Assembly (NCBI RefSeq): GCF_014204945.1
Contig: NZ_JACHMN010000002.1
Span: 1,564,503-1,628,502, forward strand
From: Allocatelliglobosispora scoriae
Lineage (GTDB): Bacteria; Actinomycetota; Actinomycetes; Mycobacteriales; Micromonosporaceae
Length of the DNA: 64,000 bases
Direction of reading: 5' to 3'
The notes beneath the pieces were generated by a model. The model ran no database searches and was not told the origin of the DNA. It saw only the letters and a list, made by a program, of their open reading frames with translations. Position 1 is the first letter of the stretch. Each line of letters begins with the position of its first letter. This document shows, in pieces, positions 1 to 64,000 of this stretch. Both the position numbers and the translations under genes were made by a program.

Positions 1-1472
1 TCACCGCGGTTCCCGAGCAGATGGTGGTACGCCTGGCGAAGCTCGACCGGCTGCGCGAGGCGGGTGTCGAGCCCTACCCGGTCGGCTTCGACCGCACCGA
101 CACCTGCGGTGCGGTGGCGCAGCGGCACGCGGGGCTGGCGGCGGACTCGCGTACCGGCGAGGTCGTCTCGGTGACCGGGAGGGTCGTCCGTCAGCGCGAC
201 CACGGCCGGTTCTGCTTCGCCACGATCCGCGACTGGAGCGGTGACCTGCAGGTGATGCTCGACGAGCAGGAGCTGCCGGCCGAGACCGCGCGGTGGCGCG
301 ACATGATCGACATCGGCGACCACGTCGGGGTGACCGGCGAGGTGATCACCTCGCGGCGCGGCGAGCTCTCGATCGCGGTCACCGCGTGGACGCTGACCGC
401 GAAGTGCCTGCGCCCGCTCCCCGACAAGCACCGCGGGCTCACCGACCCGGAGGCGCGGACCCGGCAGCGCTACCTGGACCTCATCACCAACGCCGACGCC
501 CGCGAGCTGCTGCGCGCCCGCAGCGTCGCCGTGCACAGCCTGCGCACCTCGCTCGTCGGCCGGGGCTTCCTGGAGGTGGAGACGCCGATCCTGCAGCGCA
601 TCCACGGCGGCGCCAACGCGCGGCCGTTCACCACCCACATCAACGCCTACGACATGGATCTCTACCTGCGGATCGCGCCCGAGCTCTACCTCAAGCGGCT
701 CGCCGTCGGCGGGGTCGAGCGGGTCTTCGAACTCGGCCGCACCTTCCGCAACGAGGGCGTCTCCTTCAAGCACAACCCGGAGTTCACGATGCTGGAGGCG
801 TACCAGTCCTACGCCGATTACGACACCATGCTGGCGCTGACCCGGCAGATGATCCAGGAGGCGGCGATCGCGGTCTACGGAAGGGCGATCGCGAAGGCCC
901 CCGACGACCAGCGGGAGATCGACATCTCGGGCGAGTGGCCGGTGCTGACGATGAACGAGGCGATCTCCGCCGCCCTCGGCGAGGAGGTCACCGCCGACAC
1001 CACGCTGGAGCAGCTCCGCAAGCTCTGCGACACCGCCGACGTGCCCTATGACCCGGCCTGGAACCGGGGCGCCGTCGTGCTGGAGATCTACGAACGCCTC
1101 GTCGAGCACCACACCGTCGCGCCCACCTTCTACAGAGACTTCCCGACCGAGGTGTCGCCGCTGACCCGGTCGCACCGCGACGACCCGCGCCTCGCCGAAC
1201 GCTGGGACCTCGTCGCCTTCGGCACGGAGCTCGGCACCGCCTACTCCGAGCTGATCGACCCCGTCGAGCAGCGGCGGCGCCTCACCGAGCAGTCGCTGCT
1301 CGCCGCCGGTGGCGATCCCGAGGCGATGGAGCTGGACCAGGACTTCCTGCTCTCGCTGGAATATGCCATGCCGCCCACCGGCGGGCTCGGCATCGGCGTC
1401 GACCGGCTCGTCATGCTGCTCACCGGGCACACGATCCGCGAGACGCTGCCCTTCCCGCTGGTGCGAGCATAG
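1..1472 (+). CDS. lysS: Lysyl-tRNA synthetase, class II (5' end outside window)
   Basis: Charges tRNA-Lys with lysine in the cytoplasm. The frame is open to the first base of the window and the sequence before the first ATG (position 21) reads TAVPEQ, which suits the usual LysRS N-terminus, so the true start probably lies upstream. An N-terminal OB-fold anticodon-binding part (about residues 40-140) is followed by the class II catalytic core. Motif 2 is seen as [20 protein letters not shown] (about 246-265) and motif 3 as [15 protein letters not shown] near the C-terminus. The 483 visible residues are close to the family's usual 490-510. The next gene starts 4 bases after the stop, suggesting co-transcription. 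Confidence 0.95.
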
Positions 1473-1476
1473 CTCC

Positions 1477-2151
1477 GTGACGACTCTGCTCGACGCCGTC
1501 TCCGCAGTGCTGCCACCGGCCGCTTCGCCGGCGGACGCGCCCGCGATGGCCGCCTACATGAAGCACCACTTCGACTTCCTCGGGATCAGGTCGCCGCAGC
1601 TCAAGGCGGTGCTGCGGCCGGTCTTCGCGGCGTACCGCCCGCCCGACGAGTCCGACCTGCGGGACTTCGCGCTCGGGTGCTGGGAGCAGCCCTACCGCGA
1701 GTACCAGTACGCCGCTTGCGCCTACCTGCGTACCCACGTCAAGGTCGCGGGGCCGTCGTTCCTGCCGGTCGTGCGCACACTCATCGTGGAGAAGTCCTGG
1801 TGGGACACTGTGGACACCCTCGCCGCGCACGTCGTCGGGCCGCTCGTCAGCCGCCACCCGTCGCTCGTCGCCACCATGGACGAGTGGGTCTTCGGTTCGG
1901 AGCTGTGGCTGATCAGGACCGCGATCCTGCACCAGCTCGGCTACCGGGCGGACACCGACGCCGAGCGGCTCTTCGGCTACTGCGCGGCGCAGGCGGGGCA
2001 CCCGGACTTCTTCATCCGCAAGGGGATCGGCTGGGCGCTGCGGCAGTACGCCTACGTCGACCCGGCCGCGGTGGCCTCGTTCGTCGCGGCCACCCCGCTG
2101 TCGCCGCTGTCGCGTCGGGAGGCGCTGAAACACGCCGCCGAGGCTGCCTGA
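1477..2151 (+). CDS. DNA alkylation repair protein, AlkD-like HEAT-repeat glycosylase
   Basis: Predicted 224-residue all-helical protein of the AlkC/AlkD superfamily, which removes N3- and N7-alkylated purines without base flipping. The segment SWWDTVDTLAAHVVG (about residues 109-123) matches the conserved Trp/Asp region of AlkD, and the later LWLIRTAILHQLGY carries the expected Arg. I start it at GTG 1477, immediately after the lysS stop, because residues before it (VTTLLDAV...) overlap lysS in another frame and do not look like protein. It probably shares the lysS transcript. Family assignment is from motif memory. A DUF1801-like protein is unlikely given the helical repeats. Confidence 0.82.
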   Translation: MTTLLDAVSAVLPPAASPADAPAMAAYMKHHFDFLGIRSPQLKAVLRPVFAAYRPPDESDLRDFALGCWEQPYREYQYAACAYLRTHVKVAGPSFLPVVRTLIVEKSWWDTVDTLAAHVVGPLVSRHPSLVATMDEWVFGSELWLIRTAILHQLGYRADTDAERLFGYCAAQAGHPDFFIRKGIGWALRQYAYVDPAAVASFVAATPLSPLSRREALKHAAEAA

Positions 2152-2184
2152 ATGCTGTCGCGGTGTTCCGGTCGGCGGGTCGGC

Positions 2185-2733
2185 CTACCAGGCGTCGCCG
2201 TCGCGCCAGTCGCAGGCGAGCTCTCCCGCCGGATCGGCGGCGTGCTGGCCGGTGAGCGCGGACGAGACCGTGAGGACGTAGATCGCACCGTCCTCGTCGG
2301 GGGTGCGCTCGATGCCGTTCGGGGTCATCGCCGCGGTCGGGCCTGTCCAGCAGGTCCAGCCCCGCGAGACGTAGAAGGCGGCGCCCTCGTCGGTGGCACC
2401 GAGCGCGCCGAGGTCGTAGGCACCGCGGATGATCCGCTCGAGCTCCGCCATGAGGGCACTCGCGACCCCCTGGCGACGGCGGTCGGCCCGGACGGCGACC
2501 CCCTCGACGTAGCCGGTCCGCAGCGCGCGGCCGCCGTGGAGGAGGCGCCGCTGGATGACGGCGGCGTGGCCGATCAGCTCGGCGCCGTCCCAGGCGAGCG
2601 CGTGCATGCCGCCGAGCGAGTGCTCCCAGTCGGCGTCGGTCATGTCGTCGAAGACGTCGTAGAGCAGGTCCCGGGCTGCTTTCAGGCTGGCCGCGTCCAG
2701 GTCGGCGGTATGCGCCGCGTGCACCACAGTCAT
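2185..2733 (-). CDS. aac(2')-I: Aminoglycoside 2'-N-acetyltransferase, AAC(2')-I family
   Basis: GNAT-fold enzyme of 182 residues predicted to transfer acetyl from acetyl-CoA to the 2' amine of aminoglycosides such as gentamicin or tobramycin. What I see: DWEHSLGGMHALAW (35-48), GHAAVIQRRL (55-64), the acetyl-CoA loop GYVEGVAVRADRRRQGVASA (74-93), LYDV/DLGALGA strands, and a C-terminal CDWRDGDAW ending in Trp182. These match the mycobacterial and Providencia AAC(2')-I proteins closely as I remember them, including the C-terminal Trp that lines the active site. It lies downstream of an SRPBCC gene on the same strand, with a palindrome 60 bp before the start. Chromosomal copies can have a housekeeping role, so resistance is an inference. 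Confidence 0.9.
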   Translation of the reverse strand: MTVVHAAHTADLDAASLKAARDLLYDVFDDMTDADWEHSLGGMHALAWDGAELIGHAAVIQRRLLHGGRALRTGYVEGVAVRADRRRQGVASALMAELERIIRGAYDLGALGATDEGAAFYVSRGWTCWTGPTAAMTPNGIERTPDEDGAIYVLTVSSALTGQHAADPAGELACDWRDGDAW

Positions 2734-2792
2734 GGTCGGCAGTATCCCCCGACGGTCGGGGCGGCCCAGAACGCGGTCGCGCCGTTGAGGAC

Positions 2793-2809
2793 CAACTCTT
2801 GAAGAGTTG
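2793..2809. repeat. 17-bp palindrome CAACTCTTGAAGAGTTG
   Basis: Perfect 8-bp inverted repeat around one central base, in the 118-bp gap between the SRPBCC gene and the aac(2')-I gene. The same 17-mer occurs twice more at 34643-34659 and 34687-34703. It could be a regulator site for the acetyltransferase gene, a small terminator stem, or a member of a dispersed repeat family. The sequence alone does not decide. Confidence 0.7.
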
Positions 2810-2851
2810 TGGCGATCGTGGACCGGGCATCCGTACCGGGGTGGTGACCGG

Positions 2852-3328
2852 TCACCTGCCGGAGGGTACGGATCGGCGTTCGCAGGCGCGGGCCAGGTCG
2901 GCGAGGTCGGTGTTGTTGTGGTCGACGACGCACTCGACGATCCGGGCCCGGAACAACCGGCTGCCCAGCCAGAATCCAGGCCCGCCGCCGCGGGTCCAGA
3001 AGGTCACCCGCACCGTGGTCCGGGTGCCGTCCTCGCTGGGGACGAAGACGTACTCCATGAAGGATCGGGCACCTGACCAGCACTCGGCGAGGTACCGGCG
3101 GTGCGGGTCGCACTCGGTGACGCAGTAGTCGACCGACGCGCTCCGGCCGTGGGCGGTCCGGGTCTCGCGCCAGCGCGTGCCGACGTCGAAAGATCCGTCG
3201 TCCATCGATCCATCGCTGGTCAGCACCGCTGCGTCGATCTTGCTGAACCGCTCGGCATAGCGGTTGACGTCGGTCATCGTTGCCCAGACGCCCTCCACCG
3301 GCGCGGCGATGTCTCGCTCAAAACTCAT
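2852..3328 (-). CDS. SRPBCC (START/Bet v1-like) family protein
   Basis: Small ligand-binding-fold protein of about 158 residues. It begins MSFERDIAAPVEGVWATMTD, a typical SRPBCC first strand and helix, and continues through beta strands rich in R/E/T to a long C-terminal helix (LFRARIVECVVDHNNTDLADLARA). Such proteins bind hydrophobic ligands or act as cyclases or stress proteins, and no substrate can be named here. Upstream in-frame starts exist at 3337 (ATG) and 3355. I prefer 3328 because it begins at the domain boundary and leaves room for divergent promoters with ridA at 3373. No clear Shine-Dalgarno decides it. Confidence 0.72.
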   Translation of the reverse strand: MSFERDIAAPVEGVWATMTDVNRYAERFSKIDAAVLTSDGSMDDGSFDVGTRWRETRTAHGRSASVDYCVTECDPHRRYLAECWSGARSFMEYVFVPSEDGTRTTVRVTFWTRGGGPGFWLGSRLFRARIVECVVDHNNTDLADLARACERRSVPSGR

Positions 3329-3372
3329 CGGACCCATGCGGGCGATGATAGCCACGTCGTAGGATTCCGATC

Positions 3373-3816
3373 ATGCCAATCATCGATCGACTTGCCTCCG
3401 TCAGCGATCTTCCGGACTCCCACGGCTACGCCCACGCCGTCGTCGCGTCCGGTCCGCTGGCCTTTATCGCAGGTCAGGTCGCGATGGACGCCGACGGCAA
3501 CCTCGTCGGGGCCGACGACATCCGCGCACAGACCGAGCAGGCAATGCGCAATCTGGAAGCAATCCTGACGACGCTCGGCGCGGGTTGGGCCGATGTCGCC
3601 CGGCTCGGTTGGTACGTCCTGGACACCTGTCTGGTCGACGGCACGGGCCTGCAGGTGATCCGCGACGTACGCGACGAGTTCCTCCGTCCGGCGCTCGGCG
3701 ACCGGGTCAACCCGGCCAGCACGCTGATCGGTGTCGGCGGACTCTTCCGGCCCGGTTACCTCGTCGAGGTCGACGCCGTGGTGGCGGTGCCGGAGCGCGG
3801 TCGGCGCAGCTCGTAG
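3373..3816 (+). CDS. RidA family enamine/imine deaminase-like protein
   Basis: 147-residue protein with the RidA (YjgF/YER057c/UK114) fold. Family members hydrolyse reactive enamine/imine intermediates of PLP enzymes as trimers. Visible hallmarks are GPLAFIAGQVAMDADGNLVG in the first third, AQTEQAMRNLEAILTTLGAGWADVARLGWYV in the middle and the C-terminal strand GYLVEVDAVVAVPE. The C-terminal catalytic Arg region differs from canonical RidA (no clear R in the PARS motif; NPASTLIGVGGL instead), so it belongs to a divergent subgroup and activity is uncertain. Its last 61 bases overlap the end of the convergent membrane-protein gene. Confidence 0.85.
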   Translation: MPIIDRLASVSDLPDSHGYAHAVVASGPLAFIAGQVAMDADGNLVGADDIRAQTEQAMRNLEAILTTLGAGWADVARLGWYVLDTCLVDGTGLQVIRDVRDEFLRPALGDRVNPASTLIGVGGLFRPGYLVEVDAVVAVPERGRRSS

Positions 3817-6080
3817 ACGGCGAGCCGGCCGTTGTCGAAGCGCAGGTCGGCGAGGTCCGCCACGAGGGGTGACTCCGGTCCGGTGTCCCGGTCGACGACG
3901 AGCCACCGCACGCCGTAATCGTCGCGCAACCGGGCCAGCCCGTCGGCGGTCGGGCCGGAGATCGCGGAGTCGTTGAGGCTCAGCAGCGGCTGGTCCCAGA
4001 AGAGGGCCAGGTCCGGGGAGTGCGCCTGCGCGAACCGGCCGGGCGCGAAGCCCCAGCTCTCGACGAGCACCCGGCGCTCGGCATAGGCGCTGAGCCAGAA
4101 GGAGACCGGATCGCAGGTCGCGCCCTCGCCGACCCGGCAGTGCACGTTGGTGACGAGGATGTCGGAGGGTGCGCTGTGATCGCGTACCCATCTGGCGGCC
4201 TCGACCCGCGCCTGCGGCATCGGGACGTTGAAGTAGGCACCGCCGTTGGGCGACCGCTCGGCTTTAGCCGCGTCCATGGCGAAGGCGGGCGCGCCCGCGA
4301 CCAGGACCGCGGTGAGCGCGATCGCCGGACCGGCACCGCGCAGGGCCGGACGGCGCTGCACCACCGCGGTCCAGGCGATCCAGGCGACGACGCCGACCCC
4401 GCCGAGGATCAGCGCCCACAGCACGATCGGTGCGATCTGGCCGTAGACCGACGGGCTGGGCGCGAGGTCGAGCTGAACCCCGGTGAGGATCACGGCGAGG
4501 ACCGCACCGCCGGTGACGACCGCACCGCGCCAGGCCGGGCGGAGCGAATCGAACGCCGTCGACCAGCCCCAGGCGGCGAGCAGCACACCGAAGGTGAAGC
4601 CGGCGCGGGTGAAATACTGGCTGTTGACGCTGCTGAAGGCGAGGTAGAGCAGCGGTCCGGCAAGCGCGCCGCCGAGCAGGAAGACCTGTTCGGGAGCGAG
4701 CGATGCGGGTCCCCGCAGCAGCGGCACCGCCCCGACATATTTGATCAGCATGCTGATCAGGAACGCCGCCACGACCATCGCCACCGGCTCGCCGTTGTCC
4801 CAGTAGAAGCGCAGGTTGGCGAGCGGGTCGAGGACGAGGCCGTAGGTCTCGAAGTGGAACAGCACCGCGGTCGCGAAGAGCTGCGCTCCGGCGACGATCG
4901 CACCGAGCCCGATGACGGTCCAGGGCAGCCGGGTCCGCAGATTAGAACCCGCTGACCAGCCTCGGACCAGCAGGACCAGCCCGGTGAGTGCGAGCGCCAG
5001 CAGCGTCACCGGCAGCGAGCTCGCCTTGGCACCGCTCGACGCCAGGGACAGAGCGCCGACCAGGACGAACATGCCCGTAGTCGGGCGCCGCAGGGCCGAG
5101 GTGACCGCCATGATCAGGGCGAGCAGCAGCACCCAGCTGTAGATCATCGACATGCCGTGCCAGATGACGAACATCGACTGCGTGCCGAAGGGCTGGCCGA
5201 CCGGGTCGGTGAAGGTGATCTCGCCGATCACCCAGAAGAGCACCGCGGCACCGACCCCGGCGTAGGGCCGCCCGGCGAGCCGCCACCCGATCACGCCGGT
5301 GAGCACGATCGCCGCAGCGCTCAGCCCCGGCACCACCAGCCGCAGCGAGACGACCGGCAGATCGACGCCGCCGACCATGCTCACCATCGCCATGTGCACG
5401 TAGCCGAACCAGTGGTAGTGCAGCGGCACCCCGCTGAGCTGCGGCACCTCGATCGGGAAGTGGTGCTTGGCCTCACCGGCGAGTGAGAGCTGGTAGGCGA
5501 GGTCGAGGTACTGCCGGGTGAGCTCGCCCTCGGGCAGGACGGGGTTGCGCTCCAGGAAGACCACCGACAGGTACGCCATGAAGAAGACCACGACACCCGC
5601 GATCGACCACGACCACCCCAGCGGTGTCGGGGCATAACCCGTGACCCGCCAGTGCCGTCGCAGCCGGGGGACCAGCGCGAACGGCACCAGCACCGCCAGC
5701 GGCCACAGCGCCGTCCAGCCGCGCAGGTCGAGCAGCGAGAAGGCGAGCCAGGCGGGGATCTCGAGGCAGAGGCCGACGGCGATCCCCATCGCGACATCCT
5801 CGACGAAGGTGTGCGGGGTGCGCCGCAGCGACCGGTAGACCAGGGTGCCCGGCAGCGCGACGGCGAGCACGGCGTAAGCGGCGTAGCGCAGGAGGTCCAG
5901 CGGGGCGGTGTCGGCCCGCAGGAGCACCACGACGGCGGCGAGGACGGCAGCGGCGAGGGGTGCCCACCGCTGCCACCCCGGAGCCGGACCGGTCGCAGCC
6001 GCCTCGGGTGTCGCCACGGCTGCCGACGGGGTGGTCGTCTCGGCGGTCGCCCCAGCGGTCGTCCTCACGAAAGCGAGCAT
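3756..6080 (-). CDS. Large polytopic membrane protein, possible GT-C type glycosyltransferase
   Basis: About 774 residues with roughly a dozen or more hydrophobic segments, starting with WAPLAAAVLAAVVVLL near residue 45, and a soluble C-terminal domain of about 180 residues ending in SGTATTASTSTR. The layout (large loop with HYHWFGYVHMAM and charged residues after TM clusters, then an extracytoplasmic tail containing RWVRDHSAPSDILVTNVHC) resembles uncharacterised actinobacterial GT-C-like mannosyl/arabinosyl transferases that use polyprenyl-linked sugars. I cannot identify a catalytic motif with confidence, so this is a suggestion only. I chose ATG 6080; an in-frame GTG at 6098 is possible. 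Its 3' end overlaps ridA by 61 bp on the opposite strand. Confidence 0.75.
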   Translation of the reverse strand: MLAFVRTTAGATAETTTPSAAVATPEAAATGPAPGWQRWAPLAAAVLAAVVVLLRADTAPLDLLRYAAYAVLAVALPGTLVYRSLRRTPHTFVEDVAMGIAVGLCLEIPAWLAFSLLDLRGWTALWPLAVLVPFALVPRLRRHWRVTGYAPTPLGWSWSIAGVVVFFMAYLSVVFLERNPVLPEGELTRQYLDLAYQLSLAGEAKHHFPIEVPQLSGVPLHYHWFGYVHMAMVSMVGGVDLPVVSLRLVVPGLSAAAIVLTGVIGWRLAGRPYAGVGAAVLFWVIGEITFTDPVGQPFGTQSMFVIWHGMSMIYSWVLLLALIMAVTSALRRPTTGMFVLVGALSLASSGAKASSLPVTLLALALTGLVLLVRGWSAGSNLRTRLPWTVIGLGAIVAGAQLFATAVLFHFETYGLVLDPLANLRFYWDNGEPVAMVVAAFLISMLIKYVGAVPLLRGPASLAPEQVFLLGGALAGPLLYLAFSSVNSQYFTRAGFTFGVLLAAWGWSTAFDSLRPAWRGAVVTGGAVLAVILTGVQLDLAPSPSVYGQIAPIVLWALILGGVGVVAWIAWTAVVQRRPALRGAGPAIALTAVLVAGAPAFAMDAAKAERSPNGGAYFNVPMPQARVEAARWVRDHSAPSDILVTNVHCRVGEGATCDPVSFWLSAYAERRVLVESWGFAPGRFAQAHSPDLALFWDQPLLSLNDSAISGPTADGLARLRDDYGVRWLVVDRDTGPESPLVADLADLRFDNGRLAVYELRRPRSGTATTASTSTR

Positions 6081-6114
6081 AGACGGCAGGCGACCCACCG
6101 GCCGGTCGCCCGGA

Positions 6115-6843
6115 TCACAGGCGGATGCTCGTCACCATCCGGCCGGTGACGGCGGCGATCGGCACCGGGCCGAAGATCCGGGAGTCCCCGGACGACTCGC
6201 GCGCGTCGCCGAGCAGGTAGACGGTGCCGATCGGCACCGTCAGCGGATCACAGACGGTGCGGGTGCCGACCTCGAGGTAGTCCTCGGCCACCAGCTCGCC
6301 GTTGCGGAGCAGGACGCCGTCGCGGCACTCGATGGTGTCGCCGGGCAGCCCCAGGACTCTCTTGATCATGGTCTCACCGGCGACGTCGGCGGTGACGACG
6401 TCGCCGTGGGCGAGGCCGGTCCAGCGGAACCCGACCTTGTCGATGATGACGCGGTCGTCGATCTGCAGGGTCGGCGCCATGGCACCGGACGGGATGTAGG
6501 CGACGCCCGCCGCGAAGGCCTGGACGGGCACGGCGAGCACCACGACCGACACGACCACGACCACGGCCCGGCGGCGCAGTCGGACGAGAGCGGAGCCCGG
6601 GTCAGTGGCAGGGCGCAGCCGCCCGATGGCCCGCAGTGCGCTCGCGCTCCACCGCAGCCCCTCCCAGGAGCCCGTGGTCTGGTCGAACTCGGCGAGCATC
6701 GCCTCGCCCCACTCGATACCGCGCTCGGCGCTGCGGTGGGCCGCCTCGGCCCGGTCGGCGGTGGCGGTGCCGTGGGTGTGGAGTCGGCGTACCCGGAGAA
6801 GGAGCGCGCGGCGGGCCGCGCGGCGCAACCATGGCTCGGTCAT
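6115..6843 (-). CDS. Signal peptidase I-like protein lacking the catalytic serine, with extra N-terminal domain
   Basis: 242 residues. A cytoplasmic, helical N-terminus of about 90 residues, unusual for this family, precedes one membrane span (about 92-114) and an S26 peptidase domain. The box with the nucleophile reads IPSGAMAPTL (117-126): Ala121 (codon GCC) stands where LepB has its catalytic Ser. Lys161 in IKRVLGLPGD (160-169), the general base, and box E GDARESSGDSR (212-222) are intact. It may therefore be a pseudoenzyme, or Ser119 may act instead. The ATG at 6843 overlaps the padR stop (ATGA), so the two proteins are translationally coupled, and the N-terminal domain may be a PadR-partner module. 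Start set by that overlap. Confidence 0.85.
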   Translation of the reverse strand: MTEPWLRRAARRALLLRVRRLHTHGTATADRAEAAHRSAERGIEWGEAMLAEFDQTTGSWEGLRWSASALRAIGRLRPATDPGSALVRLRRRAVVVVVSVVVLAVPVQAFAAGVAYIPSGAMAPTLQIDDRVIIDKVGFRWTGLAHGDVVTADVAGETMIKRVLGLPGDTIECRDGVLLRNGELVAEDYLEVGTRTVCDPLTVPIGTVYLLGDARESSGDSRIFGPVPIAAVTGRMVTSIRL

Positions 6844-7160
6844 GATGCCGTCCTGGGGATGAGGGTGGTGGGAGCGGGGGTTGCCGGTCCGGCGGCGGCG
6901 AGCCGCGCGTTGGCGAGGTCGAGGCCGTCGGCGGTGGCGCGGTAGAGGTGGCGCGGCGGGCGGCCGACCTGCTCGGCGGGCTCCCACCGGGTCTCCAGCA
7001 GGCCTCGGTCGACGAGGCGGGCCAGGATCGGGTAGAGGGTGCCGGGCGCGAGGCCCGTCTGCTTGCTCAGGGCATAGCCGTAGTGCCAGCCCTGCGGGTC
7101 GTCCACCAGGCAGCGGAAGACCCGCAGGGTCTGCGGCGAGCTATCCGGTTGTCGCGGCAT
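6840..7160 (-). CDS. PadR family transcriptional regulator
   Basis: 106-residue winged-helix protein. The hallmark PadR segment is YGYALSKQTGLAPGTLYPILARLVDRGLLETRWE (about 27-60), followed by the wing RHLYRATADGLDLANARLAA. It lacks the longer C-terminal dimerisation helix of subfamily 1, fitting the short subfamily 2. The stop overlaps the start of the signal-peptidase-like gene, so it likely controls that gene and itself. A candidate palindromic operator lies just upstream of its start (7167-7184). Confidence 0.93.
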   Translation of the reverse strand: MPRQPDSSPQTLRVFRCLVDDPQGWHYGYALSKQTGLAPGTLYPILARLVDRGLLETRWEPAEQVGRPPRHLYRATADGLDLANARLAAAGPATPAPTTLIPRTAS

Positions 7161-7166
7161 CTCTAA

Positions 7167-7184
7167 AGTCTATATATGGAGACT
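7167..7184. promoter_or_regulatory. Candidate PadR operator/promoter, AGTCT-N8-AGACT
   Basis: Inverted repeat AGTCTATATATGGAGACT in an AT-rich patch a few bases upstream of padR, between padR and the 3' end of the LysE gene. On the minus strand it contains the -10-like TATATA followed by GACTTTAGAG and the ATG at 7160. Autoregulation by PadR proteins through such AT-rich dyads is common, and the assignment here is inferred from position and symmetry. Confidence 0.5.
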
Positions 7185-7199
7185 ATGAAAGGAAAGCCC

Positions 7200-7823
7200 T
7201 CAGCTCCACACCAGACCGACGGCGAGTACGCCGATGACCGCACCCGAGACGAGCGCGGTTCCCAGCCGGCCCCGCGGACCGGTGAGGATCCGCCCCACCA
7301 GTGCTCCCCCGCCCGCCAGCGTCAGCTGCCACGCGGCACTCGCCAGGAACGCGGCGATCACGAAGACGAGCGACCCGGCGGCCCCGAGCTCCGCCGAGTC
7401 GCCCCGGCCGAGCACCAGTGCTCCGAAGTAGACGATCGTCATGGGGTTGAGCAGGGTGATCCCGAGCAGGCTCGCGTAGGCCCGGAGGGGCGTCGTCAGC
7501 CCGCCGACCTCGCGAGCACTCGCCGGATCGCGGTAGTGGCGGACGGCCGTCACCACCATCCGGACCGCGATGACGAGCAGCACGACGGCCGCCACCCAGC
7601 GCAATGGTCGGGAGACCGGGGCGATCACCCCGGCGAGGGCGGCACCGCCGAGCACGGCGATGAGGGCGTAGATCCCGTCGGCGGTCGCGACACCGAGAGC
7701 GGCCAACGCGCCGACCTTGAACGATGTCCGCGCGGTCAGGGAGATCAGCAGCAGTGCGATGGCGCCGACCGGCACCGCGACGCCGAGCCCGGCGAGGGCA
7801 CCGGCGAGAGCGGCCGCCGTCAC
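7200..7823 (-). CDS. LysE/RhtB family amino-acid exporter
   Basis: 207 residues with about six hydrophobic segments. The N-terminus GLGVAVPVGAIALLLISLTAR matches the LysE signature (GxxxAxxPGP-like, here VPVGA), and TLLNPMTIVYFGALV (about 122-136) is the conserved NP motif of the family. Members export basic or neutral amino acids, and the substrate is not predictable here. Start GTG 7823; no strong ribosome site. It runs in the same direction as padR but is separated by the padR promoter. Confidence 0.9.
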   Translation of the reverse strand: MTAAALAGALAGLGVAVPVGAIALLLISLTARTSFKVGALAALGVATADGIYALIAVLGGAALAGVIAPVSRPLRWVAAVVLLVIAVRMVVTAVRHYRDPASAREVGGLTTPLRAYASLLGITLLNPMTIVYFGALVLGRGDSAELGAAGSLVFVIAAFLASAAWQLTLAGGGALVGRILTGPRGRLGTALVSGAVIGVLAVGLVWS

Positions 7824-7965
7824 GAGCGTGGCGGTGTCGTCCCGGTCGGGGAGCCATGCTGCTGTCGGCCCGCTCCCGCCGTCGCGGCGGTCAACGGTGC
7901 ACTGAGCAGGCGATGGCGTGTCATGAGCGCATTCTGGCAGGCGCCGCCCTCGGCCGTCGAAGGGT

Positions 7966-8397
7966 TTATACGCTCGTGCCGCCGTCCATCAGCGAGGCGC
8001 CGATGCAGCAGAACGCCACCAGCGCGAAGACCACGGCGAGCACGACGAGGATCGTGATGCCGCCCGGGTTCTTCACCGGCTGATGGCCGATCGCACCCTT
8101 GGAGAAGTTGTGCCACGGCGCGGCGTAGTAGACCGGAGCGGCCGGAGCGGTGGTGTTGTCCACCGTGATGCCAGCCTTGCCGATCTTCCAGAGGTACTGG
8201 CAGTAGATCTCGATGTGGTGCACGCCGGGCTGGGCCTGCAGGACGTTCTGCCCCCACTCCAGCGGCACGGTGTGACCGTTGATCACGGCGGTCGGCTTCA
8301 TGAGGGCACCGAACGAGCCGGGGGTCTTCTTCGTGAACAGCGTCAGCGCGGAGGGGCTGGGGGCGACCGGGTGGGTGCCGGGGAAGGGGTGAGTCAC
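7966..8397 (-). CDS. Small C-terminally anchored membrane protein, unknown function
   Basis: About 143 residues from GTG 8397 (VTHPFPGTHPVAPSPSALT). It has a central domain with [36 protein letters not shown] features, reading like a beta-rich domain, and one hydrophobic segment near the C-terminus (GGITILVVLAVVFALVAFC). I do not recognise a function. An in-frame ATG at 8445 would run into the suf terminator hairpin, so the GTG is preferred. It is downstream of the suf operon in the same direction but separated from it by a strong hairpin. Confidence 0.7.
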   Translation of the reverse strand: MTHPFPGTHPVAPSPSALTLFTKKTPGSFGALMKPTAVINGHTVPLEWGQNVLQAQPGVHHIEIYCQYLWKIGKAGITVDNTTAPAAPVYYAAPWHNFSKGAIGHQPVKNPGGITILVVLAVVFALVAFCCIGASLMDGGTSV

Positions 8398-8410
8398 GAA
8401 CGGAGAGGCT

Positions 8411-8448
8411 ACCGTGCCGGAGCCGCCGACGCAGGGCCCCGGCACGGT
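8411..8448 (-). terminator. Hairpin terminator after the suf operon
   Basis: Perfect 10-bp stem, ACCGTGCCGG paired with CCGGCACGGT, around an 18-base loop, 14 bases beyond the sufT stop on the minus strand. There is no U-tract, which is usual for actinobacterial hairpin terminators. Confidence 0.65.
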
Positions 8449-8461
8449 CGAGCGAAAGCCT

Positions 8462-8884
8462 TCAGACGTTGAAGCCGAGCGTCCGCAACTGGTCGCGGCC
8501 CTCGTCAGTGATCTTGTCCGGACCCCACGGCGGCAGCCACACCCAGTTGATGCGGAAGTCGCTGACCAGCGGGACCGGGCCGCCCGTGAGCGCCTGCCGG
8601 GTCTGGTCCTCGATCACATCGGTGAGCGGGCAGGCCGCGGAGGTGAGCGTCATGTCGATGGTGAGGACGTTCTCGTCGTCGACGTGCAGGCCGTAGACGA
8701 GGCCCAGGTCGACGACGTTGATCCCCAGCTCGGGGTCGACGACGTCACGCATCGCCTCCTCGACATCGGGGATGGCGGCCTTCGGCCCGGCAGCCTTCGC
8801 CACCGGAGCCTCGGTCGCACCGGCTTCAGCCGCTACGGCCTCCGTCGCAACGGCTTCGGTCTCGACAACCTCGGTGTCACTCAT
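8462..8884 (-). CDS. sufT: Metal-sulfur cluster assembly factor SufT (MIP18/DUF59 family)
   Basis: 140 residues, last gene of the SUF operon. An Ala/Glu/Val-rich N-terminal tail of about 40 residues (repeats of VATEA type) leads into the MIP18 domain: VEEAMRDVVDPELGINVVDLGLVY and MTLTSAACPLTDVIE with the family's reactive Cys. SufT aids maturation of Fe-S proteins rather than forming the scaffold. The ATG at 8884 overlaps the sufU stop (ATGA). Upstream in-frame codons up to 8956 lie inside sufU and are rejected. Confidence 0.93.
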   Translation of the reverse strand: MSDTEVVETEAVATEAVAAEAGATEAPVAKAAGPKAAIPDVEEAMRDVVDPELGINVVDLGLVYGLHVDDENVLTIDMTLTSAACPLTDVIEDQTRQALTGGPVPLVSDFRINWVWLPPWGPDKITDEGRDQLRTLGFNV

Positions 8885-9333
8885 ACCGATCCCTCCTCCT
8901 GCGCGCTCGCCCGCAGCGCCGCGTCCTTCAATGCCATCCATGAGAGCAGCGCGCACTTGACGCGGGCCGGATATCTCGCCACCCCGGCGAACGCGATGCC
9001 GTCGCCGAGCACCGCCTCGTCGGGCGTCACCTGGCCCTTGCCGAGCATCAGCTCGACGAAGGCCTCGTGCACCGTCAGCGCGTCGGTGAGCGTGGAGCCG
9101 ACGAGCAGCTCGTGCAGCACGCTCGCCGACGCCTGGCTGATCGAGCAGCCCTGGCCGTCGTACGAGATGTCGGTGATCTTTTCCCCATCGAGCGTCACGC
9201 GGAGCGTGATCTCGTCGCCGCAGGTGGGGTTGACGTGATGGGCCTCCGCACCGAAGGGATCCCGCAACCCCCGCCCGTGCGGGTGTTTGTAGTGGTCCAG
9301 GATGATCTCCTGGTAGAGCTGGTCAAGCTGCAT
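8881..9333 (-). CDS. sufU: Sulfur relay/scaffold protein SufU
   Basis: 150-residue IscU-like protein that accepts persulfide sulfur from SufS. The Zn-binding ligands of SufU are visible: Cys38 and Asp40 in NPTCGDEITL, Cys63 in GQGCSISQAS and Cys127 in RVKCALLSW. The 18-20 residue insertion between the second and third Cys that separates SufU from IscU is present. The start codon overlaps the sufS stop by one base (TAATG), and its stop overlaps sufT. Confidence 0.96.
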   Translation of the reverse strand: MQLDQLYQEIILDHYKHPHGRGLRDPFGAEAHHVNPTCGDEITLRVTLDGEKITDISYDGQGCSISQASASVLHELLVGSTLTDALTVHEAFVELMLGKGQVTPDEAVLGDGIAFAGVARYPARVKCALLSWMALKDAALRASAQEEGSV

Positions 9334-10615
9334 TACATGAAGACCTTCCGCACCTGTTCGAGACCGCGCACGAGCGCGTCGATCTCGGCCGTCGTGGTGT
9401 AGAGGTAGAGGGACGCCCTGGTCATCGCCGGTACGCCGAAACGTACGCAGGTCGGCCGGGCGCAGTGATGCCCCACCCGCACCTGGATGCCGAGGTTGTC
9501 CAGCACCTGACCCACATCGTGGGGGTGGATCCCGTCCACTGCGAACGAGATCGTCCCACCTCGGCCGACCGGGACGGTCGGACCGAAGATGCGCAGGCCT
9601 TGGACAGTTGTCAGGGCGTCCAGGGCATACGCGGTGAGCTCCTTCTCATGCCACGCGATCGCCTCCATGCCGACGGCGGAGAGGTAATCGATCGCGGCAC
9701 CCAGCCCGACGGCCTCGGCGATCGGCGGCGTGCCCGCCTCGAACCGGGCCGGCGGCGGGGCGTAGGTGGTCTTGCCCATCGTCACCGTCTCGACCATGGA
9801 ACCGCCGCCGAGGAAGGGCGGCATCGCCTCCAGCAGCGACGACCGGCCCCAGAGCACACCGATCCCGGTCGGGCCGAGCATCTTGTGCGCGGTGAAGGCG
9901 ATGAAGTCCACGTCGTAGTCGACGACGTCGAAGGGCAGGTGCGGGATCGTCTGCGAGCAGTCGAGCATCAGCAGCGCACCGACCTCGCGGACGCGCGCGG
10001 TGATCCGCGCGGTGGCGTTGACGGTGCCCAGGATGTTGGAGGTGTGCACGATGGAGACGATCTTCGTGCGCTCGTTGACCAGCTCGTCCAGTGTCGACTC
10101 GTCGAGGCGGCCCTGCTCGGTGATGCCGAACCAGCGCAGCGTGGCACCGGTCCGCTCACAGAGCAGCTGCCACGGGACCAGGTTGGAGTGGTGCTCCATC
10201 TCCGAGACGACGATCTCGTCGCCGGGGCCCAGCCGGAAGCGCTCGTCGGTGGCGCGGCCGGAGAAGGCGTGCGCCACCAGGTTGATCGCCTCGGTCGAGT
10301 TCTTCGTGAAGACGACCTCGTCCGGGGAGGTGGCGCCGATGAAGGCGGCCACCTTCGCCCGGGCGCCCTCGTAGGCCTCGGTCGCCTCGGTGCCGAGCTG
10401 GTGCACCGAGCGGGCCACGTTGGCGTTGTGCTGCGCGTAGTGCGCCGACATCGCGTCGATGACCTGGCGGGGCTTCTGCGAGGTGTTGCCGCTGTCGAGG
10501 TAGACCAGCGGATATCCGTTGATCGTCCGGCTCAGGATCGGGAAGTCGGCACGGATCGCGTCGACATCGAAACGTGGCTTGTCGGCGTACTGCGGCATCC
10601 CGGCCGGAATAGTGA

Positions 10616-10619
<4 letters not shown>
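9333..10619 (-). CDS. sufS: Cysteine desulfurase SufS (PLP enzyme, class V aminotransferase fold)
   Basis: 428 residues. It takes sulfur from cysteine to form a persulfide for cluster assembly. The PLP lysine sits in FIAFTAHKMLGPTGIG, and the catalytic Cys lies in VRVGHHCARPTCVRFG near the C-terminus, with the group II type short active-site loop. YLDSGNTSQKP (about 41-51) is the expected N-terminal motif, with N in place of the usual A. ATG 10619 overlaps the sufC stop (ATGA), consistent with coupled translation. Confidence 0.97.
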
Positions 10620-11373
<754 letters not shown>

Positions 11374-11377
<4 letters not shown>

Positions 11378-11700
11378 CGGGTTACTCCATTGCTTGCGGT
11401 CAGGCTTACGTAGACATCACCGTCGCGGATCTCGACGGGATAGACGGGCACGGGCTCCGTGGCGGGCAGCCCGGACGGCTTGCCGCTGCGCAGGTCGAAG
11501 CGGGAGCCGTGCAGCCAGCACTCCAGGGTGCAGCCGTCGACCTCGCCGTCGGAGAGCGGCACGGACGCGTGGGAACACTCGTCGTAGATCGCGTAGAAGG
11601 TGTCGTCGTCGGCGTGGACGACCGCGATGGTGAGATCATCGAGATCCACACTCATCGCCGTCCCCTTCGCCACCTCGGACACCGCGCACACTCTCCTCAT
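11374..11700 (-). CDS. Rieske-type [2Fe-2S] ferredoxin embedded in the SUF operon
   Basis: 108 residues with the Rieske ligands Cys42-x-His44 (ECSHASVPL) and Cys61-x2-His64 (ECWLHGSRFDL), no signal peptide and no membrane span. It resembles the small ferredoxin subunits of ring-hydroxylating oxygenases, but here it sits between sufD and sufC with 4-base overlaps on both sides, so its job is probably electron delivery during cluster assembly or repair. This placement recurs in actinobacterial suf operons. The precise function is not established. Confidence 0.93.
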
Positions 11701-12851
11701 GAACCGGCCTTCACCAGCCGCGATTCGATCACCGCGCCGAGCCGCTCGCGCAGCTCCTCGACCGGGATCTTGGCGAGCAGCTCCGCGAAGAAGCCCCGCA
11801 CCACGAGCTGCCGCGCCTCGGCCTCGGGGATGCCCCGCGCCATCAGGTAGAACAGCTGCTCGTCGTCGAAGCGCCCCGTCGTGCTGGCGTGGCCCGCGCC
11901 GACGATCTCGCCGGTCTCGATCTCCAGGTTGGGGACCGAGTCCGCCCGCGCCCCGTCCGACAGGATCAGGTTGCGGTTGATCTCATAGGTGCTGGTGCCG
12001 GTCGCCTCGGCCTGGATCAGCACGTCGCCGACCCAGATCGTGTGCGAGTCGTCGCCCTGCAGCGCGCCCCGGTAACCGACGTAGGACCGGCAGTCCGGCA
12101 CCGCGTGGTCGACGAGGAGGCGGTGCTCCTGGTGCTGGCCGCCGTCGGCGAAGTAGAGGCCCCACAGGGTGGCGTCGCCGCCCCGGTCCGCGTACTCCAC
12201 GCTGGTGTATTGACGCACCAGGTCCCCGCCCAGGGTGACCTGGACGTGGGTGACCTTGGCGTCGCGGCCGAGCCGGAACTTGATGTGCTGGGCCTGGACC
12301 GCGTCGGCCGCCCAGTCGGCGACGGTGACCAGCGTGAGCTGGGCGCCGTTGTCGACCGCGACCTCGATGTTGTCGGCGAGCGTGGCCGAGCCGGTGTGCT
12401 CGACGATCAGCGTCGCGGAGGCCATCGCGCCGACCCGCACATAGGTGCGGGCGAACGAGAGCCCGTCGGCGCTGTCGCCGCTGACGCGGACCACGGCCGC
12501 CTCGGCCGGGACCGCCTCGCGGGCGACCTCGATGAGGGTGACCTGCGGTGCGGCGCCGAAGGCGAGCGCGCTGATCCGGTCGAACGGCACCAGCAGCGGC
12601 GTGACGGCCGAACCGTCCACGGTGCTCACCGAGAAGCCGGCCGGCAGCGACGGGAAGTCGTGCTTCACCGTCCCGCCGGTGGCCCCGGTCGCCGTGACCA
12701 GACCGCGCAGGCGCTTGAGCGGCGTGAAGCGCCACTCCTCCTCGCGGCCGGTCAGCGCCGGGAAGTCGCTCACGTCAAAGGAGCGCAGCAGTTGAGACTT
12801 CGTCTTCGGCGGGATCACCGGTGCGGAGGTCTCCAACGTCGTGACGGCCAT
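11697..12851 (-). CDS. sufD: Fe-S cluster assembly scaffold protein SufD
   Basis: 384 residues, partner of SufB in the SufBC2D complex. The C-terminal signature GAGHASTTGRFDDEQLFYLMARGIPEAEARQLVVRGFF (about 320-357) is diagnostic of SufB/D, with SufD-type length. The right-handed beta-helix core is the middle section. The GTG/ATG start overlaps the sufB stop by one base. Confidence 0.96.
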   Translation of the reverse strand: MAVTTLETSAPVIPPKTKSQLLRSFDVSDFPALTGREEEWRFTPLKRLRGLVTATGATGGTVKHDFPSLPAGFSVSTVDGSAVTPLLVPFDRISALAFGAAPQVTLIEVAREAVPAEAAVVRVSGDSADGLSFARTYVRVGAMASATLIVEHTGSATLADNIEVAVDNGAQLTLVTVADWAADAVQAQHIKFRLGRDAKVTHVQVTLGGDLVRQYTSVEYADRGGDATLWGLYFADGGQHQEHRLLVDHAVPDCRSYVGYRGALQGDDSHTIWVGDVLIQAEATGTSTYEINRNLILSDGARADSVPNLEIETGEIVGAGHASTTGRFDDEQLFYLMARGIPEAEARQLVVRGFFAELLAKIPVEELRERLGAVIESRLVKAGS

Positions 12852-14263
12852 CAGCCGACGGCTCCTTCCATCTGCAGCTCGATGAGCCGGTTGAGCTCAA
12901 GGGCGTATTCCATCGGGAGTTCCTTGGCGATCGGCTCGATGAAGCCGCGCACGATCATCGCCATCGCCTCGTCCTCGGCCATACCGCGGCTCATCAGGTA
13001 GAAGAGCTGGTCCTCGGAGACCTTGGAGACCGTGGCCTCGTGCCCCATCGAGACGTCGTCCTCGCGGATGTCGACGTAGGGGTAGGTGTCGGAGCGGGAG
13101 ATCGTGTCGACGAGCAGCGCGTCGCACTTGACCGTGGACTTGCTGTGGTGCGAGCCCTCCAGCACCTGCACCAGGCCGCGGTAGCTCGTGCGGCCGCCGC
13201 CCCGGGCGATCGACTTGCTGATGATCGTCGAAGAGGTGTGCGGCGCGGCGTGCACCATCTTGGCGCCGGCGTCCTGGTGCTGGCCCTCGCCGGCCATGGC
13301 GACGGAGAGGACCTCGCCCTTGGCGTGCTCGCCGAGCATGTAGACGGCCGGGTACTTCATGGTGACCTTGGAGCCGATGTTGCCGTCGATCCACTCCATC
13401 GTCGCGCCCTCGTGGCAGACCGCCCGCTTGGTGACGAGGTTGTAGACGTTGTTCGACCAGTTCTGGATCGTCGTGTAGCGGCAGCGGCCGCCCTTCTTGA
13501 CGATGATCTCCACGACCGCGCTGTGCAGCGAGTCGGAGGAGTAGACCGGCGCGGTGCAGCCCTCGACGTAGTGCACGTAGGCGTTCTCGTCGACGATGAT
13601 CAGGGTCCGCTCGAACTGGCCCATGTTCTCCGTGTTGATCCGGAAGTACGCCTGCAGCGGGATCTCCACGTTGACGCCCGGCGGCACGTAGATGAACGAC
13701 CCGCCGCTCCAGACCGCCGTGTTGAGCGCGGCGAACTTGTTGTCGCCGACCGGGATCACGGTGCCGAAGTATTCCTTGAAGAGCTCCGGCTGCTCCTTGA
13801 GAGCGGTGTCGGTGTCGAGGAAGAGGACGCCCTGCTGCTCCAGGTCCTCGCGGATGGAGTGGTAGACGACCTCGGACTCGTACTGCGCGGCCACACCCGC
13901 GACGAGCCGCTGCTTCTCGGCCTCGGGGATGCCGAGCCGGTCATAGGTGTTCTTGATGTCCTCGGGCAGCTCTTCCCAGGTCGCCGCCTGGCGCTCCGTG
14001 GACCGCACGAAGTACTTGATGTTGTCGAAGTCGATGCCACTGAGGTCGGCGCCCCACGACGGCATGGGCTTGCGCCCGAACAGACGCAGACCCTTGAGTC
14101 GCAGATCGAGCATCCACTCGGGCTCGCTCTTCTTCGCCGAGATGTCCCGGACCACGTCCTCGTTGAGGCCGCGGCGGGAGTTGGCGCCGGCGGTGTCCTT
14201 GTCGGCCCAGCCGTACTCATAGGTGCCCAGACCAGCGAGCTGGTCCTGCGTCGTCTCAGTCAT
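12851..14263 (-). CDS. sufB: Fe-S cluster assembly scaffold protein SufB
   Basis: 470 residues, the main scaffold on which nascent Fe-S clusters form. It begins [20 protein letters not shown], carries [19 protein letters not shown] in the middle, and has the C-terminal block [40 protein letters not shown]. Cys residues such as in VEGCTAPVY and [11 protein letters not shown] are placed as in E. coli SufB. No intein is present, unlike the SufB of some mycobacteria. The start lies 8 bases inside the end of sufR. Confidence 0.97.
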
Positions 14264-14981
14264 GGTCAGTCCTCACACTGGGCCTGAGCGACGGGATGTG
14301 CGTCGTGCACACCCCATCGCCGTGAGCGATGGTGGCGAGCCGCTGCACGTGCGTGCCGACCAGGCGGGAGATCACCTGGGTCTCGGCCTCGCAGAGCTGC
14401 GGAAACTCGGCGGCAACGTGAGCCACCGGGCAGTGGTGCTGGCAAAGCTGGCCGCCGGAGGCGATCACGGATGCGTTCGCAGCGTAACCCTCGGCCGTCA
14501 GCGCGTTGGCGAGTGCCTCCGCTCTCGCGAGCGGGTCGTCACCCGCCTCCCGGAGCGCCGCCTCGCAGCGCTCCTCGAGCTCGGCCACCTGCGCCTTGGC
14601 GAAGGCGGCCACCCCGGCCTCGCCCGACTGCGCCGAGATCCAGCGCAGTGCCGACGTGGCCAGGTCGTCATAGAGGTGCCCGCCGAGGCCCTCGCGCGCG
14701 GCGGGGGTGAGCGAGAAGAGCTTGGAGGGACGCCCACGACCGCGTGAGCGCAGGTCGCGGCAGGTGACCAGGTTGTCCGAGAGGAGCGCGTCGAGGTGTC
14801 GGCGGATCGCCGCCGGCTTCAACCCCAGCGCGATGCCCAGCTGCCCGGCGGTCGCGTCACCCTGGCCGAGGCGTTCGATGACCCGATCACGGGTACGCCG
14901 GTCGGCGCCCTCGGCCTGCGTTGCCCCGTGCGGCGGCGAGGGCTGCGCAGGCAGACCCGTCGGCGTCACGAGGTTTTTCAC
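14256..14981 (-). CDS. sufR: SufR-type Fe-S sensing transcriptional repressor
   Basis: 241 residues, first gene of the operon. A winged helix-turn-helix occupies about 28-92 ([24 protein letters not shown]), followed by a sensor domain with Cys180, Cys184 and Cys197 ([18 protein letters not shown]) and Cys225. These are the expected ligands of a [4Fe-4S] cluster. Holo-SufR represses suf, and loss of the cluster derepresses it. Start GTG 14981 lies inside a palindrome that matches a SufR-type operator, so autoregulation is likely and the message may be nearly leaderless. Confidence 0.93.
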
Positions 14982-14994
14982 TACATCAGTGTGA
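14978..14994. promoter_or_regulatory. Candidate SufR operator overlapping the sufR start codon
   Basis: On the minus strand the sequence reads TCACACTGATGTAGTGA, i.e. TCAC...GTGA arms with ACACT-N5-AGTGA inside. This is close to the ACACT-N5-TGTGA site I recall for mycobacterial SufR. The GTG start codon of sufR is part of the right half-site, and an AT-rich TAAATAA patch sits just upstream. A repressor bound here would block initiation directly. Confidence 0.55.
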
Positions 14995-15099
14995 CTTATT
15001 TAGGTTGGCGTGCGCAAACCGGGTGGCGAGTGATCCAGAACACCGTGACGTGGAGCGCCCTCGCGGGCCTCGCTCCGCAACGGCGGCGAGCTGGCTCTC

Positions 15100-15105
15100 T
15101 ATATT
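15100..15105 (+). promoter_or_regulatory. Possible -10 element for ctaA (leaderless)
   Basis: TATATT ends six bases before the GTG start of ctaA at 15112, the spacing expected when the transcript begins at the start codon. The -35 region is not convincing. No Shine-Dalgarno precedes the GTG, which supports leaderless expression. Confidence 0.4.
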
Positions 15106-15111
15106 GCAGCA

Positions 15112-16056
15112 GTGCAGCCTTACTCCCCCGTGCTCCACCGCTTCGCACTAGCGAACCTCGTGGTCAACGTCGCGATCGTCGTCACCGGTGGCGCCGTCCG
15201 GCTGAGCAACTCCGGCCTCGGCTGCCCCACGTGGCCCAGGTGTACCGACGACTCCTACGTCGCGACCCCCGAGATGGGGATCCACGGCGCCATCGAGTTC
15301 GGCAACCGCACCCTGACCGGGGTGGTCGGCGTCATCGCGCTCATCTCTGTGCTGCTCGCCTGGCGGATGCACCGGCGCGGCGAGCTGCGCTGGGCGCTCG
15401 GCGTCCTCGCCGGTGTCGCCGTGCAGGGCCTCGTCGGCGGTGCGACCGTCCGGGTGCGCCTCAACCCGTGGGTCGTCGGCATGCACTTCCTGCTCTCGAT
15501 CGCGCTGATCGCGGTCACCTACGGGCTGGTCCGGGCGACGGCGCGGATCGGGTCGCCGAATCCGCCGAATCCGCGCGGAGCGCGGCCCCTCGTGATCGCC
15601 ACCACCGTCGCGAGTGCCGCCGTGCTCGTCGCCGGGGTGCTCGTCACCGGCGCCGGTCCGCACTCGGGCGACACCGGGGCGGCACGCAACGGCTTCGATC
15701 CCGAGCAGATCTCGCAGATCCACGCCGATCTGGTCTTCCTCGTCCTCGGGCTCACCCTCGCCGCCGTCTTCCTGCTGCCGGGTCGGGCACCGAAGGTGCT
15801 GCTCGGCGTACTGCTCGGCCAGGGTTTGATCGGATTTGTTCAATACTTCACGGATCTGCCGCGGGTGCTGGTCGCGGCGCACATGCTCGGCGCGTGTCTC
15901 GTCTGGATCGCGACGCTGCGGCTGTGGCCATCGATCAAGTCCGCTGCCGGGCCGTCAGGGGAGCTCACCTCGGCATCGACCGTTGGTCACCAGCCCTCAG
16001 CCGAGAGGTCACTGGAAGATAACTTGACGGTTGCAAACACGGCTGGTAATCGCTAA
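15112..16056 (+). CDS. ctaA: Heme A synthase (COX15/CtaA)
   Basis: 314-residue membrane enzyme that oxidises the C8 methyl of heme O to make heme A for aa3 cytochrome oxidase. Eight hydrophobic segments are seen. Conserved heme-ligand His residues occur in MGIHGAIEF, VVGMHFLLS, ISQIHADLV and VAAHMLGA. The extracytoplasmic Cys pair Cys38/Cys44 (GLGCPTWPRC) corresponds to the redox pair of type 1/2 CtaA proteins. The C-terminal 35 residues are a hydrophilic tail of no known function. ctaB lies 6.8 kb downstream at 22828-23793. Confidence 0.95.
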   Translation: MQPYSPVLHRFALANLVVNVAIVVTGGAVRLSNSGLGCPTWPRCTDDSYVATPEMGIHGAIEFGNRTLTGVVGVIALISVLLAWRMHRRGELRWALGVLAGVAVQGLVGGATVRVRLNPWVVGMHFLLSIALIAVTYGLVRATARIGSPNPPNPRGARPLVIATTVASAAVLVAGVLVTGAGPHSGDTGAARNGFDPEQISQIHADLVFLVLGLTLAAVFLLPGRAPKVLLGVLLGQGLIGFVQYFTDLPRVLVAAHMLGACLVWIATLRLWPSIKSAAGPSGELTSASTVGHQPSAERSLEDNLTVANTAGNR

Positions 16057-16084
16057 CCGCGTGACCTCGTTCACAAGGAGCGGC

Positions 16085-16804
16085 ATGATGGGCGGCGTGT
16101 CCCCGTCGCTGCGCCGAAGTCCACCGGTCGACGCCGTCACGCTGCCCGCCACCGTCAACAACGCGTTCTCCTGCAGTGGGCCGCTCGACTACTGGGGCGC
16201 GGTGCGCTATTCGAAGCGGGCCGGTGAGGTCGCCGAGGCGCTCGCCGGGCTCGTGCGCGCCGGGGGCGCCGACACCGCCCGGCCGCTGCTGGAGCGGGGC
16301 ATCGCCGGGGTGCTCGGCGCGCTCGCCGATGCCGACGACGCCGCGGGGAGCCTGGACGATCTGCTCAACCGGCTGCTCGCCGCGCACGCCGAAGCCTGCC
16401 GTCTCGCCCCGCCCGAGCCGCTCCGGCTCGCGTCGTGGCTGGTCGACGTGCAGTTCGCCGGTCCGTGGTGCCCGGTCCAGATCGGGGAGTACGCAGACCC
16501 CCTCACCCCGGACGGCCTCGCCGCCTATCGCACGGAGGTCCGCCGCCGCTGGGCGGCCGACCCGGAGTCCCTGCCCGCCCGTTACGCCGTCGAGCAGCTC
16601 GCCCGGCAGGACCGCGATGTCGTGATGCTCGTCGACGTGATCGGCGGCGACCTGCAGCACCCCGCACAATACGGCCGCCTGGCCCGGGCGCTGCGCGACA
16701 TCGGCGAGGTCGACGCCGCCCGTCAGTGGGCCGAGCGGGGCCTGGCGGAGCATCCGGATGATCCGCCAGGCGCCGGTCTCAGAACCTTCCTCGCACGGCT
16801 CTAG
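16085..16804 (+). CDS. Conserved hypothetical protein, helical, TPR-like C-terminus
   Basis: 239 residues. The start is chosen at ATG 16085 because AAGGAG ends 4 bases before it; ATG 16088 is equally possible. The N-terminal half (DYWGAVRYSKRAGEVAEALAGLVRAGGADTA) and the C-terminal half (YGRLARALRDIGEVDAARQWAERGLAEHPDD) look like helical hairpins similar to tetratricopeptide repeats, the latter seen in proteins related to SWIM zinc-finger families, although no zinc ligands are present here. No signal peptide or membrane span. Function unknown. Its stop codon abuts the stop of the convergent cellulase gene with no terminator between them. Confidence 0.75.
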   Translation: MMGGVSPSLRRSPPVDAVTLPATVNNAFSCSGPLDYWGAVRYSKRAGEVAEALAGLVRAGGADTARPLLERGIAGVLGALADADDAAGSLDDLLNRLLAAHAEACRLAPPEPLRLASWLVDVQFAGPWCPVQIGEYADPLTPDGLAAYRTEVRRRWAADPESLPARYAVEQLARQDRDVVMLVDVIGGDLQHPAQYGRLARALRDIGEVDAARQWAERGLAEHPDDPPGAGLRTFLARL

Positions 16805-18205
16805 CTAGGAGCACGCCGCGCCGTTGACCTTGAAGGCGGTCGGGGTGGCGTTGGTGCCGGAGTAGGTCCCCTGGAATCCGAAGGACGTGCTGCCGCCGCC
16901 GGCCGGGATGCTCGCGTTGTAGCCGAGGTCCCGAGCGGTCACGGCCTGCCCGCTCTGGGTCACGGCCGCCTGCCAGCCGCTGGTGATCTGCTGGTTGCCC
17001 GAGAAGCTGAAGGTCAGCGTCCAGCCGTTGATGACCGTCGAGCCGGTGTTGGTGATCGTGACGGTGGCGGTGAAGCCGTTGCCCCAGGTGTTGGGGACAT
17101 AGCCCACGCGACAGGAGCCGCCTCCCCCGCCGCCGGCCGTCGTGGTGACGGTGACCGTGTTGGAGTTGCCGGAGGTGTTGCCCGCCGCGTCCCGCGCTCG
17201 GACGTAGAAGCGGTAGCTCGTCGACGCCGACAGGCCGGTCGCGGCATAGGTGGTGCCGGACGCCGTACCCACCTGGGTGAAGCTGCCGCCGCTCGTGCCC
17301 GGCGCGCGGAAGACGTCATAGCCGGTGACACCGACGTTGTCGCTGGAACCGCCCCAGGACAGGGTGGCCCCCGAGGACGTCACGCCCGACGCGCTCAGGG
17401 TGCCCGGGGTGGTGGGCGGGCTCGTGTCGCCGCCGCCGCCGGACGTGGTCACCGAGAAGGAGTTGACCGCGAGGCCGGTCTGCCCGACCCACGGCTCGAA
17501 GCCCGCCTGGATGCTCGTGAGGTACCAGGAGCGCTGGGCATAGCCCCGGCTGATCGCGTCGGTGTAGAAGGTGTTGACATTGAAGTCGAGCGAGCTGACG
17601 CCGCTCTGGCGGACGTAGGAGATGACGTTCCAGCCGATGTTGCCGAACCAGACGTTCCAGGTCGCGCCCCCGAGGGACACCGTACCGACCTGCGAGCCGA
17701 CCGGCTGGATCGAGCCGAGCTTGTTGAGCCAGACCATGATCTCCGCGCCGGTGTTCTGGCCGTCGGTGCGCGGGGTCGGGTCGAACCAGATGTCGTACGC
17801 CGCGTCCCAGACCCCGGAGCCGGGCAGGGTCATGCTGACACTGGTGTTGATGGTGTTGAACGCGGACGAGCTCGCCTGCAGGGGCAGCCCGCTGCCGCTG
17901 CTGCAGTTGGCGTAGTGGCAGCCGTAGTAGACGGCCGGGTAGGCACCCGGCGCGCCGTTCGTCGGCCGGTTGTGGCTGGCGGTGGTGACGTTGAAGCCGG
18001 TGCCGGTGACGTTGATGCACTGGGTGGTGTCGTCCCCCCAGTTGTTGTTCATCACGACGTATCGACCGCTGGAGATCGTGGTCGAGCCGTACTTCTCGCA
18101 GATGCTGACATCCGCGTGCGCGGGTGCAGCGATGACGATGGCGGCGATGAGCGTGCCGGTGACGATGAGGCACACCCTGGCGATCGCGCCGGAAAGTTGT
18201 TTCAT
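16805..18205 (-). CDS. Secreted GH12 endoglucanase with FN3 and CBM2 modules
   Basis: 466 residues. A signal peptide (1-31, ending AAPAHA) is followed by a GH12 catalytic domain (about 32-256), one fibronectin type III domain (about 263-356), a Gly-rich linker and a CBM2 cellulose-binding module (about 364-466, CRVGYVPNTWGNGFTATVTI with aromatic residues). The nucleophile is Glu155 in GAEIMVWLNK and the acid/base Glu237 in AGFEPWVG. It cleaves internal beta-1,4 links of cellulose or related glucans outside the cell. The GGAGGAG ribosome site 5 bases before ATG 18205 fixes the start, ruling out the longer in-frame reading. A CebR box lies 34 bases upstream, implying induction by cello-oligosaccharides. 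Confidence 0.93.
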   Translation of the reverse strand: MKQLSGAIARVCLIVTGTLIAAIVIAAPAHADVSICEKYGSTTISSGRYVVMNNNWGDDTTQCINVTGTGFNVTTASHNRPTNGAPGAYPAVYYGCHYANCSSGSGLPLQASSSAFNTINTSVSMTLPGSGVWDAAYDIWFDPTPRTDGQNTGAEIMVWLNKLGSIQPVGSQVGTVSLGGATWNVWFGNIGWNVISYVRQSGVSSLDFNVNTFYTDAISRGYAQRSWYLTSIQAGFEPWVGQTGLAVNSFSVTTSGGGGDTSPPTTPGTLSASGVTSSGATLSWGGSSDNVGVTGYDVFRAPGTSGGSFTQVGTASGTTYAATGLSASTSYRFYVRARDAAGNTSGNSNTVTVTTTAGGGGGGSCRVGYVPNTWGNGFTATVTITNTGSTVINGWTLTFSFSGNQQITSGWQAAVTQSGQAVTARDLGYNASIPAGGGSTSFGFQGTYSGTNATPTAFKVNGAACS

Positions 18206-18238
18206 GCGCTCCTCCGTGGAGTCGGCGGTGCGGAGTTG

Positions 18239-18252
18239 TGGGAGCGCTCCCG
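18239..18252. promoter_or_regulatory. CebR-type operator TGGGAGCGCTCCCG
   Basis: Matches 13 of 14 bases of the Streptomyces CebR box TGGGAGCGCTCCCA, which controls cellulose and cellobiose genes. Its position between the presumed promoter and the start of the GH12 cellulase, 34 bases before the ATG, is where a LacI-type repressor would act. Confidence 0.82.
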
Positions 18253-18353
18253 CACCGGAGCGTACGCGGAATTGACATACATGAAAAGAGTCGGCAATCA
18301 ATGGACCACTTCGAACGCGGTTCGACGGCCCAGCCCTCCGCTCGGATTGTATG

Positions 18354-18363
18354 ATGTCGACAT
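18354..18363. promoter_or_regulatory. Palindrome ATGTCGACAT upstream of the ABC operon
   Basis: Perfect 10-bp palindrome about 40 bases before the start of the binding-protein gene, followed by an AT-rich stretch with TAGTAT/TATAGA (-10-like) at about 18376-18384. It may be an operator or part of the promoter for the amino-acid importer. No known regulator is matched. Confidence 0.3.
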
Positions 18364-18402
18364 TCCGGACAATTAGTATAGAAATACATACACGGGGGAT
18401 AC

Positions 18403-19281
18403 ATGAAGATCAGCGCCAAGGGTGCCATCGTGCTGGCATCCATGCTGCTCGCGGTGGCCGCGTGCGGTGACAAGGAGAGCTCCGACACCTCGTCGTCGCC
18501 CGCACCCACCGTGGCCGCCGACAGCGCGCTCGCGGCGAAGGTCCCCGACGCCGTCAAGTCCGACGGCAAGATCGTCGTCGGCACCGACTCGACCTACGCG
18601 CCGAACGAATTCCTCGACACCGACGGCAAGACCGTCATCGGTTTCGACGTGGACCTCTTCAACGCCGTGGCGGCGAAGCTCGGGCTCAGGACCGAGTGGG
18701 TGTCGAGCAAGTTCGCCGATGTCATCCCCGGCGTCCTCTCCGGCAAGTACGAGGCCGGCGTCTCGTCGTTCACGATCAACCCGGAGCGCAAGGCCGAGAC
18801 CAACATGGTCAGCTACTTCAACGCCGGCACCCAGTGGGCGGCGAAGACCGGCGCGACGATCGACCCGGCCAACGCCTGCGGCAAGAAGGTCGCCGTGCAG
18901 GCGAGCACCGTCCAGGTCGACGACATCACCGCGAAGTCCAAGGCGTGCACCGACGCGGGCAAGCCGGCGATCACGATCGAGCAGTTCCAGGGCCAGGACC
19001 AGGCGTCCGCCTCGGTCGTCTCGGGCAAGAACGACGCGATGCTCGCCGACTCCCCCATCACCGCCTACGCCGTGAAGCAGACGAACGGGCAGCTCGCCCT
19101 CGTCGGCGACATCTACGACTCCGCGCCCTACGGGTACGTGGTGAAGAAGGACCAGACCGCGTACGCCGAGGCGCTGCGGGACGCCGTCGCGGCACTCATC
19201 GCCGACGGGACCTACAAGCAGATCCTCACCAAGTGGGGTGTCGAGGCCGGCGCCATCACGACCCCCGCCCTCAACCCGTGA
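18403..19281 (+). CDS. Amino-acid ABC transporter substrate-binding lipoprotein
   Basis: 292 residues. A lipoprotein signal ends at LLAVAAC, with Cys21 as the acylated residue. The family 3 binding-protein fold is recognised from [16 protein letters not shown] (about 57-72), [16 protein letters not shown] and the ligand-contact region [19 protein letters not shown]. Such proteins bind polar amino acids or their derivatives; the ligand cannot be named. GGGGGA precedes the ATG by 5 bases. The stop overlaps the permease start (GTGA), so all three transporter genes form one operon. Confidence 0.93.
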
Positions 19282-20258
19282 CACAGCAGCCGCCCGCGCC
19301 GGAACCGCAGCCCGAGCCCCGGAGCCGTCCGGAGGCGATCAAGGCGGTTCCGGTGCGGCACCCGGGCCGCTGGGTCGCGATCGTCGTGATCGCGATCCTC
19401 GCCGCGATGTTCGTGCACCTGCTGGTGACGAACGACCGGTTCGAGTGGTCGTTCATGATCGACAACATGTTCCGGCCGCCGGTGATCGAGGGCGTCAAGA
19501 CCGCGCTGGTCGTGACGGTGCTGGCGATGGCGATCGGGATCACGCTCGGCATCATCGCCGCGATCATGCGGTTGTCGACGAACCCGATCCTCGCCGGTGC
19601 GGGCTGGGTCTACACCTGGTTCTTCCGGGCCATCCCCCGGGTGGTGCTGCTGGTGCTCTTCGGCAACCTCGGCATCCTCTGGGAACGGCTCGAGTTCGGC
19701 ATCCCCTTCGACCGGCAGCTCGGTGCGCTCTTCGGGATCCACGACTTCTCCGCGCGGCTGTTCGGCTTCGACGCGCGTACCGCCATCTCGGGTTTCACGG
19801 CCGGGTTGATCGGCCTGGCGCTCTCCGAGGGGGCCTATATGGCCGAGATCGTGCGCGCCGGGATCCAGTCGGTCGACCCGGGGCAGGCCGAGGCGTCGTC
19901 GGCGCTCGGCATGAGCCGCGGCCTGACGCTGCGGCGGGTCGTGCTGCCGCAGGCGATGCGGGTGATCGTGCCGCCGACCGGCAACGAGATGATCGCGATG
20001 CTCAAGGACACCTCGCTGCTCGCCTTCGTGCCCGTCACCAACGAGCTCTTCTTCCAGCTCTCGGCGATCGGCTCGCGGACCTTCAAGGTCTTCCCGATGC
20101 TCGTCGCGGCGTGCCTGTGGTACCTCGCGATGACGAGCATCCTGATGATCGGGCAGTACTTCGTCGAGCGCTACTTCTCCCGGGGCTACGGCACCGCGCA
20201 GAAGGCCAAGGCCCGGCTGCGCGACATCACAGCAGAGAGCGGAGGGGGTACGCCGTGA
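19278..20258 (+). CDS. Amino-acid ABC transporter permease (HisMQ/GlnP type)
   Basis: 326 residues from GTG 19278. A Pro-rich cytoplasmic N-terminus of about 35 residues leads to a first span ([19 protein letters not shown]) and then five or so more. The loop [37 protein letters not shown] is the EAA motif that contacts the ATPase. The length and single permease suggest a homodimeric channel. GTG 19278 overlaps the binding-protein stop, and the gene's stop overlaps the ATPase start. Confidence 0.93.
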
Positions 20259-21079
20259 CCGACCTGACAGTGACCGGCGACGCGCCCGGGGCGCCCGAGC
20301 CGTCGGCACCTCGAACCGGCGAGATGGTCCGCGTCGAGAACGTCTACAAGTCCTTCGGCTCGACCGAGGTGCTCAAGGGCATCGACATGGTGGTCCGTCC
20401 CGCCGAGGTCTGCTGCATGATCGGGCCCTCCGGCTCCGGCAAGTCGACCCTGCTGCGCTGCGTCAACCACCTGGAGAAGATCAACGCCGGGCGGATCTGG
20501 GTCGACGGCGACCTCGTCGGTTACCGCGAGCGCGGCGGCAAACTGCACGAGCTGCGGGAGAAGGAGGTCGCCGCCCAGCGTCGCGCGATCGGCATGGTCT
20601 TCCAGCGGTTCAACCTCTTCCCGCACCTCACCGCGATCGAGAACGTGATGGAGGCGCCGGTCCGGGTCACCCGGCTCGCCAAGTCCACCGCCAAGACCGA
20701 GGCCGCCGCCCTGCTCGACCGGGTAGGCCTCGCCGACAAGCTGCTCAACTACCCCGCGCAGCTCTCCGGCGGGCAGCAGCAGCGGGTGGCGATCGCGCGG
20801 GCGCTGGCGATGCGGCCGAAGCTGATGCTCTTCGACGAGCCGACCAGCGCGCTCGACCCAGAGCTCGTCGGCGAGGTGCTCGACGTGATGAAGGGCCTGG
20901 CGAAGGACGGCATGACGATGATCGTGGTGACCCACGAGATCGGCTTCGCCCGCGAGGTCGGCGACACGCTGGTCTTCATGGACGGCGGCGTCATCGTGGA
21001 GTCGGGCGACCCGCGGGTGGTCCTCGCCAACCCCCAGCACCAGCGGACGAAGGCGTTCCTGGCCAAAGTGCTGAGCTGA
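20255..21079 (+). CDS. Amino-acid ABC transporter ATP-binding protein
   Basis: 274 residues from GTG 20255, preceded by GGAGGGGG. Walker A is [13 protein letters not shown], the signature [16 protein letters not shown], Walker [15 protein letters not shown] and the switch His is in [11 protein letters not shown]. All are those of polar amino-acid importers (GlnQ/HisP type), completing the importer with the two upstream genes. Convergent to the ATP-grasp gene with a 33-bp gap and no clear terminator. Confidence 0.96.
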
Positions 21080-21112
21080 GTCCCGGCGCTCTATTTCTGG
21101 GCCGCTGCGCTC

Positions 21113-22006
21113 CTAAAGTCTCGCCGCTATGGCTGCGGCGAAGCGGTCTGCGGCGTGCTCGTCGTGCTCCAGGAAGACCGACGGCTCGGTCAGCTCCACC
21201 TCGACCAGCACGGGCGAGCCGTCCAGGCCAGGTATGAGGTCGATCCGGGCGTAGAGCAGCCCCGACGGCAGTGCGGCGAGCACCCGGCGGGCCGTCGCGA
21301 ACTCGGCCTCGGTGGGCGTCCGCGGCGTGATCTTCTCGGGGACGTAGAGGCCCGCCACTCCCGCATCCGGACCGACGAGCATCGGACCCTTGCGGATCGC
21401 ATGGCTGAAGGCGGGCTCGCCCGTCTCCGGCGAGCTGAAGTAGAGCAGCGCGGTCTCGCCGTAGCTGTCGACGGCCGGCAGGTAGGGCTGGATCATCACG
21501 AGCCGCCCGGCCGCCTGAAGGCGCCGCACGTGCGCCACGGCGAGGTCGGCATCGGCGAGGTCGTAGCGCCCGGTGTCCTTGCTCCCGGCGCTCACGGCGG
21601 GCTTGATGACGTAGAGACCGGCTTCGGCGGGCGGGCTCCACTCGTCGCCGGGCTCCACCCAGGACGTGGGGACCACGGGCACCCCGGCCGCGCTGAGCTC
21701 GCGCAGGTAGCGCTTGTCGGTGTTCCACTCCACCACGTCGGCCGCGTTGAGCAGCCGGGGCACCGAGTGGACCCAGGTGATGAACTCCGCGCGCCGGTAG
21801 AAGTAGTCCCACGGGTTGCGCAGCACGACGAGGTCGTAGCCCGCCCAGTCGATCGCCGGGTCGTCCCAGACCGCCGGTTCCGCCGTGATGCCCCGGCGCG
21901 CCAGCGGCGCGAGCAGGAGCCGGTCGTCGGGCTCCAGGTCGGGCAGGTCGGCGCAGGTGGCGAGCGCGACGCGGGGCGAGGCACCGAATGCTGGCGAGTC
22001 GATCAC
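21113..22006 (-). CDS. ATP-grasp domain protein, possible amino-acid or peptide ligase
   Basis: 297 residues from GTG 22006. An N-terminal PreATP-grasp Rossmann part (VALATCADLPDLEPDDRLL, then VVLRNPWDYFYRRAEFI) is followed by an ATP-grasp core (YVIKPAVSAGSKDTGRY, LVMIQPYLPAV) and the Mg-binding end LYARIDLIPGLDGSPVLVEVELTEPSVFL. The layout resembles stand-alone ligases related to DcsG (D-cycloserine cyclo-ligase) and prokaryotic glutathione-synthetase-like proteins. No biosynthetic partners lie beside it, so the substrate is unknown. Confidence 0.85.
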   Translation of the reverse strand: MIDSPAFGASPRVALATCADLPDLEPDDRLLLAPLARRGITAEPAVWDDPAIDWAGYDLVVLRNPWDYFYRRAEFITWVHSVPRLLNAADVVEWNTDKRYLRELSAAGVPVVPTSWVEPGDEWSPPAEAGLYVIKPAVSAGSKDTGRYDLADADLAVAHVRRLQAAGRLVMIQPYLPAVDSYGETALLYFSSPETGEPAFSHAIRKGPMLVGPDAGVAGLYVPEKITPRTPTEAEFATARRVLAALPSGLLYARIDLIPGLDGSPVLVEVELTEPSVFLEHDEHAADRFAAAIAARL

Positions 22007-22068
22007 CCAGCCATCGTAGAGCGGGGTACTTCGTAAGGAGCCGACCCCCCACCGATCGTTTCACCACC

Positions 22069-22153
22069 GCGCATGATCGCGTTCTTTCCCGGAAGTAGGC
22101 CCTACCGGCGCCCTCTGAGGGGGCTACTTCCGGGAAACAGCGCGATCATGCGC
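22069..22153. repeat. Dispersed 85-bp palindromic element, copy 1
   Basis: Two arms of about 31 bases with two mismatches, built on GATCGCG...TTTCCCGGAAG (left) and CTTCCGGGAAACAGCGCGATC (right), around a 23-base GC-rich loop. The same arms occur at 42851-42929. It lies between two minus-strand genes, upstream of the ATP-grasp gene, and could fold into a long hairpin. Confidence 0.8.
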
Positions 22154-22194
22154 GCGAGGCGAGGCGCCGCCAGGACGGGTGGTGGGCGCAAAAT

Positions 22195-22219
22195 GCGGCC
22201 CGGGCTAGGCCCGGGCCGC
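22195..22219 (-). terminator. Intrinsic terminator after the 106-residue protein gene
   Basis: Perfect 11-bp stem GCGGCCCGGGC/GCCCGGGCCGC with loop TAG. On the minus strand it is followed by ATTTTGCG, a short U-run. It lies about 38 bases past the stop of the gene at 22257. Confidence 0.85.
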
Positions 22220-22256
22220 GCGAAAGGGGTTATGTACGAGGTGAGGTTGTGCTAGA

Positions 22257-22577
22257 TCAGCGTGAGAGCGTGCGCTTGGACATGGAGCGCCACAGGTCGT
22301 TGCTCGGCCGCATCAGCTCGATCAACTCCCGCTCCCAGCTGTTTTCCAAAGTAACGCCGGCCTGCTCGCAGGCCGCGCGCGCGACGTCGGTGCTAGGTGC
22401 CACCCGATCCCCCCAGGCGCCATCTCCACCCACCAGCACGATGCGAGCACCGCGCCGGCCGACGTACTCGATGACCGCAGTCGCCCCGCCGTGATCCCGC
22501 ATGAAGCCCTTGATTCCAGAGACAAGGTCTTGCGCGGGGCGTTCGAGAGTCAGCGTCGTATCGGAACCATCTGCCAT
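22257..22577 (-). CDS. Conserved small protein of unknown function
   Basis: 106 residues from ATG 22577 (MADGSDTTLTLERPAQDL). It has a strand-helix pattern with ATAVIEYVGRRGARIVLVGGDGAWGD and a C-terminal helix WERELIELMRPSNDLWRSM. No signal peptide, membrane span or metal motif. I recall similar uncharacterised actinobacterial proteins but no function. Earlier in-frame starts at 22589 and 22619 are possible, and no ribosome site decides. A good terminator follows it. Confidence 0.72.
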   Translation of the reverse strand: MADGSDTTLTLERPAQDLVSGIKGFMRDHGGATAVIEYVGRRGARIVLVGGDGAWGDRVAPSTDVARAACEQAGVTLENSWERELIELMRPSNDLWRSMSKRTLSR

Positions 22578-22674
22578 GTGGAGCACCATAAGCAGACTGA
22601 GGGCCGAATTGCACACCACTGAGGCCAGACTGTGATTCCCATTACGGGGTCACGAGCGGCAAGTTACCGACATA

Positions 22675-22705
22675 TGTCCGGAATCATCCCGGTCAATACC
22701 GGACA
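22675..22705. other. Inverted repeat TGTCCGG-N17-CCGGACA in an AT-rich gap
   Basis: In the 250-bp gap between the small protein gene and ctaB, which is more AT-rich than its surroundings. The arms are 7 bases and perfect. It may be a weak ctaB terminator or a regulator site upstream of the small gene. The stretch 22578-22827 holds no gene I can support. Confidence 0.35.
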
Positions 22706-22827
22706 CATCGGAGCATCAATAAATGCCCTGTCAGCTGGCCGACAGTCAAGCGGGCGTGTCCGCCCAATATCGGTCATCAGTGCACAGTCTGCCACAACGG
22801 GATCCCGAATGTGAAACCGGGTGTAGG

Positions 22828-23793
22828 TTACAGCACCGCATCGATGGCTATCGCCACAAAGACGACAGTCAGGTAGGTCGTGGAGTAGTGGAACATCTTC
22901 ATCGGCTGCGTCGGCTCGCCTCGACGGGCCCGAGCATAGAGGGCGTGGGCCTGCCAGAGGAAGAGTGCGCCGCAGATCACAGCCGGCACCCCGTAGATCA
23001 GGCTCATGCCGAGCGGCCACAGCGCCATCGAGATGGCGAAGGTCAGCCAGACGTAGATGACGCTCTCCAGGCCCACCCGGCGCAGCGAGCGGACCACCGG
23101 CAGCATCGGGATGCCCGCGCGGGCGTAGTCGTCCTTGAACTTGATGGCGAGCGCGTAGAAGTGCGGCGGCTGCCAGAGGAAGACGATGCCGAACATGACC
23201 CAGGCGGGCCAGGCGAGACCGCCCGTGACCGCGGCCCAGCCGATCAACACGGGTGCCGCGCCGCAGACGCCGCCCCAGACCGTGTTCTGCCAGGTCGTGC
23301 GCTTGAGCCACATCGTGTAGACGAGGTCGTAGTAGGCGATCGCCGCGACCGTCAGCAGCGTCGCCAGCAGGTTGGTGAAGACCGCCATCAGCACGGTGGA
23401 GACGGCCGCCAGGGTGAGCCCGAAGATGAGCGCCGAGCGGGCGGAGACCGTGTGCGTCGCCAGCGGCCGCCGCGAGGTGCGGTTCATCAGCTGGTCGATG
23501 TCGCGGTCGATGTAGCAGTTGAGCGCATTGGCCGCGCCCGCCGCCAGCGCGCCGCCGACCAGGGTGACGAGCACCAGCCAGAAGGAGGGCAGGCCCCCGG
23601 CGGCGAGCATCATCGCCGGCACGGTCGTCACGAGCAGCAGCTCGACGATGCGCGGCTTGGTCAGCGAGACATAGGCCTTGATGATCGCGACCCGCGGCGA
23701 ACCGGCAGCCGCCACCGCGGTGCGCGGCACAGCCGTGGGCTGGGGGGCGACTTCGACAGTTTTGGGCGCCGGATCGGCAGCGAGCGTGCTCAC
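22828..23793 (-). CDS. ctaB: Protoheme IX farnesyltransferase (heme O synthase)
   Basis: 321 residues from GTG 23793. UbiA-family enzyme that attaches farnesyl to protoheme, giving heme O, the substrate of CtaA. Motifs: [20 protein letters not shown] (the NDxxDxxxD-type prenyl diphosphate site, about 107-126) and [16 protein letters not shown] further on. About nine hydrophobic segments. A 50-residue N-terminal tail precedes the first span. Divergent from tkt across a 328-bp gap, a gene order seen in many actinobacteria. Confidence 0.95.
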
Positions 23794-24121
23794 GGGGCTA
23801 GGGTACGGCAGCCACCCGCCGCTGCCCGCGCCGACCAGCCGAGGTGCGCCGGGTCACAGTTGCCGGATTTTTTCACGTTTGCACCAACACCCTCGTCCTC
23901 ATCGATCGCAGCTGCGTGTTTGCGCAGGTTGACACACGGGTAGGTGCACGTAGAGCGCGTTGTGGGGGTGATCGCGCACAACGCATGCACGGAGTGGGTA
24001 GGGTTTTAGCGAAAGGCGACACCGAGGCCGCCCGCGACACTCTCCGGCCGTTCGCTCACTTTCGTAGCGCGCGGGCCCCAAAGCTGAAGCAGAGCCCACC
24101 GATACAGGGAGCAACACCGCT
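23794..24121. promoter_or_regulatory. Divergent promoter region between ctaB and tkt
   Basis: 328 bp without a gene. It contains TTGACA at 23929-23934 with TAGAGC 16 bases later (23951), a fair but imperfect sigma-70 type promoter pointing to tkt, and T-rich patches near 23870. No hairpin, small ORF or RNA gene stands out. Leader length to tkt would be about 160 bases. Confidence 0.4.
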
Positions 24122-26230
24122 GTGGACACCCGACTGAACTGGTCCGAACTCGACAGCCGCGCCGTTGACACGGCCCGCGTGCTGGCGATGGATGCCGTGG
24201 AGAAGGCCGGCAACGGTCACCCAGGCACCGCCATGAGCCTCGCGCCTGCGGCGTACCTCCTCTTCAACAAGGTGATGAAGCACGACCCGAGCGATCCGGC
24301 CTGGCCGGGACGCGACCGGTTCGTGCTCTCCTGTGGCCACTCCAGCCTCACCCTCTACGTCCAGCTCTACCTCTCGGGCTACGGCCTGGAGCTCGAGGAC
24401 CTGAAGCACCTTCGGCAGTGGGGCTCGCTCACGCCGGGCCACCCGGAGCACGGGCACACCCGCGGTGTCGAGACGACGACCGGGCCGCTGGGCCAGGGCC
24501 TCGCCAACGCGGTCGGGATGGCGATGGCGTCGCGCCGCGAGCGCGGCCTCTTCGACCCGGAGGCGGCGGCGGGCGAGAGCCCGTTCGACCACCACATCTG
24601 GGTGCTCGTCTCCGACGGCGACATCGAGGAGGGCATCACCCACGAGGTCTCCGCGATCGCCGGCCACCAGAAGCTCGGCAACCTCGTCGTGATCTACGAC
24701 GACAACGAGATCTCGATCGAGGACGACACCAAGATCGCGAAGTCCGAGGACGTCGTGGCCCGCTACGCGGCATACGGCTGGCACACCGAGCGGGTCGACT
24801 TCACGGCCGGCGGCAGCTACCACGAGGACATCCCGGCGCTGTTCGAGGCGATCCAGCGGGCCAAGGCCGAGACCGACCGGCCCAGCTTCATCTCGCTGCG
24901 CACGATCATCGGCTGGCCGGCACCGACCAAGCAGAACACGGGCAAGATCCACGGCTCGGCGCTCGGCAAGGACGAGGTCGCGGCCACGAAGAAGATCCTC
25001 GGCTTCGACGCCGACACCAGCTTCCCGGTCGCGGACGAGGTGCTCACCCACGCACGCACCGTCGCCGACCGCGGGTCCGAGGCACGCAGCTCCTGGCAGC
25101 AGGGGTACGCCGCCTGGGCCGCCGCGAACCCGGAGCGCTCCGCGCTGTTCGAGCGGCTCGCCACGCGTACCCTCCCGGAGGGCTGGACCGACGCGCTGCC
25201 GACCTGGCCGGCAGACCCCAAGGGCGTCGCCACCCGGGCCGCCTCCGGCCAGGTGCTCAACGCGCTCGCACCGGTCCTGCCGGAGCTGTGGGGCGGCTCG
25301 GCCGACCTCGCGGAGAGCAACAACACGACGATGAAGGGCGAGCCGTCGTTCATCCCGTCGGAGTTCGCCACCAAGGAGTTCCCGGGCAACGAGTACGGCC
25401 GCACGCTGCACTTCGGCATCCGCGAGCACGGCATGGGCGGCATCCTCAACGGCATCGCGCTGCACGGCGGCACCCGGCCCTACGGCGGCACGTTCCTCGT
25501 GTTCAGCGACTACATGCGCCCGTCGGTGCGGCTCGCCGCGCTGATGAAGCTGCCGGTGACCTACGTCTGGACCCACGACTCGATCGGCCTCGGCGAGGAC
25601 GGACCGACCCACCAGCCGGTCGAGCACCTCACCGCACTGCGGGCGATCATGGGCCTCGACGTGGTCCGCCCCGGCGACGCCAACGAGACCGCGCACGCCT
25701 GGCGGGCCGCGCTGGAGCACACCGACCGGCCGACGGCGCTCGCGCTGACCCGGCAGGCGCTGCCGACGCTCGACCCGGCGAAGGCGACCTACGAGGGCTT
25801 CCGCCGCGGTGCCTACGTGCTGGAGGAGGCGACGGGCGGCAAGCCGGCCGTCATCATCCTGGCGACGGGTTCCGAGGTCGCCATCGCGCTCACCGCACGG
25901 GAGCGCCTGGAGGCCGACGGCACGCCCACCCGCGTCGTCTCCGTGCCCTGCCAGGAGTGGTTCCGGGGCGAGGACGAGGCCTACCGCAACTCCGTGCTGC
26001 CGCCCGAGGTGAAGGCCCGGGTCAGCGTCGAGGCCGGCATCGCGATGTCGTGGCGCGACCTCGTCGGCGACGCCGGTGAGAGCGTCAGCCTGGAGCACTT
26101 CGGCGCGAGCGCGCCGGCCCAGGTGCTCTTCGAGCAGTTCGGCTTCACGCCCGACCACATCGTCGCCGCCGCCCGCGCCACGCTGTCGCGCACCGGCTAC
26201 ATCAAGAGCTCCACTCCCACCGGCAACTAG
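24122..26230 (+). CDS. tkt: Transketolase
   Basis: 702 residues from GTG 24122. Thiamine-diphosphate enzyme moving two-carbon units between ketoses and aldoses in the non-oxidative pentose phosphate pathway. Visible: [15 protein letters not shown] (about 31-45), the ThDP/Mg loop [17 protein letters not shown] ending in [25 protein letters not shown] and the pyrimidine-domain [20 protein letters not shown]. Length is normal. It heads the operon tkt-tal-pgi-zwf-opcA-pgl. Confidence 0.97.
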
Positions 26231-26260
26231 CTCCGCCACCGGCAAACCTAGGAGACACCC

Positions 26261-27370
26261 ATGACGAACAACCTGGCGCAACTGAGCGCCGCCGGTGTGG
26301 CGGTGTGGCTCGACGACATCTCGCGCGAGCGCCTCAACTCCGGTGGCCTGGAGAAGCTGCGCACCGATGACAACGTCGTCGGCGTGACCAGCAACCCGAC
26401 CATCTTCGCGAGCGCGATCGCCGGCTCCGACCTCTACGCCGACCAGATCCACGACCTCGCGATCCGCAAGGTCACCGTCGACGAGGCCGTCCGCATGATC
26501 ACCACGTTCGACGTGCGGTGGGGCTGCCATGTGATGCGCCCCGCCTACGACGCGTCCAACGGCACCGACGGCCGGGTCTCGATCGAGGTCGACCCCCGAC
26601 TCGCCGACCAGACCGACGCCACGATCGCCGAGGCGAAGCAGCTCTGGTGGCTCGTCGACCGGCCCAACCTCTTCATCAAGATCCCGGCGACCCAGGCCGG
26701 GCTGCCCGCGATCACCGAGGTGCTCGCGACCGGCATCAGCGTCAACGTGACCCTCATCTTCTCGCTGGACCGCTACGTCGCCGTCCTGGACGCGTGGCTG
26801 ACCGGTCTGGAGAAGGCGCAGCAGCACGGCTACGACCTGTCGAGCATCGAGTCGGTGGCGTCGTTCTTCGTCTCCCGCGTCGACACCGAGATCGACAAGC
26901 GCCTGGACAAGATCGGCACCCCGGAGGCGCTCGCGCTGAAGGGCAAGGCGGCCGTCGCCAACGCGCGCCTGGCGTACGCCGCCTACCAGGAGGTCACGGG
27001 CGGTGCCCGCTGGGCCGCCCTGGAGGCCGCCGGAGCCCGTCCGCAGCGCCCTCTGTGGGCGTCGACCGGCACGAAGAACCCGGACTACCCGGACACGCTC
27101 TACGTCGACCAGCTCGTCGCTCCCGGCACGGTCAACACGATGCCGGAGAAGACGCTGCGGGCCACCGCCGACCACGCGGTCATCACCGGCGACACGATCA
27201 CCCCGCACCTGGAGGAGGCCGCCGACACGATGGCCGCCCTCCAGGCCGTGGGCGTCGACTACAACGACGTCGTCGAGTTCCTGGAGCGCGACGGCGTCGC
27301 GAAGTTCGAGGCGAGCTGGACCGAGCTCCTCGATGGTGTGCAGCAGAAGCTGGAGGCCGCACGTGGCTGA
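26261..27370 (+). CDS. tal: Transaldolase
   Basis: 369 residues. Transfers a dihydroxyacetone unit through a Lys Schiff base. Motifs: [17 protein letters not shown] (N-terminal signature), [18 protein letters not shown] with the Schiff-base Lys in the IKIPAT motif, and [18 protein letters not shown]. The length matches the actinobacterial two-domain-like long transaldolase. AGGAG precedes the ATG by 7 bases. Its end overlaps pgi by 8 bases. Confidence 0.97.
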
Positions 27371-28985
27371 GTTCGTCTTCGCGGCGGGACTGTCGGTTCG
27401 CGCCGACGCCGCCGTCACCGCGGCATCCGAACCCGTCGAAGCGACGCTCGTCGCCGACGGGGTGCCGGGCCTGCTCGCCGCCAAGGACCCGACGCTGTGG
27501 GGCCCGGACGCCGAGGCCGAGTCCTCGGTCCGGCTCGGCTGGGTCGACACCGTGGTGCGCAGCCGGGAGCTGCTCCCCCAGCTCGCCGAGCTCGCCGCCG
27601 AGCTGGGCGACCTCGATCACGTCGTGCTCGCCGGCATGGGCGGCTCGTCGCTCGCGCCCGAGGTGATCGCCCGGACGCTGGGCCGCTCGCTCACCGTGCT
27701 CGACACGACCGACCCGCACCAGGTCGGCACGGCGATCGCCGACCGGCTCGACCGGACCGTCGTCGTCGTCGCCAGCAAGTCGGGCTCCACGGTGGAGACC
27801 GACAGCCACCGCCGGGCCTACTGGCAGGCGTTCCTCGACTCCGGGCTGTCCGAGGCCGAGGCCGGACGGCGCTTCGTCGTCGTCACCGATCCGGGCTCCC
27901 CGCTCGAGCAGACCGCTCGCGAGATGGGCGCCTTCGTCGTGCTCGCCGACCCCAACGTCGGCGGCCGCTACTCCGCGCTCACCGCCTTCGGCCTCGTGCC
28001 GTCGGCGCTCGCCGGTGTCGACGTCGCCGAGCTGCTCGACCAGGCCGAGGAGCTCGCCACCACGCTGAGCCGCACCGAGGAGAACCCGGCCCTCACGCTG
28101 GGCGCCCTGCTCGGCGCGGCGGCGAAGGCGGGCCAGGACAAGATCGCGATCGCGGAGGACGGCAGCGGCATCGTCGGCCTCGGCGACTGGGCCGAGCAGC
28201 TCATCGCCGAGTCGACCGGCAAGCTCGGCCTCGGCATCCTGCCCGTCGTGGTGGAGAGCCCGACCGCGCCCGGCTTCACCGGCCCCGACGTGCTCGGCAT
28301 CACGGTCGGCGGCGCCCTCGCCGCGACCCCGCCCGCCGCGCCCGGCACGCTCGCCGTCAACGGGCCGCTCGGCGCGCACTTCCTCGCCTGGGAGTTCGCC
28401 ACCGCGATCGCCGGCCGGGTGCTCGGGATCAACCCGTTCGACCAGCCCAACGTGACGGAGTCCAAGGAGAACACGGGCAAGATCCTCGCCTCGGGCCTCC
28501 CGGACCAGCAGCCCACCTTCACCGACGGCGCCATCGAGGGCTTCGGCCCCGACAGCCTCACCGACGTCGCGTCGGCGCTCGCCTGGCTGCGCTCCACGCT
28601 CAACCCGCGCGGATATCTGGCGGTCATGGCCTACCTCGACCGGTTCGGCGACGCCGACACGGCCGGGATCCGTCCTCTGCTCGCCGCCGCCACCGGGCGC
28701 CCGGTCACCTTCGGCTGGGGTCCGCGCTTCCTGCACTCCACCGGGCAGTTCCACAAGGGCGGTCCGCAGAACGGATCGTTCCTGCAGATCACCGGTGCCG
28801 TGACGGCGGACCTGGCGGTGCCGGGCAAGGCGTACACCTTCGGGGTCCTGCAGGCCGCCCAGGCCGGCGGCGACCGGCAGGCGCTCGCCGGGCGCGACCG
28901 GCCGCTGCTGCACCTGCACCTCACCGACCGGGCGGCGGGCATCGAGCAGCTGCTCGCGGCGGCCAAGGAGCTGGGAGCCCGCTGA
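27363..28985 (+). CDS. pgi: Glucose-6-phosphate isomerase
   Basis: 540 residues from GTG 27363, overlapping tal. Interconverts glucose-6-P and fructose-6-P. SIS-fold motifs: [15 protein letters not shown] (about 96-110), [16 protein letters not shown] and [18 protein letters not shown]. It belongs to the form found in pentose-phosphate operons of high-GC Gram positives rather than the short B. subtilis type, and an SIS-fold bifunctional variant is less likely given its context. Stop and zwf start overlap as TGATG. Confidence 0.93.
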
Positions 28986-30502
28986 TGACCAATCCGCTGC
29001 GCGATCCGCAGGACCGCCGGCTGCCGAGGATCCCCGAGCCCTGCGCTCTGGTGATCTTCGGCGTCACCGGCGACCTGTCCCGCAAGAAGCTGCTCCCGGC
29101 GATCTACGACCTCGCCAACCGGGGTCTGCTGCCGCCCGGCTTCGTGGTGCTCGGCTTCGCCCGGCGCGACTGGGGCGACGGCGACTTCGAGACCTTCGCC
29201 AAGGAGAACGCGCAGGCCCACGCGCGTACGCCGTGGCGCGAGGAGGTCTGGTCCCGGCTCATCGGCAACGTGAAGTTCGTGGCGGGCTCCTTCGACGACG
29301 ACAACGCCTTCGACGAGCTCGGCCGCACCCTGGACCACCTGCGCGAGACGCACGGCATCCGGGGCAACGCCGCGTTCTACTTCTCGATCCCGCCAGCCGC
29401 CTTCCCGCTCGTGCTCAAGCAGCTCGAGCGCACCGGGATGGCCGACAACGACAAGTCCAACGGCTGGCGCCGGGTCATCGTGGAGAAGCCGTTCGGCAAC
29501 GACCTCGACTCCGCCAAGGAGCTCAACGACCTGGTCGACGACGTCTTCACCGCGGTCGACGTCTTCCGGATCGACCACTACCTGGGCAAGGAGACGGTCC
29601 AGAACATCCTGGCGCTGCGCTTCGCCAACGCCCTGTGGGAGCCGATCTGGAACGCGAAATATGTCGACTCGGTGCAGATCACCATGGCCGAGGACGTCGG
29701 CATCGGCACCCGGGCCGGCTTCTACGACTCCGTCGGCACCGCCCGGGACGTGCTGCAGAACCACCTGCTCCAGCTGCTGTCGCTGATCGCGATGGAGGAG
29801 CCGACCAGCTTCGACGCCACCGAGATCCGCTACGAGAAGCTGAAGGTGCTCCGCGCCATCACGCTCCCGGCCGACATCACCGCCGACACCGTCCGCGGGC
29901 AGTACACGGCCGGCTGGGTGGCGGGTGAGCCCGTCGCAGGCTACCTGGAGGAGGAGAACGTTCCGGCGACCTCCACGACCGAGACCTACGTGGCGGTGAC
30001 CCTCAACATCCAGAACCGCCGCTGGGCGGGCGTGCCCTTCTACATCCGGGCCGGCAAGCGGATGCCGAGGCGGGTCACCGAGGTCGCGGTGCTCTTCAAG
30101 AAGGCGCCCCACCTGCCCTTCCACTCCGACGACGTGGAGCTGCTCGGGCACAACCAGCTCGTCATCCGGGTCCAGCCCGACGAGGGCGTCGTGCTGAAGT
30201 TCGGCTCCAAGGTGCCGGGTACGGCGATGGAGCTGCGCGACATCGCGATGGACTTCTCCTACGGCGAGGCGTTCACGGAGGCGAGCCCGGAGGCGTACGA
30301 GCGGCTCGTTCTCGACGTGCTCCTCGGCGACCGGACGCTCTTCCCGCACGCCGACGAGGTCGAGGAGAGCTGGCGGGTCATCGACCCGCTGGAGGAGGCC
30401 TGGTCCGGCACCACCCCCGCCGATTACCGCGCGGGTGAGTGGGGACCGGCCGAGGCCGACGAGATGCTCGCCCGCAACGGCCGAAGCTGGCGCCGGGCAT
30501 GA
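28985..30502 (+). CDS. zwf: Glucose-6-phosphate dehydrogenase
   Basis: 505 residues from ATG 28985. First oxidative step of the pentose phosphate pathway, making NADPH. The nucleotide-binding loop is [21 protein letters not shown] (about 23-42), the substrate motif is [14 protein letters not shown], and C-terminal beta domain sequence follows to the end. OpcA, required for its assembly in actinobacteria, is encoded next, 28 bases downstream. Confidence 0.97.
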
Positions 30503-30530
30503 TCAACCTAGTGACGGTAAGGGGACTCAC

Positions 30531-31529
30531 GTGCTAGCTCTGTGGGACACGACCGGAGCCGAGGTCGTCCGCAAGCTCGCGGCCGAGCGGCACAGTGCCG
30601 GCGGGGTGGCGAGCGGGCTGGCCCTGACGCTCGTCGTCGTCGTCGACGAGGCCCGCGTCCGGGGGGTGGAGGACGCGGCGACGATCGCCGCGGCATCCCA
30701 CCCGTGCCGGCTGATCATCGTCAGCCGCGCGCTGAAGAACCCGCACCAGACCGGGACCGATGTCGTCGACCGGCTCGACGCCGAGATCATCGTCGGCGGC
30801 CGGCTCGGGCCCTGTGAGGCCGTCGCCCTGCGCATGCACGGACCGCTCGCCTATCACGCCGAGTCGGTCGTCATGCCGCTGCTCGCGCCGGACGTTCCGG
30901 TCGTGACGTGGTGGCACGGCAACCCGCCGGACCGGATCGCCGACGACCCGCTGGGCGTGGTCGCCGAGCGCCGGATCACCGACGTGTCGCAGGCCGAGAA
31001 CCCGCTGGCCGCGCTGCGCCAGCGGGCCGAGGACTACGCGCCCGGCGACACCGACCTCGCCTGGACCCGGATCACCCCGTGGCGCACCCTCCTCGCGGGC
31101 GCGCTCGACACCTCGACCGCACCGGTGACGGCGGCGACCGTGGTGGGCCGTCTGGAGGACCCCAGAGTCTCGCTGCTGGCCGGTTGGCTCGCGTCGCGAC
31201 TGGGGTTGACCCCCACGCTCGAAGCGAGCTCCACGGGCAAACTCGAGCAGGTACGCCTCCGTGTCGGCGACGACGACCTCACCCTCACCCGGAGCAACGG
31301 CACCTGCCTGCTGACCCGGACCGGGGTCGGCGACCGTACGCTGCCGCTGGTGACCCGGCGCCTCGGTGACGAGCTCGCGGAGGAGCTGCGCCGCCTCGAC
31401 GCCGACCAGCCCTACGCCGCCGCGTTGAGCGCCGCGACGGGCGTGACCGGTCTCAGCGACCGGGCCGCGGTTCGCGGGTTGAGCCAGAAGGCGGAGCGCC
31501 GTCAAGCCACGGTGAAGGTGCCTGCATGA
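30531..31529 (+). CDS. opcA: Glucose-6-phosphate dehydrogenase assembly protein OpcA
   Basis: 332 residues from GTG 30531; AAGGGG lies 6 bases before it, which rejects an earlier in-frame ATG at 30435. OpcA is an allosteric partner needed for active Zwf in cyanobacteria and actinobacteria. Recognised from order and sequence blocks such as SGLALTLVVVVDEARVRGVEDAATIAAASHPCRLIIVSR and DVPVVTWWHGNPPDRIADDPLG. Stop overlaps pgl start (ATGA). Confidence 0.95.
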   Translation: MLALWDTTGAEVVRKLAAERHSAGGVASGLALTLVVVVDEARVRGVEDAATIAAASHPCRLIIVSRALKNPHQTGTDVVDRLDAEIIVGGRLGPCEAVALRMHGPLAYHAESVVMPLLAPDVPVVTWWHGNPPDRIADDPLGVVAERRITDVSQAENPLAALRQRAEDYAPGDTDLAWTRITPWRTLLAGALDTSTAPVTAATVVGRLEDPRVSLLAGWLASRLGLTPTLEASSTGKLEQVRLRVGDDDLTLTRSNGTCLLTRTGVGDRTLPLVTRRLGDELAEELRRLDADQPYAAALSAATGVTGLSDRAAVRGLSQKAERRQATVKVPA

Positions 31530-32296
31530 GCACCGAGCACCAGCTCATCGTGCACGCCGACGCGGCGCTGCTGGCGGAGGCGGTGGCGGCCCGGATGCTG
31601 GTGCGCCTCCTCGACGCCCAGTCGGCCCGCGGGACGGCGAGCGTCGTGCTGACCGGGGGCCGGGTGGCCGCAGCGGTCTACCGGGCCGTCGCGGCGAGCC
31701 CGGCCGCAGGCGCGGTCGACTGGTCGAAGGTCGACATCTGGTGGGGTGACGAGCGCTTCCTGCCCTCGGGCGACCCGGAGCGCAACGAGACCCAGGCCAG
31801 GGCTGCCCTGCTCGACGCGGTGCCGCTCGACCCGGCCCGGATCCACCCGATGCCCGCCACCGACGGCCCCGACGGCGACGACCCCGAGGCGGCGGCGGCG
31901 CGCTACGCGGCGGAGCTGGCGGCGGCCGCCCACGGTTCGGCGGCACTCCCCCCGTTCGACCTGCTGCTGCTCGGTGTGGGCGAGGACGGGCACGTGGCCT
32001 CGGTCTTCCCGGAGCAGCCGGCCGTCCACGACACCCGCACCGTGACCGCCGTCCGCGGCGCGCCGAAACCACCGCCGGTGCGGATCACCCTGACCCCGCC
32101 GACGATCAACACGGCGGAGGAGGTCTGGCTGATCGCGGCCGGGCCGGACAAGGCCGCTGCGGTCGGGATGGCGGTCGGCGGTGCCGGTGCCGTCCAGATC
32201 CCCGCAGCGGGCGTCGGCGGCCTGCACCGCACGCTGTGGCTGCTCGACCGGGCGGCGGCGGCCGAGGTCCCGGCGACCGCGGTGACTCTGCGCTGA
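31526..32296 (+). CDS. pgl: 6-phosphogluconolactonase
   Basis: 256 residues. Hydrolyses 6-phosphogluconolactone from Zwf. The short DevB-type enzyme has the motif VDIWWGDERFLPSGDPERNETQA (about 71-93) and GVGEDGHVASVFPEQPA with its catalytic His. Last gene of the pentose-phosphate operon; a bidirectional terminator follows. No gnd gene is present in this operon. Confidence 0.95.
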   Translation: MSTEHQLIVHADAALLAEAVAARMLVRLLDAQSARGTASVVLTGGRVAAAVYRAVAASPAAGAVDWSKVDIWWGDERFLPSGDPERNETQARAALLDAVPLDPARIHPMPATDGPDGDDPEAAAARYAAELAAAAHGSAALPPFDLLLLGVGEDGHVASVFPEQPAVHDTRTVTAVRGAPKPPPVRITLTPPTINTAEEVWLIAAGPDKAAAVGMAVGGAGAVQIPAAGVGGLHRTLWLLDRAAAAEVPATAVTLR

Positions 32297-32319
32297 AGCC
32301 CCGCCCGGCACCGACAACG

Positions 32320-32354
32320 AAGGGCCGCCCCGGTGACTCACCGGTGCGGCCCTT
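32320..32354. terminator. Bidirectional hairpin terminator between pgl and secG
   Basis: A 9-bp outer stem AAGGGCCGC/GCGGCCCTT encloses a second stem CCGGTGA/TCACCGG. It sits between convergent genes and ends with A/T-rich flanks on each side, so it can end transcripts from both strands. Confidence 0.85.
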
Positions 32355-32368
32355 TCGCTGAGGGATCC

Positions 32369-32623
32369 CTACGTCGCGATCTCCAGCTTCAGCCAGAGGC
32401 CGAGGAAGATGATGCAGGCAAGCCAGACGATGCCGACGAGCACGGTGTAGCGGTCCAGGTTCTTCTCCGCCACCGACGAGCCGGCGAGGTTCGACGAGAC
32501 ACCACCGCCGAACATGCTCGACAGACCGCCTCCCTTGCCACGGTGCAGCAAGATCAGCATGGTGAGCAGTCCGCTCGTGATGATCAGAATCACGATTGCC
32601 GTATAGGCGAACGCGATCGGCAT
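32369..32623 (-). CDS. secG: Preprotein translocase subunit SecG
   Basis: 84 residues from ATG 32623. Two hydrophobic spans (AYTAIVILIITSGLLTMLILL and LVGIVWLACIIFLGLWLKL) flank the conserved loop HRGKGGGLSSMFGGGVSSNLAGSSVAEKNLDRYT, the SecG signature. Accessory part of SecYEG export channel. Normally beside tpiA in actinobacteria; here an extra gene separates them. Confidence 0.95.
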   Translation of the reverse strand: MPIAFAYTAIVILIITSGLLTMLILLHRGKGGGLSSMFGGGVSSNLAGSSVAEKNLDRYTVLVGIVWLACIIFLGLWLKLEIAT

Positions 32624-32741
32624 GGGGTCAGTCCTCTCCGTGGTGTTGCATCGGAGCAACAATAGCGGTCAACGCGGCATAGCCAAACAGTGGACCAAGA
32701 CCAAGCTGCGCCGAGCGCGGCGAGGCTTGCGGCATGGTCGT

Positions 32742-34502
32742 TTACGCGGCTCCGGAGATCCCCGCGTTGATCAGACCCAGTGCCGAAAGGTCGGGTTGAC
32801 CGAATTGGGAGTGGATAAACGCTCCCGTCACGTTTGAGCCGTAAAGCCGCAGGGCCTTCGGGTACATCACCGGCACCACGACCGCCAGCTCGGCGATCTT
32901 CTGGTCCAGCTCGCCCCACATCAGATACTGCTGGCTGAGGTCCGGCTCCGCCAGCGCGTCGTCGATCCGCTTGTTGACATCCTCGTCCTGCAGGAACGAG
33001 TAGTTGCTCATGCTGCTCAGGACGCCGGGCCGCTGCACGACCGACCCGTCGAACAGCGGCTGCATCACCGCGGAACCGTTGGGGAAGTCGGGCACCCAGC
33101 CCGCGTAGAGCATGTGATAGGGGCCGCCCGAGTCGGAGATGTCGTTCCAGTAGCCCGCGCTCGACACCGGCACGGCCTCGACCTGGATGTTCAGCCGCAT
33201 ATACGCCTCGACCACGGTCTTCATGTAGCGGACGATCTGCGGCTGGTTCCGGTAGGCGATCTTCAGCTTCTTGGGGCAGGTCTTGCCGGACTTCTCCGCC
33301 TGGTCCAGCAGCTCACTGGCCTTGGTGGGATCCCCGTCCGGGTTCGCCGCGGTGTTGTAGAGGTCGAACTCCTTGTGCGCGGCGAGGCTCGGCGGGATCA
33401 TCGTCGTGGCCAGCTCGCCCATGATCGCGCCGCCGACCGCCGTGCGCCAGCGCCGCTTGTTGAAGGCGTAGACCAGGGCCTGACGGCAGATCAGATCGGG
33501 CACGGTCTTGGTGTTGATCGCGAAGTAGCGGACCGAACCGGCGAGGCCGCCCGCCGTACGCGCCGACAGATCGGGGTCGTTGACGACCTGCTGGACGAAG
33601 TTGGGGGCCACGTCGTTGTCGAGCATCACCGTCGAGGCGTCCTCGCCCTGATCGGCGATGATCGCGTTCGTCACGGCTGCGACATCGGGGTTGGCGTCGA
33701 TGACGACCTTGTCCGGGAACGCCTTGCGTACCGTGTCGCTGTCACGGCTCCAGAACTCGTTGCGAACCAGCGTGAGCTGCTTGTTACCGGTACGCGGAGC
33801 CACCTTGTAGGGCCCGTTCGAGAACGGCGCCAGGTCGTACTTGGCCCGGTCGAGACCGTCCTGCGCCTGCGGGACCGGGGAGAACTCGCTCAGCGCCACC
33901 ACGTAGCCGAAGTCACCCACGGGCTGCTTGAGCCGGTACTGGATGGTCCTCGCGTCCAGGCACTCCACCGAGGCGAGCCCGGCACCCTCGTTGTTCGTGC
34001 CGAACAGCGGTCCCTGGTAGGAGCCGCCGGGGTTCTCCAGGTACTTCAGGGCATAGCGGAGGCTGCCGAAATCGCCGTCCTTGATGAAGTTGCGCTCGAC
34101 GCCGTACTTCAGCTGGCTGCAGTTGATCGCCGTGCCGTCCTGCCACTTCACGTTGTCGCGAAGCTTGAACTCCCAGACCCGGTTGCCCTGGCTCGGACGG
34201 CCGACGTCGGTGGCGAGGTCGGGCACCAGCTCGCTCGACGCGGAGCCGGGCTCGGACTTGAACGTCGTCAACGAGCGCGTCAGCAGGCGGCTGATGTTCG
34301 CATCGGTGGCCGCTGTGATCTTCTGCGGGTCGAGGTGATCCGGCAGGTTGGCGACGACCACGCGCAGCGTGCCACCCTGCGAGGCCGGTTTCGCCTGATC
34401 CGTGGCCGCGGCCGAATCGCACGCGGCGACGAGGAAGAGCAGGGCAGTTGCAGCGCCGGCGAAACGGCGTGTTCGCCGGGCGCCGTGACGGGGTGCGAGC
34501 AT
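32742..34502 (-). CDS. Orphan family 5 (oligopeptide-type) ABC substrate-binding lipoprotein
   Basis: 586 residues. Lipobox FLVAAC with Cys28 after an Arg-rich start. SBP family 5 features: GGTLRVVVANLPDHLDPQKIT, VWEFKLRDNVKWQDGTAIN and SNGPYKVAPRTGNKQLTLVRNEFW. Members bind peptides, nickel or sugars for uptake. No permease or ATPase genes are within reach in this window, so it must work with components elsewhere or act as a sensor. It sits between tpiA and secG; a perfect 26-bp inverted repeat lies just upstream of its start. Confidence 0.92.
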   Translation of the reverse strand: MLAPRHGARRTRRFAGAATALLFLVAACDSAAATDQAKPASQGGTLRVVVANLPDHLDPQKITAATDANISRLLTRSLTTFKSEPGSASSELVPDLATDVGRPSQGNRVWEFKLRDNVKWQDGTAINCSQLKYGVERNFIKDGDFGSLRYALKYLENPGGSYQGPLFGTNNEGAGLASVECLDARTIQYRLKQPVGDFGYVVALSEFSPVPQAQDGLDRAKYDLAPFSNGPYKVAPRTGNKQLTLVRNEFWSRDSDTVRKAFPDKVVIDANPDVAAVTNAIIADQGEDASTVMLDNDVAPNFVQQVVNDPDLSARTAGGLAGSVRYFAINTKTVPDLICRQALVYAFNKRRWRTAVGGAIMGELATTMIPPSLAAHKEFDLYNTAANPDGDPTKASELLDQAEKSGKTCPKKLKIAYRNQPQIVRYMKTVVEAYMRLNIQVEAVPVSSAGYWNDISDSGGPYHMLYAGWVPDFPNGSAVMQPLFDGSVVQRPGVLSSMSNYSFLQDEDVNKRIDDALAEPDLSQQYLMWGELDQKIAELAVVVPVMYPKALRLYGSNVTGAFIHSQFGQPDLSALGLINAGISGAA

Positions 34503-34636
34503 TGTCGTCCTCAGGCGGGGGTGGTCGTGATGGACGTGGACACTTTATGCCGCCGTGCGGTCCAGGTCGAAGTCGGGAGCCGGATCGCAACAAACCACCC
34601 ACGCCCCGTTCCCCCAGCGCTACGCAGCGCACGCAG

Positions 34637-34709
34637 AAGGGGCAACTCTTCAAGAGTTGTTGCTTCAGGCCGCCAGGCCTTAACAACAACTCTTGAAGAG
34701 TTGCCCCTT
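34637..34709. repeat. Perfect 26-bp inverted repeat containing two copies of the 17-bp palindrome
   Basis: Arms 34637-34662 and 34684-34709 pair over all 26 bases, around a 21-base loop that itself contains AGGCC/GGCCT. Each arm contains CAACTCTT-N-AAGAGTTG, itself a palindrome, so the locus can form a cruciform or a long hairpin. It lies between tpiA (ends 34724, minus) and the orphan binding-protein gene (starts 34502, minus). As an RNA hairpin it would end tpiA transcripts. Confidence 0.85.
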
Positions 34710-34723
34710 TCGGGAAGGCAGGG

Positions 34724-35503
34724 TCAGCCGGCGAAGCGGACGATGCCGACGAACTCGTCGACGATCAGAGCCGCACCGCCGACCAGGGCGCCGTCCACGT
34801 CGGGCTGCGCCATGATGTCGGCCGCGTTGCTGGCCTTGACCGAGCCGCCGTAGAGCACGCGCACGATCCCGGCGGTCTCCGCGCCGAACGTCTCGGTGAG
34901 GCGGGCCCGGATCGCGCCGATCACCTCCTGCGCGTTCTCCGGCGTCGCGGTGCGGCCGGTGCCGATGGCCCAGACCGGCTCGTACGCCACGACGACCTTC
35001 TCGACCTGCTCCGACTTGAGCCCGTCGAGAGCCGCGTCGAGCTGGGCGAGGGTGTGCTCCACGTGGGTGCCCGCCTCGCGGACGTCGAGCGGCTCGCCGA
35101 CGCAGAGGATCGGGGCGAGCTCGTTGGCGAGCGCGGCCTTCACCTTGGCGTTGACCAGCGCGTCGTCCTCGTTGTGGTAGGCACGCCGCTCGGAGTGGCC
35201 GACGACGACATACTGGCAGCCGAGCTTCGCCAGCATCGCGCCCGAGATCTCGCCGGTGTAGGCGCCCGAGACGTGCGCCGACAGGTCCTGCGCGCCGTAG
35301 CCGAGCAGCAGCTTGTCGCCGTCGATCAGGGTCTGCACGCCGCGGAGGTCCGTGAACGGTGGCAGCACGACCACCTCGACATCGGTGAGCTGCTTCTCGT
35401 TGAGGCTGAAGGCGAGCTTCTGCGTCAGCGAGATCGCCTCGAGGTGGTTGAGGTTCATCTTCCAGTTGCCGGCCATCAGGGGCCGGCGGGCGGCGTTTGC
35501 CAT
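34724..35503 (-). CDS. tpiA: Triosephosphate isomerase
   Basis: 259 residues, usual length. Interconverts glyceraldehyde-3-P and DHAP. Motifs: the N-terminal [17 protein letters not shown], the catalytic His in [11 protein letters not shown] and the catalytic Glu in [22 protein letters not shown], then [16 protein letters not shown]. Start overlaps pgk stop as TGATG. Confidence 0.97.
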
Positions 35504-36701
35504 CAGTTCTCCAGAGCGGACAGGCCGGGCAGGGTCTTGCCCTCGAGATATTCCAGGGACGCGCCGCCACCGGTCGAGATGTGGCCGAAGCCGGACTCGT
35601 CGATGCCGAGCGCTCGCACTGCGGCGGCCGAGTCACCGCCGCCGACGACCGTGAGGCCGTCGACCTTGGTGATCGCCTCGGCAACGCCCCGGGTGCCGGC
35701 CGCGAACGGCGCGAGCTCGAAGACGCCCATCGGGCCGTTCCAGAAGACGGTCTTGGCACTGCTCACCGCGTCGGCGAAGAGCGCGACCGAGTCGGGGCCG
35801 ATGTCGAGGCCGAGCCAGCCGTCGGGGATCTCGGTCGCCGGGACCGTCCGCACCGAGGCGTCGGCCGCGAACTTGTCCGCGATCACCACGCCGGTCGGCA
35901 GCACGATCTTGTCGCCGCCGCGCTCCAGCAGGTCACGGCAGGTCTCGACCATCTCGTCCTGGAGCAGCGAGCCGCCCACGGAGTAACCCTGAGCCTTGAG
36001 GAAGGTGAAGCACATCCCGCCGCCGATCAGCAGCTTCTCCACCTTGGGCAGGAGCGACTCGATGACGGCGAGCTTGTCGGAGACCTTCGATCCGCCGAGG
36101 ATCACGACATAGGGCCGGGCCGGGTCGGTGGTGAGCGCGCGCAGCACCTCGACCTCGCGCAGCACCAGGCCGCCCGCGTAGTGCGGGAGCCGGGCCGGCA
36201 CGTCGAAGACGCTGGCGTGCTTGCGGTGCACCGCGCCGAAGGCGTCGTCGACGTAGACGTCGGCGAAGGCGGCGAGCTGGTCGGCGAAGGCGCCGCGCTC
36301 GGCGTCGTCCTTGCTGGTCTCGCCCGCGTTGAAGCGCAGGTTCTCCAGGAGGGCGACGTGGCCGTCGGCGAGCTCGCCGACGACGGAGGCAGCCGACTCG
36401 CCGACCGTGTCCGACGCGAAGACCACGGCGGAGCCCAGCAGGTCGCGCAGGCGCTCGGCGACCGGAGCCAGCGTGTAAGCCGGGTCCGGCGCGCCCTTCG
36501 GGCGGCCGAGGTGCGAGATGACGATGACCTTGGCACCCGCGTCACGCAGGGCGACCACGGTGGGGAGCACCGCCCGGATCCGGCCGTCGTCGGCGATCTC
36601 CACCGGCGACGACCCCTTGACGAAGGGGACGTTCAGGTCGGCGCGCACGAGCACGCGCCGACCTGAAACACCCTCGCTGAGCAGGTCAGCAAGCGACTTC
36701 A

Positions 36702-36702
<1 letters not shown>
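35503..36702 (-). CDS. pgk: Phosphoglycerate kinase
   Basis: 399 residues from ATG 36702, chosen because it overlaps the gap stop by one base (TGATG) and starts at the conserved MKSLADLL. Glycolytic ATP-forming kinase. Motifs: [51 protein letters not shown], and the nucleotide site [14 protein letters not shown]. Earlier in-frame codons to 36774 lie inside gap and are rejected. Confidence 0.97.
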
Positions 36703-37847
<1,145 letters not shown>

Positions 37848-37923
37848 TCAGGCCGCGGTTTGGCCGGTTGTCCGGCAGCGTCGCCTTCCGTAACGACCCT
37901 AGCCCACCGGGGTGATCCGAGTA

Positions 37924-38904
37924 CTAGCAGGCCAGCATTTCCGGTGTGACGGCCGCCTCAGTGTCGGGGATGCCAAGATCCCTTGCCCGCTTGTCGGCCA
38001 GGGCCAGCAGCCTGCGGATGCGTCCGGCGATCGCGTCCTTGGTCAGCGGCGGGTCCGCGAGGGCCCCCAGCTCCTCCAGGGACGCCTGCCGGTGCTCCAG
38101 CCGCAGCCGGCCGGCACTGGTCAGATGGTTGGGCGCATCCTCCGCCAGGATCTCCAGCGCTCTGGTCACCCGGGCCGCCGCGGCGACCGCCGCCCTCGCC
38201 GAGCGGCGGAGGTTGGCGTCGTCGAAGTTGGCGAGGCGGTTGGCGGTGGCGCGCACCTCACGGCGTACCCGCCGCTCCTCCCAGGCGAGCACGCTGGCGT
38301 GCGCGCCGATGCGGGTGAGCAGCGCGGCGATCGCGTCGCCGTCCTTGACCACGACCCGGTCGACGCCGCGGACCTCGCGGGCCTTCGCCACGATGCCGAG
38401 CCGCCGGGCGGCGCCGACCAGCGCGAGCGCCGACTCCGGACCCGGGCAGGTGATCTCCATCGCGGAGGACCGGCCGGGTTCGGTGAGCGAGCCGTGCGCC
38501 ATGAAGGCACCCCGCCACGCCGCCACCGCACAGCAGATGTTCGCCGAGACGACGTGCGGGGGCAGCCCCCGCACGGGCCGTCCGCGCACGTCGAGCAGGC
38601 CGGTCTGGCGTGCGAGCGCCTCGCCGTCCTTCACCACCCGCACGATGTAGTGGCTGCCCTTGCGCAGCCCGCCAGAGGCGAGAATGTGAATCTCACTCTG
38701 GTAGCCGTAGAGATCCGCGACCGTGCTGCGCAGGCGCCGTGCGACGGCACCCGTGTCCAGCTCCGCCTCGACCACTACCCGGCCGGAGACGATGTGCAGG
38801 CCGCCCGCGAAGCGAAGCAGAGCGGCCATCTCGGACCGCCGGCAACAGGGTTTGGGCACGTCGACCCTGCTCAGCTCGTCTTTGACCGCTGCGGTCATCG
38901 CCAT
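37924..38904 (-). CDS. whiA: Sporulation transcription factor WhiA
   Basis: 326 residues from ATG 38904 ([14 protein letters not shown]), preceded by GAGGTGA. Earlier codons up to 39012 lie in yvcK and its flank and are rejected. WhiA combines a degenerate LAGLIDADG endonuclease-like fold (about 20-220) with a C-terminal helix-turn-helix ([41 protein letters not shown]). It works with WhiB in Streptomyces sporulation septation and is widespread in Gram positives, so it does not prove sporulation here. Confidence 0.97.
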
Positions 38905-38971
38905 TGTGTCGTCACCTCGGGGCCGAAGAGTGTGGATTGCATCATCAGAAAGCAACCAACGAGTCTGATGA

Positions 38972-39916
38972 TTAACGACTGGTGCGCAGGAGTGGCACCA
39001 GTGCGGAGCCAAGGGCGGCCGGATCGTGTCGTGCGGTGCCGTCTCCGACGGCGACCGGCGCGAGCGCGAGCCGAGCTCCCAGCGTTTCCGCCGCGGCAGC
39101 CACTGGTCGTGGGTCTCCCACGGCAGTGGTGTCCGCTAGAACAATATCCGCCCGAAAATCAGCCAGGTAACGGGTCAAGGCCCCAAGATGGTCGGCAAGC
39201 GACAATCCGCCGGTTTCCTGGTCAGGTGCCAAATTAAGGGTGACGAGTTTGCGGGCCTTGCTCGCCACGATCGCGCGGGCCAGCTCGGGCACGAGCAGAT
39301 GCGGGATGACCGACGTATACCAACTCCCCGGCCCGAAGATCAGCCAGTCGGCCTGGCCGATCACCGAGAGCACCTCGGGGCAGGCGTCGGGTCGGGCCGG
39401 GTTCAGCCGGAGATTCTCGATCCGGCCCGGCGAGACCGCGACCTCGTGCTGCCCGACGACCGTGACGGCCTTGTCCGGATGGCGGGGGTCGGCGCCGACC
39501 ACCTCGGCCTCCAGACTCACCGGTTCGCGTGACATCGGCAGCACCCGGCCCACCGCGCGCAGCATCGCCCCGGCGTGATCGAGGGCCGCGACCGGGTCCC
39601 CCAGCTGCTCCATCAGGCCGTGCAGGACGAGGTTGCCGACGGGGTGACCGCTGAGCGGGTCTTCGCCCGTGAAGCGGTGCTGGAAGAGGCGCGCGGATCT
39701 GGTGCTCACCGGGTCGTCCCCGGCCAGCGCCGCGAGGGCCTGCCGCAGGTCGCCGGGGGGCAGGGCGCCCCGGTCGACGCGGAGCCGCCCGCTGGAGCCG
39801 CCGTTGTCGGCGACCGTGACGACTGCTGTGATCAGCAACGGGTGGTGGTCACTGCGGCGAAGCGCTCGCAGCGAGGCGCTCAGCCCCGTGCCGCCGCCGA
39901 AGGCAACGATCTTCAC
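38972..39916 (-). CDS. yvcK: Gluconeogenesis factor YvcK (CofD-like)
   Basis: 314 residues. Family of UPF0052/CofD-like proteins that act in carbon source use and cell-wall control. Starts [18 protein letters not shown], with [28 protein letters not shown] downstream; these are the diagnostic blocks. Third in the conserved order uvrC-rapZ-yvcK-whiA. Its stop lies in a small hairpin (ATCATCAG/CTGATGAT, 38941-38972). The gap to rapZ is only 3 bases. Confidence 0.96.
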
Positions 39917-39919
39917 CGG

Positions 39920-40831
39920 TCACTCCCGTCCCAGATCGCGGTGCTGCGCGTTCGCCACCACCCGCAGGTCACGAAGGCGACGGGCGAGTTCCTCCGCGAT
40001 CGCCACCGACCGGTGCTTGCCGCCGGTGCAGCCGACGGCGACGGTCAGGTAGCGCTTGCCCTCCCGCTCGAAGCCCGGCGCGGTGGCGTTGACGAGCCTG
40101 GCGTAGGTCTCCACGAACGTCGTGGCGCCCCGCTGGCCGAGCACGTAGCGGCTGACCTCGACCTCTCGGCCGGTGTGCTCGCGCAGCTCCGGCACCCAGT
40201 AGGGGTTGGGCAGGAAGCGCGCGTCGAGCACGAAGTCGGCATCGGGCGGCAGGCCGTATTTGAAGCCGAACGACAGCACCGTCACCCGCAGGCGCAGGGC
40301 GTCCTCACCGGCGAAGAGCTCCTCCACCCGGTGCCGCAGCTGGTTGACGTTGAGGTGGCTGGTGTCGATCAGCACGTCGGCGAGGTCGCGGGCCTCGGCG
40401 AGCAGCTCCCGCTCGGCGGCGATGCCGTCGGAGAGGCGGCCGTTGCCCTGCAGCGGGTGCGACCGGCGCACGCTCTCGAAGCGCCGGATCAGCACGTCGT
40501 CGTCGGCGTCGACGAAGACCACCCGCGGACTGAAGCCCCGGTCCTTGAGCGCCTTGATCGCACCGGCCAGGTCGGTCGAGAAGGCGCGCGAGCGCACGTC
40601 GAGCACCATCGCCGTGTGCCGGGCCGCCCCGCCGGCCTCCGCCGCGAGCTCGGCCATCGGCACCATCAGCGCCTGCGGCAGGTTGTCCACGACATAGAAG
40701 CCGACATTTTCCAGTGCTCTGGCCACCGTGGACCGACCGCCGCCGGAGACGCCGGTCACGATCACGAGGTCGGCCTGGGCCCGCTTGTCTGAAGCCTCTG
40801 GCTGCTGCAACCCATCCCCCTTGATCATCAA
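39920..40831 (-). CDS. rapZ: RNase adapter / nucleotide-binding protein RapZ
   Basis: 303 residues. RapZ (YvcJ/YhbJ) binds nucleotides and, in E. coli, guides RNase E to a small RNA controlling amino-sugar synthesis; in actinobacteria it lies beside yvcK and whiA. The P-loop is VTGVSGGGRSTVARALENVGF, with Arg replacing the usual P-loop Lys, which I believe is common in actinobacterial RapZ. FVDADDDVLIRRFESVRRSHPL and VGCTGGKHRSVAIAEELA are further signatures. Start could be ATG 40828, 3 bases later. Confidence 0.94.
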   Translation of the reverse strand: MMIKGDGLQQPEASDKRAQADLVIVTGVSGGGRSTVARALENVGFYVVDNLPQALMVPMAELAAEAGGAARHTAMVLDVRSRAFSTDLAGAIKALKDRGFSPRVVFVDADDDVLIRRFESVRRSHPLQGNGRLSDGIAAERELLAEARDLADVLIDTSHLNVNQLRHRVEELFAGEDALRLRVTVLSFGFKYGLPPDADFVLDARFLPNPYWVPELREHTGREVEVSRYVLGQRGATTFVETYARLVNATAPGFEREGKRYLTVAVGCTGGKHRSVAIAEELARRLRDLRVVANAQHRDLGRE

Positions 40832-40867
40832 CCGGAGCCCACCCCGCTCACGGAAGAGATCCTGAGT

Positions 40868-42790
40868 CTAGGCCGCACCGCTCGCAGCCGGGTCGTCGCC
40901 CCGCAGCGCCGCGACAACCGCCTCAGCGGTACGCGGGCCGACGCCCGGCACCGTCGCGATCTCCTCGGCGGAGGCGAGGGCGAGCTTCTTCAGCGAACCG
41001 AACTGGCGCAGCAGGGCCTTGCGCCGTGCCTCGCCCAGCCCCGGGATGTCATCCAGTGTGGAGGCGATCATCCGCTTGGACCGGCGCTCCCGGTGAAACG
41101 TGATCGCGAACCGGTGCGCCTCGTCGCGGCAGCGTTGCAGCAGGTAGAGCCCCTCCGAGGTGCGGGGCAGGATCACCGGCATCGGCTCGTCCGGCTGCCA
41201 CACCTCCTCGAGCCGCTTGGCGAGCCCGCAGACCGAGACATCGACGATGCCGAGCTCCGCCATGACGGCGGCAGCGGCGTTGACCTGCGGCTGTCCACCG
41301 TCGACGATGACCAGCTGCGGCGGGTAGGCGAACTTCTTCGGCTTCTCCCCGAGAGTCGCATCCGGCTCGAAGTCGCGGGCCTCGAGATAGGCGCGGAACC
41401 GGCGGCGGATCACCTCGGAGATCGCCGAGACGTCGTCGGTGGCGCCCTTGATGATGAAGCGGCGGTACTCCGACTTGCGGGCGAGGCCGTCCTCGAAGAC
41501 GACCATGCTGGCGACGACGTCGGTGCCCTGGATCTGCGAGATGTCGAAGCACTCGATCCGCAGCGGTGCCGACGGCAGGAAGAGCGCGTCCGCGATCTCC
41601 TCCAGCGCCTTGCTGCGGGCGGTCAGGTCGCTCGCCCGGCGCAGCTTGTGCTGGGTGAGGGCCTGCGACGCGTTGCGGGCGACCGACTCCATCAGGGTCT
41701 TCTTATCGCCGCGCTGCGGCACCCGCAGCGAGACCCGGGAGCCGCGCCGCTCGGCGAGCCAGTCGGCAAGCGCGTCGGCATCGTCGGGGAGCACCGGCAC
41801 GAGCACCTCGCGCGGCAGGTCGGGGCTGGTCGCGGCACCGGTGTCGGCCTCGGTCTCCGCGCCGTAGATCTGGGAGCAGAACTGATGCACCAGGTCGGCG
41901 GTGGTGACGTGCTCGGTCTTCTCCACCACCCAGCCGCGCTGGCCCCGGATCCGGCCGCCCCGGACGTGGAAGACCTGCACGGCGGCCTCCAGGTCGTCCT
42001 CGGCGAAGGCGACCACGTCGGCATCGGTGCCGTCGCCGAGCACCACGGCCTGCTTCTCCAGTGCCTTGCGAGCGGCGGCGAGGTCGTCGCGCAGCCGGGC
42101 GGCCCGCTCGAACTCCAGCTCGTCGGAGGCGGCGAGCATCTCCTTCTCCAGGCGGCGCAGCAGCTTGTCGGTGCCGCCGGCCATGAACTCGCAGAACTCG
42201 TCGACGATCGCCCGGTGCTCCTGCGCGCTGACCCGGCCCACGCAGGGCGCGGAGCACTTGCCGATATAACCCAGCAGGCAGGGGCGGCCGATCTGGCCGG
42301 CCCGCTTGAAGACGCCGGTGCTGCAGGTGCGTGACGGGAAGACCCGCAGCAGCAGGTCGAGGGTGTCGCGGATGGCCCACGCGTGCGAATAGGGCCCGAA
42401 GTAGCGCACGCCCTTGCGCTTGGCCCCCCGCATCACCTGGAGGCGGGGGTATTCCTCGTCGAGGGTGACCGCGAGATAGGGGTAGGACTTGTCGTCGCGG
42501 TAGCGCACGTTGAAGCGCGGATCGAACTCCTTGATCCACGCATACTCCAGCTGGAGGGCCTCGACCTCGGTGTGCACCGTGACCCAGTCCACACTGGACG
42601 CCGTGGTGACCATCTGCTGGGTGCGGGCGTGCAGCGTCCAGGTGTCGGCGAAGTAGGAGTTGAGGCGCTGCCGCAGGCTCTTGGCCTTGCCGACATAGAT
42701 CACCCGCCCGGTCGGGTCCCGGAAGCGATAGACACCGGGAGACTCCGGGATGGTGCCGGAGGCGGGACGGTAAACGGACGGGTCGGCCAC
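40868..42790 (-). CDS. uvrC: Excinuclease ABC subunit C
   Basis: 640 residues from GTG 42790. Makes both incisions in nucleotide excision repair. Domains: GIY-YIG nuclease (about 15-95, [20 protein letters not shown]), UVR segment binding UvrB (about 205-240), RNase H-like domain, and tandem helix-hairpin-helix motifs near the C-terminus ([33 protein letters not shown]). CSAPCVG in the middle is the metal-like Cys cluster seen in UvrC. Confidence 0.96.
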
Positions 42791-42850
42791 GCTGCCACAT
42801 TAACCGCACCCCCCGACACGCTGCCGCACTCCCCGCGCGGGGTGCGCGCG

Positions 42851-42929
42851 CACGATCGCGCTGTTTCCCGGAAGGAAGGCCTACCCGAGGTGCGGGAGGA
42901 GCCTGCTTCCGGGAAACAGCGCGATCGTG
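42851..42929. repeat. Dispersed palindromic element, copy 2
   Basis: Arms of at least 24 perfect bases, from CACGATCGCGCTGTTTCCCG to the matching GGGAAACAGCGCGATCGTG, around a GC-rich loop. It shares the arm core with the copy at 22069-22153. It lies between the uvrC start and the 3' end of the Rieske gene, ending 4 bases from the Rieske stop, so in RNA it could end that transcript. Confidence 0.82.
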
Positions 42930-42932
42930 AGA

Positions 42933-43370
42933 TCACGCCACCGAGATGCTGTCGCCGTCGATCTTCAGGGCGACCACAGGGAGCGGCTGAGTCGCCGGGG
43001 GGCTCTTGACCGAGCCGTCGACGATCGAGAAGGCGCTGTTGTGACAGGTGCACATGATCGAGTCGCCGGTGATCTTCGCGACCGGGCAGGACTGGTGCGT
43101 GCAGACGGAGCTGAAACCCTTGAAGGTGCCCTCCGTCGGCTGGGTGATGACGACACCCTCGTCAGCGAAGATCTTGCCACCGCCGACCGGGATGTCGGCC
43201 TTCTTGGCGAGCGGGCCCGTCGCCTGGCCCGCGGGCGGGTTGCTGCTGGTCGGCGTCGGCGTCGCGTCATCGCCGCAGGCGGCGAGCAGGGCGGCCGCGC
43301 CGACCGCCCCCACGCTGCCGAAGATCACTCGACGGCTGGCGGTAGGGGCAGGGGTGACGTGCTCGGTCAC
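42933..43370 (-). CDS. Rieske [2Fe-2S] lipoprotein with Tat-type signal
   Basis: 145 residues from GTG 43370 with GGAGGAG 6 bases upstream. Signal ASRRVIFGSVGAVGAAALLAAC combines a twin-Arg (13-14) with a lipobox ending at Cys32, so a folded, lipid-anchored export form is likely. The cluster ligands are Cys90 and His92 (CTHQSCPV) and Cys107 and His110 (CTCH), with Cys95 and Cys109 placed to form the disulfide typical of high-potential Rieske proteins. It has no oxygenase or bc1 partner nearby. Role is probably electron transfer in the envelope. It is flanked by uvrC and uvrA. Confidence 0.9.
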   Translation of the reverse strand: MTEHVTPAPTASRRVIFGSVGAVGAAALLAACGDDATPTPTSSNPPAGQATGPLAKKADIPVGGGKIFADEGVVITQPTEGTFKGFSSVCTHQSCPVAKITGDSIMCTCHNSAFSIVDGSVKSPPATQPLPVVALKIDGDSISVA

Positions 43371-43451
43371 TGGCTTCTCCTCCGGTACGGTTTAGTTGAA
43401 CATTCCAGGACACGCTAGCCAGTGAATGTCACAGCCCGCTGTGAGTTTGCC

Positions 43452-46301
43452 CTACTTCTTCTTGGCGAGCAGCGGCTTGAGGAATTGGCCGGTGTAGCTC
43501 GCCTTGACCTTGACGATCTGCTCCGGGGTGCCCTCGGCGACGACCATGCCGCCCCGGTGGCCGCCCTCGGGGCCCATGTCGATGACCCAGTCGGAGCTCT
43601 TGATGACATCCAGGTTGTGCTCGATGACGAGCACCGTGTTGCCCTTGTCGACCAGGCCCTGGAGCAGCAGGAGCAGCTTGCGGATGTCCTCGAAGTGCAG
43701 GCCGGTCGTCGGCTCGTCCAGGACGTAGATCGTCCGCCCGGTGGAGCGCTTCTGCAGCTCGGCGGCGAGCTTGACGCGCTGCGCCTCGCCGCCGGAGAGG
43801 GTCGGCGCGGGCTGGCCGAGCCGCACATAGCCGAGACCCACATCGACCAGGGTCTTGAGGTGCCGGTGGATCGCCGGGATCGCCTCGAAGAACGTGGCGC
43901 CCTCCTCGATCGGCATCTCCAGCACCTCGGCGATCGTCTTGCCCTTGTAGTGCACCTCCAGCGTCTCGCGGTTGTAGCGGGCACCCTTGCACACCTCGCA
44001 CGGGACGTAGACGTCGGGCAGGAAGTTCATCTCGATCTTGATCGTGCCGTCGCCGCCGCAGTTCTCGCAGCGTCCGCCCTTGACGTTGAAGGAGAACCGG
44101 CCGGGACCGTAGCCTCGGACCTTGGCCTCCGTCGTCTCCGCGAAGAGCTTGCGGACGTTGTCGAAGACACCGGTGTAGGTCGCCGGGTTGGAGCGCGGGG
44201 TCCGCCCGATCGGGGACTGATCCACGCCGACCACCTTGTCGACGTGCTCCAGGCCCGCGACCCGGGTGTGCCGGCCGGGCACCATCCGGGCGCCGTTGAT
44301 CTGGTTGGCGAGCACCGCGTGCAGGATGTCGTTGACCAGCGTCGACTTGCCCGAGCCGGAGACGCCGGTGACCGAGATGAGCTGGCCGAGCGGGAAGTCG
44401 ACGGTCACGTTCTTCAGGTTGTGCTCGCGGGCGCCGACGACCGTGATCTTGCGCTCCTTGACCTGCGGTCGCCGCTGCGCCGGGATCGGGATCGACTGCC
44501 GACCGGAGAGGAACGCCCCGGTCACCGACTCCTTGTTCTTCAGCAGGTCTGCGTAACTGCCGCTGTGCACGATCTTGCCGCCGTGCTCGCCCGCGCCGGG
44601 ACCGATGTCGACGATCCAGTCGGCGGTGCGGATCGTGTCCTCGTCGTGCTCGACCACGATCAGCGTGTTGCCGAGGCCGCGCAGGCGGACCAGGGTCTCG
44701 ATCAGGCGGTGGTTGTCGCGCTGGTGCAGGCCGATCGACGGCTCGTCGAGGACGTAGAGCACGCCGACGAGACCGGAGCCGATCTGGGTGGCGAGCCGGA
44801 TGCGCTGCGCCTCGCCACCGGAGAGGCTCCCCGACGGCCGGTCCAGCGACAGGTAGTCGAGGCCCACGTCGAGCAGGAACCGCAGCCGGGCGTTGATCTC
44901 CTTGAGCACCCGCTCGGCGATCATCTTCTGCCGGGTGTTGAGCTCCATCTCGCCCAGCATGTCGGCGGCCTCGCCGATCGAGAGGGCGCAGACCTCGGCG
45001 ATGTTCTTCCCGCCGAGGGTGACCGCGAGGACCTCGGGCTTGAGCCGGGTGCCACCGCAGGTGGTGCAGGGCACCTCCCGCATGTAGCCCTCATACTTCT
45101 CGCGGCTCCACTCGCTCTCGGTGTCGGAGTGGCGCCGCTCCAGCCACGGCACGACGCCCTCGTAGCCCGCGTAGTAGGAGCGCTCGCGACCGTACTTGTT
45201 GCGGTAGACGACGTGGACCTGCTTGTCGACGCCGTGCATGACCATCTTGTGCACCTTGGCCGGCAGCGCCCGCCACGGGGTGTCGAGGTCGAAGCCGTTC
45301 TCCCCCGCCAGCGCCTCCAGAACCTGCTGGAAATACTCGAAGGTGTGGCCGCTGGCCCACGGGGCGATCGCGCCGGTGCGGATCGTCTTCTCCGGGTCGG
45401 GCACGAGCAGCTCCGGGTCGACCTCCTTCTTCGTCCCGAGACCGGTGCACTCGGGGCAGGCGCCGTAGGGCGCGTTGAAGGAGAAGACCCGGGGTTCGAG
45501 ATCCTCGATCGCGAGCGGGTGGTCGTTGGGGCAGGCGAGCCGCTCGGAGAACTTGCGCTCGCGATGCTCGTCGTCCTCGGGCAGGTCGACGAAGTCGAGC
45601 ACGACGATCCCGGCGGCGAGACCCAGCGCGGTCTCGACCGAGTCGGTGAGGCGCTGCTTCGCCGACTCCTTCACCGCGAGCCGGTCGACGACCACCTCGA
45701 TCGTGTGCTTCTCCTGCTTCTTCAGCTTGGGGATGTCGGTCAGCGCGTAGACCACGCCGTCGACCCGGGCCCGTGCGTAGCCCTTGGACTGCAGCTCGGC
45801 GAAGAGGTCGACGTATTCACCCTTGCGGCCGCGGATGACCGGGGCCAGGATCTGGAACCGGACCCCCTCCTCCATCTCCAGCACCCGGTCGACGATCTGC
45901 TGCGGCGTCTGCCGCGTGATCGCCTCGCCGCAGGTGGGGCAGTGCGGCTCACCGGCGCGGGCGAAGAGCAGCCGCAGGTAGTCGTAGACCTCGGTGATCG
46001 TGCCCACCGTCGAGCGCGGGTTGCGCGAGGTCGACTTCTGGTCGATCGAGACCGCCGGGGAGAGGCCCTCGATGAAGTCGACGTCGGGCTTGTCCATCTG
46101 CCCGAGGAACTGCCGGGCATAGCTGGAGAGCGACTCGACGTAGCGCCGCTGCCCCTCCGCGAAGATCGTGTCGAAGGCAAGGCTGGACTTGCCCGAGCCG
46201 GAGAGGCCGGTGAAGACGATGAGGGCGTCGCGCGGCAGCTCCAGGCTGACATCCCGCAGGTTGTGCTCGCGGGCACCCCTGATGATCAAACGGTCAGCCA
46301 C
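43452..46301 (-). CDS. uvrA: Excinuclease ABC subunit A
   Basis: 949 residues from GTG 46301, preceded by AGGAGAG. Damage-sensing ATPase of nucleotide excision repair with two ABC modules. First Walker [15 protein letters not shown], first zinc module [17 protein letters not shown], signature [16 protein letters not shown], second Walker [14 protein letters not shown], zinc module [20 protein letters not shown]...CEVCKG, and second signature [22 protein letters not shown]3-GTTC sequence upstream is not a standard LexA box. Confidence 0.97.
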
Positions 46302-46452
46302 GTTGAAACTCTCCTAGATCGGACATGCGGATGCAGCGCTGAGAACAGCGTTCCGACACTAACCGGGGGCTACGACAAAAGCGTTCTCGTGAGCAACGAG
46401 GTGACCTTGCCATCGACGTCGCCCGGTGACGTCCAACCGTATCCGAGCCGTG

Positions 46453-47523
46453 TTACGGGCGACTCGTGCCCCTGCTGTGCTGGGTGAGGCGCTTCCAGCG
46501 CTCCTTCTCCTCGGCCCGCGTCCGCACGTCCTTGCGCCGGGCCTCGAAGGCGAGTTCCTTCTGCAGCCGCTGCCAGCTCTCCCAGCGGCGCGGTGCCAGG
46601 TCACCGTCGGCGAGCGCCGCCCGCACGGCGCAGCCCGGCTCCCCCTCGTGAGCACAATCACTGAACCGGCACAGGTCGATGAGGTCGACGACGTCCTCGA
46701 AGGCCTTGTCGAGGCCGTCGGAGCCGTCGAGCAGACCGACGCCACGCACGCCGGGAGTGTCCAGGACGGCACCGCCGCCCGGGATCGGAATCAACGCCCG
46801 ATAGGTGGTCGTGTGTCGGCCTTTGCCGTCGACCCGGCGTACCCCCTGGGTGGTCATGACCGTGGCGCCCGCCAGGGCGTTGACCAGCGTCGACTTGCCC
46901 GCGCCGGAGCGACCGAGCAGGCCCAGCGTGCGGCCGTGCGCGATGAGCGGCCGGAGCTTGTCGAGGCCGACCCCCTGGTCGGCACTGACGATGACCACCT
47001 CGACGCCGGGTGCGATCGCGCGCACCGACTCGGCGACCGCCTCGGGGTCGGTGGAGACGTCCGACTTGGTGAGAACCACGATCGGCACCGCGCCGGACTC
47101 CCAGCCCAGGGCGAGGAAGCGCTCGATGCGACCGAGGTCCGGACCCGAGTCCATCGGCTCGACCACGGCGGCGACGTCGATGTTGGCGGCGAGCACCTGG
47201 CCGGAGGAGTCCTTGTCCGAGGTGCGCCGGACGATCACCGTGCGCCGGGGCAGCACGACCTCCAGCGTGGTGCGGTCATCGGGCCACCGGCGCACGATCA
47301 CCCAGTCACCCGCGCACGGCAGGCGCACGGGATCGGCCGAGGCCGCCCGCAGCACGCTGCCCGCGAGGCTCGCGCGATCGACGCCGGTCTCGGTCAGCAC
47401 GGTGCACACGCCACGATCAGCGCGCAGCACTCGCCCAGGCCGGTGGTCGGGGTCCGCGAGCAGCAGGGGGTACGCCGAGGCGAGCGCCTCGTCCCAGCCG
47501 AGCGACGACAAAAGCGTGGTCAT
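46453..47523 (-). CDS. rsgA: Ribosome small subunit-dependent GTPase A
   Basis: 356 residues. Circularly permuted GTPase that helps mature the 30S subunit. OB-fold part (about 25-90) comes first; then G4 VVLTKSDVS, G1 GRSGAGKSTLVNALAG and G3 DTPGVRGVG in the permuted order, and zinc ligands CRFSDCAHEGEPGC. C-terminal basic helix RRKDVRTRAEEKERWKRL. AAGGAAA precedes the ATG. Confidence 0.95.
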   Translation of the reverse strand: MTTLLSSLGWDEALASAYPLLLADPDHRPGRVLRADRGVCTVLTETGVDRASLAGSVLRAASADPVRLPCAGDWVIVRRWPDDRTTLEVVLPRRTVIVRRTSDKDSSGQVLAANIDVAAVVEPMDSGPDLGRIERFLALGWESGAVPIVVLTKSDVSTDPEAVAESVRAIAPGVEVVIVSADQGVGLDKLRPLIAHGRTLGLLGRSGAGKSTLVNALAGATVMTTQGVRRVDGKGRHTTTYRALIPIPGGGAVLDTPGVRGVGLLDGSDGLDKAFEDVVDLIDLCRFSDCAHEGEPGCAVRAALADGDLAPRRWESWQRLQKELAFEARRKDVRTRAEEKERWKRLTQHSRGTSRP

Positions 47524-47789
47524 GCACCGTTTCCTTAGTAGTGGTTACCGAGCAGTGTGGGCCAGGTCGGCAACTTCCGCCATGAGATTTCCTCGCACTG
47601 GTGTGCGGATAACCGCTTGACACCTGGTGTTACTCCGCCGATGGCACGATCGGCGCGGCCGGATCGAAGCACGCCCGTCACTTCTTGGTGGCCGGCAGGG
47701 CGCACGCCGCCGCCGTGTGCGCCCGCTGCAGACCTGGCGACGAGCAACACGGCCAGGCGCCGATTGACGGACGCTCTAAGCTCTCCAGC

Positions 47790-48416
47790 GTGACTCTGCA
47801 CGCGACCGCGGTCCTGCCCGATCTCGAGATCACCACGCTGGAGGTCGGCGACTTCGGCAACGACGCCTACCTGCTGCGCTGTCGCCACACCGGTGAGCAG
47901 CTCCTCATCGACGCGGCGGCCGACGCGAAGGCCCTCACCTCGCTGATCGGCGACGGCGGGCTCGCCTCGGTCGTCACGACCCACGGGCACGCCGACCACT
48001 GGAAGGCCCTGGCGGAGATCGTGGCCTCGACCGGCGCGACGGCCTACGCGCACCCGGCCGACGCCGGCTCGCTGCCCGTGCCGACGCAGCCGCTCGTCGA
48101 CGGGGACACCGTGACGGTCGGCTCCAGCTCGCTGGAGGTGATCCACCTGGTCGGGCACACGCCGGGGTCGATCGCGCTGCTCTACCGGGACCCCGAGGGC
48201 CCGCCGCAGATCTTCACCGGCGACAGCCTCTTCCCCGGCGGGGTCGGCAACACGCGGGGCAACGCGGCGAACTTCACCAGCCTGCTCAACGACGTGATCG
48301 GCAAGATCTTCGACCGGCTGCCGGACTCGACGATCGTCCACCCCGGACACGGGCTCCCGACGACGCTGGGAGCGGAGCGCCCGTCCCTGCCCGAGTGGCG
48401 CGAGCGCGGCTGGTGA
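47790..48416 (+). CDS. Metallo-beta-lactamase fold hydrolase
   Basis: 208 residues from GTG 47790. Zn site THGHADHW (about 62-69), then LVGHTPGSIAL with the next His and GDSLFPGG with the bridging Asp, and HPGHG at the end. The layout is that of small glyoxalase II-like/YcbL hydrolases that cut thioesters or lactones. Substrate unknown. An earlier in-frame start at 47685 gives an unlikely N-terminus. 266 bp (47524-47789) precede it, holding a TTGACA at 47617-47622 and the palindrome ACACCTGGTGT but no gene. Confidence 0.88.
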   Translation: MTLHATAVLPDLEITTLEVGDFGNDAYLLRCRHTGEQLLIDAAADAKALTSLIGDGGLASVVTTHGHADHWKALAEIVASTGATAYAHPADAGSLPVPTQPLVDGDTVTVGSSSLEVIHLVGHTPGSIALLYRDPEGPPQIFTGDSLFPGGVGNTRGNAANFTSLLNDVIGKIFDRLPDSTIVHPGHGLPTTLGAERPSLPEWRERGW

Positions 48417-48450
48417 CCGCCGGTCTTGCATGTAGACCTTGAATCGTTTG

Positions 48451-48466
48451 TGCTGCCCTGGCAGCA
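48451..48466. terminator. Hairpin between convergent genes
   Basis: TGCTGCC-CT-GGCAGCA, a 7-bp perfect stem, between the ends of the MBL hydrolase gene and the minus-strand small-protein gene, flanked by outer repeats CTTGAAT and ATTCAAG. Likely bidirectional terminator. Confidence 0.65.
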
Positions 48467-48470
48467 GTAA

Positions 48471-48857
48471 TCATTCAAGATCTGCCACGGGAACGACCAC
48501 GATCTGGTGGTCGTCCTCGTAGATGACGCGGCCCGGGTCGTCGGAGCGGAGCACCACGCACGCCACTCCGTGTGCGGTCAGGATCTCCAGATAGCCGTCG
48601 ACCCGCTCGACCAGGTGCTGGGCCGAGACCTTGAACCAGGCAGCCGCACCCGGGTGCAGTTCCCGGTCGTAGACGGTGGCGTCCACGGTCGCCGGATCGG
48701 GGTAGGCCGCGTCGTACCAGTCGTTGTTGAGCCGCCGGAACCGCTCCTGCTCCTCGATCAGCCGACCCTGCTTCGCAAGGCCGTTGACCAGGCCGAAGAC
48801 GCCGACGTTGCGACCCCGATCGTCGACCTCGGGGCTCTGGAACCGGATGTAGCGCAC
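48471..48857 (-). CDS. Conserved actinobacterial hypothetical protein
   Basis: 128 residues from GTG 48857, starting VRYIRFQSPEVDDRGRNVGVFGLVNGLA, a block I recall at the N-terminus of many uncharacterised actinobacterial proteins. Rich in charged and aromatic residues (RFRRLNNDWYDAAYPDP) and predicted soluble. It ends in a small alpha/beta part with VCVVLRSDDPGRVIYEDDHQIVVVPV. No function known. GTG 48857 rather than 48890 is chosen because the conserved block starts there. Confidence 0.8.
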   Translation of the reverse strand: MRYIRFQSPEVDDRGRNVGVFGLVNGLAKQGRLIEEQERFRRLNNDWYDAAYPDPATVDATVYDRELHPGAAAWFKVSAQHLVERVDGYLEILTAHGVACVVLRSDDPGRVIYEDDHQIVVVPVADLE

Positions 48858-48913
48858 AGCCGACCGTAACAGCGGTGCCGGGTCGGTCACCCCGACCCGG
48901 CACCGGGCTCACG

Positions 48914-49573
48914 CTAGTTCGCGGGCCGAACGAGCCGGACGAGGCTTGCGGCGATCCAGCCCCAGGCGATGACGACGCCGAGGAACAGCGTCAGCGCACC
49001 CGCCGTGCCGCCGCTGAACGCCCAGCCCAGCCCCAGCGCGAAGAGCACGCCGCAGACCCGGCCGCCGACGGCCCAGGCCCGCTCGCCACGGACCGTGAAC
49101 CGCCGGGCCAGCACGAAGCAGAGCGCGATCATCGAGAAGAAGGAGAGGCTGCCACCGAGGTTGTGCAGCATCGCCTCGCTGCTCATCGTCGTCGGGACAC
49201 CGGCCGGTGTGCCGATCGGGAAGCCGTCGGCCGCGTCCATCCGGAAGACACCGGCGATGAGCATCCCGAGGCCGATGACGGCGAGCAGGATCGGTCCCCA
49301 GGTCCCGGCCTTACCGCCGCGCAGCACCCGACGGGCGCCGACCGCACCGGCCACGGTGAGCGCCCCGGTGGTCAGGAAGCTCATGGTCTGGATCCAGCCG
49401 AGGTCACCGTTGGCGAGCATGCTGACCGGGTGCCGGGTCAGGTCGTAGGCCTCGCGGGTGAAGGTCTGCGCCAGCGCCACCACCGTGAAGATCGGCGCGG
49501 CGGCCGCGCCTGCGAGCAGCAGCGGACGAGTCGAGACCGTGGTGCGGCCGGTGGCGTGAGCAAGGGTGGTCAT
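48914..49573 (-). CDS. DUF998 family membrane protein
   Basis: 219 residues from ATG 49573, with AAGGGA upstream. Six hydrophobic segments. The sequence YDLTRHPVSMLANGDLGWIQTMSFLTTGALTVAGAVG near residue 45 is the DUF998 hallmark, and the family is of unknown function. An in-frame ATG 49621 would extend into a region with no ribosome site. Divergent from the SUKH gene. Confidence 0.87.
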   Translation of the reverse strand: MTTLAHATGRTTVSTRPLLLAGAAAAPIFTVVALAQTFTREAYDLTRHPVSMLANGDLGWIQTMSFLTTGALTVAGAVGARRVLRGGKAGTWGPILLAVIGLGMLIAGVFRMDAADGFPIGTPAGVPTTMSSEAMLHNLGGSLSFFSMIALCFVLARRFTVRGERAWAVGGRVCGVLFALGLGWAFSGGTAGALTLFLGVVIAWGWIAASLVRLVRPAN

Positions 49574-49698
49574 GGTGGTTCCCTTCGCGGATTCGCGGGT
49601 GGCCGTGCGGCCTGTCATCAAGGCAGCGAACGGCCGAGCCGCGAATCGACAAGATCGCCGGACGAAATTTCATGGACGGCAGCCCTAGAGTCGGCACC

Positions 49699-50283
49699 AT
49701 GACCGAGTCGGCCGAGCAGCTTGCCGCCATCCAGGACGCCTACGCGGTGTGGCGTCGCCGGCACCGGCGGCGTTCCAGCGGGGAACCGGTGTCGGCGACG
49801 CAGATCGCCGAGGCGGAGGCCGTCCTCGGCCTCACGCTCCCGACCGGCTACGTCGCGTTCCTGACCACCTTCGGCGTCGGCGGTCCGAACGATCTGATCA
49901 CGCCCCGCGCGGCCGTGGCCGACAGCCAAGGGGATGCGGGCGGCTGGGCGCACGTCCGGCGGCCCTTCACGATCGTCAACGGCAAGTGCCCGATGCCCGA
50001 CCCCGAGGACGCGAGCGTCGTCGATGGCGCGATCCCCGTCAATATCGGCGGCTGCGACTTCCACACCGTGCTCGCGGTGACCGGCGACCTCGCCGGGACG
50101 GTGTGGACCAACGACTACAACAACGTCGACGAGGACAGCTACTTCGTCTGGGCACCGGCCCGGCTGGTCACGGGCGAGCGGCAGTCCGAGCCGGTGGAGT
50201 TCCTGACCTGGATGCGGCACCGGACCGAGCGGGCCGCCGAGTACGCCGCCCGTCGCCCGTGGTGGCGCCGCCGGTTCGACTGA
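49699..50283 (+). CDS. SMI1/KNR4 (SUKH) domain protein
   Basis: 194 residues from ATG 49699. The SUKH fold is seen from ISATQIAEAEAVLGLTLPTGYVAFLTTFGVGGPNDL (about 45-80) through VWTNDYNNVDEDSYFVWAPA to a Lys/Arg-rich tail. SUKH proteins often neutralise polymorphic toxins, but no toxin gene is seen beside it. Hence immunity is only a possibility; house-keeping roles are also known. Confidence 0.8.
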   Translation: MTESAEQLAAIQDAYAVWRRRHRRRSSGEPVSATQIAEAEAVLGLTLPTGYVAFLTTFGVGGPNDLITPRAAVADSQGDAGGWAHVRRPFTIVNGKCPMPDPEDASVVDGAIPVNIGGCDFHTVLAVTGDLAGTVWTNDYNNVDEDSYFVWAPARLVTGERQSEPVEFLTWMRHRTERAAEYAARRPWWRRRFD

Positions 50284-50318
50284 GGGTGTGCCGCACCGGC
50301 GAGCGGAACGGCACACCC
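50284..50318. terminator. Hairpin between the SUKH gene and the secreted binding protein gene
   Basis: Perfect 10-bp stem GGGTGTGCCG/CGGCACACCC with a 15-base loop, placed between convergent stops. Probably a bidirectional terminator. Confidence 0.75.
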
Positions 50319-50326
50319 CGACTCGG

Positions 50327-51496
50327 TTACGCGAAGACGCCCAGTGCCTGGAGCTCCGAGAGCTGCCCGGCCGGCTGGCCGGTGTTGCCGGTGATGGTGA
50401 TCCGCACATACCGAGCCGTCGTGCCGCCCGGCAGCGGGATCACGACGTAGTTCCCCGCCCCCGTCCCGAAGAGGTAGGAAGCCGACCCGACGATCGTCGA
50501 GTAGCCGCCGCCGGTGCTGCCGAGCACCGACAGCGTCTGGTTGCGGCTCACCCACGCCGGGGGCACCCGGAGCACGATCGAGGAGAGCTTCGCGTTCGCG
50601 CCGAGGTCCACGGTGATCGACTGCGGGAAGGCGTTGTTGCTGCTCTCCCAGTAGGTGTTGAGGTCGGTGTCGACCGCCTTGGCGGGCGTGTGCCCGGCGA
50701 CGCTGGTGCCGGTCGCGGGCTTGCCGAGCGCCAGGTTGGTCGTGCCGGGCGCGACACCGAGGCCGGTGAGCGCGAACGTGACCGTCGGATTGGTGGCGTT
50801 GCTGCTCACGACGACCGACCCGGCCTTGGACCCGGCCGAGCCCGGGGTGAAGACGACGCTGATGAAGCAGTTGTAGCCGCCCGGGAGGGTCGTCCCGCAG
50901 TTGGAGGTGCCGACGGAGTACCCGGCCCCGGTGGCGCTGATCGACGAGATCGTCGCGGGGTTGCTGCCGGTGTTGCCGAGGTAGACCTGCCGGATCACGC
51001 TGGAGCCGACGACGGTGTCCGGGAAGAGGGTGCTGGCAGGGGAACCGACGAGCGTGGGCGGGGTCGGGTTGACCCCGGTGCCGGAGAGGTTGACGACGAG
51101 GGTCGGGTTGTTGGCGTTGCTGTTGACCGTGATCGCGCCGGTCTTGGGACCGACCGAGGTCGGCTGGAACGCGATCGTCACCTGGCAGGTGGCACCGGCG
51201 GCGAGGGTGCTGCCGCAGTTGACCGACCGGGTGAACTGGCCGGTGACGGTGATCGAGCTGATGGTGGCGGTCGCGGTGCCCTCGTTGGTGATGTTGACCG
51301 AGATCTGCGGCCCGGTGGTGTTGACGAGCTGGTTGCCGAGCGACACCGCGAAGGGCGACGCGGTGAGTTCGGCCGCGACGAGCCCGCCGGCCGAGGCGGG
51401 AGCGGTGAGGAACGCCGATCCGGTCGCCGCGAGGAGTGCGGCGAGGATGAAGCGGGTGGTGACCGCGTAGGGACGGTTACGCCGATCTGGGGACAC
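50327..51496 (-). CDS. Secreted protein with choice-of-anchor D repeats and F5/8 type C domain
   Basis: 389 residues from GTG 51496 with GAGGAG in front. A signal peptide (about 1-36, ending TAPASAG) is followed by two Ig-like choice-of-anchor D (ASH/MSP-like) domains (about 45-145 and 148-250, each with paired Cys such as VNCGSTLAAGATCQV) and one F5/8 type C (discoidin, CBM32-like) module (about 252-389). No catalytic domain is present. It is closely similar to residues 1292-1641 of the following large secreted protein, so it is a duplicated binding tail. Ligand may be a polysaccharide or the cell surface. Confidence 0.88.
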   Translation of the reverse strand: MSPDRRNRPYAVTTRFILAALLAATGSAFLTAPASAGGLVAAELTASPFAVSLGNQLVNTTGPQISVNITNEGTATATISSITVTGQFTRSVNCGSTLAAGATCQVTIAFQPTSVGPKTGAITVNSNANNPTLVVNLSGTGVNPTPPTLVGSPASTLFPDTVVGSSVIRQVYLGNTGSNPATISSISATGAGYSVGTSNCGTTLPGGYNCFISVVFTPGSAGSKAGSVVVSSNATNPTVTFALTGLGVAPGTTNLALGKPATGTSVAGHTPAKAVDTDLNTYWESSNNAFPQSITVDLGANAKLSSIVLRVPPAWVSRNQTLSVLGSTGGGYSTIVGSASYLFGTGAGNYVVIPLPGGTTARYVRITITGNTGQPAGQLSELQALGVFA

Positions 51497-51622
51497 GAAG
51501 GTCTCCTCATCTCAGTGGTGTGGCTGCCGGAGGGACGGCCGGGCAGCCTGGACGAACCCCAATCTGCTCAACATATCGAGGCATGTCAATCTAAAGTCCG
51601 GATGGTGACGGGGCATGGCAGC

Positions 51623-51658
51623 GCGAAGGGCGCGCCACCGAGATGACGCGCCCTTCGC
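51623..51658 (-). terminator. Hairpin after the large secreted protein gene
   Basis: Perfect 12-bp stem GCGAAGGGCGCG/CGCGCCCTTCGC with a 12-base loop, 14 bases past the stop on the minus strand; no U-tract. Separates the two related secreted-protein genes. Confidence 0.75.
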
Positions 51659-51671
51659 TACCCGATGACCG

Positions 51672-54600
51672 TTAGACGAAGACCCCCATGACCTGGAAGT
51701 CCGACAGCTGCGCGGCGGGCCAGCCGGTGTTGGCCGTGAAGGTCAACCGGACGTAGCGCGCCACGGTGCCCGGCGGCAGCGGGATGACGATCGTGTTCGC
51801 CGACCCGGTGCCGAAGGCGTAGCCGGTGGCACCCACCACCGAGGTGTAGCTACTGTTGTTGGTGCTGCCCAGCACCTGCACCGTCTGGCTGCGGCTGCCC
51901 CACGCGGGCGGCAGCTTCAGCACGAGCGACGAGAGCGAGGCGTTGGCGCCCAGGTCGACGGTGATCGACTGGGGGAACGCGTTGTTCGGGCTCTCCCAGT
52001 AGGTGTTGGCGTCGGAGTCGACCGTGTTGCCCGGGACGTAGGTCTGGACGTACCCGGCGGTGGTGGGCTTGTTGAGCGCCAGGTTGGTGGCGCCGACGGC
52101 GACGCCGAGCCCGGTCAGCGACGCGCTGAGCACGGGGTTGGTGGCGTTGCTGTTGACGGTCACCGTGCCGCTCTTCGACCCGGCCGAGGTCGGCGCGAAG
52201 ACGACGTTGACGAAGCAGTTGCCGCCCCCGGCGAGCGAGGTGCCGCAGCTGTGCGAGCTGACCGAGAATCCGGTGCCCGACGCGGTGATCGACGAGATCG
52301 CCGCCGCCACGCTGCCGCCGTTGGAGACGTAGATCTGCCGGGTCACGTTCGCACCGACGTTGGTGTCCGGGAAGGTGATGCTCGGCGGCGAGAACGACAG
52401 CGTCGCCGGGGTCGGGTTGATGCCCGTTCCGGTGAGGTTGACGACGAGCGCCGGGTTGGTCGCGTTGCTGTTGACCGTGAACGAGCCGGTCTTGGCCCCG
52501 GTCGAGGTCGGCGTGAAGGTGACGCTGACCTGGCAGGTGGCGCCCGCCGCGATCGTCGAACCGCAGTTGTGGGACTGGGCGAAGTTGCCCGCCACGACCA
52601 CGCCGGAGACCGCCGCCGGCCCGTTGCCGGTGTTGGTGATGTTGACCGAGACCTGCGGGCTGGTGGTGTTGACCAGCTGGTTGCCGAAGGCGAGGCTCAC
52701 CGGCGACGCGCTGAGCGTCGCGGTGGTCGGCCCGCCCCCGCCGAAGATCTGCAGCTCACCGATCTGGCCCGCGGGCCAGCCGGTGTTGCCGGTGATCTGC
52801 ACCCGCAGGTAGCGGACGCTGGTCGCGGTGAAGGTGGCGGTCGCGGTGTTGCCGGTCGCCGGGTCGAAGACATACCCCGCCGACGCCTTCAGCGTCGTGA
52901 AGTTGCTGCCGTCGGTGCTTCCCAGGACCGAGAGCGTCTGGGTACGCGTGGCCCAGCTCGACGGCGGCGGCAGCTTGAGCGTCACCGAGCTGACCGACTT
53001 CGCCGAGCCCAGGTCCGCCTGGAGCCACTGCGGGAAGGCGTTGTTGTTCGACTCCCAGTAGCTGCTCGTGTTGTTGTCGTTGGCGGCGCTCGCCGGGAAC
53101 CCGCCGTTGGCGGTGCTCGCCGACATCGCGGCGCCGATCGCCAGGTTGGTGGTGCTGGAGACCCCCGAACCGGTCAGGGCCACCGCGATGGGCTGCGGGG
53201 TGGTGGAGTTGGTGATGGAGAGGGTGCCGTTCTGCGTACCCACCGCGGTTGGCGCGAAGCGCACGCTGACCTGGCAGGAAGCGTTGAGCGCGAGGCTCAC
53301 CGGGCAGTTGTTGGTCTGGGCGTAGGCACCGCTCACCGCGACCGACGAGATCGACGCCGCGCCCGGACCGGGGTTGGAGATCGTCACCGTCTGCGCCGCC
53401 GTGGTCGTGCCGACGTTCACCGAGCCGAAGGCGAGGCTCGTCGGGTTGACGCTGAGCTGCGACGAGTCCGCGACGCCCCGGCCGATGAAGTCGACCCAGT
53501 TGACATTGAAGATCGAGCCCTGGCCGGTGTCGCCGACCGGGTTCTTCGCGACGAGGAAGAGCGGCCCGGACGCCGTGGTCGCCCCGGAGAGGGTGGCCGT
53601 GGCGTCCACGAAGGTCTGCCAGCCGCCGGTGGTGCCGAAGGTGGCGGTGCCGACGAGCGGGCCGGTGACCGAGCCGGTGCGCACCTCGATGCGGCCGCCC
53701 GCGCCCGGCGACGCCACGCGGAAGCGCAGCGCGTCGATGTTGAGCAGGCTGGTCGGGGTGTAGGACCAGAAGTCGCCGTCCTCGATGAAGCCGAGGTTCT
53801 GGAAACCGCCGGCCGTGTCGGTCGTGTTCTCCCGGACCACGCCCGGGTCGCCGCCGCCGATGCCGGTCGGCGAGCGTCCGGTGGTGCTGAAGAACTCGGC
53901 CTGCTTGTGCTTGGGCTGCAGCACCTTCGTCGAGCGGCCCGTCTGGGCACCGCCGCCGCCGGGACCGCCGAGGTCGGTGTAGGTCGCCTCGATCACGCCG
54001 AAGGTGTTCGCGTCGTCACCGTGGCCGGATCCGGCCGAGGTCGCGATCACGCCGGAGCAGCCGGTCGCCGTCTGGAACGGGTGGGCGTGCTCGTCGTGGC
54101 CGAGGTAGTACTGCACCGTCACCCGCGAGCAGTTGATCGTGCCGTCCTCGGGGTCGGTCACGGTGACGGCGTAGCGCACCGAGTCACCCCAGGCGAAGAA
54201 GCCGCCGTCCACGGGCGTCGTCAGCGTCACGGTCGGCGCGGTGTTGCCCACCGTGATCGGTACGTTCGCCACCCCCGTCTTGCCACCGGGGTCCTTCACG
54301 GTGAGCTGGGCGTTGAAGGTGCCCGCCGTGGTGTAGACGTGCGACGGGTTCGCCGCGGTGGAGGTCCCGCCGTCGCCGAAGGTCCAGGCGTAGGTGATCG
54401 CCAGCCCGTCCGGGTCCCGCGACCCGGCACTGGAGAAGTTCACGGTCAGCGGGGTCGGTCCCGAGGTGGGCGTACCGGCGGCGACCGCGATCGGTGCCCG
54501 GTCCCCGGCGATGTAGTCGATGCGGTAGATGCCGGAATCGGCGTTGTTGCCGCCGAAGCCGGTGCCCCACTCGATGAGGTAGAGCGCGCCGTCGGGGCCG

Positions 54601-56597
54601 AACTCCATGTCCATCGGCCGCAGGAACGCCATCGAGGCGAACGCCTGGTTGATGTCGATCAGCGTCTTGCCGTCGGTGCCGAGCTGGAACGTGTAGAGCT
54701 TGTTCTGGTTCCACTCACCGAAGATCGACTTGCCGTCGTAGTAGGCGGGCCACTTGCGGTCCGACACCAGCGAGGCGCTGTAGCGGTAGGTCGGGCCGGC
54801 CATCGGCGCGCCACCGCCGCCGATCTCCGGGAAGAGCGGGTTGCCGCCGTAGTCGTAGTCGACCGTGGCGGGCACGGCGGGCGGCAGGTTTTGCAGCCCG
54901 GTGTTGTTGGGCGAGTTGTTGACGATCGCGGCGCAGTTGAACGGCGCCCCGCTCGGCCCGGACGGCCACGTGTAGTCGTTGAACGCGTAGTTGTTGCCGT
55001 GGCAGTAGGGCCAGCCGAAGTTGCCGGCCGCGCTGATCGCGTTCCACTCGACGGTGCCCTCGGGACCCCGGTTGGGGTTGGCCTGGCCCGCGTCGGGGCC
55101 GTAGTCGGCGACGTAGAGGACGTTGGTGAGCTTGTCGATGCCGATCCGGAACGGGTTGCGGAACCCCATGGCGTAGATCTCGGGCCGGGTCAGCGCGGTG
55201 CCGGGCGCGAACAGGTTGCCCGACGGAACGGTGTAGGTGCCGTCGGCCTGCGGCTTGATCCGGATCACCTTGCCGCGCAGGTCGTTGGTGTTGCCCGCCG
55301 AGCGCTGCGAGTCGAAGTCGGCGCGGCCGGGCCGCTCGTCGAGCGGCGCGAACCCGTCCGACTCGAACGGGTTGGTGTTGTCACCGGTGGCGAGGTAGAG
55401 GTTGCCCGCGTTGTCGAAGGTCATCGACCCGCCCTGGTGGCAGCAGGTGTTGCGCTGCGTGGTGACCTGGAGCAGCACCTTCTCGCTCGCCAGGTCCAGG
55501 GTGTCGCCGGTGACGGTGAAGCGCGACACCTGGTTGCGGGTCGCGCCGGTGGACGGCGAGTAGTAGAGGTAGATCCACTTGTTGGTCGCGAAGGCCGGGT
55601 CGAGGCGCATGCCGAGCAGGCCGTCCTCGTTGCCGGTGAAGACGCTGAGCGTGGCGGCGGTGACCGTGGTGCCGGTCGTCGGCTTGATGATCTGCACCCG
55701 GCCGTCGCGCTCGATGTAGAAGACCCGGCCGTCGGGCGCGATGTCGAGCTCCATCGGGTTGCTGGTGTTGCTGTCGAGCGTCACCTTCTGGAAGCTCGCG
55801 TCCCGGGTGGCCGTGCAGTCGGCCGAGATCGCGTTGGCGCTGGTCTGGATGCCGCCCAGCAGGTGCTTGAGGAAGGTGGCGTCGCTGTAGGCGGCGATGT
55901 CGTGCCCGCCGGCCGTGTACCAGGCCCGGCCGCCGTCGTAGTTCTGGCACCAGGCGAAGGGATGATCGGCACCCATCGCCGACGTGCCCGGCGTGTAGGT
56001 CTTCTCGTCGACGCTCGCCAGCACGTGGACGCGGGGGCGCGGGTTGCTCTGGAACGAATACCACTCCTCCGACTTCGACCACTTCAGGGGCAGTGTCGCG
56101 GTCGACGGGTGCGCCGGGTCCTCGACCTTGACGGTCGCGGTCTGCGGCGCGGGGTGGCTGGAGAAGTAGGCGCCGACGAGGCTGCCGTACCAGGGCCAGC
56201 TGTATTCCGTGTCGGCGGCGGCGTGCACACCGGCATAGCCGCCACCGGCGCGGATGTAGCGCTCGAACGCGGCCTGCTGGGTGGCGTCGAGCACGTCGCC
56301 GGTGGTGGAGAGCCACACCACCGTCGCGAACCGGGCGAGGTTGGCGTCGGTGAAGGCGGCGGCGTCCTCGGTCGCCTCGACGGTGAAGTTGTTGGCGGTG
56401 CCGAGGGTGCGGATGGCGGCGATGCCGGCCGCGATCGAGTCGTGGCGGAAGCCGGCGGTCTTGGAGAAGACGAGCACGTTGTAGGGCGCGGCCTGGGCCG
56501 CGGACGGGAACGCGGTGAGACCTGCTGCCGCCAGGGCAGTGGCGAGCAGCAGGCGCAGTGTGATCGCTAGGGGACGGGGACGGCGATCTCGGGACAC
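51672..56597 (-). CDS. Giant secreted ThuA - sugar dehydrogenase - PKD - CBM - discoidin protein
   Basis: 1641 residues from GTG 56597; AAGGAG lies 6 bases before it. Signal peptide about 1-34. Domains by rough position: ThuA-like (about 36-249, YNVLVFSKTAGFRHDS); PQQ-type glucose/sorbosone dehydrogenase propeller (about 284-692); PKD domain (about 702-777); a CBM6-like carbohydrate-binding region (about 895-1040, GFQNLGFIEDGDFWSY); choice-of-anchor D (about 1046-1146); F5/8 type C (about 1149-1285); two more anchor D (about 1292-1499); final F5/8 type C (about 1502-1641). Probably acts on sugars at the surface. ThuA proteins relate to trehalose use; the dehydrogenase part may need PQQ. The substrate cannot be named. 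Confidence 0.9.
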   Translation of the reverse strand: MSRDRRPRPLAITLRLLLATALAAAGLTAFPSAAQAAPYNVLVFSKTAGFRHDSIAAGIAAIRTLGTANNFTVEATEDAAAFTDANLARFATVVWLSTTGDVLDATQQAAFERYIRAGGGYAGVHAAADTEYSWPWYGSLVGAYFSSHPAPQTATVKVEDPAHPSTATLPLKWSKSEEWYSFQSNPRPRVHVLASVDEKTYTPGTSAMGADHPFAWCQNYDGGRAWYTAGGHDIAAYSDATFLKHLLGGIQTSANAISADCTATRDASFQKVTLDSNTSNPMELDIAPDGRVFYIERDGRVQIIKPTTGTTVTAATLSVFTGNEDGLLGMRLDPAFATNKWIYLYYSPSTGATRNQVSRFTVTGDTLDLASEKVLLQVTTQRNTCCHQGGSMTFDNAGNLYLATGDNTNPFESDGFAPLDERPGRADFDSQRSAGNTNDLRGKVIRIKPQADGTYTVPSGNLFAPGTALTRPEIYAMGFRNPFRIGIDKLTNVLYVADYGPDAGQANPNRGPEGTVEWNAISAAGNFGWPYCHGNNYAFNDYTWPSGPSGAPFNCAAIVNNSPNNTGLQNLPPAVPATVDYDYGGNPLFPEIGGGGAPMAGPTYRYSASLVSDRKWPAYYDGKSIFGEWNQNKLYTFQLGTDGKTLIDINQAFASMAFLRPMDMEFGPDGALYLIEWGTGFGGNNADSGIYRIDYIAGDRAPIAVAAGTPTSGPTPLTVNFSSAGSRDPDGLAITYAWTFGDGGTSTAANPSHVYTTAGTFNAQLTVKDPGGKTGVANVPITVGNTAPTVTLTTPVDGGFFAWGDSVRYAVTVTDPEDGTINCSRVTVQYYLGHDEHAHPFQTATGCSGVIATSAGSGHGDDANTFGVIEATYTDLGGPGGGGAQTGRSTKVLQPKHKQAEFFSTTGRSPTGIGGGDPGVVRENTTDTAGGFQNLGFIEDGDFWSYTPTSLLNIDALRFRVASPGAGGRIEVRTGSVTGPLVGTATFGTTGGWQTFVDATATLSGATTASGPLFLVAKNPVGDTGQGSIFNVNWVDFIGRGVADSSQLSVNPTSLAFGSVNVGTTTAAQTVTISNPGPGAASISSVAVSGAYAQTNNCPVSLALNASCQVSVRFAPTAVGTQNGTLSITNSTTPQPIAVALTGSGVSSTTNLAIGAAMSASTANGGFPASAANDNNTSSYWESNNNAFPQWLQADLGSAKSVSSVTLKLPPPSSWATRTQTLSVLGSTDGSNFTTLKASAGYVFDPATGNTATATFTATSVRYLRVQITGNTGWPAGQIGELQIFGGGGPTTATLSASPVSLAFGNQLVNTTSPQVSVNITNTGNGPAAVSGVVVAGNFAQSHNCGSTIAAGATCQVSVTFTPTSTGAKTGSFTVNSNATNPALVVNLTGTGINPTPATLSFSPPSITFPDTNVGANVTRQIYVSNGGSVAAAISSITASGTGFSVSSHSCGTSLAGGGNCFVNVVFAPTSAGSKSGTVTVNSNATNPVLSASLTGLGVAVGATNLALNKPTTAGYVQTYVPGNTVDSDANTYWESPNNAFPQSITVDLGANASLSSLVLKLPPAWGSRSQTVQVLGSTNNSSYTSVVGATGYAFGTGSANTIVIPLPPGTVARYVRLTFTANTGWPAAQLSDFQVMGVFV

Positions 56598-56881
56598 GAA
56601 GGTCTCCTTCGTCTGCGGTGGACACAGGAAGACCCGGCTCGGGTGAGCGGCCCCGGCGGGAGTGAGCGGGAACGGAGGGGTGTTTCGAAGTAGTGACAAA
56701 TTTGCGCTTAAGAAGCGGAGAATGTCAATACTTAGCTCAACTTCTTGCGTTGGCTTTCACGTTCCTTGCGCGCGCTCCCATTCCAGGCCAGAGGGGACCT
56801 GAGACCGTTTCAGGCGAAAAGCAACCACCGAACGGTCAAATCGCCGCACAATATCCTCAAGGTCACGAAACGGGGTGGGTC

Positions 56882-58132
56882 ATGGGACGACAGCGGGCTG
56901 GTTGGGCGATGGTGGCGGTCACGGTGATGGCCCTCGTCGCCGCGGGGTGCTCCAGCGAACCGGAGCAGCCACCGCTGGTCCTGCCCGCGATAGCCCCGCC
57001 CACCCTCGACATCACGCCCGCCGCCAAGGCCAAGCAGGTGCCGGTCAGCGCGGAGATCGCCGTACGCACCACCGACGGCCGGGTCACCGCGCTCGACGTG
57101 ACCGACGACAAGGGCGTGGCGGTCCGGGGTGCGATGCGCGCCGACGGCTCCTCCTGGGTCCCGGCGAAACCGCTCGGCTACCAGCGCACCTACACGGTGG
57201 CGGCGACGGCGACCGGGGCCTACGGGCAGGCGACGACGCAGCGGACGAGCTTCACCACGATGGCGAAGCCGACCAGGACCGTCGACACGACGCTCTACTT
57301 CTTCGACCAGGCGACCTACGGCGTGGCGATGCCGGTGACGCTCGACTTCAGCCAGGCGATCCCCAAGTCGGCGCGGGCAGCCGTCCAGCGGCGGCTCTTC
57401 GTCACCACCGAACCGCCCCAGCCCGGTGCGTGGCACTGGCTCGACAGCGGCACCGAGGTGTTCTACCGCGCGCCGGACTACTGGCGCCCCGGCACGAAGA
57501 TCACGGTCCGGATGGCGCTGGAGGGCGTACCCATGGGAGCGGGTATCTTCGGCGACGCGGACCGCACGGCGACCGCGAAGATCGGGAACTCGGTCTTCCT
57601 CGACATCGACAACCGCACCAAGCAGATGACGGTGACCATCGACGGCAAGGTCGCCAAGCGGATCCCGGTCAGCATGGGCAAGCCCAACACGCCGACCTCC
57701 AGCGGCAAGATGGTGATCATGGAGAAGCACGACCGGGTCACCTTCGACACCCGCAATGACCCGCAGGGCGGCTATGTCGTGACCGTCTCCGACGCGCAGC
57801 GCCTGACCTGGGGCGGTGAGTTCATCCACGCCGCACCGTGGTCCGAGGGCGACCAGGGCTACAGCAACGTCTCGCACGGCTGCACCAACGTGTCGAGCTG
57901 GGCGGCGTCCTACCTGATGGGGATCACCCACGTCGGCGACCTCGTCACGATCAAGGGCACCGAGGTCACGCTCGACCAGGGCAACGGCTGGACGGCCTGG
58001 AACATGACCTGGGACGAGTTCGTCCGGGGCAGCGCGCTCGACGTGCCGGCCGACCTCAAGCCGGCACCGGCGAAGGCGGCGGCACCGAAGCCGAGCGCGG
58101 TGCCCGTGCCGGTGCCGTCACCGACGAACTGA
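56882..58132 (+). CDS. L,D-transpeptidase (YkuD family) lipoprotein
   Basis: 416 residues from ATG 56882. Lipobox LVAAGC with Cys23. Two Ig-like domains (about 45-170) precede the YkuD catalytic domain, with the motif HAAPWSEGDQGYSNVSHGCTN holding His332 and the catalytic Cys334. Such enzymes make 3-3 cross-links in peptidoglycan and resist most beta-lactams except carbapenems. A Pro/Ala-rich tail of about 25 residues ends the protein. Longer in-frame readings to 56693 start in the leader of the divergent gene and are rejected. Confidence 0.94.
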   Translation: MGRQRAGWAMVAVTVMALVAAGCSSEPEQPPLVLPAIAPPTLDITPAAKAKQVPVSAEIAVRTTDGRVTALDVTDDKGVAVRGAMRADGSSWVPAKPLGYQRTYTVAATATGAYGQATTQRTSFTTMAKPTRTVDTTLYFFDQATYGVAMPVTLDFSQAIPKSARAAVQRRLFVTTEPPQPGAWHWLDSGTEVFYRAPDYWRPGTKITVRMALEGVPMGAGIFGDADRTATAKIGNSVFLDIDNRTKQMTVTIDGKVAKRIPVSMGKPNTPTSSGKMVIMEKHDRVTFDTRNDPQGGYVVTVSDAQRLTWGGEFIHAAPWSEGDQGYSNVSHGCTNVSSWAASYLMGITHVGDLVTIKGTEVTLDQGNGWTAWNMTWDEFVRGSALDVPADLKPAPAKAAAPKPSAVPVPVPSPTN

Positions 58133-58148
58133 CGCGGCGCGCGATGAT

Positions 58149-58361
58149 ATGCCCATGAGAGACGTCGGCATCCGCGATGACATGATCCGCCTCGGCCAGT
58201 TCCTGAAGCTCGCGGGCGTCGCCGAGACCGGCGGCGAGGGCAAGACCTTCATCGTCTCCGGCGACGTGCTCGTCAACGGCGAGGTCGAGACCCGCCGGGG
58301 CCGCCAGCTGCACAAGGGCGACGTCGTCGAGTTCGAGGACGAGCGGCTGCGCGTCGCCTGA
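58149..58361 (+). CDS. S4 domain RNA-binding protein
   Basis: 70 residues (ATG 58149, or 58155 two codons later). A single S4 RNA-binding fold: IRLGQFLKLAGVAETGGEGK, then GDVLVNGEVETRRGRQLHKGDVV. Similar to YaaA/RqcP-like small S4 proteins; which RNA it binds is unknown. RqcP works in ribosome quality control, but this assignment is only by size and fold. Confidence 0.9.
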   Translation: MPMRDVGIRDDMIRLGQFLKLAGVAETGGEGKTFIVSGDVLVNGEVETRRGRQLHKGDVVEFEDERLRVA

Positions 58362-58405
58362 GAATTCCCGGGAACCGATCCGCCCCCTCGCGCGCCAGGC
58401 AGGTT

Positions 58406-58900
58406 GTGCAGGTTGATGTGGTGCGACAGCGTGCCCCCGGTGATGTCTACACCCGGGAGTACCCCGGGCTGGTGCGGCTCGCCTATGTGACGACGGGCAG
58501 CCTCGCCGCTGCCGAGGACGTGGTGCAGGATGTCTTCGCCGACTGGTTCCGACTCGACGGCACCCGCCGCGACGAGGTCCGCGAACCCGCCGCCTACCTG
58601 CGCCGGGCCGTCCTGTCCCGCTGCACGTCCTGGGTCCGGCGCCGCATCGTGGAGCGCAAGCACGCCGCGGTTCCGGCCCTCGCGCCGCCGTCACCCGACG
58701 TGCCGGTTCAAGCAGACATCGCGGCGGTACGCGCTGCGCTGCGCCACCTCGCCCCGCGCCAGCGTGCGGCGGTCTTCCTCCGGTACTACCTGGACCTGCC
58801 GGAGGCGCAGATCGCCGCCGAGCTCGCCTGCCGCCCCGGCACGGTGAAGTCCCTGCTGCACCGGTCCCTCGCGACGATGAAGGAGGTGCTCGGTGACTAG
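58406..58900 (+). CDS. ECF sigma factor of the SigE family
   Basis: 164 residues from GTG 58406. Region 2 is YTREYPGLVRLAYVTTGSLAAAEDVVQDVFADWFR (about 15-49) and region 4 is LRHLAPRQRAAVFLRYYLDLPEAQIAAELACRPGTVKSLLHRSLATMKEVL (about 112-162). Both blocks are typical of actinobacterial SigE-type sigma factors. It overlaps the next gene by 8 bases, so the sigma factor and its membrane partner form a unit. Other GTG starts (58418, 58421) are possible. Confidence 0.92.
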   Translation: MQVDVVRQRAPGDVYTREYPGLVRLAYVTTGSLAAAEDVVQDVFADWFRLDGTRRDEVREPAAYLRRAVLSRCTSWVRRRIVERKHAAVPALAPPSPDVPVQADIAAVRAALRHLAPRQRAAVFLRYYLDLPEAQIAAELACRPGTVKSLLHRSLATMKEVLGD

Positions 58901-60236
58901 CCTCGACGACCGGCTCCGTGCCGCGATCCACGCCATCGCCGACGAACCCGACGTGATCGTGCCGCCCCGGCCGACCGTCCGTGTCACACGCGGCTCCCGG
59001 CTGCGCCGATCCGTGATCCCCGCCCTGGCGGCGATCGCCGTACTGGTCGCGGTGCTGGTCACCGCGCTGCTCCCGACCAGCGGCGGCGGTCCGCACCGGG
59101 TCGCCGTGCCCCGTGACGGAGCCCTCCTGCCGAACGAGATCGCCGGGCTGTCCCTGTTCACCGCGAGCATCTCCGACGCACCGCTGGGCCAGCCCGCGAT
59201 CGCCGTCCTGAACCAGGGTGACCTGGGTACGCGGTGGGGCACGCGGCAGGTCGTGGTGATCGGGGTGGACGGGCGGACCTATCGACGCCTCGACCTCGCC
59301 GAACAGCGCGGTGCGGACGGCGGCGACGGGGAGTGGGCGGACGCTCAGGCTGTGCTCTCCCCGGACGGGAGGCTGGTCGCGATCGGCGACCCACGGGGCG
59401 GCTCCACCGATATCGTGGTGCTGAACCTCATCACCGGGGAACGCCGCGACTACCCGCTCGCAGTCCCCTCGGTCTACCTGCTCCTCGACTGGTCACCCGA
59501 CGGCCGCAGCCTCGCACTGGCCGTCACGCCGTTCGGCACCCGCGGCGAATACGCGTCGCAGGTATCCGACTCCGCCGAACTCACCACCCTCGACCTGGCT
59601 ACGGGAGCCTTCAGCACGGTCGTCCACGCGCTGACGAGCTACCCGCAGAATCCCTGCTTCACCGACGACGGCCGGTCGATCGCGACGTCCGAATACGCCG
59701 ACCGGCACTCGCTGGTGAAGATCCATCCCCGCGATGGCGGGGCGGTGCGAACCCTGCCGCAGCTCGACGGGAGCTGGTCTCTCGCCGGCTGCGACCCGGA
59801 CGGTTCGCTGCTCCTGTCCAATTTTGCCGAAAACGGCAAGAGCTTGCGCCTCATCTCCGCCGTCAACGGCACCACGCTCCGGGAGATCCAGTTCCCCTAC
59901 GGCGTTCCCGAGGTCCTCGCCTGGCGCTCACCCACCACGCCGATCATCTTCGTGAGCTCCTATGACACCGGCGACGGCACCGGGCTCATCCTCGACGCAC
60001 CCTTCGACGGGGAGATCACGACGCTCAGCACGGCCGAGAGCGGCTTCTGGAGCACGCTCTACGGCGTCGATCTCGCCGACGACCTCAGCACCACCATCGC
60101 GGCCACCACCGCGGGTCCGGATCGGGGACCATGGCCCGGCTGGACCCGGATCACAGCCGGAGCCATCCTCGTCCTGATCGGTGGGGTGGTGTTCCTGCTG
60201 CTTCGGCGAAGGCGGCGGCGTCTGCTCAGGCGGTGA
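58893..60236 (+). CDS. Membrane beta-propeller protein, putative anti-sigma/sensor partner
   Basis: 447 residues from GTG 58893. N-terminal cytoplasmic part (1-40, TSLDDRLRAAIHAIADEPD) resembles the anti-sigma-like N-termini paired with SigE sigma factors; then a membrane span (41-60), a long extracytoplasmic domain with TolB/WD40-like repeats (LSPDGRLVAIGDPRG, LDWSPDGRSLALAV, FTDDGRSIATSEY), and a second span (about 417-436) before an Arg-rich end. It could sense an external signal and release the sigma factor. Its 3' end overlaps the convergent kinase gene by 11 bp. Confidence 0.85.
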   Translation: MTSLDDRLRAAIHAIADEPDVIVPPRPTVRVTRGSRLRRSVIPALAAIAVLVAVLVTALLPTSGGGPHRVAVPRDGALLPNEIAGLSLFTASISDAPLGQPAIAVLNQGDLGTRWGTRQVVVIGVDGRTYRRLDLAEQRGADGGDGEWADAQAVLSPDGRLVAIGDPRGGSTDIVVLNLITGERRDYPLAVPSVYLLLDWSPDGRSLALAVTPFGTRGEYASQVSDSAELTTLDLATGAFSTVVHALTSYPQNPCFTDDGRSIATSEYADRHSLVKIHPRDGGAVRTLPQLDGSWSLAGCDPDGSLLLSNFAENGKSLRLISAVNGTTLREIQFPYGVPEVLAWRSPTTPIIFVSSYDTGDGTGLILDAPFDGEITTLSTAESGFWSTLYGVDLADDLSTTIAATTAGPDRGPWPGWTRITAGAILVLIGGVVFLLLRRRRRRLLRR

Positions 60237-61212
60237 ACGCCGCGAGCACCTGCTCGCGGCGCGGCGTCCACCACTGCAGCCGGGCCGAGTTGACGAGGAA
60301 CAGGTGGTCGCAGGACGTGTCGGCGTGGTGGTAACGGGTGTTCAGCGGCCAGTCGCCGGCGAGCCAGTGCCACCAGAGCCGGTGCAGGGCGTCGGCGACC
60401 TGCTCGCCGGTGAGTGGTCGCATCGAGCGGTAACCGGCGACGAAAGCGGTGATCCGGGGCAGGTCCAGCGCGGGGCCGTCGCCGAAGATCAGCACCGCCG
60501 CACGGGCCAGCTCGTCCGCGACCGGGCGCAGGCCCAGGCGGTCCCAGTCGAGCACCGCGGAGATCTCCGAACCGTCCCACAGGACGTTGAAGTGGTGGAA
60601 GTCGCCGTGGGTCCAGCCGAGCTCCGGTTCCGCGCCGTCCGGGCAGAGGTGCCCCGACTCGTCGAGGATCCGCAGCCGCCAGCGCAGGTGGGCCAGCGCC
60701 ACGACGTCGAAATCGTCGGGGCGGTGCAGCGAGGCGATCAGGTCGGCGTACCCCGCCAGCAGCGTGCGGGCCTCCTCGGCCGGCCGGACGGGGTGCGCGC
60801 TGCTGGGGCCGACCGGCGTGGAGAGCTCGGCGAGCGCGCCGTGCAGGTCGCCGAGGACCTCGCCGAGGCGGCGGCACTCGGCGAGGTCGAGCTGTGCCCC
60901 GCTGCGGTGCCGGCCGGGCGCCCACGGCTGCACGGTGAAGGTGGCGGTGCCGCGCGTCAGCACGGTCTGCCCGTCGCCGCCGTGCCGCGCCGACGCCACG
61001 GGCAGACCCCGTGCCGCCAGCGACCGGACCACCGCGTGCTGCTCGCGGGCCCGCCCCGCGTCGACGTCGAGGAGCTGCTTCACGGCGAACTCCCCCGCCT
61101 GGGTGACGACCCGCCAGTTGCGATTCATCAGGCCCTCGGGCACCGGGCTGAACTCGACGATCCCGCCGAGCTCGAACTCGGCGCACACCTCTTCGAGCAT
61201 GCGACTCTCCAC
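60226..61212 (-). CDS. APH-fold kinase (phosphotransferase enzyme family)
   Basis: 328 residues. The aminoglycoside-phosphotransferase fold is seen from GEFAVKQLLDVDAGR (ATP-site Lys), LGWTHGDFHHFNVLWDGSE (Brenner motif with catalytic Asp) and AVLDWDRLGLRPVADELA (Mg-binding Asp). This superfamily also includes homoserine, choline and methylthioribose kinases, so resistance is not implied. Start may be ATG 61200 rather than 61212. It diverges from a second APH-fold kinase gene. Confidence 0.87.
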   Translation of the reverse strand: MESRMLEEVCAEFELGGIVEFSPVPEGLMNRNWRVVTQAGEFAVKQLLDVDAGRAREQHAVVRSLAARGLPVASARHGGDGQTVLTRGTATFTVQPWAPGRHRSGAQLDLAECRRLGEVLGDLHGALAELSTPVGPSSAHPVRPAEEARTLLAGYADLIASLHRPDDFDVVALAHLRWRLRILDESGHLCPDGAEPELGWTHGDFHHFNVLWDGSEISAVLDWDRLGLRPVADELARAAVLIFGDGPALDLPRITAFVAGYRSMRPLTGEQVADALHRLWWHWLAGDWPLNTRYHHADTSCDHLFLVNSARLQWWTPRREQVLAAFTA

Positions 61213-61272
61213 CGCTCACTCGTAGCAGCAGCGGGCCACCCCGTCGCGCAGGCGCGCCGTATCGTGTGCCGC

Positions 61273-62307
61273 GTGCTGCACCGACCACCCTTCTCCGACG
61301 AGCTGCGCGCCTCGCTGGGCGACCCCCGCCGCGCCAGCCGGATCTCCAGCAGCCCGCGCTCCCGGGTCTGGGAGGTCGAGGTGGGCGGGCACGCGGCCGT
61401 GGTCAAGCAGGTCGTCGGCGGCGCCGGCTCCTTCGACCGGTACGCCACCGAGCTGACCGCGCTCCGTCTCGCCGCCCGCGCCACCCCGGCCCTCGTCCCG
61501 GCCCTGCTCGGCAGCGACGACGCGACCCAGGTGCTGGTGCTGGAGCACGTCCCGGCCCCCTACCAGCTGCCCGAGTGGGTCCCCTACGCCGAAGGGCTGG
61601 CGCGGCTGCACGCCGTCACCGGGCCCGACGACGCCGGGGTGCTGCCGCCCGCCGCCCAGCCGACCGGCGAGGACATCGAGGCGTTCCTGCGGCTGTGCCG
61701 GGCGCTCGGGGTGGCGATCCCGGCCGGGGTCCCCGTTGAGCTCGCCGCACTCGTCGAGCGGCTCGGCGACGGCTACGCCCACGCGCTGCTGCACGGTGAT
61801 CCGTGCATCGGCAACGTGCTGCCGGTCGGGGAGCGGGCGATCTTCATCGACTTCGAGGGCGCGTCACTGGGGAGCGGGCTCGCGGAGCTGGCGTACCTCC
61901 GGATGGGTTTCCCGACCTGCTGGCAGGTGCTTCCGGTGAGCGACGGACCGCTCGCCGAGGCGGAGGCGGCCTATCACCGCGTGTGGCGCGAGCTGACCGG
62001 GTCGGCGCTCCCCGGCGACCTCGCCGACCACTGCGCGGGCTGGCTGCTGCGCAACGACGCGCTCGTCGAGCGGGCCGAACGCGGGCAGCGCGACCAGTTC
62101 GCCCGCCTCGTGGCCAAGGACTGGACCTGGGGCCCGACGAGCGCCCGGCAGCGGCTCGTGCACCGGCTCGGCGCCGTGCACGCGATGACCCGCGACAGTC
62201 ACCGGCTCGGCGGTGTCGGCGTGCTCGCCGATCGGCTCAGATCCACAATGGTCGGACGATGGCCGGGCGCCGATCGGCTGCCACCCGCGACCTGGCCGCT
62301 CTCCTAG
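61273..62307 (+). CDS. APH-fold kinase (aminoglycoside phosphotransferase-like)
   Basis: 344 residues from GTG 61273 (GTG 61264 possible; no ribosome site, maybe leaderless). Motifs: YAHALLHGDPCIGNVLPVGE (Brenner motif) and AIFIDFEGASLGSGLAELA (Mg site), with EVEVGGHAAVVKQVVGG as the ATP-binding Lys. It differs in sequence from the neighbouring minus-strand kinase, so they are not recent duplicates. Substrate unknown. Confidence 0.85.
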   Translation: MLHRPPFSDELRASLGDPRRASRISSSPRSRVWEVEVGGHAAVVKQVVGGAGSFDRYATELTALRLAARATPALVPALLGSDDATQVLVLEHVPAPYQLPEWVPYAEGLARLHAVTGPDDAGVLPPAAQPTGEDIEAFLRLCRALGVAIPAGVPVELAALVERLGDGYAHALLHGDPCIGNVLPVGERAIFIDFEGASLGSGLAELAYLRMGFPTCWQVLPVSDGPLAEAEAAYHRVWRELTGSALPGDLADHCAGWLLRNDALVERAERGQRDQFARLVAKDWTWGPTSARQRLVHRLGAVHAMTRDSHRLGGVGVLADRLRSTMVGRWPGADRLPPATWPLS

Positions 62308-62379
62308 CCGTCGGGGATCGCTGCTACCTTTCTGTGCTGCACCACCGAGATTGCGGCACCGAGGCAGTAGGAGTGACAG

Positions 62380-64000
62380 TGACGCGGATGCGCATGCGGG
62401 ACCGGTTGCGGTCCTGGTTCGACAGCACGATGGACCGCGGGACACCCGCCCTGATCGGCTGGCTCGGCCTCGCCTCGCTCCTGCTGGTTCTCGTCGTCAC
62501 CGCCCTGGTCACCCTCTTCGCCAGCGACAAGGACCGCGGCGACCACCCGCTGCCGCGGCTGTTCTGGGACAACATGATGCGGGCCATCGACCCGGGCACG
62601 ATGGGTGCCGACGTGGGCGATCCGGTCTTCCTCGGCCTGATGCTCGCCGTCACCATCGGCGGCATCTTCCTGGTCAGCTCGCTGATCGGTGTCATCACCG
62701 CCGGTCTGGAGAACCGCATCCAGGAGCTGCGCAAGGGGCGCTCGCGTGTCATCGACACCGGCCACACCGTCATCCTCGGCTGGTCCGACCAGGTCTTCGT
62801 CGTCATCTCCGAGCTCGTCAAGGCCAACGCGAGCGGCAAGCGCTCCCGGGTCGTCGTCCTCGCCGACCAGGACAAGGTCGGGATGGAGGACCAGATCAAG
62901 GCCCGTGTCGGCGATCTGGGCCGGACCCGGGTGATCTGCCGCTCCGGCAGCCCGCTCAAGCGCGTCGACCTGGAGCTGACCAGCCTCGACACCGCCCGCT
63001 CGGTGATGGTCCTCTCCCCCGCCGGCGACGACGCCGACATCGATGTCATCAAGGTGCTGCTGCTGCTCAACAACCGCGTCTGGTCGGCGGCCCGGCCCAA
63101 CATCGTCGCCGCCGTGCAGGACACCCTCAACCTCGCCGCCGCGCGGCTGGCGGCCGGCCCGGACGCACAGCTCATCGACGCCGACGACATCGCCGTACGC
63201 CTGGTGGCGCAGTCGCATCGCCAGTCCGGGCTCTCCACCGTCTGCACGGACCTGCTGGACTTCTCCGGCAACGAGATCTACATGCACCCCGAGCCCGCGC
63301 TCGTCGGCCGCCCCTTCGGCGACTCGCTCAGCTCCTATGAGCTGGGCTGCCCGATCGGCCTGCTGCACGCCGACGGCACCGTCGCGGTCAACCCGCCGAT
63401 GTCGACCGTCATCGCCGAGGGCGACAAGATCATCGTCATCGCCGAGGACGACCTGCTGGTCCGGCTCGCCGAGGTCCCCGCCGCCGTCGACGAGTCCGCC
63501 ATCTCCACTGAGGACGGTCATCGGCCGTCGCCCGATCGGACGCTGCTCGTCGGCTGGAACTCCCGCGCGCCGCGCATCCTCGACCTGCTCGACCGGCTCG
63601 TGGAGCCCGGCTCCACCGTCGACGTCGCCGCGCCGCAGGAGCCGATCGACGCCCTGGCCCAGCAGCGGACCAACCTGACACTCGGCTTCAAGCCCTGCGA
63701 CCCGACCAGCCGGCGCGCGCTGGAGGAGCTCGACCTCGGCAGCTACCTGCACATCATCGTGCTCTCCGACGACACGATCGGCGGTGATCACGCCGACGAC
63801 CGCACCCTCGTCACGCTGCTGCACCTGCGCGACATCGAGGTGAAGCTCGGCGATCCCTACTCGATCATCACCGAGATGAACGACGACGCCAACCGCGAGG
63901 TCGCCCAGATCACCAAGGCCGACGACTTCATCGTCAGCAACATGCTGATCAGCCTCCTGATGACCCAGCTCGCCGAGAACAAGCACCTGCACGGCGTCTT
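62380..64000 (+). CDS. CASTOR/POLLUX-related ion channel (3' end outside window)
   Basis: At least 540 residues, open to the window's end. Start GTG 62380 with AGGAG ending 5 bases before it; in-frame GTG 62374 and ATG 62389 are alternatives. Two membrane spans (about 20-47 and 84-107), then NRIQELRKGRSRVID and a Rossmann/RCK-like domain HTVILGWSDQVFVVISELV, and a second similar domain (RTLLVGWNSRAPRILDLLD). The layout fits bacterial homologues of plant CASTOR/DMI1 cation channels, with a single pore-like pair of spans. Confidence 0.87.

What the first reader, a model, noticed from the sequence alone, without database searches (positions are those of the whole stretch)
6115..6843. Signal peptidase I homologue with catalytic Ser replaced by Ala, coupled to PadR
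The nucleophile position reads Ala121 in IPSGAMAPTL while the general-base Lys161 and box E GDARESSGDSR are intact. It also has an about 90-residue helical N-terminal extension, and its start codon overlaps the stop of a PadR regulator. A membrane pseudoprotease in a regulatory pair would be a new kind of use of the S26 fold; alternatively Ser119 may serve as the nucleophile.
Basis: partly seen in the sequence, partly recalled or inferred. Interest (0 to 1): 0.6.

Follow-up and report, generated by a model that had tools for sequence, protein, structure and literature searches.

The report
PadR-paired signal peptidases losing catalysis
In one family of actinobacteria, a membrane protein built like the enzyme that trims exported proteins is tied to a gene repressor and has repeatedly lost its cutting residues, which suggests a cutting enzyme being turned into a sensor or binding protein.

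Summary
Window 6115-6843 (-) encodes a 242-aa type I signal peptidase (S26) homologue with Ala121 at the nucleophile position; Lys161 and box E are intact, and its start overlaps the padR stop by 4 nt.

It belongs to a family of 45 distinct members found in 354 genomes of its bacterial family, each beside padR (one padR truncated). Only 16 of 45 keep both Ser and Lys, against 91 of 91 ordinary S26 proteins. At least 6 changes of dyad state are needed, or 10 if only losses are allowed. The window's closest relatives have Ser, so its Ala is a separate loss. Nine dyad-less pairs show dN/dS 0.24-0.52.

The N-terminal module also heads other PadR-adjacent membrane proteins (16 of 19). A partly palindromic site precedes padR in 44 of 44 scorable loci.

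Best reading: an autoregulated repressor and membrane-partner unit whose outer signal-peptidase domain, often non-catalytic, binds peptide or preprotein. What it senses is inferred. SipA and HAAS-PadR pairs are precedents: a new variant of a known kind.

The parts
6840..7160 (-). padR: 106-aa winged-helix repressor, first gene of the pair
   Evidence: PF03551 E 1.4e-10; PadR on the same strand immediately upstream in 45 of 45 family loci, truncated in one of them, L050
7165..7185 (-). Putative PadR operator TAGTCTCCATATATAGACTTT (core 7167-7184), 4 nt before the padR start codon; probably overlaps the promoter of a leaderless message (inferred)
   Evidence: Similar site before padR in 44 of 44 scorable loci; the only exact copy of the core pattern in the 9.15 Mb genome
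6115..6843 (-). S26-like membrane protein, 242 aa, with Ala121 in place of the nucleophile
6610..6843 (-). N-terminal helical module (residues 1-78; W45, G46, A48, E52, W65 conserved), probably cytoplasmic and PadR-facing (inferred)
   Evidence: No Pfam match better than E 0.14 among 17 module sequences; shared with other membrane proteins, 16 of the 19 examined with padR beside them; three helices predicted at low confidence for the L009 relative
6502..6570 (-). Membrane helix, about residues 92-114
   Evidence: Hydrophobic run read from the sequence; helix 86-109 in the low-confidence model
6118..6501 (-). S26 domain, extracytoplasmic by analogy with signal peptidases
   Evidence: PF10502 match at residues 91-237; solved signal peptidases, best E 9.5e-30
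6481..6483 (-). Ala121 codon (GCC) at the nucleophile position
6361..6363 (-). Lys161 codon, general base retained
6190..6192 (-). Ser218 codon, box E serine aligned with E. coli Ser278
   Evidence: role of Ser278 from PMC4049620
6325..6327 (-). Cys173 codon, one of two family-invariant cysteines
   Evidence: 45 of 45; also common in ordinary S26 controls
6250..6252 (-). Cys198 codon, family-specific invariant cysteine (disulfide with Cys173 inferred)
   Evidence: 45 of 45; Cys in no control sequence that covers this column

Best explanation
The two genes form an autoregulated repressor and membrane-partner unit. PadR binds a partly palindromic site at its own promoter and represses the padR-S26 operon (sequence evidence, no experiment). 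The S26 protein sits in the membrane with a helical module inside and a signal-peptidase-fold domain outside. The inner module, shared with other PadR-adjacent membrane proteins, relays the state of the outer domain to PadR (inferred). In the window organism the outer domain cannot cut by the usual Ser-Lys mechanism; it keeps the fold residues around the site and most likely binds an exported peptide, uncleaved preprotein or envelope compound (inferred). Relatives range from an intact Ser-Lys pair to loss of both, so binding rather than cleavage appears to be the common retained function.
For: Dyad kept in 16 of 45 family members against 91 of 91 ordinary S26 sequences covering both positions. 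At least 6 changes of dyad state unordered, 10 if loss-only; Ser 11 or 12, Lys 5 or 7. Box E Asp213 and Arg215 and Cys173 and Cys198 kept in 45 of 45. dN/dS 0.24-0.52 in 9 dyad-less pairs, against 0.20-0.43 in 7 dyad-intact pairs, 0.43 in 2 mixed pairs (one of them window-L008) and 0.38 and 0.45 in 2 ordinary LepB pairs. Ser218 kept in 19 of 19 members with Lys, lost in 22 of 26 without. padR adjacent in 45 of 45, one truncated; no PadR-like frame in 61 control loci. Site before padR in 44 of 44 scorable loci; in one genus, within one mismatch, in 20 of the 22 genomes that carry the family and 0 of the 45 that do not. The N-module heads other membrane proteins, with padR beside 16 of 19 examined. 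Two ordinary LepB genes with intact dyads remain in the same genome.
Against: No experiment; nothing shows that the module touches PadR or what is sensed. Pfam HAAS does not match and the fold search of the module found nothing at E 0.001 or better. 16 of 45 members look catalytically intact, so capture without cleavage is not obligatory. The Lys-Ser218 association is not significant once relatedness is allowed for (3 independent pairs on well-supported branches, sign test median p 1). The left half of the site is weak in some loci, such as L048 and L052. With two mismatches allowed, the own-genome site count (3) equals that of the reversed control pattern (3). No conserved second target was found, so the output beyond the operon is unclear. 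Some lineages show damage (L050, L085, L131).
Confidence: 0.55

Rival explanations
1. PadR-controlled binding or assembly protein: the S26 domain is the output (chaperone-like, as proposed for SipA), made when PadR itself binds a compound; no signal passes from the membrane protein to PadR.
For: SipA keeps the peptide-binding cleft without the dyad and is needed for pilus assembly (PMC4049620, passages). The site points only to its own operon in the genomes searched.
Against: The N-terminal module recurs on other membrane proteins beside padR (16 of 19 examined), which favours a role toward PadR.
Confidence: 0.22
2. Decaying accessory signal peptidase: an active, PadR-controlled spare enzyme that became dispensable and is losing residues on the way to loss.
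For: Patchy presence (45 of 354 genomes at the threshold used); damaged loci L050, L085, L131; intact LepB paralogues in the window's genome.
Against: dN/dS well under 1 in 9 dyad-less pairs; invariant Cys pair and box E residues; a 7-member clade (support 100/99) in which every member lacks Lys yet keeps its frame, padR and site.
Confidence: 0.17
3. Still an active protease using Ser119 or another residue.
For: Lys161, Ser119 and Ser218 are all present in the window protein.
Against: Ser119 is not specifically kept in Ala121 members (9 of 11) and is as common in dyad-intact ones (13 of 16); it aligns with the oxyanion Ser88 of E. coli LepB (recalled).
Confidence: 0.04
4. Sequencing or assembly error at codon 121.
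For: The closest relatives have Ser; one base separates Ser TCC from Ala GCC; only the window's own genome bore its genus label.
Against: Ala, Gly, Glu, Thr or Pro stands at 121 in 17 other members from other genomes; the rest of the gene is intact.
Confidence: 0.02

Closest known systems
Type I signal peptidase (LepB/SpsB; TIGR02227)
   Same: S26 profile, conserved boxes, membrane anchor plus outer domain, Lys161 and Ser218
   Different: No Ser nucleophile; N-terminal helical module; family-specific Cys198; coupled to padR
SipA of Streptococcus pyogenes (non-catalytic S26, PDB 4n31, 4k8w)
   Same: S26 fold without a working dyad, peptide cleft kept (PMC4049620, passages); matched by the family profile (4n31 E 1e-12) and by the low-confidence model
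   Different: SipA lacks both Ser and Lys and serves pilus assembly; no PadR partner or N-terminal module is mentioned in the passages read
HAAS-PadR pairs (PMC11237479, passages)
   Same: Membrane protein with an N-terminal three-helix domain beside a stand-alone PadR; proposed there as an alternative to two-component systems
   Different: The module does not match Pfam HAAS_TM and has no GxP motif; the passages read name no signal peptidase domain among the fusions
LstR and Lmo0599 PadR operons of Listeria (PMC6624303, abstract)
   Same: PadR repressors that mainly regulate their own operons; one operon holds a RodA/FtsW homologue shown not to have that function
   Different: Other membrane domains
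AyrR-AyrA secretion-stress pair of Staphylococcus aureus (PMC5727409, passages)
   Same: Autorepressor plus adjacent membrane protein that relays preprotein accumulation
   Different: AyrA is a predicted six-helix DUF3169 protein without an S26 domain; AyrR was not compared with PadR here

Membership tests
Type I signal peptidase (active enzyme) | S26 profile and fold | tested here: met
   profiles and solved relatives; low-confidence model also matches them
Type I signal peptidase (active enzyme) | Catalytic Ser in box B | tested here: not met
   Ala121
Type I signal peptidase (active enzyme) | General-base Lys in box D and box E GD.R..S.DSR | tested here: met
   Lys161, LGDARESSGDSR
Type I signal peptidase (active enzyme) | Cleaves signal peptides | not testable with these tools
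   needs an assay
Non-catalytic S26 of the SipA type | Loss of the Ser-Lys dyad with the S26 domain kept | tested here: met
   Ser lost, Lys kept in the window; both lost in 15 of 45 members
Non-catalytic S26 of the SipA type | Place in a pilus gene cluster | not tested
   only the two flanking genes were searched: a LysE-type translocator and a 780-aa protein without a Pfam match
HAAS-PadR pair | Stand-alone PadR encoded beside it | tested here: met
   45 of 45 loci, one truncated
HAAS-PadR pair | HAAS domain by profile | tested here: not met
   no HAAS match in 17 module sequences; no PF08006 match in the window's genome at E 1
HAAS-PadR pair | Three helices with a kinked third helix and GxP motif | tested here: inconclusive
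   three helices predicted at pLDDT 69 for the L009 module; no GxP motif in the aligned modules
PadR family regulator | PF03551 winged helix | tested here: met
   E 1.4e-10, over cut-off

The most novel reading that the evidence does not exclude
A signal peptidase has been turned into the sensing half of a PadR two-protein signalling unit: the outer S26 cleft captures signal peptides or unprocessed preproteins (or a signal-peptidase-directed antibiotic) without cutting, and the inner module passes this to PadR, which controls the amount of the sensor itself. Catalysis has been lost repeatedly because only capture matters.
Probability: 0.3. Interest if true: 0.8.

Novelty: new variant of a known kind. 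Interest (0 to 1): 0.56.

Why it matters
The ordinary signal peptidases examined here keep their Ser-Lys pair without exception (91 of 91), so a related family that has lost it many times while keeping the fold residues is a natural experiment in turning an enzyme into a binder. If the outer domain reads unprocessed preproteins, it would be a single-pass secretion-stress sensor in actinobacteria and would couple the signal peptidase fold to transcription. Intact and dyad-less orthologues give ready-made comparison pairs.

Tried and rejected
Ser119 as nucleophile: not supported by conservation. Sequencing error: cannot explain the family. A conserved downstream partner: the 780-aa gene after the S26 gene was not found in the other family loci, and the largest cluster of downstream same-strand frames spanned 10 loci; most loci carry only about 1.5 kb of flank, so farther genes were not seen. 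A wider regulon: no conserved second target; two genomes (G096, G110) carry a second, divergent copy of the site, facing a frame that looks like an AraC fragment joined to a dehydrogenase in G096 and no frame of 40 aa or more in G110 (names of that frame by eye). HAAS by Pfam: no match. Module against PDB by sequence (best E 1.6) and by fold: nothing. The full-length model is poor (pLDDT 55), so no Ser119-Lys161 distance is claimed.

Literature: no paper joining PadR and an S26 domain was seen in the listings, which were capped (20 of 2,549 papers listed, 15 of 21, 12 of 95, none found, 10 of 113). Searches for inactive signal peptidases (none; 12 of 79 listed; 9 listed) led me to follow up SipA alone; the other listed papers were not read. 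Staphylococcus aureus SpsA is recalled as another inactive S26 protein and comes from no call. The library lacks most subscription journals.

Rows dropped before counting: four duplicates (L041, L043, L044, L054, the same genes as L009, L008, L010 and the window); one ordinary-looking match (G161) was not fetched; L085 (module core deleted) is in the 45 but not in the trees; L131 (S26 with its anchor and nucleophile box deleted, no padR frame) is not in the 45; L050 (padR truncated) is left out of the site count; one control frame cut off before the Lys position is left out of the 91 (another, L113_10, ends just after Lys and is counted).

Full report
What is there. On the minus strand, padR (6840-7160) is followed by a 242-aa S26 protein (6115-6843) whose ATG overlaps the padR stop by 4 nt. 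The S26 match is strong (PF10502 E 1.7e-31, TIGR02227 E 3.5e-33), and the profile of ten family members finds solved signal peptidases (best E 9.5e-30) and SipA (4n31, E 1e-12). The nucleophile position is Ala121; Lys161 and box E are intact. The same genome holds two ordinary signal peptidases with Ser and Lys (L001, L002).

The family. The profile (alignment) searched over 354 genomes of the same family gave 51 matches in 48 genomes at E up to 1e-38. Of these, 45 matches, one in each of 45 genomes, are of this type; the other 6 cover only the S26 part, and the 5 of them that were fetched are ordinary signal peptidases. The window and the three named loci are the same genes as four of the 45, so 45 distinct members remain; the threshold makes this a lower bound. 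In 394 genomes drawn from the class, only the window's own gene matched over the module at E up to 1e-33; the other listed matches start at profile position 56 or later, except one (L124) from position 21 with a stop inside, whose S26 part is ordinary. The arrangement therefore looks confined to this family, Micromonosporaceae by the named relatives, in the genomes searched.

Catalytic residues. Position 121: Ser 27, Ala 11, Gly 4, Glu 1, Thr 1, Pro 1. Position 161: Lys 19, Arg 10, Gln 3, Asp 3, Leu 3, Met 2, and one each of Tyr, Ile, Glu, Val and Ser. Both Ser and Lys: 16 of 45; neither: 15 of 45. The control is the set of S26 frames that the same profile finds in 59 other loci, several per locus: 91 of 91 that cover both positions keep Ser and Lys. 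By contrast Asp213, Arg215, Cys173 and Cys198 are invariant in 45 of 45. Ser218 aligns with E. coli Ser278, which PMC4049620 describes as stabilising the catalytic Lys. It is kept in 19 of 19 members with Lys and lost in 22 of 26 without it; allowing for relatedness leaves 3 independent pairs on well-supported branches and no significance, so this is suggestive only.

History. A tree built without four active-site columns puts the window with Ser-bearing L008 and L045 (support 99/94), so Ala121 arose on the window's own branch. At least 6 changes of dyad state are needed unordered, or 10 if only losses are allowed; for Ser 11 or 12, for Lys 5 or 7. A first tree with those columns gave 6 or 8 for the dyad, 11 or 12 for Ser and 5 for Lys. 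Deep forks are weakly supported. Nine dyad-less pairs, 17 members in all, have dN/dS 0.24-0.52; seven dyad-intact pairs 0.20-0.43; two mixed pairs 0.43, one of them the window with L008; two ordinary LepB pairs 0.38 and 0.45. The counting method is crude in GC-rich genes, but none of these looks neutral.

Regulation. padR lies upstream on the same strand in 45 of 45 members, with an in-frame start codon overlapping the padR stop by 4 nt or 1 nt; in L050 padR is truncated. No PadR-like frame occurs in 61 control loci, some of which overlap each other. Just before the padR start a site like AAGTCTACATATGTAGACTTT recurs in 44 of 44 scorable loci, 4-6 nt from the start codon in 42; in L056 and L060 the scan picked a second, divergent copy 27 nt away, and the near copy is also there. 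Paired positions average 6.3 of 10, range 2-10, against 2.7 for shuffled sites; sites were located with a palindromic consensus, which flatters this figure. In the window's genome the core pattern, written from the window's own site, has no other exact copy (7167-7184); with two mismatches allowed the count equals that of the reversed control. In 67 genomes of one genus a site within one mismatch occurs in 20, all among the 22 that carry the family, and in none of the other 45; the reversed control gives none. Closeness to the start codon suggests a leaderless message (inferred). This supports autoregulation.

The N-terminal module. Residues 1-78 match no Pfam family. A module search over the 354 genomes listed 103 matches, of which by my count 59 are outside the S26 family; I took 20 of these 59. 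One (L131) is a damaged S26 member; 19 are other proteins, each with five or more hydrophobic segments, and padR is upstream on the same strand in 16 of these 19, including one in the window's own genome (L150); L133, L135 and L141 have none in the stretch taken. Another such protein (L096) had been seen before, also with a PadR-like frame. In the four examined (L132, L134, L136, L150), similar repeats precede padR, judged by eye. A low-confidence model of the L009 module gives three helices (pLDDT 69), the number described for HAAS domains in PMC11237479, but neither profile nor fold search links it to HAAS and the GxP motif is absent.

How it most likely works. Shown by sequence: dyad loss, retained S26 residues, conserved pairing with padR, conserved site. 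Inferred: PadR represses its own operon; the module inside the cell signals to PadR; the outer domain binds something peptide-like. The closest working models are SipA, which keeps the cleft without the dyad (PMC4049620, passages), PadR repressors of membrane-protein operons in Listeria (PMC6624303, abstract), and AyrR-AyrA, where a membrane protein relays preprotein accumulation to an autorepressor (PMC5727409, passages). What is sensed and what follows beyond the operon are open.

Novelty. Non-catalytic S26 proteins and PadR membrane-partner pairs are each known. Their union, with repeated loss of catalysis, was not seen in the capped listings of searches. I rate it a new variant of a known kind.

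Noticed in passing
window 3756-6098 (-): 780-aa protein, hydrophobic throughout, 16 nt downstream of the S26 gene if its GTG start is right; no Pfam match and not found beside the other family members within the flanks held.
   Followed up: partly
L131 (G358), L085 (G361), L050 (G019): Damaged relatives: S26 with anchor and nucleophile box deleted and no padR frame; module core deleted; padR truncated.
   Followed up: partly
L056 and L060 (G096, G110), upstream of padR: A second copy of the site faces the other way; the divergent frame in G096 looks like an AraC fragment joined to a dehydrogenase, and G110 has no such frame.
   Followed up: partly
window 6508-6519 (-), residues 109-112, and L008, L045: The membrane helix ends in AFA or AYA before Ala, like a signal peptidase cleavage site; seen by eye in the window and its two nearest relatives, not checked across the family.
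   Followed up: no
G000:C3:2875002-2875160 (L150) and L132-L149: A broader set of membrane proteins with a related N-terminal module, most with an adjacent padR; the module has no Pfam match.
   Followed up: partly
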